Source of the DNA: Acidobacteriaceae bacterium | GTDB taxonomy: Bacteria; Acidobacteriota; Terriglobia; Bryobacterales; Bryobacteraceae | Direction of reading: 5' to 3' | Assembly (NCBI GenBank): GCA_019233375.1 | Contig: JAFAMM010000025.1 | Location: forward strand, 1 to 38,094 | DNA length: 38,094 nucleotides | In this document: positions 1 to 38,094 of the stretch, one piece after another | How positions within the stretch are numbered: position 1 is the first letter of the stretch | Layout: each line of letters opens with the position of its first letter | Notes under the pieces: model-generated | The model's database searches: none | Told to the model about the DNA's origin: nothing | Seen by the model: the letters and a program-made list of their open reading frames with translations, nothing else | Made by a program: the position numbers and the translations under genes

Positions 1-289
1 CCGCCGCATGCAGCGCGCGATATCGGAGTATCGGATTCTCGGTATCACGACGAATGTTTCTTTCTTTGACCGGCTGATGCTTGATCCACAATGGCAGGAC
101 GGCCAGCTTCATACGGCCTTCCTCGACGAGTTCATGGCTCGCTGGCAACCCTCGGCTCCGGACTCCGGCGGACTTGTCGCCTCGGTCCTCGCAGCCGCAC
201 AGACCCGTGCCGCCAACGGGAATCCTGTGCGAGTATCGGCGTCGCAGAGCCTTTGGAAGACCGAAGGCCGGCGCAGCTTGAACCGCTAA
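1..289 (+). CDS. Biotin carboxylase subunit, C-terminal end (partial)
   Basis: This is the 3' end of a gene that enters from the left edge; the frame is open from base 2 and stops at 287-289. The opening residues, RRMQRAISEYRILGITTNV, match the C-terminal domain of biotin carboxylases of acyl-CoA carboxylases, where an arginine-rich helix is followed by EYxIxGIxTN. The enzyme carboxylates biotin on a carrier protein using ATP and bicarbonate. The next gene, one base downstream, encodes a biotin carrier domain, which supports the call. The tail after about residue 50 is low in conserved motifs. Whether the substrate complex is acetyl-CoA, propionyl-CoA or methylcrotonyl-CoA carboxylase cannot be told, because the carboxyltransferase subunit is not in the window. 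Confidence 0.85.
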   Translation, partial: RRMQRAISEYRILGITTNVSFFDRLMLDPQWQDGQLHTAFLDEFMARWQPSAPDSGGLVASVLAAAQTRAANGNPVRVSASQSLWKTEGRRSLNR

Positions 290-290
290 C

Positions 291-794
291 ATGAAATACA
301 TCGTCGCCGTCGATGACCTTGAGTACGTTCTTGAACTCCAATGCGGCAAAGACTCTGTTACTTATCAGCTCAAAGGAGATGTTCAAGTTTCGGGGTCCGC
401 TTCAGTCACCGAGGTCGGGCCTGGCGTTTTCTCCGTCTTGCTCGATTCCCGCAGTATTACGGTGTATCTCGTCCGCAATGGATCCGGTGTCGAAACCTGG
501 ACCGGAACGGATCACCGGCTGATTGCTGTAAGCGATGCGCGTGACCGCTCGGGGAAAGCGCGAACGGCGGGTACGGCGGGACCATTCGAAGTGAAGGCGC
601 AGATGCCGGGCAAAGTAATTAAGCTGCTGGTGAGCGCCGGCCAGAAGGTCGAGACCGGACAAGGTCTCCTGGTGATCGAAGCCATGAAAATGCAGAACGA
701 AACAAAGTCCCGTAAGACGGGAACAGTCACCACGATTCGGGCACGAGAGGGCTCGACTGTCAGCGCGGGTGAAAGCCTGATGGTGATCGAATAG
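291..794 (+). CDS. Biotin carboxyl carrier protein (biotin/lipoyl attachment domain)
   Basis: The 167-residue protein ends in a classic biotinyl domain (about residues 98-167). MPGKVIKLLV opens it, and EAMKMQNE carries the biotinylated lysine, K133 by my count. This domain shuttles carboxybiotin between a biotin carboxylase and a carboxyltransferase. The first 95 residues form a beta-rich segment of the kind found before the biotinyl domain in propionyl- or methylcrotonyl-CoA carboxylase subunits. The start codon follows the upstream biotin carboxylase stop after one base, so the two are almost certainly cotranscribed and translationally coupled. In many relatives the two parts are one fused polypeptide; here they are split. 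Confidence 0.9.
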   Translation: MKYIVAVDDLEYVLELQCGKDSVTYQLKGDVQVSGSASVTEVGPGVFSVLLDSRSITVYLVRNGSGVETWTGTDHRLIAVSDARDRSGKARTAGTAGPFEVKAQMPGKVIKLLVSAGQKVETGQGLLVIEAMKMQNETKSRKTGTVTTIRAREGSTVSAGESLMVIE

Positions 795-802
795 GCCGCG
801 TT

Positions 803-1570
803 ATGGCCAAGGCTGATTGCAAACAATGCGCAGGTACGGGTTGGGTTACCGGTGAGCGCGACGGCGTGTCTTCCGCAATCCGCTGCTCGTGCGTAGCGGA
901 ATCGCGCGCCGAAGAGCTCGAAGCGCAATCGCAAATCCCGGAAAACTACCGGCACGCCTCTTTTGAGACCTTCCATCTTCCGCACGACAATCCCACAGCG
1001 CAGAAGACACTCGCCGACGTGATGCTTGCGGTATCGGCATACACGCGCGCTTATCCCGATAACAACAAGCCGGGTTTGCTTCTGGTGGGCCCTCCGGGGA
1101 CCGGCAAAACCCATCTCGCGGTAGCTGCCCTCCGGCTCCTACTGGCGCGCGGCTACGAAGGCATTTTTTTCGATTATCAGAACCTGCTAGAGAGAATCCG
1201 TGCCGGGTATAGTGAGACGCTCGGGAGTAGCAGCCGAGAAGCATACCGTTTCGCACTTGAAATTGAAATTCTGCTGCTCGATGATCTCGGCGCCCACCGG
1301 GTCACCGACTGGGTAGAGGATACGGTCACCTCCATCGTGACGTATCGCTGCAACCATCGAAAACCTCTCATCGCAACTACCAATCTCACTGACCCGGACA
1401 TCGGCGGCACGCTCCTCGAAAAAACTTCGCTTCCAGGAGGACACGCCTATCGAACCACGCTCGAGGAGCGCGTGGGCGAGCGGGCGCGCTCGCGCCTCTT
1501 CGAGATGTGCCGCGTCATTCGGATGCCGAACGTGGCCGATTATCGCATCCGCCCACACCGGCATTACTGA
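803..1570 (+). CDS. DnaC/IstB-like AAA+ ATPase with N-terminal zinc finger
   Basis: A 255-residue protein of the DnaC/DnaI helicase-loader family. The N-terminus has a CxxC...CxC cluster (C6, C9, C28, C30) that probably binds zinc. The AAA+ core shows Walker A GPPGTGKT (residues 96-103), Walker B LLLDDLG (about 157-163), a sensor-1-like ATTN and an arginine-rich ERARSRLFEMC near the end, typical of DnaC/IstB proteins. Relatives load the replicative helicase or act as ATPase partners of transposases. No transposase is next to it, which favours the primosomal role. It starts 8 bases after the biotin carrier gene, so it may be cotranscribed with it, although no functional link is known. Confidence 0.85.
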   Translation: MAKADCKQCAGTGWVTGERDGVSSAIRCSCVAESRAEELEAQSQIPENYRHASFETFHLPHDNPTAQKTLADVMLAVSAYTRAYPDNNKPGLLLVGPPGTGKTHLAVAALRLLLARGYEGIFFDYQNLLERIRAGYSETLGSSSREAYRFALEIEILLLDDLGAHRVTDWVEDTVTSIVTYRCNHRKPLIATTNLTDPDIGGTLLEKTSLPGGHAYRTTLEERVGERARSRLFEMCRVIRMPNVADYRIRPHRHY

Positions 1571-1590
1571 CCGGCGCACGGGCGTGAGGA

Positions 1591-1608
1591 GGGCGGTTCG
1601 GAACGCCC
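1591..1608 (+). terminator. Small hairpin between convergent genes
   Basis: GGGCGGTT CGG AACGCCC can fold into a stem (GGGC/GCCC and GTT/AAC) with one bulged G. It lies between the stop of the DnaC-like gene and the stop of the convergent STAS gene. Outer GGCGC/GCGCC arms could extend it. There is no strong T-run after it, so its role as a terminator is a guess. Confidence 0.3.
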
Positions 1609-1623
1609 CCGCGCCATCTCTTG

Positions 1624-1986
1624 TTATGCCGTCGCGCCGGCTTGCGCGAAACTCGCCACCGCCGTGTTCTCGTCTTCGTACGACGGGAAAATCGTGTGGA
1701 GTTTCGTGATCTGCATCAAGTCTTTCATTTTGCTCTGCAGATGGAGCAGCTTGACGGCTCCGCCCTGGTTTGTGGCGGTGGTGTAAGCCCCTACCAGCTC
1801 GCCCAGTCCGGCGCTGTCCACGTAGCTCACCTGCGCCATGTTCAAGATGATGTTCTTGCGTCCCTGCGCGAGAAGCCCGCGCAGTTCGTCCCGCAATACG
1901 CCGGTGCTCTCGCCCAGCGTAACTTTGCCGTTCAGATCCACGATCGATACGTTTCCGACTTGTCGCGTCTTTGTTGTGAGTGACAT
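1624..1986 (-). CDS. STAS-domain anti-sigma factor antagonist
   Basis: The 120-residue protein is a single STAS domain of the SpoIIAA/RsbV type. The signature VDSAGLGELVGAY (about 56-68) contains the serine, S58, that partner-switching anti-sigma kinases phosphorylate. In this family the unphosphorylated antagonist binds an anti-sigma factor and frees the sigma factor. A good ribosome binding site, AAAGGAG, sits 7 bases before the ATG (complement of 1994-2000). No RsbW-type kinase, phosphatase or sigma factor lies in the window, so the partner is unknown. It is divergent from the Hsp70-like gene, with about 155 bases between them for two promoters. Confidence 0.9.
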   Translation of the reverse strand: MSLTTKTRQVGNVSIVDLNGKVTLGESTGVLRDELRGLLAQGRKNIILNMAQVSYVDSAGLGELVGAYTTATNQGGAVKLLHLQSKMKDLMQITKLHTIFPSYEDENTAVASFAQAGATA

Positions 1987-2142
1987 GTCACAACTCCTTT
2001 TGTAATCAGTGTTCGCAGCAGTTCTTCTAGCTTATACTCGGGCGGCGGTCCGCTCTTTTGTAACACGTCTTTACGAGTTCTGCAAGCGGCGCGATCCACC
2101 CGAAAACAAGCGCCTCCCGGCGTCCGTCGCTACACTATCAGA

Positions 2143-3717
2143 ATGCGATTGGGTGTGGACTTCGGTACCAACCGTACCGTGGTCGCGGCTGCGGACCGTG
2201 GCAATTATCCGCTGGTTTCATTTGACGCGCCGGACGGCAGTACGTCTGACTGGTTTCCTTCTCTGGTGGCGGTTCGCGGCACCGAGAGGCTGTATGGCTG
2301 GCATGCCTGGGAGGCGCAGGCCGATGATTCCTGGACGGTTGTTCGCTCGATCAAGCGGCTGCTGGAAAACGCGGGTCCGGACTCGGTTCTCGATTTAGGA
2401 GAACAGCACGTCAAACTCACTGACCTGCTTCACGGCTTCACCAGGGCGCTGCAAACGGCGCTTCGCGAGACTTCGAACCTGCGAAACACTCCGGGTGAGC
2501 TCCTTGAAACCGTCCTGGGGGTACCTGCACACGCCAACAGCAACCAGCGGTTCCTCACCGTAGATGCGTTTCGCGCGGCCGGTTTCCATGTCTTAGGTGT
2601 CCTGAATGAGCCGAGCGCCGCGAGCATCGAATTCGGCCACCGGCAGCGCCAATCGAAGGCGGGACACGAAACCATCCTCGTCTACGATCTCGGCGGAGGC
2701 ACGTTTGATGCGTCTCTTGTGACGCTAGACGAAAACGTGCATCACGTCATCGCATCAGAAGGTATCCCGACGATTGGCGGTGACGATTTCGATCATATTC
2801 TTGCCGAACTGGCTCTGGAAGCTGCCGCCATTGACGCCGAGCAGCGCGACAACCTGTCCGCCGGAGCCTGGTTCCGGCTGCTTGAAGAATGCCGCTGCAA
2901 AAAAGAGGCGCTCAACCCGAATTCACGACGCATCGTCGTCGATCTGGAACACGGGCACCCGGATTGGACCAGCATCCATGTGCCCGTGACGGAGTTCTAC
3001 GAGGCTGCACGCCCGCTTGTCGAAGAAACGCTCGCCGCAGCCGAAGAACTTCTCTCCCGGCACCCGGGCGAGTTCGAGGCGCTTTATATCACGGGAGGCG
3101 GAAGCGAACTGCCTCTCGTCGCCAGAGTGTTGCGCGAGCGGTTCGGGCGCCGCGTGCGACGTTCCGCCTTTACCCGTTCGGCCACCGCCATCGGACTCGC
3201 CATTCAAGCCGATCAGCCAGAAACTTACCGCGTCAGTGAGCGCCTCTCCCGTTTTTTCGGGGTATGGCGCGAGGCCGACTCAGGCCGCCGGATTGTCTTC
3301 GATCCTCTTTTCGCAAAGGGGGTGCATCTACCCTCGGCCGGCGAGCCCCCGCTCGCCATTCGCCGCGTATACATTCCGGTTCACAACGTGGGCCATTTCC
3401 GCTTTCTCGAATGCAGCCACCGTGGCGCCGATGGGGCGCCCAATGGCGAAATCAGCCTGTGGGACGAGATCCGCTTTCCATTCGATCCCGGCCTTGAAGA
3501 CTGCCCCGATCTCGCGAAGGTCGACGTGACGCGCTCTCCGGCGGCCTCCCTGCAGTCCGTCGAAGAGGTTTATGAGTGCGATTCCAGCGGATCGATCGCT
3601 GTTACGATTTCCAATCGCAAAAATCAGTATCTTCGAGAATTTCGCCTGGCGCGCTGGTCGCATGACCCGAAACCGGTGAAGCCCGTGCAGCGCCGGAAAA
3701 AGGGCGCGGCGTCTTAA
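2143..3717 (+). CDS. Hsp70-family protein with a divergent C-terminus
   Basis: The 524-residue protein has an Hsp70/DnaK-type actin-fold ATPase domain: phosphate-1 motif GVDFGTNRTVVA (4-15), NEPSAAS (about 154-160), phosphate-2 motif YDLGGGTFD (about 181-189) and adenosine motif ITGGGSELPLV (about 315-325). After about residue 345 it does not look like the DnaK substrate-binding domain. The final 180 residues have no recognisable linker or lid helices and end in a basic tail (RRKKGAAS). DnaK proteins are usually above 600 residues, so this belongs to the shorter, divergent Hsp70 group. No DnaJ or GrpE is adjacent. It may act as an ATP-dependent chaperone or sensor; its substrate cannot be inferred. 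Confidence 0.85.
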   Translation: MRLGVDFGTNRTVVAAADRGNYPLVSFDAPDGSTSDWFPSLVAVRGTERLYGWHAWEAQADDSWTVVRSIKRLLENAGPDSVLDLGEQHVKLTDLLHGFTRALQTALRETSNLRNTPGELLETVLGVPAHANSNQRFLTVDAFRAAGFHVLGVLNEPSAASIEFGHRQRQSKAGHETILVYDLGGGTFDASLVTLDENVHHVIASEGIPTIGGDDFDHILAELALEAAAIDAEQRDNLSAGAWFRLLEECRCKKEALNPNSRRIVVDLEHGHPDWTSIHVPVTEFYEAARPLVEETLAAAEELLSRHPGEFEALYITGGGSELPLVARVLRERFGRRVRRSAFTRSATAIGLAIQADQPETYRVSERLSRFFGVWREADSGRRIVFDPLFAKGVHLPSAGEPPLAIRRVYIPVHNVGHFRFLECSHRGADGAPNGEISLWDEIRFPFDPGLEDCPDLAKVDVTRSPAASLQSVEEVYECDSSGSIAVTISNRKNQYLREFRLARWSHDPKPVKPVQRRKKGAAS

Positions 3718-3761
3718 ACTCCCCAGCTGGCCACAGGCAGAGCGGCAGATATCCTACTCTC

Positions 3762-5333
3762 GTGAGCAAAAACAGGCCGGTCACGCTGACGCTTCTCGGC
3801 CTGACCGTTCTCTATGCCGCGGTGGTCGCCTTGCAGGTCGGGCGCCATCTCTGGTTCGATGAACTGATCACCTACCATATCGCGCTGGCACCATCGCTCG
3901 CGCGTATCGTCCGCCTGGTCGTAGCGTGGGACCTGAATCCGCCAACGATGCACATTCTGGCGCACTATTCGCTTATGGCGTTCGGGCCGAACGCGTTGGC
4001 GGTTAGGCTGCCCTCCATCGTCGCGTTCTATGCGGCGGGAATCTTTTTGTTCTTCTATGTTCGCCGCAAGGTCGGAGTCGCTTACGCCGCTATCCCGTTC
4101 CTTTTGCTTTGTGGCAGCAACTTCTCTTATTACGCAACCGAGGCACGCCCGTATGCGATGATGGCCGCGGCGTTTTGCGGTCTCCTTCTCTCATGGGATA
4201 CCGCCACCAGCACTGCTCGCTACCGGAGTTGGGCGCTGGCCGGTGTTGCCGTATCCAGCCTCGGCCTGGTCGCCTCGCATGTTTTCGGACCACTGTCGCT
4301 TTTTCCGTTCGTCGCTGCGGAAGCCTATCGATATTGGACAACACGGCAGGCCGATTGGCCGCTCTATGGCGCCCTCCTGCTTCCATGCACAGGAGTTCTC
4401 GGCTACCTTCCGCTCGTGCGGGCTTACAGCGCTATCACTTATTACCCACCATATTTCCAGGCTTCTTATCACAAAATGGGTGCGTTTTACTGGAATCTCT
4501 TCAAGGCAGTGGGCTGGGCAGTGTGCCTGGGAGCGGCTGCCGCCTGCTTCGTGGTCAGAAGAGCCCCGCGCCGGGCAAACCTGTCCTTGTTCCGACCCGT
4601 CAACGCTATCGTCTACACACTGATCGGGGCGCTCCCGGTGTTCTTGAATATGATCTTCATGCACGATCAGGGAGCATTCTGGCCGCGGTATTGCATCACT
4701 ACCGCTTTTGCGCTCTGTACACTGTTCGCCGTAATTTTGGGTTCGGCCGTGTCCCGGGACGCTCGTGCCGGTTATGCCGCTACCGCTGTCATCGCCTGCA
4801 TGGTCGTGATTGGAAGTGTGGCGTTGCCGGCGTGGGAAAAATCGGTGAAGCCATCACTCTCGCCAAATGCTGCGACTCTTGCCGGCATTCAGGCAAACCT
4901 GCCGCTGGTTGCCGCGAGCGGCATGACTTTTGTCGAGATGGGGCACTATGAACAACCTGCCATTACCGACCGGCTCTACTATCTCGTGGACCGCGCCGAC
5001 TCCATTCGGTACGCTCACTCCACGCTGTTTGACGACTTACATGGTTTCGCACAAGCACTAGGGCTGCGGGGCCGCGTTGAGCAATTCCAAAGCTTCGTCT
5101 GCGAGCATCCGGACTTTCTTGTTCTCGGTACTGTCGATTACCCGGAAGACTGGCTGCTTCGAAAATTAGCCGCGGATCGCGCTTCCGTCACGCTGATCGG
5201 AAAGTATCCCGAGCTGCCGTATAAAGATCACCGGCTTTATCGGATCGCGTTGCCGCGCGCCGGCTGCGTGCCACCCCCAAAACACGATTCCGGTCAGAGC
5301 GCAGACGCCGTCAGCGCCAGCTCCGTACTTTGA
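3762..5333 (+). CDS. Polytopic GT-C glycosyltransferase (GT39/ArnT-like)
   Basis: The 523-residue membrane protein has an N-terminal membrane helix followed by WFDELITYHIA, matching the acidic motif in the first periplasmic loop of GT-C enzymes, then DLNPPTMHILAHYSL and AVRLPS, which recur in the GT39/ArnT-like superfamily. These enzymes transfer a sugar from a polyprenyl-phosphate carrier to an acceptor on the outer side of the membrane. About ten hydrophobic segments follow, then a soluble C-terminal part from about residue 370. The start is GTG. Its last 40 bases overlap the convergent wecE gene. It borders the glycan operon but is transcribed towards it, so a shared pathway is plausible rather than shown. 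Confidence 0.75.
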   Translation: MSKNRPVTLTLLGLTVLYAAVVALQVGRHLWFDELITYHIALAPSLARIVRLVVAWDLNPPTMHILAHYSLMAFGPNALAVRLPSIVAFYAAGIFLFFYVRRKVGVAYAAIPFLLLCGSNFSYYATEARPYAMMAAAFCGLLLSWDTATSTARYRSWALAGVAVSSLGLVASHVFGPLSLFPFVAAEAYRYWTTRQADWPLYGALLLPCTGVLGYLPLVRAYSAITYYPPYFQASYHKMGAFYWNLFKAVGWAVCLGAAAACFVVRRAPRRANLSLFRPVNAIVYTLIGALPVFLNMIFMHDQGAFWPRYCITTAFALCTLFAVILGSAVSRDARAGYAATAVIACMVVIGSVALPAWEKSVKPSLSPNAATLAGIQANLPLVAASGMTFVEMGHYEQPAITDRLYYLVDRADSIRYAHSTLFDDLHGFAQALGLRGRVEQFQSFVCEHPDFLVLGTVDYPEDWLLRKLAADRASVTLIGKYPELPYKDHRLYRIALPRAGCVPPPKHDSGQSADAVSASSVL

Positions 5334-6463
5334 AAGCTGAACTGCTTCACAGCGTCAATCACTCGTCCCTGATCCCGCTCGCTCAGACCTGCGTACATAG
5401 GCAGCCGCACGAGAGTGTCGCTTACTTGCTCTGATATGGGACATTGCCCTGCGAAGCCGCCGAACCGTCTTCCCATCTCGGAAAGGTGAAGAGGAACGTA
5501 GTGGAAAACGCTGAGAATGTCGTGCTGGCGGAGATGTGCAATGAGCGCTGTCCGCAGCTCCAGGTTTGGCATGCGCATGTAGAAGAGGTGGTAGCTCTGC
5601 TGGCAATGATCGGGGACAAACGGCAGACCCACCCTGTGCCGCCCCGCCCACTCCTGCAACTCCGCCTGGTAACGGTTCCAAATCCTCCGCCGCTGATCCT
5701 GAATGTATTCGCGTCTTTCTAATTGGGCGAAAAGCGCTGCTGCGAGTATGTCGGAGGGCAGAAAACTCGAGCCGAGGTCGACCCAAGTGTATTTATCCAC
5801 TTCCCCGCGGAAGAATCGGCTGCGATTCGTCCCCTTGTCTCGCATGATTTCCGCCCGCTCAACGTACTGCTCATCATTGATCAGCAGCGCGCCGCCCTCG
5901 CCGCAACTGAAATTCTTTGTTTCGTGAAAGCTCTGCGTTGCAAGACATCCGAACGTTCCCAACGGCCTGCCGCGAAAACTGCCGAACAGACCGTGGGCAT
6001 TATCTTCGATGACCGCAACGCCGTGCTTCTCCGCGATCTCGACTATGCGGTCCATTTCACATCCCACACCGCCGTAATGAACTACGATGATCGCTCGCGT
6101 CGACGGCGAAATGAGATCGTCAAGCAGTGCTTCATCGATATTCAACGTGTCGGGCCGGATTTCGGCGAACACTGGCGTTGCTCCGCGCAGAACGAAGGCA
6201 TTCGCAGCAGAAACAAAAGTGAACGAAGGGACGATGATCTGATCACCGGGCTGAATATTTAGCAGCAGCGCGGCCATCTCGAGCGCATCCGTGCAGGATG
6301 TGGTCAGGAACGCCTTCCGTACCCCTAACTCCTGTTCTAGAATTCGCTGGCAGCGCTTTGTGAAGGCGCCATCACCCGAAACGTGCATGGCCTCAAAGGC
6401 CTGCTGGATGTAGTCGCACTCGGTTCCAATCCAGGGAGCCGCATTAAATGGGATAAATGACAC
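5294..6463 (-). CDS. wecE: dTDP-4-amino-4,6-dideoxygalactose transaminase (WecE/RffA)
   Basis: This PLP-dependent sugar aminotransferase (DegT/DnrJ/EryC1/StrS family) resembles E. coli WecE nearly end to end. I see the opening FIPFNAAPWIGTE, SFTFVSAANAFVLRGATPVF, VIEDNAHG and SFHETKNFSCGEGGA, where the lysine of HETKN forms the PLP Schiff base (K183 from the chosen start). DKGTNRSRFFRG and VFHYVPLH also match. The enzyme converts dTDP-4-keto-6-deoxyglucose to dTDP-4-amino-4,6-dideoxygalactose using glutamate. I chose GTG at 6463 because MSFIPFN aligns with the start of E. coli WecE; an in-frame TTG at 6472 would add three residues. Neither has a clear ribosome binding site. It is the last gene of the operon, and the 3' end overlaps the convergent glycosyltransferase gene by 40 bases. 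Confidence 0.9.
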   Translation of the reverse strand: MSFIPFNAAPWIGTECDYIQQAFEAMHVSGDGAFTKRCQRILEQELGVRKAFLTTSCTDALEMAALLLNIQPGDQIIVPSFTFVSAANAFVLRGATPVFAEIRPDTLNIDEALLDDLISPSTRAIIVVHYGGVGCEMDRIVEIAEKHGVAVIEDNAHGLFGSFRGRPLGTFGCLATQSFHETKNFSCGEGGALLINDEQYVERAEIMRDKGTNRSRFFRGEVDKYTWVDLGSSFLPSDILAAALFAQLERREYIQDQRRRIWNRYQAELQEWAGRHRVGLPFVPDHCQQSYHLFYMRMPNLELRTALIAHLRQHDILSVFHYVPLHLSEMGRRFGGFAGQCPISEQVSDTLVRLPMYAGLSERDQGRVIDAVKQFSFQSTELALTASAL

Positions 6464-6481
6464 TAAACCCAACCATTGAAC

Positions 6482-7243
6482 TCATGGATTCGTCGTATCT
6501 GTATCAGTTACGGTCACCGAAGTCCTATCAGTCCTATTCGCACTTTGCTGTTCAGCGCCCCAAATATAGCGCACCGCGTCTGGGCCCGTCATCACTAGCA
6601 AGTCCAGAATCGAAACTTGCGGGTCGAACGGCGGATAGAGCTGTGGATACTCGGGATATCGATAGTCCATCCACTCTACGGCGATGCCTCTCTCCGCGAG
6701 CTTCTCAACTTCGAGATAGTCTTTCGCGGACGGCCCGCTGAGATAGGTTCGCGCGCCTACCTTTTCAAGAATGCCCAACAACCGATCTGTTTTCTGCCCA
6801 AAGCAGCGCAAAGACGAGCTGCGCAGGAAGCGAGTATGGCAGATGCCCAGTTCGCGCGCGAGCTCGACGGTTGTGGCGATCGTGAAGTCTGCAAGTTTTT
6901 CTTCACGCCTGCTGTACCAGTCGCGCAACATCGGCTCGTAGCGGCTGAAAAACGGGGCCTTTCCATAGCTGTGCCGCAGCGTCTCGAAATGCACACGGCT
7001 CCAATTTGTTTCCCAGCTAATGTCCATGTCGAGAATTTTCGCGTCGCGCCAGCCCTGCCCGACTTTCTTTAGCGGAATCGTTAGCCATTCCGTCGCTCTC
7101 TTCGTTTTGACCCGGTTGCGGTTGCGCCAGCCGTGACGGTCATACTGCACGTCATCGTAAAAAACGAAAACGTCGGCCTTTTGGATTTGGTGAAAGAAGC
7201 CGCGCCAAGGTATGTAGGACGGCTGCAGAATGACACACGTCAT
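6482..7243 (-). CDS. WbqC-like family protein
   Basis: The 253-residue protein matches the WbqC family (Pfam WbqC): it opens TCVILQPSYIPWRGFFHQI, followed by FYDDVQYDRHGWRNRNRVK, WLTIPLKK and, later, YLSGPSAKDYL. Members sit in O-antigen and capsule clusters beside amino-sugar enzymes; their reaction is not firmly established, and a role in acylating or otherwise modifying an amino sugar has been suggested by context. The last 20 residues are rich in Thr, Asp and Val and look like a poorly conserved tail. Its ATG overlaps the upstream GT2 stop (ATGA), and wecE begins just after its stop, so the three are translationally coupled. Confidence 0.85.
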   Translation of the reverse strand: MTCVILQPSYIPWRGFFHQIQKADVFVFYDDVQYDRHGWRNRNRVKTKRATEWLTIPLKKVGQGWRDAKILDMDISWETNWSRVHFETLRHSYGKAPFFSRYEPMLRDWYSRREEKLADFTIATTVELARELGICHTRFLRSSSLRCFGQKTDRLLGILEKVGARTYLSGPSAKDYLEVEKLAERGIAVEWMDYRYPEYPQLYPPFDPQVSILDLLVMTGPDAVRYIWGAEQQSANRTDRTSVTVTDTDTTNP

Positions 7244-8193
7244 GGTGATTCGCCAGGCAATCGCTCATACACCTTGCGAACGAGATACTGCGGCCTCTCC
7301 TTGCTTTCAGTGAAAATCTTTCCCAGATAGATCCCGATCAGACCCAGAACGCTGATGACGCTTCCACCAATAAGCCAGAGGGAAACCATGATCGAAGTAA
7401 ATCCCGAAAGGATGAGGTCTGGATGCAGAAGCTTCGTTACGAACAGATATAACGCATACAGCAAAGATATGACCGTGATTACCACACCCCCTACAAACAC
7501 AACCGTGAGCGGATAACTCGAGAAGGATGTAATTGCATCCACCGACAGCGCAATCAGGCGCAGCGGCGTATAGTTGGATTGACCACTGCGCCGGATCTTC
7601 GTAACATACCTCGGTTTCTGCCGGAAACCCGCCCAGCTGAAGAGCCCCATCATGAATATATGGAACTCCTTAAACGCGGTTACCGCATCGACATACCGGC
7701 GTGTCATCAGCCGTACGGTGCAGCCGTTTGTCGGAATACCGGGCTTAGCAGCCAGGTTGAAGAGACGATAGAAGAGCGATCCTGTGTAACGTTTGATAAA
7801 CGAGCCGGCGCGTTCGGTCTGAACCCCGTAAATCATGTCTGAGTTACTGTCGTGCAGATCCTTCCAAAAATCGAGCAGCCACTCGGGCTGCTCTTCGAGA
7901 TCGATATCGGTAAGATAAACGAGCTCTCCGCGCGTATGCCGCAGACCCGCAAGCATGGCCGTATGATGCCCAAAGTTCCGGGATAGCTCGACAACACGCA
8001 CCCGCGGGTCCATATCGGCGAGAGCGAGCGCGACCGGGAGCGAATCATCCGGCGATCCGTCATCCACCAGCACAAGCTCAAACGAAGGTGTGACTCGAGC
8101 CGCAGTTTCGGTTATGCGCCGGTAGAACTCCTTCACAAAAGGCGTGGACCTGTACATCGTCGCGACAATCGAGAGTTCCGGGACGGCGATCAT
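7240..8193 (-). CDS. GT2 glycosyltransferase, GtrB/DPM1-like with two C-terminal membrane helices
   Basis: The 317-residue protein starts with a GT-A domain: LSIVATMYRS, LVDDGSPDDS and the TDIDLEEQPEWL region with the metal-binding acidic motif. It ends with two strongly hydrophobic segments (about residues 228-255 and 265-290). This is the layout of polyprenyl-phosphate glycosyltransferases such as GtrB/ArnC, which load a sugar from a nucleotide donor onto undecaprenyl phosphate on the cytoplasmic face. A GT-C enzyme such as the one at 3762-5333 would be a logical user of that product, which is an inference. The gene overlaps both neighbours by four bases (ATGA). Confidence 0.9.
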   Translation of the reverse strand: MIAVPELSIVATMYRSTPFVKEFYRRITETAARVTPSFELVLVDDGSPDDSLPVALALADMDPRVRVVELSRNFGHHTAMLAGLRHTRGELVYLTDIDLEEQPEWLLDFWKDLHDSNSDMIYGVQTERAGSFIKRYTGSLFYRLFNLAAKPGIPTNGCTVRLMTRRYVDAVTAFKEFHIFMMGLFSWAGFRQKPRYVTKIRRSGQSNYTPLRLIALSVDAITSFSSYPLTVVFVGGVVITVISLLYALYLFVTKLLHPDLILSGFTSIMVSLWLIGGSVISVLGLIGIYLGKIFTESKERPQYLVRKVYERLPGESP

Positions 8194-8882
8194 ACACTCG
8201 CGCCATTCACTTCATAAATCAGCGCGGCGGCCCCGGTCGGCAGTTTCAGTTCTGTGCAAAACCGGAGCCAGCGATACCTTTCAGCCTCTTTGCGGAAAAC
8301 CGTCGCTGCTGCGGTCCCGTAGAACAGAAGTCTCAGGCTCCGCGGCCGTTGGCGCGCGCTTTCCGCAACTCTTCCTAGAACGGCGCTCATGATTGCGCCG
8401 CCAAACGGATTGAAGAAGAAGACCACCGATACCTCAGGCGGAATGTCATAGGCGTTCGCATTCGCGTTTACGATTTCAATATCGGAACAACGCAGACGAT
8501 TCCTGATCCTGGCGATATTTTCTTTCGCAATAGAGCACAACTCCGGCGAGATCTCCACACCAATAATCGATCGGAACGGATAAAAAGCGGCTAAACACAC
8601 AGCCCGGCCCATTCCGCACCCGAGATCGAGAAAGACGTCGTCAGGAGTGACGGTTATCGAATTCAAGATGACGCGAAAATCAGAGTAACTGACCGGCTGG
8701 TAATCCACGCTCTCCGGCAGATCAATCCCCAGTTCGCGGAGCGAGCGCCGATCAGATGATTCCAGACCCAGCTCGCGGTCCAGTTGCCTGTCGCGTAAAC
8801 GGTCCACGATCCAGGCGCGCGAATACCGCACACCGCGAACTCGAAACAGCAACTCGGAGAAGTGTTGTGCGAAGCGCGACAT
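8190..8882 (-). CDS. Class I SAM-dependent methyltransferase
   Basis: The 230-residue protein has a Rossmann methyltransferase core. Motif I is FLDLGCGMGRAVCLAA, followed by IIGVEISPELCSIAKENI (the acidic residue that binds the SAM ribose) and the post-II motif FFFNPFGG. The first 70 residues are charged, and SVDYQPVSYSDFRVIL precedes the core, an arrangement seen in DOT1-like and related bacterial methyltransferases. The substrate is not predictable; the location between an SDR and a sugar transferase suggests a glycan or lipid-linked substrate. The stop overlaps the GT2 start by four bases, and the SDR gene ends 27 bases upstream. Confidence 0.8.
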   Translation of the reverse strand: MSRFAQHFSELLFRVRGVRYSRAWIVDRLRDRQLDRELGLESSDRRSLRELGIDLPESVDYQPVSYSDFRVILNSITVTPDDVFLDLGCGMGRAVCLAAFYPFRSIIGVEISPELCSIAKENIARIRNRLRCSDIEIVNANANAYDIPPEVSVVFFFNPFGGAIMSAVLGRVAESARQRPRSLRLLFYGTAAATVFRKEAERYRWLRFCTELKLPTGAAALIYEVNGASV

Positions 8883-8909
8883 AGCGTCTCGCAGCCGGCG
8901 GTTAGGCCG

Positions 8910-9644
8910 TCAGCTGCTCATGTACCAGCCGCCGTTCACATTGATGGTCTGGCCCGTGATGTATCCGTTGCATGCCAGCATGACTGCCACCTGCGCAACC
9001 TCCTCGGGCGTACCGAAGCGCCCGACGGGAATCCTGTCGGGTTTCGCATTGAGATTGCTCACCACCATATCGCTTTGTATCAGCGCCGGGGCAATCGCAT
9101 TGGCCGTAATCCCTTCCTTCACCAGCAATGCGGCATAAGAATGGGTGATCCCGATCATTCCGGCTTTTGATGCGGCATAGTGCGGGCCCACCACGCCGCC
9201 CAACTGTGCCGCTATCGAGGAGAGGTTAATGATGCGCCCGAATCGTGCCGCGCGCATGGCCGGCAACACTCGTTGCGTGACCAGGAACACCGACTTGAGG
9301 TTCACTCTGATGATCTCGTCCCAATCGCTCTCACTGATCTCCTGAATCGGCTGTACGCAAGCGATTCCCGCATTATTGACAAGGATCAAAGGCGCTCCCA
9401 GCGTGTCTTCCACGCTCGAAACCAAGCGGTCGACTTGATTAGCGTCCGAAACATCTGCCTGCACCACCATCGCGCACCGTCCGGCGGCCGTCACCAGCGT
9501 TCTGACCTCCTCGGCCTGTTTCGCCGCGTGCCGGTAGTTGATCGCGATATCCGCGCCTGCCTCCGCGAGCCTGATCGCAATTGCCCGCCCCAAACCGCGG
9601 CTCGCTCCCGTCACGAGAGCGACTTTTCCGTCCAGCATCCGCAT
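8910..9644 (-). CDS. Short-chain dehydrogenase/reductase, FabG-like
   Basis: This is a 244-residue classical SDR. The cofactor motif TGASRGLG spans 12-19, NNAG 90-93, the catalytic serine lies in NLSSIA, and YAASK gives Y156 and K160. The end, GYITGQTINVNGGWYMSS, is typical of FabG-type 3-oxoacyl-ACP reductases. The motifs fit NAD(P)-dependent reduction of a ketone, but FabG-like SDRs also act on sugars and polyketides, and the neighbouring glycan genes leave that open. The first codon could be M1 or M3 (MLDGKVALVTG). It starts 12 bases after the purA stop, so it is probably cotranscribed with purA. Confidence 0.85.
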   Translation of the reverse strand: MRMLDGKVALVTGASRGLGRAIAIRLAEAGADIAINYRHAAKQAEEVRTLVTAAGRCAMVVQADVSDANQVDRLVSSVEDTLGAPLILVNNAGIACVQPIQEISESDWDEIIRVNLKSVFLVTQRVLPAMRAARFGRIINLSSIAAQLGGVVGPHYAASKAGMIGITHSYAALLVKEGITANAIAPALIQSDMVVSNLNAKPDRIPVGRFGTPEEVAQVAVMLACNGYITGQTINVNGGWYMSS

Positions 9645-9656
9645 GAGTGAAGAAGC

Positions 9657-10964
<1,308 letters not shown>

Positions 10965-11046
10965 TTACGCTAAACTCCAAAACGTCCGATTGTACCGCAG
11001 ACGGCAAAAGTACATTGAAATCATTAACTTGTACGCCTTCGTAGGC

Positions 11047-11553
11047 ATGCCTGCCATAGCTGCCTGTGGTACCCTTGACACAATGCAGATGTGTGGCGTC
11101 TACCAGGCGCTGGGTCCGGAAGTTTTTCACGAACTGGTGCGCGGCGTTTCTATTGGCAAATTGAAAACGTACCAGGTTTATGAGCGGTTTAAACTACGTG
11201 CGCGCCTTGCCAAGCTTAACTCCGAGGCATTGCGCAAAGCCGAACCGCGGTTCTGGGCCCGCATCGAAGCCGGCGAAGAAGACTTCGCCACTGACCTGTC
11301 CCAAGTCTTCCTGCTCTCGCATCTGGACATGATCGTCGATGTGTTGAACTTCCTGGGAATCCCGAACGAGCAGGGGTTCTTCGATAAGGACCTCAAGCCT
11401 GAAGAGCACCTCACCGAAGGTTGGCAGCAGCGCGTCTTTGACCAGTTTTCGACGAAGTATCCTCGCGAGATCCTGTTGTTTTATGTCAATCATTTGGACT
11501 GGGAGCTGAATAAGACGGACCAAGTCTTTGTGCCGGCTCCATCGCATGCCTGA
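11047..11553 (+). CDS. Conserved-looking hypothetical protein
   Basis: I do not recognise a named family. From the chosen ATG the protein has 168 residues and is rich in charged helices: VYQALGPEVFHELVRGVSIGK near the start, then arginine- and lysine-rich segments, then TEGWQQRVFDQFSTKYPREILLFYVNHLDWEL near the end. There are no membrane segments and no signal peptide. The start is uncertain: ATG at 11047, 11083 or 11089 are all in frame and none has a clear ribosome binding site; MCGVYQALG (11089) may be the true N-terminus. Its stop overlaps the start of the ankyrin gene, so the two are probably made together. Composition and frame usage look like a real gene. Confidence 0.7.
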   Translation: MPAIAACGTLDTMQMCGVYQALGPEVFHELVRGVSIGKLKTYQVYERFKLRARLAKLNSEALRKAEPRFWARIEAGEEDFATDLSQVFLLSHLDMIVDVLNFLGIPNEQGFFDKDLKPEEHLTEGWQQRVFDQFSTKYPREILLFYVNHLDWELNKTDQVFVPAPSHA

Positions 11554-12217
11554 CCTGAATCAGTTCCATGAGTCCGTAAGAAAGGGCAATCTCGAGGCGG
11601 TACGCGCGGCCCTGACGGAAAATCCTGCTCTGCTCGATCAGACGAATGATGCCGGCCAAAACGCCTTCGTTCTCGCAAAGTACTATCGCCAGGAGGCGGT
11701 TGCGAATGACCTTTTGGGCCGCCGGCCGAGACTGGACATCTTCGGTTCCTGTATAGCCGGCCGCACGGATGATGTTGTTGCGGAATTGGACCGCGATCCG
11801 GATCTGCTGAACGCGCACAGCCGCGATGGATGGACGCCGTTACATCTCGCGTCTTTTTTTGGCTGGCCCGAACTCGCGAATGTTCTAGTCGAGCGTGGCG
11901 CAAGTCTCGAAGCGCGCTCGACAAACCCGTCTAGCAACACCCCCCTGCATGCCGCCGCGGCAGGCGGGCAAAGTGCGGTGGTAAGGCTGCTGCTTGAGCA
12001 GGGCGCTGATGCTAACGCCCGCCAGGAGGCCGGTTGGACCGCGCTTCATTCCGCGGCCCAGGCAGGCAACCGAGCGATGGTGGAAGACCTTGTCGCGCAC
12101 GGAGCCGATGTGAACGCGCGCGCCGCTAACCATCAGTCACCGCTTGATCTGGCGCTCACCGGCGCCAAGCAGGAGATGGTTACCCTCCTCGAAGCGCTGG
12201 GGGCCAAGCTGCAGTAA
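11546..12217 (+). CDS. Ankyrin repeat protein
   Basis: A 223-residue protein made almost wholly of ankyrin repeats. Clear units include DGWTPLHLASFFGWPELANV, NTPLHAAAAGGQSAVVRLLL, GWTALHSAAQAGNRAMVEDL and a last degenerate unit (HQSPLDLALTGAKQEMVTLL); earlier units at about residues 5-60 are weaker. Ankyrin repeats bind other proteins; no catalytic domain, signal peptide or membrane segment is present. The ATG at 11546 overlaps the end of the upstream gene by 8 bases; a TTG six codons earlier is also in frame but less likely. The upstream hypothetical protein is the natural candidate partner. pheS follows after 34 bases. Confidence 0.9.
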   Translation: MPDLNQFHESVRKGNLEAVRAALTENPALLDQTNDAGQNAFVLAKYYRQEAVANDLLGRRPRLDIFGSCIAGRTDDVVAELDRDPDLLNAHSRDGWTPLHLASFFGWPELANVLVERGASLEARSTNPSSNTPLHAAAAGGQSAVVRLLLEQGADANARQEAGWTALHSAAQAGNRAMVEDLVAHGADVNARAANHQSPLDLALTGAKQEMVTLLEALGAKLQ

Positions 12218-12251
12218 CCGAGCGGCGCTTGAGCGGGCGAAAATCGCAACC

Positions 12252-13289
12252 ATGATTGCAGTAGAAATGATTAGTGAACAGCTCGAAGAATTAAGGCGGG
12301 CTGCCCTCGCCGCTTTCGCTTCATCCCTCTCAATGGAGGAGCTGGAGGAAGTTCGCGTTCAGGCTCTCGGTCGCAAAGGCACTCTCGCACAGATTAGCAA
12401 GGATTTTGGCAAGCTTGCGCCTGGCGAGCGCGCCGCTGTCGGCAAGCTCCTGAACTCTGTCAAGCAGGATCTCGAATCCGAGTACGAAACGAAAAAACAC
12501 CGCTTTGCGGAGTCTGAGCTGGCCGCCCGTCTCGCCGGCGAGTGGATTGACGTCACTCTGCCCAGCTCAGGCGTCAGGCCCGGAAGCCTGCATCCCGTCA
12601 CACAACTGCAAAACGAAATCGAGGACCTGTTCACGTCACTTGGCTTCGCCGTGCTCTACGGTCCCGAGGTCGAAACCGAAGAGCACAACTTCGACGCACT
12701 CAACATTCCGCCCGCCCATCCGGCGCGCGACATGCAAGACACGTTTTGGCTTTCAGACGGCCACCTCCTGCGTACCCATACCTCGCCCGTCCAGGTGCGC
12801 GGTATGCGTCTTCTCGGGCCGCCGCTGCGCTTGATCGCCCCCGGACGCGCGTTCCGCAACGAAGAAGTCGACGCTTCGCACGAACATACGTTCTATCAGC
12901 TCGAAGGCATGATGGTCGATCGCGACGTCTCGGTGGCGAACCTCATCTACTTCATGAAAACGCTGCTGAGCGGCATCTTTCATCGCGAGGTGACCGTCCG
13001 GCTTCGTCCGGGCTACTTCCCGTTCGTCGAACCCGGCTTCGAACTCGACATACGGTGCGTCATCTGCGATGGCGCGGGCTGTCCGGTTTGCAAGCAGAGC
13101 GGATGGGTGGAGCTGTTGCCGTGCGGGCTGGTGCATCCCAACGTGCTTCGTCTTAGCGGTATTGATCCGGAACAGTGGGGCGGCTTCGCCTTCGGACTCG
13201 GCCTCACACGGCTTGCCATGATGCGCTACGGCATCGACGATATCCGTCACCTGCAGGGCGGAGATCTCCGCTTCCTGAACCAGTTTTGA
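12252..13289 (+). CDS. pheS: Phenylalanyl-tRNA synthetase alpha subunit
   Basis: The 345-residue protein is PheS. The N-terminal coiled-coil region is followed by the class II synthetase core: FDALNIPPAHPARDMQDTFW, LLRTHTSPVQVR (motif 2 region), GRAFRNEEVDASHEHTFYQLEG and the motif 3 GFGLGLTRL-like GFAFGLGLTRLAMMRYGIDDIRHL segment near the end. With PheT it forms the alpha2-beta2 enzyme that charges tRNA-Phe. I chose ATG 12252; ATG 12267 (MISEQLEELRRAAL) is a close alternative and the frame is open upstream to 12144 inside the ankyrin gene. No PheS leader peptide or T-box element is visible upstream. Confidence 0.96.
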   Translation: MIAVEMISEQLEELRRAALAAFASSLSMEELEEVRVQALGRKGTLAQISKDFGKLAPGERAAVGKLLNSVKQDLESEYETKKHRFAESELAARLAGEWIDVTLPSSGVRPGSLHPVTQLQNEIEDLFTSLGFAVLYGPEVETEEHNFDALNIPPAHPARDMQDTFWLSDGHLLRTHTSPVQVRGMRLLGPPLRLIAPGRAFRNEEVDASHEHTFYQLEGMMVDRDVSVANLIYFMKTLLSGIFHREVTVRLRPGYFPFVEPGFELDIRCVICDGAGCPVCKQSGWVELLPCGLVHPNVLRLSGIDPEQWGGFAFGLGLTRLAMMRYGIDDIRHLQGGDLRFLNQF

Positions 13290-13311
13290 GAACTGAACTC
13301 GAAGAACGAAC

Positions 13312-15669
13312 GTGAAGTTTTCCTATCAATGGCTGTCTGAACTCGTACCTGGCTTGGATACTGAGCCTGCCGAACTGCAACGCCTCATCACGATGAAGAC
13401 CGCGGAGTGCGAGGGCATCGAGAGCGCCGGCGCTCATTTTGCCCGTGTTGTCGCCGCTCGAGTGGTAAGCGTCTCCCTGATTGATGGCACGCGAAATAAA
13501 GCCGTCGTAATCGACACCGGAAATGGCCGCCAGGCAACCGTCGTTTGCGCTGCTGGAAACGTTCGTCCCGGCATGCTCGCGCCCTGGGTACCGCCCGGCA
13601 CGGCGCTCGGCGATAAGAATATCGGGGCTGTCGTCATTGATGGCGTCGAGAGCGAAGGCATGCTTGCCAGTGCGGCCGAATTGGGCATCAATCGCGATCA
13701 CTCCGGAATTGCCGAACTCGAAGGACTGCAAGCCGGCGAGAAACTTCCGCAGCTCGCGCCCGATTGGATCATCGACATCGATAACAAGAGCTTGACCCAT
13801 CGCCCGGATCTCTGGGGCCATTACGGCATGGCGCGCGAAGTAGCCGCTATCACGGGCGGCCGGCTGCGCGATCCAGTTCAACTGTCTGCTCTGCCTTCCG
13901 GCGCGCCGGCCATCCAAGTACAAATCGCGGATCACGCCCTCTGTCCGCGTTACAGCGCGCTCGTCTTTGAAAACGTTCGCGTAGGGCCATCTCCGCTGTG
14001 GCTGCAAGCCCGGCTGGAACGCATCGGCCTGAACGCTATCAGCAACATCGTCGATGTCACGAATCTGATCCTGGCGGAATTGCCACAACCGATGCACGCC
14101 TTCGATGCGGATAAGCTTGCGGGCGGCATCATTTATGTCCGCCGGGCGCTGGCTGGCGAAAAACTCCTCGCGCTGAACGGCGAAACCTACTCGCTGGTGC
14201 CGGACGACCTGGTCATCGCCGATGCCAACGGGCCTGTCGCGCTAGCCGGCGTCATCGGAGGCGCCGCGTCCGCTATTTCCGAGACCACCACTCGCATCGT
14301 TCTCGAAAGCGCAAATTTCCAGGCAACCAGCGTCCGCCTGACCTCCGCGCGCCACAAACTCCGCACCGATGCCTCAATGCGGTTCGAAAAATCGCTCGAT
14401 GCCGAAAACACAGTGCGTGGTCTCGCACGTGCCGCCCGGGTCTTCGCTGAACTGTACCCGGGCATGCGCGTAACCGGCGGCGTCACCGACAATCGCGCTT
14501 CGCTTCCAGCCCCGAATCCCATTCTTCTACCGCTTCGCTTTGTTTGCCGCAAGCTCGGCAAAAGCGTCACCGAAGAACAGGTGGATCACATTCTCGAATC
14601 GCTTGGCTTCGGCGTTGCAGCGACGGAGCCGGGGCTTTTCACCGTCACGGTCCCTACCTGGCGGGCAACGAAAGACATCTCGCTCAAAGATGATCTGGTC
14701 GAGGAAATAGGCCGCATGACCGGCTACGGCGAGATTACGCCGGCGCCGCCGCTCGTTCCCTGCGTAGCGCCTCCCTCGAATCCGCTGCGACTGTATCTTC
14801 GCCAGGTCCGTTTTCAGCTCGCCGCGCAAGGGTTCACGGAGGTTTATAACTATTCCTTCGTGAACGAATTCGCGCTCAAGCGATTTCACTTCGACATCGC
14901 AACGCATATCGCTGTGCGAAATCCCATCGCGGCCGAACTCACCCACCTGCGCCGCAGTCTGCTCCCCGGCGTGTTCCAAAACATTGTTAGCAACGTCCGC
15001 CACTACTCGGAGTTCCGCATATTTGAGATCGGGAACGAAATTCACCCGGCGGCAGCCGGACTGCCTCGCGAACTGCTCAAAGCCGTGGCGGCGCTCTACA
15101 GCGCTCACGCCGACGAACGCGATTTCTTCGAACTCAAGCGCGTCCTCGAGTGTCTCTTCCCCGCTGCGCGCCTGTTTGAAACCGAAGCGCTACCCTACGA
15201 ACACCCCACGCGCACAGCGCGTATCGAGTGGCTCGGTACCGATCTGGGTCGCATCTTCGAACTGCATCCTTCCTTGCTGCAGGAACAAGGCATGCCCGGG
15301 CGGGCGATGCTCTTCGATGTAAACCTGCAGCTTGCGCAAGAGCTATCCGCCGCCCGCGTGTTTCGCTGTACGCCGTTGCGCAGATACCCGACCAGCGGCT
15401 TTGACCTTTCCGTGGTCGCCGATCTCGCGATTCCCGTGCAAGATCTCGAAGATCGCATCACGTCCCTTGCCGGTTCCGCTCTGGCCGGAATCGAATTCAT
15501 TCGCCAGTACGACGGGCCGCCCCTGCAAGGCCGGAAGAGCGTGTCGTATCACCTGGAAGTGGGCGCGGCGGATCATACGCTCACTGCTGATGAAGTGAGC
15601 GTCATCCGCAATCGCATCATCAACGGGATGCGCGATGCAGGATTCGAAATCCGCGGGCTGGACGCCTGA
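13312..15669 (+). CDS. pheT: Phenylalanyl-tRNA synthetase beta subunit
   Basis: The 785-residue protein starts with GTG and reads MKFSYQWLSELVPGL, the usual PheT opening. An EMAP/OB-like tRNA-binding domain follows (about 40-150, including VVCAAGNVRPGM and GVESEGMLAS), then the B3/B4 editing domain, the B5 domain and the degenerate synthetase core (RNPIAAELTHLRRSLLPG). The end (RRYPTSGFDLSVV to the C-terminus) is the ferredoxin-fold anticodon-binding domain. The length matches bacterial PheT. It begins 22 bases after pheS and forms an operon with it. It corrects Tyr mischarged to tRNA-Phe and supports binding of the tRNA. Confidence 0.96.
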   Translation: MKFSYQWLSELVPGLDTEPAELQRLITMKTAECEGIESAGAHFARVVAARVVSVSLIDGTRNKAVVIDTGNGRQATVVCAAGNVRPGMLAPWVPPGTALGDKNIGAVVIDGVESEGMLASAAELGINRDHSGIAELEGLQAGEKLPQLAPDWIIDIDNKSLTHRPDLWGHYGMAREVAAITGGRLRDPVQLSALPSGAPAIQVQIADHALCPRYSALVFENVRVGPSPLWLQARLERIGLNAISNIVDVTNLILAELPQPMHAFDADKLAGGIIYVRRALAGEKLLALNGETYSLVPDDLVIADANGPVALAGVIGGAASAISETTTRIVLESANFQATSVRLTSARHKLRTDASMRFEKSLDAENTVRGLARAARVFAELYPGMRVTGGVTDNRASLPAPNPILLPLRFVCRKLGKSVTEEQVDHILESLGFGVAATEPGLFTVTVPTWRATKDISLKDDLVEEIGRMTGYGEITPAPPLVPCVAPPSNPLRLYLRQVRFQLAAQGFTEVYNYSFVNEFALKRFHFDIATHIAVRNPIAAELTHLRRSLLPGVFQNIVSNVRHYSEFRIFEIGNEIHPAAAGLPRELLKAVAALYSAHADERDFFELKRVLECLFPAARLFETEALPYEHPTRTARIEWLGTDLGRIFELHPSLLQEQGMPGRAMLFDVNLQLAQELSAARVFRCTPLRRYPTSGFDLSVVADLAIPVQDLEDRITSLAGSALAGIEFIRQYDGPPLQGRKSVSYHLEVGAADHTLTADEVSVIRNRIINGMRDAGFEIRGLDA

Positions 15670-15678
15670 CGAGGTAGT

Positions 15679-16209
15679 TCAGCGGTCTAGAAACAGCCGC
15701 CGCACATCCTGCCAGTTGTCTACGCGCCGGAACGCCTGCTCATAGATGTTGTGTGGCGCAGTATATAGAATCCCTTCGCCACGAAAGTTTCGCAGATGGC
15801 GCACATTGTCATCAATCATGTAGTCGGCGGCGATGATGCTTTTGTCGCCGCAGAAAACAATGTTCTTTGTCGAGATGAACGGGAAATGCTGTTGCAGCCA
15901 GAAAAACTTCGCTGTAAAGGAACAGGGCACATCCATGGCTGCCGTCGTAATGAAGACTTCGTAGCGCTCGGTGAGTTCCTGAACCACGTCCTGGCTGCCT
16001 GGCATCACCGGAATGCCGGCGAAAAACTCTTCCTGCTCGAAGTACTCGCGCACACGCTCGCGGTGCGCAGCATCGATCACCTCGAAAACAAATCGGCCAT
16101 GAAAGTCTGTGGTCGTGAGACTCTGGCCGAATTCCTCGTTGTAACGCTGTAAGTAGTGCGCCATGGTGTCCGCCATGACCTCGTCCATGTCGATTGCGAC
16201 TCGCCGCAT
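15679..16209 (-). CDS. HAD-superfamily 5'(3')-deoxyribonucleotidase-like protein
   Basis: From the chosen ATG the protein has 176 residues. It opens RRVAIDMDEVMADT, the HAD motif I with nucleophile D7 and acid D9 typical of the NT5C deoxyribonucleotidase family. Motif II is the FITTAAMD segment, and DKSIIAADYMIDDN holds the motif III/IV acidic residues. Family members dephosphorylate deoxyribonucleoside monophosphates. ATG 16224 (MVQDRMRR) is an alternative start, and the frame stays open to 16266. I favour 16209 because family proteins start just before the AIDMDE motif. It lies downstream of glcD on the same strand, with about 70 bases between. Confidence 0.8.
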   Translation of the reverse strand: MRRVAIDMDEVMADTMAHYLQRYNEEFGQSLTTTDFHGRFVFEVIDAAHRERVREYFEQEEFFAGIPVMPGSQDVVQELTERYEVFITTAAMDVPCSFTAKFFWLQQHFPFISTKNIVFCGDKSIIAADYMIDDNVRHLRNFRGEGILYTAPHNIYEQAFRRVDNWQDVRRLFLDR

Positions 16210-16278
16210 TCTGTCTTGAACCATTGTCGAGCACGCTCGATTCCCGGCTCGCGCGAGCCAGCACACAGCGAGGTTGGA

Positions 16279-17703
16279 TCAAAAAACCTGCGCCGGTAAC
16301 TGCCGTATCTCCAGGCATCCTTTGCCCGTCGGCAGCACTTTGCCCGGGTTCAAGGCGCACTGGGGATCGAACAGCTTCTTGAAAGACGCGATCAATTCCA
16401 AGGTGTCGGCGGAGAATTGATGGCCCAGCAGCTCCATCTTCTCCATGCCGACACCGTGTTCGCCGGTGATCGATCCGCCTGCTTCAATGCAAAAATCGAG
16501 GATCTCCTCGCCAGCCTTCTGCGCGCGTTCCAGATCGCCGGACCTGCGCGGATCAAACGGAATGATCGGATGCATGTTTCCGTCGCCGGCATGGAACACG
16601 TTGCTGATCTCCAGACTATATTTCCGGCCTATCTCGCCAATGGCGCGCAACGTCGGCGCAATCTTCGTTCGCGGAACAACTCCGTCTTGCACGTAGTATG
16701 TCGGACTCACGCGCCCGATCGCTCCAAAAGCGTTCTTGCGGCCCTTCCACAGCAGATCGCGCTCTTCCGCAGTCTGTGCCACGCGAACATCCCGCGCTCC
16801 GCAGTCCCGGCATACGGCGCTGATCCGCCCGGCATCTTCCTCCACCGCTTCCTTTAGCCCTTCCACTTCAATCAGAAGAACCGCGGCTGCATCCAGCGGA
16901 TAGCCGGCGTGTGTGGCCGCTTCCACCATCCGCAGCATCGGGCCGTCCAGCATCTCGAGCGCAACCGGTACAATGCCGCGCGCCGTCAACTCGCCCACCG
17001 TATCGCCGGCCTCGTCGGTCGATCCATAAACGGCCAACAACGTCTGCACGCTCTCGCGCTGTTTCATCAGCCGCACGCCGATCTTTGTCACTAAAGCAAG
17101 CGTGCCTTCTGAGCCGGTCAATAACCCGAGCAGGTCATATCCCGGCTGATCCGGCGCCACGCCGCCGGCATGCACCACGGTTCCGTCGGGCAGCACCGCC
17201 TCCAGGCTCACCACGTGGTTCGCCGTCACTCCGTGCGCAAGCGTGTGCGGGCCTCCCGCGTTTTCCGCAACGTTTCCCCCCACCGTACACGCGCGCTGGC
17301 TGGACGGGTCCGGGGCATAGAAATAGCCGAAGGGCGCCGCGGCCAGGCTGATCTCCAGGTTCACGACTCCGGGCTGCACCAGTGCACGCTCGTTTTCGAT
17401 GTCTATTTCCAGGATCCGGTTCATGCGGGCGAACGAAATCATCATTCCGCCTGCTCGCGCAATTGCTCCCCCGCTGAGCCCGGTGCCCGCGCCGCGCCCG
17501 ACAATCGGCATGTGCTGCTCAGCGGCCAGCTTAACCAACGCAACCACTTGTTCAGTACTTCGAGGAAAGACGACGACCTCCGGAGGCGCTTTATCCACCC
17601 CGCCGTCGTATTCGTACAGCTTCAGATCACACGCCCGCGAGAGCACGGCGTTCCCGCCGAGCAGAGACTTGAGCTGCGTCAGAAACGAATCAGCAACAGC
17701 CAT
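16279..17703 (-). CDS. glcD: FAD-linked oxidase, glycolate oxidase subunit GlcD type
   Basis: The 474-residue protein is a PCMH-type FAD oxidase. VGRGAGTGLSGGA is the FAD diphosphate loop, CTVGGNVAENAGGPHTLAHG the second FAD contact, and VFHAGDGNMHP with GGSITGEHGVGMEK the C-terminal catalytic region of GlcD and D-lactate dehydrogenases. It oxidises a 2-hydroxy acid (glycolate or D-lactate). No GlcE or GlcF is in the window, so the substrate is uncertain. I chose the ATG at 17703 because it reads MAVADSFLTQLKSLLG, a normal GlcD start; the longer frame to 17769 runs into the upstream gene. It begins 13 bases after the TlpA-like gene stop. Confidence 0.88.
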   Translation of the reverse strand: MAVADSFLTQLKSLLGGNAVLSRACDLKLYEYDGGVDKAPPEVVVFPRSTEQVVALVKLAAEQHMPIVGRGAGTGLSGGAIARAGGMMISFARMNRILEIDIENERALVQPGVVNLEISLAAAPFGYFYAPDPSSQRACTVGGNVAENAGGPHTLAHGVTANHVVSLEAVLPDGTVVHAGGVAPDQPGYDLLGLLTGSEGTLALVTKIGVRLMKQRESVQTLLAVYGSTDEAGDTVGELTARGIVPVALEMLDGPMLRMVEAATHAGYPLDAAAVLLIEVEGLKEAVEEDAGRISAVCRDCGARDVRVAQTAEERDLLWKGRKNAFGAIGRVSPTYYVQDGVVPRTKIAPTLRAIGEIGRKYSLEISNVFHAGDGNMHPIIPFDPRRSGDLERAQKAGEEILDFCIEAGGSITGEHGVGMEKMELLGHQFSADTLELIASFKKLFDPQCALNPGKVLPTGKGCLEIRQLPAQVF

Positions 17704-17716
17704 GGTGCGCGGCCGC

Positions 17717-18226
17717 TCAAAGCACGCCCTGAATGTACTGCACCATATCGTCGCTGGTCCAGTCCTCACCCATGGCGAACTTACGCAGAATCCGGCCGTT
17801 TTTGATGACGTACGTCTCCGGAACCTGATACGTGCCGTACTCCGCGCTTAGGTCCGCCCGCGGATCTCGCGCGGTCTCGAACACTACCGGAATACGCTTG
17901 AGAAAATCGCGGTATTTCTGTGGATTCTTGTCGATGCTAACAGCCACAACCACGACGCCGTCTTTGGCGAATCTCTTCTGGAAGGCATTCAAAGAGGGAA
18001 TCTCCTGCACGCATGGCTGGCACCAGCTCGCCCAGAAATTCAGCACCAGCACCTTGCCCCCGAATTCGGCAGGTGTGATGCGATCGCCCTGATCCGTCGT
18101 AATCGAGAACTGGGGCGCATGGCTGCCCTCCTTAGCCGATGTGTCGCGCAGGCTAAAGACGATGACACCGAGAAACGCGGCTGTCAGAAGAGCCAGCAGG
18201 GAGCGCAAAATGTTGTTTGTATTCAC
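17717..18226 (-). CDS. TlpA-like membrane-anchored thioredoxin
   Basis: The protein has one N-terminal membrane anchor (ILRSLLALLTAAFLGVIVF) and a periplasmic thioredoxin fold. The active site is WASWCQPC with C69 and C72, followed by VPETYVI, the cis-proline loop. This is the TlpA/ResA family, which reduces disulfides of exported proteins, for example apocytochrome c or copper-centre proteins. I chose GTG 18226 because it places the anchor right at the N-terminus (MNTNNILRS); ATG 18253 or ATG 18283 would extend it by 9 or 19 residues. None has an obvious ribosome binding site. It leads a minus-strand unit with glcD and the HAD gene and is divergent from the pterin genes. Confidence 0.85.
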   Translation of the reverse strand: MNTNNILRSLLALLTAAFLGVIVFSLRDTSAKEGSHAPQFSITTDQGDRITPAEFGGKVLVLNFWASWCQPCVQEIPSLNAFQKRFAKDGVVVVAVSIDKNPQKYRDFLKRIPVVFETARDPRADLSAEYGTYQVPETYVIKNGRILRKFAMGEDWTSDDMVQYIQGVL

Positions 18227-18326
18227 GGCGAAACTACCGCCCGGGCTCCACATGCGCCGACGGCGCTGACGAGTACCGGACAATTATCAGTATCCAACGA
18301 AGGTCGCCCGGCATCCAACGGGTTGG

Positions 18327-18752
18327 ATGTTTGTGACCCGCAGAGCTGAATTCTCGGCTTCGCACGTATGTCGTATTCCGTCTCTTGACGACTCGACAAA
18401 CCGCGAGCTATTCGACGAAGAAGCCAACCCAAACGGTCATGGACACAACTACATCGTGGAGATTACCGTGGAAGGCGAGCCCGACCCGCTTACCGGAATG
18501 GTTATCGATCTAAAGGATCTGAAAGGCGTTCTGGAAAGCGAGGTGGTGCTTCCCATGGATCACCGTTTCTTGAACTACGAGGTTGCACCGTTCGACCGGG
18601 TCGTGCCCACTACGCCCAATGTGGCGCGCGAGATCTGGCGGCGTCTGGAACCGGTACTTGCCGCGCGCCAGGCGGCTCTTGCCCGAGTGCGGCTGTTCGA
18701 AAGTCCGGATCTTTATGTCGACGTGCTGCGGGACGGCAGCGCAGCGGGTTGA
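18327..18752 (+). CDS. PTPS paralogue with Glu at the catalytic Cys position (folate-type, PTPS-III-like)
   Basis: The 141-residue protein belongs to the 6-pyruvoyltetrahydropterin synthase/QueD family. The zinc ligands are present: H13 in FSASH, and H38 and H40 in NGHGHNY. At the position of the catalytic cysteine, five residues before the glycine of GHGH, it has E32. D78-H79 (PMDHRFLN) is intact and E125 (LFESPD) fits the pterin anchor. Paralogues with Glu at this position have been shown to replace FolB in folate synthesis, converting dihydroneopterin triphosphate to 6-hydroxymethyldihydropterin, and were reported from Acidobacteria. The next two genes encode a Cys-type paralogue and FolE, which supplies the substrate. 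The start follows a short divergent promoter region. Confidence 0.85.
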   Translation: MFVTRRAEFSASHVCRIPSLDDSTNRELFDEEANPNGHGHNYIVEITVEGEPDPLTGMVIDLKDLKGVLESEVVLPMDHRFLNYEVAPFDRVVPTTPNVAREIWRRLEPVLAARQAALARVRLFESPDLYVDVLRDGSAAG

Positions 18753-18761
18753 AACGAGAAC

Positions 18762-19244
18762 ATGACAACCCTTACACGCCGTTATCAATTTTCGGCTTCG
18801 CACCGTTTGCACTCGCCTGAGCTGACTCCGGGGGAAAACGCGCTCGTGTACGGCAAGTGCAACAACCCCTACGGTCACGGCCACAACTATCTGCTTGAGA
18901 TCACGGTTGAGGGGCCCGTGGACAGCGGGACCGGTCTTATCGTCCGTGTAGCCGGCCTAGATCGTCTCGTTCAAAGCACCATTCTGAGCCGCTTCGCGCA
19001 CCGTAACATGAACGCCGATATACCTGAACTTGCAGGTGTGGTGCCCACCACTGAAAACGTTCTGCATCTGATTGCGAACCTGCTGCGCAACGATTGGCAC
19101 CGCTTGCAGGGACCGCCTCATCCACGACTGCATCGTGTTCACCTGCAGGAAACCGAGCGTAACGGCTTTGAACTGCTTGTCCCTGCCGTGCACTCAAAAT
19201 CCCCTCTGGAATTCAAACCTGAAAGTGTGTCAGTGAATGTCTAA
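18762..19244 (+). CDS. PTPS/QueD-family protein with Cys but without the catalytic Asp
   Basis: The 160-residue protein is a second PTPS-family member. Zinc ligands H14, H39 and H41 are present, and the motif [13 protein letters not shown] contains the usual catalytic cysteine, C33. In place of the Asp-His pair it reads RFAHRNMN, so A79 replaces the aspartate while H80 remains. PTTENV and the ETERN segment fit the pterin-binding region. The last 25 residues extend beyond most family members. It might make 6-pyruvoyltetrahydropterin or a queuosine precursor, or it might need the neighbouring paralogue for activity; the sequence alone cannot decide. The folE ATG lies inside its last codons (8-base overlap). 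Confidence 0.85.
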
Positions 19245-19884
19245 AGCGAAAGCATCCGCCATCAAGCATGGCACAGCAGCTGCCCGCAAGCGCCCGGTCA
19301 TCGAAATCCAAGCGAAGTCACCTTCGATCGCCTCGCACATGCGGGATGTCATTCGGGCGCTCGGCGAAGACCCCGGACGCGAGGGTCTCGCCAACACACC
19401 GGAGCGTATAGAAAAAGCCCTCCGCTATCTGACGAGCGGCTACTCAGCCGACCTCGCTGAAATAGTAAACGGCGCTCTGTTCGACGTAAAGTACGACGAA
19501 GTAGTCATCGTTCGCGATATTGAATTCTTCAGCATGTGCGAACATCACATGCTGCCTTTTTTCGGCAAAATGCACGTCGCTTATCTGCCTGAAACCCGTG
19601 TTATCGGCCTTAGCAAGATCCCGCGCATCGTGGATGTGTTTGCGCGGCGCCTGCAGATTCAGGAGCGCCTGACACAGCAAGTTGCCGAGACGATTCAGCA
19701 GCTGATCCATCCGAAAGGCGTGGCCGTCGTCTGTGAGGCCCGGCACTTCTGCATGATGATGCGCGGTGTGGAAAAACAACACTCCGGTGCGATCACGAGC
19801 GCCATGCTGGGTGCTTTCCGCGACAGTTCGCAAACGCGCAACGAGGTTCTTTCGCTCATCGGTAACCGCTTGGTCACGCCCTGA
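19237..19884 (+). CDS. folE: GTP cyclohydrolase I
   Basis: The 215-residue protein is FolE. After a basic tail of about 30 residues comes the conserved core: [36 protein letters not shown] (zinc ligands Cys and His), [13 protein letters not shown] and [13 protein letters not shown], with the third zinc ligand cysteine in HFCMMMRG. It converts GTP to 7,8-dihydroneopterin triphosphate, the branch point for folate, tetrahydrobiopterin and 7-deazapurines. Its ATG overlaps the upstream PTPS gene by 8 bases, so the three pterin genes are translationally coupled. Together they can go from GTP to a folate precursor without a FolB enzyme. Confidence 0.96.
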
Positions 19885-19941
19885 GCATCGGCGTTTCCGC
19901 CAACCCTCTCGCAACCTGGATTCGCGTGTTAGCATCGGGTC

Positions 19942-20319
19942 ATGAGTGAGCAGGCACGCCTGTTCGATGCGGGTCCGGACCCATTCGGCCGTACCTGGCA
20001 CGTGCAGTTTCGCTGGCTTCAGACCGGAATCTCCATTCGCCACGCCGATACCGTTGACGTGAAGTTCTTCATCAATACCGCTGACGGCCCGGTGGAGGAA
20101 AAGGTGATTGCTCTCCCCCGTGCCGCCCTCCTGGATATGGCTAACCTGCGAGGGCGGCCACTATCGGACCCGTACTGCCTGCGTCTCGCCGCCGCGCATC
20201 TCCGCCACATGATCGAGACCTCAGAGGACATGGAAAAAACCCTTGTCACCGTCAGCCCTGAAGAGCTTGCCGCATACGATAACGAGTTGAACAGTGTAAC
20301 CGTTCCGCAGCGCGGATAA
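19942..20319 (+). CDS. Hypothetical protein
   Basis: I do not recognise this 125-residue protein. It opens MSEQARLFDAGPDPFGRTWHVQF and has alternating beta-like and helical segments; VDVKFFINTADGPVEEKVIAL and DPYCLRLAAAHLRHMIET are the most orderly parts. No membrane segment, signal peptide or metal motif is visible. It follows folE by about 57 bases on the same strand and precedes the LysW-like gene, so it may be part of the pterin transcript, which is a guess. Its codon use looks like that of its neighbours, which supports it as a real gene. Confidence 0.7.
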   Translation: MSEQARLFDAGPDPFGRTWHVQFRWLQTGISIRHADTVDVKFFINTADGPVEEKVIALPRAALLDMANLRGRPLSDPYCLRLAAAHLRHMIETSEDMEKTLVTVSPEELAAYDNELNSVTVPQRG

Positions 20320-20394
20320 TCCATCGGTCGAGCGCGGCGAGCCGCGTGCTAGAAACTATTGGTAGGTCAGAACGCAATCTGTCGGCTTGAACGC

Positions 20395-20403
20395 AAAGAG
20401 GAA
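20395..20403 (+). promoter_or_regulatory. Ribosome binding site of the LysW-like gene
   Basis: AAAGAGGAA contains AGAGGA ending 9 bases before the ATG at 20412, a good Shine-Dalgarno match that fixes the start of this very short gene. Confidence 0.7.
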
Positions 20404-20411
20404 CTATTTTT

Positions 20412-20648
20412 ATGGTCACTTGCCCAAAATGTGACGCTGCCATCGACGTAGAAGAAGAAGAACTGGACGAAGGCGACGTCCTTTCATGCGATGAGTGCGG
20501 CGCTTCTCTCTCAGTCGCCAGTCTCAACCCTGTCGAACTGCAATCAGATGACGAAAGTGACGACGAGGATGACGATTTCGACTTCGACGAGGACGATGAC
20601 GAAGACGACGAGGAAGATGAAGAAGAAGGCGAGGAAGACTGGCAGTAA
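20412..20648 (+). CDS. LysW-like zinc-ribbon protein with a long acidic tail
   Basis: The 78-residue protein has an N-terminal zinc ribbon, CPKC and CDEC around a short acidic loop, and then LSVASLNPVEL. This pattern (CPxC, CxxCGA, LxVxxLxPxxL) is that of LysW, the amino-group carrier protein of alpha-aminoadipate lysine and related arginine synthesis. LysW is about 54 residues and ends in EDWGE, with the terminal glutamate as the attachment site. Here an Asp/Glu run of about 35 residues is inserted and the protein ends EEDWQ, so the terminal glutamate is missing. No LysX, LysZ or LysY partner is in the window. It may be a LysW paralogue with another role; the zinc ribbon itself is secure. 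Confidence 0.8.
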   Translation: MVTCPKCDAAIDVEEEELDEGDVLSCDECGASLSVASLNPVELQSDDESDDEDDDFDFDEDDDEDDEEDEEEGEEDWQ

Positions 20649-21024
20649 GGCCTGCGCGAGAACACTGATCCTGACGCTGGTGCTTGCGGGCGCAGCTTTG
20701 CTCTGCCCTGCTCAGATGCAGCCGCCCGTAATCGGCCAGGAAACTCTAATGACGCGCGCCATACGCGGCGTCGTTCTCACAGATAGAGGCGAGCCAGTAC
20801 CGGGCGCCATCATCCTGCTCAAAAACATGAAAACGCTGCAGGTGAGATCGTTCATTGCGCAGAACGATGGCACATATCATTTCTACGGTCTCAGCGCTGA
20901 CATCAACTATGAACTACGGGCGCAAAATAACGGTTTGACGAGTAAGATCAAGAACGTCAGTGTCTTCGACAGTCATAAGCTGATCACCGTCAATCTCAAG
21001 CTCGTCAAGAAGCTGAAGACCTGA
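20617..21024 (+). CDS. Secreted carboxypeptidase-regulatory-like domain protein
   Basis: From ATG 20617 the protein has 135 residues: a basic N-terminus (MKKKARKTGSK), a hydrophobic stretch (LILTLVLAGAALLC) ending in a signal-peptidase-like PAQ site, then a single beta-sandwich of the CarboxypepD_reg-like type (IRGVVLTDRGEPVPGAIILL to KLITVNLKLVKKL). Such domains occur at the start of TonB-dependent receptors and as short secreted proteins in Acidobacteria; their function is usually structural or binding. The frame is open further upstream, but those codons read through the acidic tail gene and give an odd Thr-rich sequence. The ATG lies inside the LysW-like gene (32-base overlap), with AGGAAG directly before it. 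Confidence 0.75.
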   Translation: MKKKARKTGSKACARTLILTLVLAGAALLCPAQMQPPVIGQETLMTRAIRGVVLTDRGEPVPGAIILLKNMKTLQVRSFIAQNDGTYHFYGLSADINYELRAQNNGLTSKIKNVSVFDSHKLITVNLKLVKKLKT

Positions 21025-21029
21025 GTCGC

Positions 21030-21689
21030 ATGTCTCACGTAGTCGCTCGCATCAGGCATCTCGCCGTCGTGCCCATTATTCGCACACCCGACAGCGCGTC
21101 TGCTCTCGCGGCCGTGGAAGCGGTCCTGGCCGGGGGTCTCGATTGTGTTGAAATCACCATGACGGTTTCTGGCGCGGTCAAAGTCATGGCGGCCATTGCC
21201 GATTCTTACGGCGATCGCGTGCTGTTAGGCGCGGGGACGGTGCTCGATCCTGAGACCGCTCGCGCCTGCATGCTGGCCGGCGCGCAGTTCCTCGTGACAC
21301 CCAGCCTGAATCTGAGAACCGTTGAAATGGCGAAGCGCTACGGCGTACCCATTTTTCCGGGCGCATTGACACCTACAGAGGTTCTCACCGCCTGGGAGGC
21401 AGGCGCCGATGGAATCAAGGTCTTCCCGTGTAACGCGCTCGGCGGCCCGAAATACATCAAAGCGCTCAAAGCGCCATTTCCGCAAATCGAGCTCTTTCCC
21501 ACTGGCGGTGTGAACCTGGAGACGCTACCGGCCTTTCTCGCCGCGGGCGCTTCCGCCGTGGGCGTGGGCAGCGAGCTTGTCGATAACGAAACCATCGCGG
21601 CAGGGAACTACGATCTCATCAGCGAGCGCACCCGGCGCTTTCGTCATGCGGTTGCGGCATTTCGCGCACAAGGCAAAGCCGCCGATTGA
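21030..21689 (+). CDS. eda: 2-dehydro-3-deoxy-6-phosphogluconate/4-hydroxy-2-oxoglutarate aldolase
   Basis: The 219-residue protein is a KDPG/KHG aldolase. VPIIR opens the barrel, E41 lies in CVEITMTV, GAGTVLD and FLVTPSLN follow, and GIKVFPC carries the Schiff-base lysine K130; TGGVNLETLPAFLAAGASAVGVGS is the usual C-terminal phosphate-binding part. It cleaves KDPG to pyruvate and glyceraldehyde 3-phosphate (Entner-Doudoroff) or acts on 4-hydroxy-2-oxoglutarate. It starts 5 bases after the upstream secreted-protein gene. No edd gene or sugar-acid pathway genes are nearby. Confidence 0.95.
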   Translation: MSHVVARIRHLAVVPIIRTPDSASALAAVEAVLAGGLDCVEITMTVSGAVKVMAAIADSYGDRVLLGAGTVLDPETARACMLAGAQFLVTPSLNLRTVEMAKRYGVPIFPGALTPTEVLTAWEAGADGIKVFPCNALGGPKYIKALKAPFPQIELFPTGGVNLETLPAFLAAGASAVGVGSELVDNETIAAGNYDLISERTRRFRHAVAAFRAQGKAAD

Positions 21690-21739
21690 ACAATTAGAGG
21701 GCGGCCTTTTCGCCTGCCGTCCGATTATAGCCGCGCTGT

Positions 21740-22075
21740 TCAGTATCTCGGTACGGAGGGATCTACTTCCCTGCTCCAGCGATCGATACCCCCGGTCACG
21801 CTGAAACAGTTCCCGACTTCATGCTCGCGAAGCCATTGCACCACTTGCAGGCTGCGAACCCCGTGATGGCACATCACCAGTAATTCCTTTTCGTCCGCCA
21901 GGGCCTCCAGGCGCTGCAGTTCCGCGGGAACCGACTGCATTGGTACCAGCTCTGACCCCTCAATCCTTGCGAATGCAAATTCTTCCGGCTCGCGGACATC
22001 GATCAGCACCGCCTGATTGGACGCCTTCAGCTTTGCCGCGGCCTCTTGCGGAGTAAGTTCCAGCGTGGCTGCCAT
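21740..22075 (-). CDS. Rhodanese-like domain protein
   Basis: The 111-residue protein is a single rhodanese domain. LIDVREPEEFAFARIEGSELVPM is the CH2A-like motif, and VMCHHGVRSLQVVQWL holds the active-site cysteine in a CHHGVRS loop. Such small proteins carry persulfide sulfur and resemble GlpE and the C-terminal domain of MoeB-like proteins. It stands alone between eda (convergent) and the terminator hairpin at 22132, so no pathway can be assigned. Confidence 0.92.
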   Translation of the reverse strand: MAATLELTPQEAAAKLKASNQAVLIDVREPEEFAFARIEGSELVPMQSVPAELQRLEALADEKELLVMCHHGVRSLQVVQWLREHEVGNCFSVTGGIDRWSREVDPSVPRY

Positions 22076-22131
22076 ATCTGTTTTCCACTATACCGTCGCG
22101 GTCCGAAGTTATTCCTGCGTCGAATAGAAAA

Positions 22132-22166
22132 GAAAAGCCGCCCGGTCCACCGCCGGGCGGCTTTTC
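22132..22166 (-). terminator. Intrinsic terminator with a perfect 14-base stem
   Basis: GAAAAGCCGCCCGG and CCGGGCGGCTTTTC (22132-22145 and 22153-22166) pair perfectly around a 7-base loop. On the minus strand the stem is followed by TTTTCTATTC, a good T-tract for the PEP-CTERM gene that ends at 22191. On the plus strand the T-run lies inside the stem. Confidence 0.85.
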
Positions 22167-22190
22167 TGAAGCAGTCTTATGTGAACGTCC

Positions 22191-22856
22191 TTAGGCGTGT
22201 TTGCGGTTTGCCCGGCGACGGCTATACCAGACTAAACCCGCCAATAGTGGCAACATGAGCGCGAACGTAGCCGGCTCAGGTGTCGCCGTTCCTGGCGCCA
22301 GGTTCACATTGGCCAGAATCGAGTCGACGTCGAAGTTGCCGGCAGGCCCTGGATTCGAGGTAAAAGACAAAAGTTCCGTTCCCGAGATTGCGGTGAAGGT
22401 CTCGTTATACAGGGCGAAGCTTACGGAGCCGGGCGTGACGCTCCCCAGTGTGGTCGAACCCATTGTCACTGTGAAAGGATTCACACTGTAATTCGGCCTT
22501 TGTGCTGCATAAAACGAAAGAGTATAGGTGTCACCCACCGTAAGACCCGAGACCGATTGCGAAATGATGCCCGACGTCGCAGTCGTAAGCGGCCCCACAT
22601 AGTTCTGCAGGAAGGCTGCCTGACCGCTGCCACCTGGAGGCGTCACCGTAAACCACGGTGTTGTGCCCGGAACATTCTGAATCGATAACCCGGAAGTGCC
22701 GGCGAAAATCCATGCACTACCCGTGGGGTTGTACATGAAACCAGGGCCACCCGCAACAGAGGGAGTACCAAAGTTTCCGTCTGAAATGCTCGCCGCCTGC
22801 ACGGCTCCAGTGACTGCAAGCAAACAGATAGAGGCGAACAAAAAGTGTCTGCGCAC
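22191..22856 (-). CDS. PEP-CTERM sorting-domain protein (secreted)
   Basis: The 221-residue protein has a signal peptide (MRRHFLFASICLLAVTGAVQA) and a C-terminal PEP-CTERM tail: TPEPATFALMLPLLAGLVWY followed by arginines. PEP-CTERM proteins are exported, recognised by an exosortase and released or anchored with exopolysaccharide. Between the two lies a beta-rich Gly/Ser/Thr-rich domain with an NFDVDSILANVNL segment like those of choice-of-anchor surface proteins. The start is GTG with GAGGA 9 bases upstream (complement of 22866-22870). No exosortase is in the window, so sorting depends on a gene elsewhere. A strong terminator follows. Confidence 0.92.
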   Translation of the reverse strand: MRRHFLFASICLLAVTGAVQAASISDGNFGTPSVAGGPGFMYNPTGSAWIFAGTSGLSIQNVPGTTPWFTVTPPGGSGQAAFLQNYVGPLTTATSGIISQSVSGLTVGDTYTLSFYAAQRPNYSVNPFTVTMGSTTLGSVTPGSVSFALYNETFTAISGTELLSFTSNPGPAGNFDVDSILANVNLAPGTATPEPATFALMLPLLAGLVWYSRRRANRKHA

Positions 22857-22991
22857 GATATTGGGTCCTCAACTAAGTAGACTATGAAGTATTCCGATCA
22901 TTCATCAGTACTTTTACCTACACATACACCGGGAAAACCCGACGCAAGTACTGGTACTAATGATACGAGATCGGCGCCGCAACCTCAAGCG

Positions 22992-23384
22992 TTAGGCTGC
23001 GGCGAGCTCAACACTTCCAGGTTCGTCGTCCGCCAGTTCGCCCGAGGCGCGTTGGTGCTCAATCGTCTCCTGGCACGGAACACAGTACGCCGCCCACGGG
23101 AGCGCCTTCAGCCGCTTCTCGGGTATGGCTTCCTCGCACCGCAGGCAGATGCCAAACGTGTCTTCTTCCATACGAGTGATCGCCGACTGCACTTCCTTAA
23201 GTAGCTTCGATTCGCGATCCAGATTACGAATCGCTACTTCACGGTTCAACTGCTGTTGCAGCCTGTCAAACTCTTCAGCCGCGTTCTCGATCAGTATTTC
23301 CTGCCGGTCGGAACCACCGGCCAGTAGTTCCTTTCTCTTAGCTTCCAGCGTCCGCCGGAAGTCATTTACACTTGCCTTCGTCAT
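22992..23384 (-). CDS. DksA/TraR-type C4 zinc finger protein
   Basis: From ATG 23384 the protein has 130 residues: a helical coiled-coil part (FRRTLEAKRKELL to LLKEVQSAITRMEE) and a C4 zinc finger, CLRCEEAIPEKRLKALPWAAYCVPCQ. DksA and TraR insert the coiled coil into the RNA polymerase secondary channel. The DksA tip motif DxxDxA is not obvious here; the corresponding stretch reads ENAAEEFDRLQ, so a DksA-like effect is unproven. AGGAGAG lies 8 bases before the ATG (complement of 23393-23399), which is why I prefer it to the longer frame to 23420. It stands alone upstream of the PEP-CTERM gene. Confidence 0.85.
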   Translation of the reverse strand: MTKASVNDFRRTLEAKRKELLAGGSDRQEILIENAAEEFDRLQQQLNREVAIRNLDRESKLLKEVQSAITRMEEDTFGICLRCEEAIPEKRLKALPWAAYCVPCQETIEHQRASGELADDEPGSVELAAA

Positions 23385-23420
23385 GTCTCCTTCTCTCCTG
23401 CCCACAAAATGCAAGACCAC

Positions 23421-23946
23421 GCGCGCGCTCGCCTACGTCGGCCTTCCTGCAACCGATCAATCTCTCGGGGAACTGAGCCGCTCCCGGAAGGGGATGGCAC
23501 GGTGGACCTTAACAACTGCTTACTGATGCACCGGTACCCTTTCAAGTTGCAACCTGGTTCGGGTGTAGCGTTACTAGGCCCCATTCAGCCATTGGCGAGG
23601 TTCTCTGATCTCGGCACCCAAATGTTGATGGGGCAACGCCACCGGGCGGTTTCAAATTTTAGCACGTTTCTGATCCTGTGCAAATTCGAAGGCGTTCGCA
23701 CTGATTATGAGCAGTTAAAAGTTGCGGGATTGTCGTGCGGTCCCGCGGGCTGCAGCTTCGTGTCGAGCACGTGTTGCTCTGCGGGATTGTGCTGAAAATT
23801 TTGAGCGCATGTGTCCAAGACGTCTCATCAGATAGAGGGGCAGGCACGCGCGGGCCTTGCGTATCTGCGTAGACCACACCGGTCAAGCGGCAGAAGATTC
23901 AATCACTGAAACCGTACCCATCGACCGCATGCGCATGCTCCACCAA
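23421..23946. other. Stretch without a convincing gene; possible leader or structured region
   Basis: About 525 bases lie between the DksA-like gene and the gene ending at 23947. The frames here are short and have odd composition. I see several small palindromes: GTTGCAAC (about 23545-23552), GGTACC (about 23533-23538) and a GCGGGA/TCCCGC hairpin (23724-23746). Opposite arms on the minus strand (GCAACT with AGTTGT, CGGTG with CACCG) could form a structured leader upstream of the DksA-like gene. No known riboswitch, 6S, SRP or tRNA signature is recognisable. Confidence 0.4.
23724..23746. repeat. Inverted repeat GCGGGA/TCCCGC
   Basis: A 6-base stem around an 11-base loop; GCGGGATTGT occurs again at about 23780. 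It lies downstream of the minus-strand gene ending at 23947, so it could be a weak terminator, but it has no T-run. Confidence 0.3.
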
Positions 23947-24918
23947 TCATCGCTGCGTAGTTGAGTCAGCATAAATTCGTTGCAGCAGAAGAATCCATCC
24001 GGTATCGGCCAGCGGATCGGAAGGTACGCGGAACGCGATGCCCCGATGGCGCAGATCCGCAATGAAAATCGCCATAATTCGATCCAGCGTGAGATTCTCG
24101 GGCCTCGACACTTCATCTCGAACCTCGGCCTTCCAGAGTATGGAAAACCGAATCTTATGGCTTGGGTAAGTGGCGCGCACTTTCCCGCCGTCTAGAATTG
24201 TCCAGTTGTCTTCTCCATCAGGCTGAATCTCTGCTGCGGCTGAAATCGCTGGCAACTCCGTATTCCCATCGCCGATAGCGCTTATGCGGTGATATAAACG
24301 ATCAGTGTCCAAACAGAGAGCAAGATTGCCGAATGGCGGCCGTTCGCTCCGCATGGGACCGTCGATCCCATCTGGCCAGTAATCGAAATTTCCGCCATCG
24401 CTGTCATAGAACCATGAGAGCGTCGTGGCGCGAACCACACGCCATGCCTCGAACAGCCCGGAGAAGCCCATCACTCTTAGATAAGGCAACGGATAATCTA
24501 CACGTGTCGCTCCGTAAAAGGATGGGTTGTCCACATGCGTTGTGCAGGCGGGCATAGGTGCATTGATGTTGACGGCAATGAATTCAGGAAACACAAGTGA
24601 GGTGCCGAACGCGGTTCTGGCCGCCTCACGAAACTTCTCATTGTGCAGAATCACATCGGCACCCTCGACAAGCGGCTTTCCGCTCAACGCCCAGTCTCCC
24701 CGGAACCACGGAAGGACCGGCCGCTTGGCTTCCTCGCCCGTCTCATCCTCAACGCCTTCCGGAGCGTACGATGCTAGCGCCCGATACGGAGCATACCTTT
24801 TAAACATCGCGCGAATTTGCTCGCGGTCCTCAAATGCCGGCTCAATGCGAATCGGCTTTGGAACCGGCGGCGCACAGGGCTTTTGGTGCCCGCTGTGCGC
24901 GGTCCTACGTGCCTTCAT
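23947..24918 (-). CDS. HxD-motif protein, possible Fe(II)/2-oxoglutarate-type oxygenase
   Basis: I do not recognise a named family for this 323-residue protein. It has an HxD motif in CTTHVDNPSFYG (H128, D130) and later candidate metal histidines in DTDRLYHRISAIGDG (H210) and YPSHKIRFSI (H254, R257), an order seen in the double-stranded beta-helix Fe(II)/2OG dioxygenases. The middle is rich in aromatic and proline residues. This assignment rests on motifs only. Its ATG overlaps the stop of the upstream MFS transporter (ATGA), so the two proteins are made together; a transported substrate that is then oxidised is one reading. There is no signal peptide or membrane segment. Confidence 0.6.
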   Translation of the reverse strand: MKARRTAHSGHQKPCAPPVPKPIRIEPAFEDREQIRAMFKRYAPYRALASYAPEGVEDETGEEAKRPVLPWFRGDWALSGKPLVEGADVILHNEKFREAARTAFGTSLVFPEFIAVNINAPMPACTTHVDNPSFYGATRVDYPLPYLRVMGFSGLFEAWRVVRATTLSWFYDSDGGNFDYWPDGIDGPMRSERPPFGNLALCLDTDRLYHRISAIGDGNTELPAISAAAEIQPDGEDNWTILDGGKVRATYPSHKIRFSILWKAEVRDEVSRPENLTLDRIMAIFIADLRHRGIAFRVPSDPLADTGWILLLQRIYADSTTQR

Positions 24919-26285
24919 GATTCATCCAGTAACGCTTTAGGATTTGTTTTCAGGCCCGCCGTCTCCGCTCGTTCGAGATCAGCGGGTAGGGCTCTCTTCG
25001 GCAGGACAACCGCCATGCTCGCGGAGAACAGAAAAGCAGCCCCGGCACACATCAGGCCGGGGTAAACGCTGCCGGTTTTTTCTCGAATCAGGCCTACCGT
25101 ATAAGGTCCGACGAAGCCGCCGAAGTTAGCGACAGACGTTACGAGCGCAATGCCCGCTGCCGCTGAATAGCCGGTCAGGAATTCGCCGGGGAGGGAGAAA
25201 AAAAGTGGCAAGAAGCTGTAGAGTCCGGCCGCAACGGCCGAAAAAAGAACAACGGACAACAAAGCGGAGCGAGGAGCTCCAAGCAGCAGCAAGGCGATTC
25301 CGGCAAATGCGCCCGAAGTTGCCATATGATACGGGCGCTCCAGCCTGTTATCGGAGTGCCTGGATACCAGGATCATGGCGATCCCGCCAATTAGACTGGG
25401 GATCATAACGGCGAAACCAACAACCGTGTTCGACCGCCCAGCAACAACTAACTTCGCGACCTGTGGCAGCCAGAAGGCAAACGTGTAGCCGGCAAAGCCA
25501 TGACCGAAACCGATACAAGCGAGATGCCAGACTCTGCGGTCAACCAGCGTCCGTCTCACGCAGAACGGTCGTCCCCACGCACCCAGCTTCCGGCGGTCTT
25601 CTAGCGCCAATTGGCGGGCGATCCACAGCTTCTCCTCTGTGGTAAGAAAGCTTGCGTCCGCCGGTCTGCTCGGCAAAAGAAAGGGTGCCACAAACGCGAG
25701 CGTAAGGGCGGGCAAACCTTCCAAAATAAGCAGCCACCGCCAACTGCTCAGGGCGAACCAGTGCGTGTGATCCAGAATAAGACCGGAAATTGGCGCACCC
25801 AGCACGCTGGCCAAGGGCATGCCTATCAAAATGGATGCAATCGCTTGAGCCTTTTCTGTTTGCCGAAACCAGTAGCCCAGGTACAGGACGATGCCCGGGA
25901 AGTATCCTGCCTCCGCCAGGCCGAGTGCAAACCGGGCGGCATACAGCTGATGAACCGACTGTACAAACCCTGTCAGAGTGGCAATTGTGCCCCAGGTCAT
26001 CAAGATCCGGGCGATCCATAGACGTGCGCCGACCTTGTACAGGATCAGGTTGCTGGGAACCTCGAACAGAAAGTAACCCCAAAAGAAAATCCCCGCTGCC
26101 AAGCCGAACTGCTGGCTGCTGATTGCCAGTTCCCGATTCATTGTCAGCGCCGCGAACCCCAGGTTGACTCTGTCGATGAAGGCGAGCACATACAGTACAA
26201 ACAGGAACGGCAGGAGCCTCATCCTAAGCTTCCGGATTATCGCCGCCTCCATGCTGTTCGAACCAGTGCCCGCTTTGTTCACCAA
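24915..26285 (-). CDS. MFS transporter, ACS (anion:cation symporter) type
   Basis: The 456-residue protein has about twelve membrane segments. The first is LLPFLFVLYVLAFIDRVNLGFA, with the conserved YVLAFIDRVNLGFA found in the ACS family of organic-anion transporters (phthalate, tartrate, hexuronate type). GYFLFEVPSNLILYKVGARLWIARIL and RFALGLAEAGYFPG also fit the family. It probably imports a carboxylate with protons; the substrate is unknown. The start is TTG at 26285 with a perfect AAGGAGG 8 bases upstream (complement of 26294-26300); GTG at 26282 is the next codon. The gene overlaps the HxD protein gene and is divergent from the TPR regulator. Confidence 0.9.
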   Translation of the reverse strand: MVNKAGTGSNSMEAAIIRKLRMRLLPFLFVLYVLAFIDRVNLGFAALTMNRELAISSQQFGLAAGIFFWGYFLFEVPSNLILYKVGARLWIARILMTWGTIATLTGFVQSVHQLYAARFALGLAEAGYFPGIVLYLGYWFRQTEKAQAIASILIGMPLASVLGAPISGLILDHTHWFALSSWRWLLILEGLPALTLAFVAPFLLPSRPADASFLTTEEKLWIARQLALEDRRKLGAWGRPFCVRRTLVDRRVWHLACIGFGHGFAGYTFAFWLPQVAKLVVAGRSNTVVGFAVMIPSLIGGIAMILVSRHSDNRLERPYHMATSGAFAGIALLLLGAPRSALLSVVLFSAVAAGLYSFLPLFFSLPGEFLTGYSAAAGIALVTSVANFGGFVGPYTVGLIREKTGSVYPGLMCAGAAFLFSASMAVVLPKRALPADLERAETAGLKTNPKALLDES

Positions 26286-26293
26286 CTTGCTCG

Positions 26294-26300
26294 CCTCCTT
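26294..26300 (-). promoter_or_regulatory. Strong Shine-Dalgarno of the MFS transporter
   Basis: AAGGAGG on the minus strand lies 8 bases before the TTG and supports a non-ATG start at 26285. Confidence 0.7.
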
Positions 26301-26366
26301 CGCGGTTTGTCTTGCAGCTTAAGCGGCAACTGCAGACAGGAAAATGGCTTGCATCTGACCAAAATG

Positions 26367-26394
26367 TTGACAAACAAATAGCTGAAAATAAGAG
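26367..26394 (+). promoter_or_regulatory. Candidate promoter of the winged-helix/TPR gene
   Basis: TTGACA (26367-26372) is a perfect -35. TAAGAG (26389-26394) at 16 bases is a poor -10. It lies 14-40 bases before the chosen start at 26408, which would give a very short leader, so the assignment is weak. Confidence 0.25.
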
Positions 26395-26407
26395 TGTTCA
26401 AACTGTC

Positions 26408-28087
26408 ATGAACACGCGCTTCGGAGCATTCGAGGTCGATCTCGATCGCCGGCGGCTGTTGAAAAGGGGTGTGCCGATCGCCTTGCGTGAACAGTCCTTT
26501 CAAGTGCTCGCTGCTCTTATGGAACACGCAGGCGAGATTGTCACTCGCGAAGAACTGCGTCGTCGACTGTGGGCCTCTGACACATTTGTCGATTTCGAAG
26601 TAGCACTGAATTCCGCGGTCAGCCGGTTGCGCGACGCTCTGGGCGATTCCGCCGAGTGTCCCAGCTTCATCGAAACCATTCCGAAGCGCGGCTATCGATT
26701 CGTCGTACCCATACCCAAACGGCCCGCCGTGGCCGTGATGCCGTTCGCAAACCAGACAGCAGATGCCAAGGACGACTATCTTAGCGATGGATTGACCGAC
26801 GAGTTGATCCGCGTCTTATCCCGCATCGATGGATTGAAGGTCACTGCTGGCAGCGTGGTATTTCGCTTCAAAGGCCAGCGTTGCGATGCAAGACAGGTCG
26901 GGCGGGAACTGGGTGTCGAAGCCGTCCTTGAAGGATCGGTATCGAGGGCGGGAGACCGCATTCGCATCACGGTTAACCTCGTCGGAGTGAAAGATGGCTT
27001 CAACCTTTGGGCGCAACGCTTCGACGGCAATCTGGCCGGCCTCTTCGCTATCCAGGATGAGGTCTGCGGTGCGGTAGCAGAAGCGCTGCACATCCGCCTG
27101 GCGTCTCAGCTGCCGAAAACGCACCCAAGCAACGCAAACGCCTACATGCAGCACCTGAAGGGAACCTATCTCCTTAAAAGGCGCCGGCCGGACGGCATCC
27201 GGCGCGCTTTCGAATACTTGCAGGAAGCGATCCGGCTGGAACCCGATTACGCCGAGCCCTACTACGGTGCGGCCATGTTCTACATCGTGAGCACAGCATA
27301 CGGAGCGATGCCTCCGCGCACTGCCCTACCCGAGGCGGAAGCCTTGCTGCTGAAGGGGCTGGCGCTCGATGAGAATTCAGCAACTCTACACAGCACTTTG
27401 GGAATGCTCAGAATGTTTCAGTGGCGGTGGGCCGAATCGGAACAGGAACACCGGCGAGCTATCAATCTCGAGCCGGGGAATGCATTTCCGCACATGTGTT
27501 ATCCCATTTTGTGCAGTTTCCTCGGACGGCATGAAGAAGCGGTGTTCCATGCCGTGAAAGCCGTCGAACTCGACCCCCTCGACTTGATGACCAACTTCCG
27601 CCTCGTGCAGGCCACCTGTTATGCACGGCGCTATGAAGAAGCCGTGCGCGCTGGCCGCATCGCTATCGAGCTGACGCCAGACTCGCCCTACACCTACTTT
27701 TACCTGGCCTTGTCTTTGGCGGCATTGGGCTCAAGCGAAGAAGCTTGGGACATGGCAAATGCTGGTAGAAAACTCGCCGGCGGTATGCCGCTGGGCGAGG
27801 GGTACTTTGGTTACCTTGCCGGAGCGCTGGGGCACGCAACCGAAGCCCGCACCGTAATCAGGAATTTGCAGGCTCGTCGCGAGCAAGCCTATTCGCCGGC
27901 ATTACCCATCGTCGGAACTTATCTCGGTTTGGGGGAAACCGCCGATGCCCTAAGCTGGCTGCAAACAGCTCTGACCGAACGCGACCCCTTCTTGGGATCG
28001 ATGATGGTGTTCCCGGCTTACGATCGCATACGGGATCACCTCGAATTCAAGCGCGTGGCAGGCGAACTCAAACTCTCGACCGGCTAA
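26408..28087 (+). CDS. Winged-helix regulator with TolB-like domain and TPR repeats
   Basis: From ATG 26408 the protein has 559 residues. Residues 1-100 form an OmpR/CadC-type winged helix: FGAFEVDLDRRRLLKRG, ILREQ-like IALREQSFQVLAALM, REELRRRLW, LNSAVSRLRDALGD and PKRGYRFV. Residues 105-225 resemble the TolB/FlgO-like domain found after such helices (AVMPFANQTADAKDDYLSDGLTDEL, FNLWAQRFD). The rest is TPR repeats, for example AFEYLQEAIRLEPDYAEPYYG and LGRHEEAVFHAVKAVELDPLD. CadC proteins have a membrane helix after the DNA-binding domain; none is visible here, so this one is probably soluble. It is divergent from the MFS gene and may regulate it. The frame is open upstream to 26312, but MNTRFGAFEV is the normal start. 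Confidence 0.85.
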   Translation: MNTRFGAFEVDLDRRRLLKRGVPIALREQSFQVLAALMEHAGEIVTREELRRRLWASDTFVDFEVALNSAVSRLRDALGDSAECPSFIETIPKRGYRFVVPIPKRPAVAVMPFANQTADAKDDYLSDGLTDELIRVLSRIDGLKVTAGSVVFRFKGQRCDARQVGRELGVEAVLEGSVSRAGDRIRITVNLVGVKDGFNLWAQRFDGNLAGLFAIQDEVCGAVAEALHIRLASQLPKTHPSNANAYMQHLKGTYLLKRRRPDGIRRAFEYLQEAIRLEPDYAEPYYGAAMFYIVSTAYGAMPPRTALPEAEALLLKGLALDENSATLHSTLGMLRMFQWRWAESEQEHRRAINLEPGNAFPHMCYPILCSFLGRHEEAVFHAVKAVELDPLDLMTNFRLVQATCYARRYEEAVRAGRIAIELTPDSPYTYFYLALSLAALGSSEEAWDMANAGRKLAGGMPLGEGYFGYLAGALGHATEARTVIRNLQARREQAYSPALPIVGTYLGLGETADALSWLQTALTERDPFLGSMMVFPAYDRIRDHLEFKRVAGELKLSTG

Positions 28088-28137
28088 GCGCCGCCGCCCA
28101 CGAAGAATGTCGGCTGAGACACAAGAGCAGGCCAAGG

Positions 28138-29358
28138 TCAGATCCCGGCCTGTACGGTCTGGCCGCCGCGCTTGATCGCAGCCGGTTCCGGCCCCACCTT
28201 ATCTTTCAGCTTCAGGCAATGTTTTTCGAGCAGATTCCAGCTCATCAAGGCTAGGACGATCGAAACGCTGAAACCGGCTAAATTCTCCAGCGCGATCGCC
28301 GCTCCAAAATTGTGAAAGCGCGCGTGTAGTGCCGCCCCGGTCAGACCTGCCGAAGCCATGATGTAGATCGCCGGTTGGTGGAATACGTAGAGCGCATAGC
28401 TGTATTTGCCGAAGAATCGCAGCGGCGCACTCCGCGCAAGCCGCGTGTACCATGCTCCTTCGCGCCCGGCGACCAGGACGACCAGAGCCGCGGCGGCCAA
28501 TAAATCAATACAGGACAAGCCGGCGGTGTTCATCAGCCGGTTGCTAAACCGCACGCTGCCGGTCGCTCTCATCACTCCAAGCAACCCCGCGCCCGCCAGC
28601 AGCGCCACCCACGGCACTGCCGCCCGGATCCGCGCCCACGCTTTGTCGCACCGCATTCCGACAGCCAGTAGAGCGCCTAACGCGAGCGCGTCCATCCGGC
28701 AAACGGTAAACGCCTCGGCCGCTACCGGCATGTCCGCTCTGTGGAATAACCAGCGAAACAGGGGTGCTAACAGCACCAGGCATCCGGCGAAAAACAGAAT
28801 CCGGCCGCCGCGCCCGAGTCGTCGCACGCAAAACGGCCAGACCACATAAAATTGCTCTTCGACGCACAGCGACCAGAAGTGCGAGATCAGCGCCGAGACC
28901 GGAACCGCCGCGGGCAGCGCTGCCGTCCAGTTCTGCACATAGCACCACGCCGGCAATTGCGGGGTCCGCCTCAGGTCTTCTACCGGCCCGGACAACCCCC
29001 AATGCATCAGCAGTGCCGGGATGACGAAGAAAGCAATCGCCAGACTGGCGTAATACAGCGGGAAAATCCGCAAAGTGCGGCGGGCGTAAAAAACCCTGTA
29101 GTACAACGCGTTGTGCCGCGCGTCGAATAGGATCCCTGTAATTAGAAATCCCGACAGCACAAAGAAAACGTCCACGCCCGCCCAACCGAAATTGCAAGCG
29201 TTATAGAGTGCATGCCGCGCAGGAAAGTCCCAGCCCGAGCCGTAAATCTTGAAGTGGTAGAACATGACCATCAGGATGGCGACCCCGCGCAGGCCATCGA
29301 GTTCGGGCACGCGGCGGTGCCCACCGGCCGGACGCAAAGATGTCTGGGAGCTACTCAT
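28138..29358 (-). CDS. Acyltransferase 3 family membrane protein (OafA/YrhL type)
   Basis: The 406-residue protein (from ATG 29358) is an acyltransferase-3 enzyme. VPELDGLRGVAILMVMFYHF is the family opening with the conserved Arg and His, and GWAGVDVFFVLSGFLITGIL follows directly. FWSLCVEEQFYVVWPF and FGKYSYALYVFHQPAIYI are also hallmarks. It has about ten membrane helices and transfers acyl groups, commonly acetyl, to sugars on the outer membrane, LPS or exopolysaccharide. The frame is open to 29391 (MERRLGLTRRT). It is alone on the minus strand; any link to the glycan operon at 5-10 kb is only functional. Confidence 0.9.
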   Translation of the reverse strand: MSSSQTSLRPAGGHRRVPELDGLRGVAILMVMFYHFKIYGSGWDFPARHALYNACNFGWAGVDVFFVLSGFLITGILFDARHNALYYRVFYARRTLRIFPLYYASLAIAFFVIPALLMHWGLSGPVEDLRRTPQLPAWCYVQNWTAALPAAVPVSALISHFWSLCVEEQFYVVWPFCVRRLGRGGRILFFAGCLVLLAPLFRWLFHRADMPVAAEAFTVCRMDALALGALLAVGMRCDKAWARIRAAVPWVALLAGAGLLGVMRATGSVRFSNRLMNTAGLSCIDLLAAAALVVLVAGREGAWYTRLARSAPLRFFGKYSYALYVFHQPAIYIMASAGLTGAALHARFHNFGAAIALENLAGFSVSIVLALMSWNLLEKHCLKLKDKVGPEPAAIKRGGQTVQAGI

Positions 29359-29469
29359 TGTCCGCCGTGTTAAGCCGAGCCGGCGCTCCATTCTGAAACT
29401 CGGTCACCCCAAAAAAGATCCCTGGGTGTGCGGGGCGATGGGCGACAGTCGACCACGTCATATCGCGCC

Positions 29470-29489
29470 TTGTCCACAAGTAATCCACA
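29470..29489 (+). promoter_or_regulatory. Two near-consensus DnaA boxes upstream of nrdJ
   Basis: TTGTCCACA (29470-29478) and TAATCCACA (29481-29489) each differ by one base from TTATCCACA and lie in the same orientation, 11 bases apart. They sit about 35-50 bases upstream of the candidate nrdJ -35 element. DnaA control of ribonucleotide reductase is known for E. coli nrdAB; here it is a prediction. Confidence 0.45.
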
Positions 29490-29519
29490 ATATGTGGTAC
29501 TGACGTAGCAAATTCTGTA

Positions 29520-29548
29520 TTGACGGATGCGAAAATAAGAGTTTAGAT
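29520..29548 (+). promoter_or_regulatory. Sigma70-like promoter of nrdJ
   Basis: TTGACG (29520-29525) and TTAGAT (29543-29548) are separated by exactly 17 bases. This is the best -35/-10 pair between the acyltransferase gene and nrdJ. Confidence 0.55.
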
Positions 29549-29572
29549 AGGTACTGCAGCACGCAGCACCTA
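29548..29572 (+). repeat. Inverted repeat in the nrdJ leader
   Basis: TAGGT-A-CTGC and GCAG-C-ACCTA pair with a single A/C mismatch around a 5-base loop. It starts at the candidate -10, so it could be an operator or the first hairpin of the transcript. There is no cobalamin riboswitch consensus here. Confidence 0.4.
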
Positions 29573-29604
29573 CCGCCCCCGAAGAAAGGCCATCAACCCC
29601 GCCG

Positions 29605-32427
29605 ATGGGACAGCTTAGTGTAAACATAGCCCTTAAAGTGAAGGAACTGCATCGTTCGCGAAAGAAAGAGGAGCGCACCGGCGTGTCGTTCCCCCGCTTC
29701 TTCACCAGCAAGCTGGAAGCGGGTACAACCCCGTATGACCTTGTTCCCTGGGAAAACCGAACCGCCACGATCGGAAATGACAAGGGATCTCTGATTTTCG
29801 AGCAGCGCGACGTCGAGGTGCCTGCCGACTGGTCGCAGACCGCTACAAACATTGTTGCCAGCAAGTATTTCCACGGCCGAATGGGCACTCCCGAGCGCGA
29901 AACAAGCGTCGCCCAGCTTGTTCACCGGGTGGTGGACACCATTACCGGCTGGGGCCTCTCCGGCAACTACTTCAAGACTGCGGAAGACGGCGAAAACTTC
30001 CGCCACGAACTCGCCCACCTCATGCTCGCGCAGAAGGCCTGTTTCAATTCTCCGGTGTGGTTCAACGTCGGCGTGCGCGAATCTCGCGGCTATGGCTTCT
30101 ATTTCGACGAGGCCTCGGAAACAGTCAAGAAGCTGCTGCCCGGCGAGAATCATCCGCAATGCTCCGCGTGTTTCATCAACTCCGTGTCAGACAATCTCGA
30201 ATCTATACTGGATCTCGCGAAAACGGAGGGCATGCTGTTCAAGTGGGGTTCCGGCACAGGCACGAATCTATCGGCTATCCGTGAAGAGGACGCACTTCTA
30301 TGGGGCGGTGGCCGCGCCTCCGGACCGCTCAGCTTTATGAAAGGCTTTGATGCGTTTGCCGGCGTAATCAAATCCGGCGGGAAAACCCGTCGCGCCGCCA
30401 AAATGGTGATTCTCAATGCCGATCACCCGGACATCGAAAACTTTGTGTGGTGTAAAGCCCGGGAGGAGAAAAAAGCGCACAGCTTGATCGATGCCGGCTA
30501 TGACTCGTCTCTGGATGGAGACGCCTATAGTTCGATTTTCTTCCAGAACGCCAATAACTCCGTACGGGCGACCGACGACTTCATGCAGGCGGTGGTGAAC
30601 GATGGCGACTGGTGGACGCGCGGCGTAGTCAGCCAGCAACCTGTCAAACGGCTGCGCGCACGTGAGCTGATGCGGGAGATCGCCGAGGCCGCACATCAAT
30701 GCGGCGACCCAGGCATGCAGTTCGATACCACCATCAATCGCTGGCACACATCGAAGAAAACGGCACGCATCAACGCCTCTAACCCCTGCTCCGAGTATAT
30801 GTTCCTCGATGATTCGGCCTGCAATCTGTCGTCGCTGAACCTGATGAAGTTTGTCGCGCCCGGCGGCACCTTCGACGTCGAGGCGTTCCGGCACGCCGTC
30901 GACACGATGATCCTGGCCCAGGAAATTCTGGTTGATAACGCGAGCTATCCCACAGAGAAGATAGCCAAGAACTCCCACGAGTTCCGCCCCCTTGGCCTTG
31001 GCTATGCCAATCTTGGCGCGCTGCTGATGTCGCTCGGCCTTCCTTACGACAGCGATAAAGGCCGTGACTTCGCGGCCGCCATCACAGCTATCATGTGCGG
31101 CCAGGCTTATCTCACCAGCGCTCGCATCGCCGGCGCAGTCGGGCCATGCCCCGGCTACGGGGAGAACGAGGATTCGTTCCTCGAAGTCATCCGCATGCAC
31201 TGGAATGCCGTTAATGGCATCGACAGCAAGCGCGTACCGCCGGATATGTTCAAGGCCGCCGAAGACTGCTGGCGCGAAGCGTACGAAGCCGGATCGGTAG
31301 CCGGTTACCGCAACGCGCAGGTAACGGTGCTCGCTCCCACCGGCACCATCGGTTTCATGATGGATTGCGATACCACTGGCATTGAACCCGATCTCGCGCT
31401 AGTGAAGTACAAGAAGCTGGTCGGCGGCGGCGTGATCAAGATTGTCAACAATACAGTTCCACAGGCTCTGATTAAACTCGGCTACACCGCCGAGCAAACG
31501 GAACAGATCGTCAGCCACATTGACTCCACCGGTACTATCGAGGGCGGCCCCCATATCAAGCCCGAGCACCTGGCAGTCTTCGACTGCAGCTTCCGTCCAC
31601 AAAACGGCGTTCGCTTCATCCACCACACCGGACACATCCATATGATGGCGGCCGTTCAGCCGTTCATCTCTGGCGCAATCTCCAAGACCATCAACATGCC
31701 GGAAGAATCCACGGTCGATGACATTATGGCTGCCTACGTCGAAAGCTGGCGGCTCGGCCTCAAGGCAGTTGCCATTTACCGGGACGGCTCCAAGCGAGTG
31801 CAGCCGCTCAGCTCCGGCACTGGTAAAAGCGAAAAGAAAGTGACAGCACTCAGTCCCGTCCAGCCGCAGATCGTAGAAAAGATTGTCTACCGGCCGGACC
31901 GGCGCAAACTGCCAGATGAACGTCAATCGGTCACGCACAAGTTCTCTATCGGTGGCCATGAGGGCTACATCACAGTAGGACTTTACGAAGACGGCACTCC
32001 CGGCGAAGTCTTTATCACCATGGCCAAAGAGGGGTCGACCATCTCCGGCCTCATGGATACGCTCGCAACGTCAATCAGTTACGGCCTGCAGTACGGCGTA
32101 CCGCTTAAGTTCTTCGTCGACAAGTTCAGCCATGTTCGCTTCGAACCGAGCGGCTGGACGGGCAATCAGCAGGTTCCTTATGCCAAGTCGATCATTGACT
32201 ACATATTCCGCTGGCTGGGTGCGCGCTTTCTCGGCATCCATGAAGGCAGCGAGGCGGGCGAAACGCTCAAACTCCGCCCCACAGAGCCCGACCCGCAAGT
32301 GGCTCTGCCCTTTGACGCCAACGTCGTCAGTGATGCTCCGCTCTGTTCTGAATGCGGCAGCATTATGACCCGCAACGGTTCCTGCTACAAGTGCGAGAAC
32401 TGCGGCGGCACTTCGGGCTGCTCTTAA
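29605..32427 (+). CDS. nrdJ: Adenosylcobalamin-dependent ribonucleotide reductase (class II)
   Basis: The 940-residue protein is a B12-dependent RNR. HPQCSACFINSV carries the redox cysteine C186, KWGSGTGTNLS the nucleotide region, NPCSEYMFLDDSACNLSSLNL (393 onward) the N-C-E radical and proton-relay residues, and LAPTGTIGFMMDCDTTGIEP the later barrel. The C-terminus ends in a Cys-rich tail, CSECGSIMTRNGSCYKCENC, which recycles the active-site disulfide. It reduces ribonucleotides to deoxyribonucleotides without oxygen dependence. The N-terminal part (EVPADWSQTATNIVASKYF) matches the long NrdJ form. A promoter and DnaA boxes precede it. Confidence 0.97.
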   Translation: MGQLSVNIALKVKELHRSRKKEERTGVSFPRFFTSKLEAGTTPYDLVPWENRTATIGNDKGSLIFEQRDVEVPADWSQTATNIVASKYFHGRMGTPERETSVAQLVHRVVDTITGWGLSGNYFKTAEDGENFRHELAHLMLAQKACFNSPVWFNVGVRESRGYGFYFDEASETVKKLLPGENHPQCSACFINSVSDNLESILDLAKTEGMLFKWGSGTGTNLSAIREEDALLWGGGRASGPLSFMKGFDAFAGVIKSGGKTRRAAKMVILNADHPDIENFVWCKAREEKKAHSLIDAGYDSSLDGDAYSSIFFQNANNSVRATDDFMQAVVNDGDWWTRGVVSQQPVKRLRARELMREIAEAAHQCGDPGMQFDTTINRWHTSKKTARINASNPCSEYMFLDDSACNLSSLNLMKFVAPGGTFDVEAFRHAVDTMILAQEILVDNASYPTEKIAKNSHEFRPLGLGYANLGALLMSLGLPYDSDKGRDFAAAITAIMCGQAYLTSARIAGAVGPCPGYGENEDSFLEVIRMHWNAVNGIDSKRVPPDMFKAAEDCWREAYEAGSVAGYRNAQVTVLAPTGTIGFMMDCDTTGIEPDLALVKYKKLVGGGVIKIVNNTVPQALIKLGYTAEQTEQIVSHIDSTGTIEGGPHIKPEHLAVFDCSFRPQNGVRFIHHTGHIHMMAAVQPFISGAISKTINMPEESTVDDIMAAYVESWRLGLKAVAIYRDGSKRVQPLSSGTGKSEKKVTALSPVQPQIVEKIVYRPDRRKLPDERQSVTHKFSIGGHEGYITVGLYEDGTPGEVFITMAKEGSTISGLMDTLATSISYGLQYGVPLKFFVDKFSHVRFEPSGWTGNQQVPYAKSIIDYIFRWLGARFLGIHEGSEAGETLKLRPTEPDPQVALPFDANVVSDAPLCSECGSIMTRNGSCYKCENCGGTSGCS

Positions 32428-32447
32428 TTCCGATCACCGTACCAGAA

Positions 32448-32480
32448 TGGCCGGACCGTGTTGAATGCGCGGCCCGGCCA
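32448..32480. terminator. Bidirectional terminator hairpin between nrdJ and the HExxH gene
   Basis: TGGCCGG (32448-32454) pairs with CCGGCCA (32474-32480), and CCG/CGG inside add three more pairs. CTTTATA follows on the plus strand. The convergent genes stop at 32427 and 32483, so one hairpin may serve both. Confidence 0.6.
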
Positions 32481-32482
32481 CT

Positions 32483-34243
32483 TTATACGAAACAGAGCCC
32501 ACGCTCAGCTTCCTCCGGCGCATCGGAGCGCGGAACCAGCAACGGATAGCCGTGATCCCTTTGCGCCTTCCTGAGTGCCCCAATCTGTTCGTCAAAATCA
32601 AATTCGTGCATCTGCATAACCGCACGGATAAGATCCGGATCATCTGTGTATGAGCGAATGAGGCCGAAAACTGCCAGTGCCCTAACCAGATCGCCGTTTT
32701 CTCCAAGAATCCGCCAAAAGCCTCTCTCTTCCAGCATTTGCCTGCACTGCATAAGGTTGGCGTCGGGAACGAAGGCCAGCGCGAAATTGAGGAACAAATT
32801 GGTAATGGAATTGTTGGCGGCGGTCTGGAATCCAGTGAGCCCAGCGCTGTGATTTTCTTGCTCTGTCAGATCGGTCTGGATTGCGTGACGCATGGCCTCG
32901 CTTAACAGCACCTGTGCGATCGCAACGACGGCAATGCGCCGCGTCGTCTTCGACACTCGTTCCGGAAACTCGGCGCACACAGGTTCTGATTCCCGCACGC
33001 AGATCAGCCCAAGCGCAAGATCATCAGGAACGAAGTACAGAGCAAGTTGGCCTTCGCCGGCCCCCGCCGGTGCGCCCGCGAGTGCTGGCGCAGCCAGACA
33101 CGGAATCCCGTGAAACTCGACTTTGCAGTCGCCCTGCCCGCTGACTGTGACATCCACCTTATCGATTCGGATTCGTATCAGTACCCTGTGCGCTACCGGC
33201 GCCCAATCCACAAGGGCATCGGGTGTATTGCCTCCGGCGAGCGCAGCGGCAAGTGTGCGGCGCGTCTCCTCAACCCTTTGTCTCCGTTCGTCACCAGCAT
33301 TTGGTTCTAGCCAGCCGTGAAAGACCTGCGTGCCGGGTCGTCCCGCAGTCGTCTCTCGAATCTCAGCCTCCATCTGCTGACTTGTGCTCTCAACGGCTTT
33401 GCTGTCCAGATACAAACATTCCCAACGGCCACTCAATCCCCCGGTCTCCACGATGGCATTTTCGAACTCAGCTACCCGATCCTCGAGATCTGCAGAACCG
33501 AATAGCTTGAGCCGTTCGTGCAGCCTGAGTACAAGCTGCTGGAGCATTATCGTCTCTTCAATTCGCTGGTTACGCAGGATGTCCACCATGACAGCATCCT
33601 GAAAGACGAGATTTCGCAGATAGGTCAGAAAAAGATCCGAGTCGGCAAGGCGCTTCGAGCGCTTTATCGCATTTGCCCAGCAGCTCTTGACCGAAAGGTA
33701 GCCCAGTAGGTAACCGCCATCGTCCGTGCGCAGCGGGCGCACCAACACATCGCTCTTTCTCCGAAGCGCCAATTCCGATGTTCGGTACGCGCATAGAATG
33801 TACCTGGCTTTCTGGACAGCGTCCAAGTCCTCTGGAATTTCGTCCGATCGCCCGAACAGATACGCAAGCCATCCCATGACAGGGGAAATAATTTCGGAGG
33901 AACCTGGGTAGGCATCAAACTCGGCAAACAGCGCTATTCCTTCCATCAGCGGTTCGAGCGCCTGCCGCGCGGCCTGCACTTTGGCCCACATCGTCCCGCA
34001 AATCGGGTGTTGGACCACCGGCGATTGAATCCACATTCGCTGCACTTGGAGTTCGATCTGCGCCAAAGCCGTTCCCACCAAGTCGGTGAGGCACCAATGA
34101 TGGGTCGCTTCGTGAAGAAACGAAGGCAGCATGAAATCCGGGAGCTTTCCGTCAAGAGCGGCGCTCAGATACTCGAAGATCGGCCTTTCGGAAAGAAAGA
34201 GGGAGTTCGACAGCGGGTCCAGGCTTGCCTTGCCGGGTAACAT
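32483..34243 (-). CDS. Large HExxH-motif protein of unknown family
   Basis: From ATG 34243 the protein has 586 residues and I recognise no named family. Near the N-terminus FLHEATHHW gives an HExxH zinc-peptidase motif (H44, E45, H48), and MEGIALFAEFDA at about 100-111 gives a glutamate (E101) where gluzincins have their third ligand. The middle and C-terminus are helical, with a beta-rich segment near residues 350-450 (RVLIRIRIDKVDVTVSG). There is no signal peptide, so it should act in the cytoplasm. GAAAGGA lies 5 bases before the ATG (complement of 34249-34255). The gene follows a small EACC1-like protein gene after 37 bases on the same strand and forms a two-gene unit with it. Confidence 0.75.
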   Translation of the reverse strand: MLPGKASLDPLSNSLFLSERPIFEYLSAALDGKLPDFMLPSFLHEATHHWCLTDLVGTALAQIELQVQRMWIQSPVVQHPICGTMWAKVQAARQALEPLMEGIALFAEFDAYPGSSEIISPVMGWLAYLFGRSDEIPEDLDAVQKARYILCAYRTSELALRRKSDVLVRPLRTDDGGYLLGYLSVKSCWANAIKRSKRLADSDLFLTYLRNLVFQDAVMVDILRNQRIEETIMLQQLVLRLHERLKLFGSADLEDRVAEFENAIVETGGLSGRWECLYLDSKAVESTSQQMEAEIRETTAGRPGTQVFHGWLEPNAGDERRQRVEETRRTLAAALAGGNTPDALVDWAPVAHRVLIRIRIDKVDVTVSGQGDCKVEFHGIPCLAAPALAGAPAGAGEGQLALYFVPDDLALGLICVRESEPVCAEFPERVSKTTRRIAVVAIAQVLLSEAMRHAIQTDLTEQENHSAGLTGFQTAANNSITNLFLNFALAFVPDANLMQCRQMLEERGFWRILGENGDLVRALAVFGLIRSYTDDPDLIRAVMQMHEFDFDEQIGALRKAQRDHGYPLLVPRSDAPEEAERGLCFV

Positions 34244-34280
34244 GCAGGTCCTTTCGGGGACCCGAATCTCGTTCAGGCCA

Positions 34281-34682
34281 CTACTTTGGCTGGTTCTGGC
34301 CAGCGGTCTCGTTGCTCGTCGCAAGCGCAGCGATATCGGTCAACTGCTTGACGACCTCGGCCTTAAGTGCATCCGAAGAGCTGGATTTGATCAGTAGCTT
34401 GCGGCGGACCCTGGCAGTGTCCGTTTCAATTTCAATCTGATCTTTCAGGACGCTGCGGCGGCTTCCATGCGAGAGCCACAGCGCTAGCGAGCTTCCAATA
34501 ATGGGAACAGCCAGGGCCGTGATCTCGATAATCGCCGTCCATGTTCCCGGCTCGCCTAACTGGCCGGAGGGCGTTGCCTTGCGCTGAAATTCGAGCGTGC
34601 CCGGTTCGATGATCTTTTCCAGCTCAAGGCGATCAAGTTCGGTCAGACCGTTGATTCGAAGCCGGATTTGATTTCCTTCCAT
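34281..34682 (-). CDS. Small membrane-associated protein resembling EACC1
   Basis: The 133-residue protein has an N-terminal alpha/beta part (NQIRLRINGLTELDRLELEK), a hydrophobic helix (TAIIEITALAVPIIGSSLAL, about residues 49-68) and a charged C-terminal part (DQIEIETDTARVRRKLLIK, then KAEVVKQL). This order, beta strands, a membrane helix, then a basic beta/helix tail, is like effector-associated constant component 1 (EACC1), which accompanies effector genes in NTP-dependent conflict systems. I am judging from memory of the layout, so the call is tentative. GGAGG precedes the ATG by 4 bases (complement of 34687-34691). It leads the unit with the HExxH gene. Confidence 0.6.
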   Translation of the reverse strand: MEGNQIRLRINGLTELDRLELEKIIEPGTLEFQRKATPSGQLGEPGTWTAIIEITALAVPIIGSSLALWLSHGSRRSVLKDQIEIETDTARVRRKLLIKSSSSDALKAEVVKQLTDIAALATSNETAGQNQPK

Positions 34683-34795
34683 GGCGCCTCCAGATCGCCT
34701 TCAACTATAGTCCGGGCCGCCCCGGTCTGTCTATCGTGGCATTTTCCTTACTTAGCCCTATAGAGAGAGCCGGCTTACGCCGATGCACTTAATGA

Positions 34796-37700
34796 ATGCG
34801 TCGGATGGGCAAGTACCGTCTCCTCAGAGTCACGATCGCGGCCGTCATAGGGCCGGCCGTCAGCTTGGCTTCTGTCACCACCACGCTGCCCTCTTCTCAG
34901 GATTTCGGGCAAACGACGGTAAGCCCGGCAGCGCCGGTGTTGTTCTCGTTGGCGGCTTCCTTCACGGGGCTGACAGCAAATCCTAAGTTTTCTCTGGCGT
35001 ACGGCACCGATTTTTCCATCGGTACGGCGACTTGCAGCACCAGTTCAGGTACGATCAGCTGCACGCTGCCGGTCACATTCAAACCACGGAATGCGGGCCT
35101 GCGTCTGGATGCGGTGCTCAGCACCGATTCAAAAGGAAATCCCCTCGGCGCAACGTTTCTCCATGGTATCGGCGCGGCGGCGCAAATCGCGCTCTATCCC
35201 GGCACGATGACGACTTTCGCCGGTACCGGCTCGATGGGATACTCCGGCGACAACGGGCTCGCAACGAAGGCCATGCTCAGTAATCCTGATGGACTCGCGA
35301 TAGACCAGCTCGGGAATGTTTATATATCTGACTCGCTGAATCAAGTCGTCCGGAAGGTGAGCGTATCGACCGGGAACATCACGACGGCTGCGGGACTCGG
35401 CGGCGCGGCAGGCTTTTCCGGCGACGGGGGGCCCGCCACTCAGGCGCTGCTGCAGACTCCTGGCGGGCTTGCCATCGACGGCATGGGAAACCTCTACATT
35501 GCCGACCAGGGTAACAATCGGATCCGGAGGGTTACTCCGAGCGGACAGATCAGCACCGTTGCGGGAGGCGGCACAGCATCATCACAAGCCGACCGGCTCG
35601 GCGATGGGGGACCTGCTACCAGCGCGATCTTGTCCGGCCCCAGCGACGTGGCCCTCGACGCGGCCGGCAACCTGTACATCGCCGATTCGTTCAACGGATT
35701 GATTCGCGAGGTGAATGCGGTTACCGGAATTATAAGCGTGGTTGCCGGCGGCGGAGGCGGCGGCGGCACCGATGGGCTCGGAGATGGCGGACCCGCAACC
35801 GGGGCGATTCTGAACAATCCGCGCGGTATCGCCTTCGACGCGAGCGGTAACTTGTACATCGCCGACTCGGGTCACAGCATGATCCGTAAAGTGAACAGTG
35901 CTTCGGGCACCATAACAGCCTTCGCCGGCAACGGCCAATACGGATACAGCGGTGATCTCGGCCCCGCTACCAGCGCCGAGCTTAGCCAACCGGTTGCCGT
36001 AAGAGCGGATGCAGCAGGGAATGTCTATATCGCCGATGATGCCATCCATTTCGTTCGCGAAGTCCAAGCTTCAAACGGAATCATTTTTACACTGACAAGC
36101 ACGCCAACTGGCACGGCCGTCGTGTCAGCTCCGCAGGCATTGGCGCTCGATCCGCAGGGCAATATCTATGTCGCGAGCCCTCCTGCCAACATGATTGTAG
36201 AAATTTCGCCACTCCCTCAGCCGGTATCCTTCGGAACCGTGAATGTCGGCCAACAGAGTGCGACGTACCCTCTGACCGCACTCGATATAGGCAACCTGCC
36301 GCTCACATTTTCGAGCATCACCGTTCCGTCGGGATTCGTACAGCAGCCGTCGGGGTCGGTTGATTGTTCGAAATCGACGGCGGTCGCGCCGGGTTCATCG
36401 TGCGTGATCGCATTGGCATTTGTGCCGTCGAAAACCGGCGCGGCCAGCGGTACGCTTATCCTCTCCGAAAACTCGCTGTTTGAATCGGGGGAAGACCTGT
36501 CCCTAACCGGAACGGGCGGCAGCGGCACCGTTCCGAGAGTGAGCGTCAGCCCCGCATCCGCCGCGTTCGGTACTGTCACGCTCGGAACCACCGCCGCCCC
36601 TCTGCAGGTCACGGTTTCAAATACGGGTGGAGCCACCCTCTCGATAACGGGCATGTCACTTTCCGGTGTGAATGCCGCGGATTTCAACATATATGCGAAC
36701 ACCTGCGGCAGTTCGCTTGCGGCGGGCGCAAGTTGCAACATCTCCCTCACGTTCTCACCCGGTGCCACGGGATCCCGCAGCGCCTTCCTGGTCCTGACAG
36801 ACTCAGTGGCAAGCTCCCCGCAATCGATTCCTCTGACCGGAACCGGCGCGGTGAGCGGAACGGCAACGCTTTCGACGTCGACGATCAACTTTCCCTCTCA
36901 AAACGTGAAAAGCACAAGCAGCGCTCAGAATCTGCTGGTCACAAACACGGGAAACGGGAACCTTTCCGTATCGGCCATCTCGATCGCCGGTGCAAACCCG
37001 TCCGACTTTTCGGCAAGCAACGGCTGTTCGGCGGCAATCGCACCCGGAGCGGGATGCACAATTTCTGTCACCTTCTTGCCATCTGCTCCCGGCAGCCGGG
37101 TCGCAGCCCTGACTCTTACCGGATCGGCATCAAACCTGCCACAAACAGTTGGGCTTGCCGGGGTGGGAATCGGCGTTCCTGCTGCCTCTTTGTCATTGAG
37201 CAGTTTAAATTTCGGCAGCATCTCGGTTCGCGCGGTCTCGGCATCGCAGACGGTCTCCTTGTCGAACTCTGGCAGTGCGGTGTTGGCGATTACCGGTATC
37301 CAGTTGACCGGCACAAACACAAACGATTTCGGCATGAGCACAACGTGCCAAGCGAGCTTGGCCATAAATTCGAGCTGCAGCATCTCGGTCGTATTCGCTC
37401 CTAGCGCGGGCGGCGTGCGCACTGCTGCAGTGACGATCACGGATTCGTCGGCCGGCTCCCCGCAAACGGTGTCGCTCAATGGAACCGGCTTGCTGAATCC
37501 GGCGGCTTCCGCGACTCCCGCGAGCATCTCCTTTGGAGCACAAGCGGTGGGATCGCCCGCCGTCGCCCAAACTGTTCAGCTTTCGAATACAGGAAACACG
37601 AGCTTAAGCATCTCGTCGGTATCGATCGTTGGTGGGAATGCCGGTGATTTCAAACTCGTCAACAATTGCCAGCCCACACTCGGGATCGGCGCGAACTGCG

Positions 37701-38094
37701 GTGTCTCGGTGACCTTCACACCCTCGGCTGACGGCTTACGTTCGGCTGTCCTTACATTTACGGACTCGGCAGCGAACTCTACGCAAACCGTCACCCTCAG
37801 TGGTTCGGGAACGGGAACTCCGAAGATTGCGCTGAACACAACCGCATTTAACTTCGGGGTCTTGCCGCTAGGCGGCTCGAGCACACAGGTTCTGGCGCTC
37901 TCAAATTCCGGAAACGCCGCGCTCGAGATCAGTGGCATGACTATCGGCGGCGCGAATGCTGGGGACTTCAAACTCGTCACCAGTTCCTGCGGCAATATGC
38001 TGGCACCGAATGCTAATTGTGCCATCACCGTTCAATTTTCGGCAGGCTCAGTGGGCACGCGAACCGCTTCACTCTATGTCAGTGATCCGACCGG
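34796..38094 (+). CDS. Secreted NHL-propeller protein with Ig-like (choice-of-anchor D/HYDIN-type) repeats, partial
   Basis: The frame opens at ATG 34796 and runs through the right edge without a stop, giving at least 1099 codons. A hydrophobic N-terminus (RLLRVTIAAVIGPAVSLAS) is a likely signal peptide. A first Ig-like domain is followed by NHL-type repeats (GLAIDGMGNLYIADQGNNRI is one) forming a beta-propeller, then at least six repeats of about 107 residues with SNTGNxxLxIxxxxIxG and CxxxxxxGxxCxxxVxFxPSxxGxR cores, as in ASPM/SPD-2/Hydin-like choice-of-anchor D domains. Such surface proteins are common in Solibacter-type genomes and probably bind ligands or partners outside the cell. ATG 34805 is an alternative start. 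The shorter plus-strand frames here are shadows. Confidence 0.9.
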   Translation, partial: MRRMGKYRLLRVTIAAVIGPAVSLASVTTTLPSSQDFGQTTVSPAAPVLFSLAASFTGLTANPKFSLAYGTDFSIGTATCSTSSGTISCTLPVTFKPRNAGLRLDAVLSTDSKGNPLGATFLHGIGAAAQIALYPGTMTTFAGTGSMGYSGDNGLATKAMLSNPDGLAIDQLGNVYISDSLNQVVRKVSVSTGNITTAAGLGGAAGFSGDGGPATQALLQTPGGLAIDGMGNLYIADQGNNRIRRVTPSGQISTVAGGGTASSQADRLGDGGPATSAILSGPSDVALDAAGNLYIADSFNGLIREVNAVTGIISVVAGGGGGGGTDGLGDGGPATGAILNNPRGIAFDASGNLYIADSGHSMIRKVNSASGTITAFAGNGQYGYSGDLGPATSAELSQPVAVRADAAGNVYIADDAIHFVREVQASNGIIFTLTSTPTGTAVVSAPQALALDPQGNIYVASPPANMIVEISPLPQPVSFGTVNVGQQSATYPLTALDIGNLPLTFSSITVPSGFVQQPSGSVDCSKSTAVAPGSSCVIALAFVPSKTGAASGTLILSENSLFESGEDLSLTGTGGSGTVPRVSVSPASAAFGTVTLGTTAAPLQVTVSNTGGATLSITGMSLSGVNAADFNIYANTCGSSLAAGASCNISLTFSPGATGSRSAFLVLTDSVASSPQSIPLTGTGAVSGTATLSTSTINFPSQNVKSTSSAQNLLVTNTGNGNLSVSAISIAGANPSDFSASNGCSAAIAPGAGCTISVTFLPSAPGSRVAALTLTGSASNLPQTVGLAGVGIGVPAASLSLSSLNFGSISVRAVSASQTVSLSNSGSAVLAITGIQLTGTNTNDFGMSTTCQASLAINSSCSISVVFAPSAGGVRTAAVTITDSSAGSPQTVSLNGTGLLNPAASATPASISFGAQAVGSPAVAQTVQLSNTGNTSLSISSVSIVGGNAGDFKLVNNCQPTLGIGANCGVSVTFTPSADGLRSAVLTFTDSAANSTQTVTLSGSGTGTPKIALNTTAFNFGVLPLGGSSTQVLALSNSGNAALEISGMTIGGANAGDFKLVTSSCGNMLAPNANCAITVQFSAGSVGTRTASLYVSDPT
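35209..36200 (+). repeat. Six NHL-type propeller repeats
   Basis: Each unit of about 50 residues carries a GDGGPAT-like loop, a DxxGNxYIAD core and an IRxV end. Units 1-5 are clear; the last (ALDPQGNIYVASPPANMI) is degenerate. Unit 4 contains a run of seven glycine codons at about 35749-35768. Confidence 0.8.
36214..38094 (+). repeat. At least six tandem Ig-like repeats of about 320 bases
   Basis: Units begin near 36214, 36538, 36860, 37170, 37500 and 37820. Each has a FGxxxxG strand, an SNTGNxxLxI strand and a pair of cysteines. They continue past the window edge. DNA identity between units looks moderate, so the array is old rather than a fresh expansion. Confidence 0.8.

What the first reader, a model, noticed from the sequence alone, without database searches (positions are those of the whole stretch)
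29470..29572. DnaA boxes, promoter and inverted repeat ahead of nrdJ
Two 9-mers one base away from the DnaA consensus lie 11 bases apart, upstream of a TTGACG-17-TTAGAT promoter and a nearly perfect inverted repeat. DnaA-ATP control of ribonucleotide reductase is known in E. coli for class Ia; for a class II enzyme it would couple dNTP supply to initiation in this lineage.
Basis: partly seen in the sequence, partly recalled or inferred. Interest (0 to 1): 0.5.

Follow-up and report, generated by a model that had tools for sequence, protein, structure and literature searches.

The report
Replication-initiator boxes inside RNR repressor site
Ahead of the only DNA-building-block enzyme gene found in this Acidobacterium lies a small stretch in which paired sites for the replication initiator DnaA are interleaved with paired sites of the dNTP-sensing repressor NrdR, which suggests that the supply of DNA building blocks is tied to the start of replication.

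Summary
TTGTCCACA-AG-TAATCCACA (29470-29489) is a 'double DnaA box' with a 2-bp gap, a spacing that E. coli DnaA prefers. It is the only such pair in the window (0.01 expected). The block lies upstream of nrdJ in 13 of the 15 genus genomes whose nrdJ start was found (once inverted; first box weak in three), plus one further relative, between unconserved flanks. A second genus (7 of 7 sampled genomes), and less surely a third (3 of 3, by eye), have DnaA-box arrays ahead of nrdJ on the other strand and at other places. Box B overlaps the left half of NrdR box 2. The promoter is supported by its fixed distance; the inverted repeat is not supported. NrdJ is the only ribonucleotide reductase found in this genome. 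Best reading: DnaA activates nrdJ and dATP-loaded NrdR competes for the same DNA. Binding, sign and competition are inferred. New variant of a known kind (E. coli nrdAB).

The parts
29453..29468 (+). NrdR box 1, CCACGTCATATCGCGC
   Evidence: C-N8-G and central AT kept; starts 32 bp before box 2. In 13 of 13 aligned upstream regions both boxes keep C-N8-G at 31 or 32 bp. Degenerate here: in locus L003 this pair scores 24, the next best unrelated pair 23.
29470..29478 (+). DnaA box A, TTGTCCACA (relatives mostly TTCTYCACA)
   Evidence: Columns T4, A7, C8, A9 invariant in 13 of 13; position 5 variable, as is the N of TTATNCACA; mean column information 1.44 bits against 0.18 in the far flank.
29481..29489 (+). 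DnaA box B, TAATCCACA (relatives WWATCCACA; perfect TTATCCACA in L005, L132, L153)
   Evidence: Present in 13 forward copies and once inverted (L125). The preceding AT is not part of the NrdR motif: it precedes box 2 in 1 of 111 upstream regions of other genera.
29485..29500 (+). NrdR box 2, CCACAATATGTGGTAC; overlaps box B by 5 bp
   Evidence: C4 (anchored) and G13 in 13 of 13, central AT in 11 of 13.
29520..29525 (+). -35 element TTGACG of nrdJ
   Evidence: TTGAC lies 37-39 bp after the start of box B in 11 of 13, 49 in L036 and 29 in L154.
29543..29548 (+). -10 element TTAGAT; predicted start about 29555
   Evidence: Best -10-like hexamer 16-18 nt after TTGAC in 13 of 13, 3-5 of 6 matches; no start site mapped.
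29548..29572 (.). inverted repeat TAGGTACTGC-AGCAC-GCAGCACCTA over the predicted start
   Evidence: Present, but seen in only 4 of 14 carriers (by eye), z -1.46, no regulon; probably not part of the switch.
29605..32427 (+). nrdJ, adenosylcobalamin-dependent (class II) ribonucleotide reductase, 940 aa, no ATP-cone domain found
   Evidence: NCBIfam NF005122, 1433 bits against a cut-off of 859; Pfam PF02867, PF08471, PF12637 only.

Best explanation
A composite regulatory site drives nrdJ, the only ribonucleotide reductase found in this genome. Two NrdR boxes 32 bp apart form an operator of the dATP-sensing repressor NrdR. Between and over them sit two head-to-tail DnaA boxes with a 2-bp gap; the second covers the left half of NrdR box 2. 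The promoter lies just downstream (box B centre near -70, box A near -81 relative to the predicted start), so the DnaA pair is in an activator-like position. Most likely DnaA, probably as a cooperative dimer, binds when active DnaA is plentiful around initiation and stimulates nrdJ. When dATP is high, NrdR takes the same DNA, bends it and shuts DnaA out. Shown by sequence comparison: both site types, their overlap, their conservation, the promoter spacing, the presence of NrdR and DnaA genes. Inferred: binding, the positive sign, ATP dependence, mutual exclusion.
For: 1. Only double-box match in the window, 0.01 expected. 2. In 14 of 14 carriers the best double-box hit of the 250 bp upstream is this site, gap always 2, 12 of 14 with at most 3 mismatches; shuffles reach 3 or fewer in 23 of 2,800. 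3. Mean column information: box A 1.44, linker 0.30, box B 1.75 (anchored), far flank 0.18 bits. 4. The AT before NrdR box 2 is in all 14 carriers but in 1 of 111 other-genus upstream regions (of 116) where a box 2 could be located. 5. In the dnaA-dnaN gap, 7 of 11 genus dnaA loci examined have three DnaA boxes at fixed places, of the same type as box B (TTATCCACA, AAATCCACA, ATTTCCACA in the window's genome); the DnaA domain IV signature HHTTV is in 6 of 6 printed. 6. All 7 sampled genomes of genus g37 have a double box with 0-2 mismatches at -213 to -217 on the other strand; shuffles reach 2 or fewer in 2 of 2,180. 7. Genus g8: two or three tandem 9-mers at 11-bp steps in the 3 genomes with a readable start, by eye. 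8. NrdR pair: C-N8-G in both boxes at 31-32 bp in 13 of 13; NrdR gene present. 9. E. coli DnaA prefers boxes 2-3 bp apart, one partner being TTCTTCACA at DARS2, and binds upstream of nrdA and nrdD (PMC11317965, abstract and passages). 10. The window's divergent acyltransferase gene gave no match in 17 loci of 15 relatives, so the element goes with nrdJ.
Against: No binding or expression data. Box A is poor in L009, L010 and L130 (AACA or GACA) and has C or G at its third position in 10 of the 13 aligned copies, unlike the dnaA-dnaN boxes. G004 and G006 of the same genus lack the element and keep a NrdR pair with the -35 in its linker; G004 groups near the window in the tree. In G007 the whole module is inverted relative to the promoter, against a strict contact geometry. 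Of 109 other family genomes scanned (G004 and G006 among them), none outside g37 has a double box with at most 2 mismatches: 0 of 102. Genus g8 has no perfect TTWTNCACA in 3 of 3. The 13-row alignment was anchored on ATCCACAA, so the invariance of those columns is by construction. The NrdR pair of the window barely exceeds background in a simple scorer (24 against 23) and has a 16-bp linker; the E. coli nrdAB pair with a 16-bp linker bound NrdR very weakly. The boxes lie upstream of, not over, the promoter, unlike the usual NrdR arrangement.
Confidence: 0.65

Rival explanations
1. Only NrdR acts here. Box B looks like a DnaA box because a NrdR box begins with CCACA, and box A is the decayed -35 (TTCTTGAC) that other genera keep in the linker.
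For: In 111 of 116 upstream regions of other genera a box-2-like 16-mer follows TTG[AC][CT] by 6-12 bases, often as TTCTTGACG, and variants in the genus form a series TTTTTGACA, TTCTTAACA, TTCTTCACA, TTCTCCACA, TTGTCCACA. NrdR box 2 accounts for the CCACAA of box B.
Against: NrdR does not explain the AT before CCACA (14 of 14 carriers against 1 of 111) nor the conserved ACA ending of box A at 11 bp; a decaying -35 should not settle on the DnaA pattern. L132 and L153 keep a perfect TTATCCACA while the centre of their NrdR box 2 drifts. DnaA arrays in g37 lie outside the NrdR pair.
Confidence: 0.18
2. Another regulator that reads direct repeats at an 11-bp pitch, such as an OmpR/PhoB-type winged-helix protein, uses the CACA pair.
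For: OmpR/PhoB-type proteins bind direct repeats at about 11 bp (recalled, no call).
Against: The 9-mers match the DnaA box position by position, including the free fifth base, and box B matches the lineage's own dnaA-dnaN boxes; g37 has perfect TTATCCACA and TTTTCCACA in one pair (L254).
Confidence: 0.1
3. The DnaA boxes are real but DnaA represses nrdJ, or uses the site as a DnaA reservoir, rather than activating it.
For: DnaA represses several E. coli promoters, and datA and DARS are DnaA sites with other roles. The module is inverted in G007, which a reservoir would tolerate.
Against: Position upstream of -35 and distances of 29, 37-39 and 49 bp suggest helical phasing with RNA polymerase; E. 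coli nrdA is described as positively regulated.
Confidence: 0.15

Closest known systems
E. coli nrdAB promoter (class Ia RNR): double DnaA box plus NrdR boxes
   Same: An RNR promoter with a closely spaced DnaA box pair (nrdA pair gTTATCCACAaagTTATGCACTt) and a NrdR pair.
   Different: Here the enzyme is class II and the sole RNR found; the DnaA pair lies between and over the NrdR boxes and shares 5 bp with NrdR box 2; gap 2, not 3. The E. coli NrdR pair overlaps the promoter or lies downstream of it.
E. coli nrdDG (class III RNR), DnaA-bound by ChIP-seq
   Same: Shows that DnaA sites are not confined to class I RNR genes.
   Different: Class III; the boxes there were not compared here.
Streptomyces coelicolor nrdRJ operator (class II RNR under NrdR)
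   Same: NrdR box pair upstream of a class II gene, about three helical turns apart, conserved C/G pairs.
   Different: No DnaA boxes in the passages I read; in the window's genome the NrdR match is on another contig (C149) than nrdJ (C259).
E. coli DARS2 double DnaA box TTCTTCACA-act-CTATCCACA
   Same: Its first box is the same 9-mer as box A of L011 and L036.
   Different: A DnaA-reactivating site, not an RNR promoter; gap 3.

Membership tests
Double DnaA box | two 9-mers on one strand, 2-3 bp apart | tested here: met
   gap 2 at 29479-29480; gap 2 in 14 of 14 carriers
Double DnaA box | 9-mers near TTATNCACA and like the lineage's own boxes | tested here: met
   one mismatch each here; box B fits the dnaA-dnaN boxes, box A deviates at position 3
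Double DnaA box | conserved in relatives | tested here: met
   13 of 15 genus genomes with a readable nrdJ start, plus L036; box A weak in three of these
Double DnaA box | DnaA binds it; both boxes needed | not testable with these tools
   needs gel shift, footprint or ChIP
NrdR operator | two palindromic 16-bp boxes about 31-32 bp apart | tested here: met
   31 bp in 10 and 32 bp in 3 of 13 (the window among the 3), 31 in inverted L125; spacing rule from PMC2892513 (passages). In the window the palindromes are degenerate
NrdR operator | conserved C and G pairs (C-N8-G) and central AT in each box | tested here: met
   C-N8-G in both boxes 13 of 13; central AT in 12 of 13 box 1 and 11 of 13 box 2
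NrdR operator | boxes overlap the RNA polymerase site | tested here: not met
   box 2 ends at 29500, 19 bp before TTGACG at 29520; in other genera the -35 is in the linker. So: NrdR-type boxes in an unusual position
NrdR operator | NrdR encoded in the genome | tested here: met
   TIGR00244 match in G000:C149, 198.5 bits against a cut-off of 124.65
NrdR operator | NrdR binds it with ATP plus dATP | not testable with these tools
   needs binding assay
Sigma-70-type promoter | TTGACA-16..18-TATAAT-like hexamers | tested here: inconclusive
   weak by consensus, kept in position in 13 of 13

The most novel reading that the evidence does not exclude
One 48-bp DNA segment acts as an either-or switch: DnaA (replication initiator) and dATP-loaded NrdR (dNTP sensor) compete for overlapping sites and so decide, from two opposite signals, whether the cell's only ribonucleotide reductase is made. 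This Acidobacteriota family has recruited DnaA to nrdJ at least twice, and probably three times, at different positions, which points to selection for coupling dNTP supply to initiation in bacteria whose NrdJ has no ATP-cone of its own.
Probability: 0.43. Interest if true: 0.7.

Novelty: new variant of a known kind. Interest (0 to 1): 0.55.

Why it matters
DnaA control of ribonucleotide reductase is described in E. coli for class Ia, and DnaA binding for class III. This is comparative evidence for it at a class II gene that is the only RNR found in its genome, in a distant phylum, with separate placements in at least two genera. The nesting of DnaA boxes in a NrdR operator gives a directly testable model of how initiation timing and dNTP level could be integrated on one site. 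In four searches of the held library I saw no title or abstract start that describes DnaA control of nrdJ or overlapping DnaA and NrdR sites; of the papers listed there I looked at passages of five (PMC11317965, PMC2892513, PMC4009431, PMC4898720, PMC12176259) and did not open the others. Most subscription papers are not in that library.

Tried and rejected
Inverted repeat as operator or mRNA hairpin: z -1.46; exact pattern in 17 genus genomes only at nrdJ of G000 and G014, and fewer near-matches than the control (the pattern fixed a 5-nt loop, so the 6-nt loops of L004 and L005 would be missed); left unexplained.

RNA element: Rfam scan of the window found none at gathering thresholds; no tRNA.

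Chance match of DnaA boxes to a NrdR half-site: my first reading, noted; given up after the column profile, the double-box scan and the g37 arrays.

NrdR pairs at 14 other loci (RNR-like: L246-L249; L251; nrdR: L113, L114, L116-L122): a simple scorer gave one plausible pair (L249), weak hits in L117, L118 and L119, none in the other 10, so it could not be tested whether NrdR pairs elsewhere lack the AT. A print of NrdR proteins matched nothing and was not repeated.

Genome-wide single DnaA boxes in the own genome: 120 against 115 for the reversed control, uninformative. CACANNNNATCCACA: 2 sites in the own genome, one of them nrdJ; 30 over 17 genomes against 6 for the control, 10 of the 30 at nrdJ; the other 20 were not examined. 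Perfect TTWTNCACA within 300 bp of nrdJ outside the genus: 16 against 4 for the reversed control in 116 genomes, 11 of the 16 in g37.

Rows dropped or set apart: L155 (second nrdJ-like locus of G005, contig end, no upstream sequence); L125 left out of the column counts because inverted; identical copies merged; regions with under 100 or 150 bases upstream left out; G003 and G016 have no nrdJ start match, so the genus count is of 15; dnaA loci L203 and L204 showed none of the three boxes, L196 and L198 not all three. In one search L154 was anchored on box A by mistake; mended.

Full report
Observation. The stretch reads TTGTCCACA (29470-29478), AG, TAATCCACA (29481-29489); TTGACG (29520-29525), 17 nt, TTAGAT (29543-29548); and an imperfect inverted repeat 29548-29572, ahead of a 940-codon ORF 29605-32427. 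The ORF is a class II ribonucleotide reductase, NrdJ (NF005122). As a pair with at most 3 mismatches to two TTATCCACA boxes with a 2-bp gap, this is the only site in 38,094 bases on both strands, against 0.01 expected.

The NrdR operator. Upstream regions of nrdJ from relatives show a common block: in other genera box 1, a linker with the -35 (often TTCTTGACG), then a box such as CCACTATATATTGGGG or, in genus g37, ACACAATATCTTGTGT. A box-2-like 16-mer 6-12 bases after TTG[AC][CT] was located in 111 of 116 family genomes outside the window's genus. This is the published NrdR arrangement: boxes about 31-32 bp apart (PMC2892513, passages), 15-bp linker in E. coli nrdHIEF and nrdDG and a central AT in most boxes (PMC12176259, passages), conserved C/G pairs (PMC9110341, passages). 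In the window the pair is 29453-29468 and 29485-29500. In 13 of 13 aligned upstream regions of the window's group both boxes keep C-N8-G at 31 bp (10) or 32 bp (3, the window included). The genome encodes NrdR. Against it: in the window the boxes are degenerate (24 points in a simple scorer, the next best pair of the same locus 23), and the 16-bp linker resembles the E. coli nrdAB box 0/1 pair, which bound NrdR very weakly.

The DnaA pair. In the same group the conserved columns form a 9-2-9 pattern: TTCTYCACA, two free bases, WWATCCACA, followed by the rest of NrdR box 2. Mean column information is 0.18 bits in the far flank, 1.44 in box A, 0.30 in the 2-bp linker, 1.75 in box B. The alignment was anchored on ATCCACAA, so box B's invariance is by construction. 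What is not by construction: the fixed 11-bp pitch and pattern of box A (T4, A7, C8, A9 in 13 of 13; CACA in 10 of 13, and in 11 of 14 with the inverted copy), its free fifth base, and the number of genomes that have the block at all: 13 of the 15 genus genomes with a readable nrdJ start (G004 and G006 lack it) plus L036. In an unanchored scan of the 250 bp upstream, the best double-box hit is this site in 14 of 14 carriers, gap 2 each time, with 1-4 mismatches (12 of 14 at most 3); dinucleotide shuffles reach 3 or fewer in 23 of 2,800. In G007 (L125) the whole module, both NrdR boxes and both DnaA boxes, is inverted.

DnaA or just NrdR? NrdR explains CCACAA in box B. It does not explain the AT before it: AT precedes box 2 in 1 of the 111 other-genus regions, against 14 of 14 carriers. 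The lineage's own DnaA boxes were read from the dnaA-dnaN gap of 11 genus dnaA loci: 7 have three boxes at fixed places near +14, +98 and +160 after dnaA (TTATCCACA, AAATCCACA and ATTTCCACA in the window's genome), L198 has two of them, L196 a shifted set, L203 and L204 none. Box B belongs to that type; box A differs at position 3. In E. coli, DnaA prefers pairs 2-3 bp apart, one partner can be TTCTTCACA (DARS2), and nrdA and nrdD are bound (PMC11317965, abstract and passages).

Separate placements. Of 109 other family genomes scanned (G004 and G006 among them), 7 have a double box with at most 2 mismatches, and these 7 are all the sampled members of one genus, g37: gap 2, reverse strand, 213-217 bases before the ATG, upstream of the NrdR pair (shuffles 2 of 2,180). 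A further box 21 bp on is matched in 6 of 7. The remaining 102 have none with 2 or fewer mismatches, so this is not a family-wide trait; of 65 further upstream regions outside the family or without a genome label, the only one at 2 or fewer is L036, itself a carrier. Genus g8 has two or three 9-mers of TGTGGAA type at 11-bp steps in the 3 genomes with a readable start, seen by eye, but no perfect TTWTNCACA. G166 has two perfect TTATCCACA.

Promoter. TTGAC starts 37-39 bp after the start of box B in 11 of 13, 49 in L036, 29 in L154, each with a best -10-like hexamer (3-5 of 6) 16-18 nt on. The three distance classes differ by about one helical turn, as expected if a protein on the boxes touches RNA polymerase, though the inverted G007 module fits this less well. 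The window's divergent acyltransferase gene gave no match in 17 loci of 15 relatives, so the element goes with nrdJ. Relative to a predicted start at 29555, box A is centred near -81, box B near -70, NrdR boxes near -62 and -94. In G004 and G006 and in other genera the NrdR pair straddles the -35 instead. A quick tree of NrdJ N-terminal parts puts the 14 carriers and these two in one clade (SH-aLRT 86, not starred), with G004 near the window (89); it does not settle whether the two are losses.

Stakes. No class I small subunit (PF00268) and no class III reductase (PF13597) were found in this 93.6% complete genome, and the NrdJ protein search found only nrdJ itself in it. NrdJ shows no ATP-cone in Pfam, so dATP feedback would fall to NrdR. 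Control of nrdJ would then be control of the new dNTPs.

Mechanism. Favoured: DnaA as activator and NrdR as dATP-dependent competitor on overlapping DNA. The overlap is a sequence fact; competition, sign and nucleotide dependence are inference from the E. coli and Streptomyces systems. The series of box A variants suggests that it arose from the old -35 in the linker after the promoter moved downstream (inference only).

Verdict.

Noticed in passing
L125 (G007), about 137 to 91 bases before nrdJ: The entire NrdR/DnaA module is inverted relative to the promoter and sits closer to it, keeping the 31-bp NrdR spacing and the 2-bp DnaA gap.
   Followed up: partly
L253, L254, L165, L178, L061, L173, L180 (genus g37): Reverse-strand DnaA-like boxes with steps of 11 and 21 bp upstream of the nrdJ NrdR pair; all three places matched in 4 of 7, the last in 6 of 7.
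   Followed up: partly
L025, L295, L297 (genus g8): Two or three TGTGGAA-type 9-mers at 11-bp steps just upstream of the nrdJ promoter.
   Followed up: partly
L001 and L193-L200, dnaA-dnaN intergenic region: DnaA boxes at fixed distances and a recurring TTTGCTATAATTTAG stretch: a candidate oriC or dnaN promoter.
   Followed up: no
window, 10 places: Ten 9-mers within one mismatch of TTATCCACA against 3.62 expected; none of 100 shuffles reached ten.
   Followed up: no
29485-29497 and 29590-29608 (-): Two terminator-like inverted repeats on the minus strand (2 found, 0.3 expected); the first is the palindrome CCACAATATGTGG of NrdR box 2.
   Followed up: no
G002:C128 and G016: G002 carries a second NrdJ-like gene (best piece 54% identical); G016 has only a 26%-identical RNR-like match and may lack this nrdJ.
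   Followed up: no
32483-34324 (-): 613-residue ORF downstream of nrdJ with no Pfam match.
   Followed up: no
26312-28087 (+): Winged-helix (Trans_reg_C) protein with TPR repeats.
   Followed up: no
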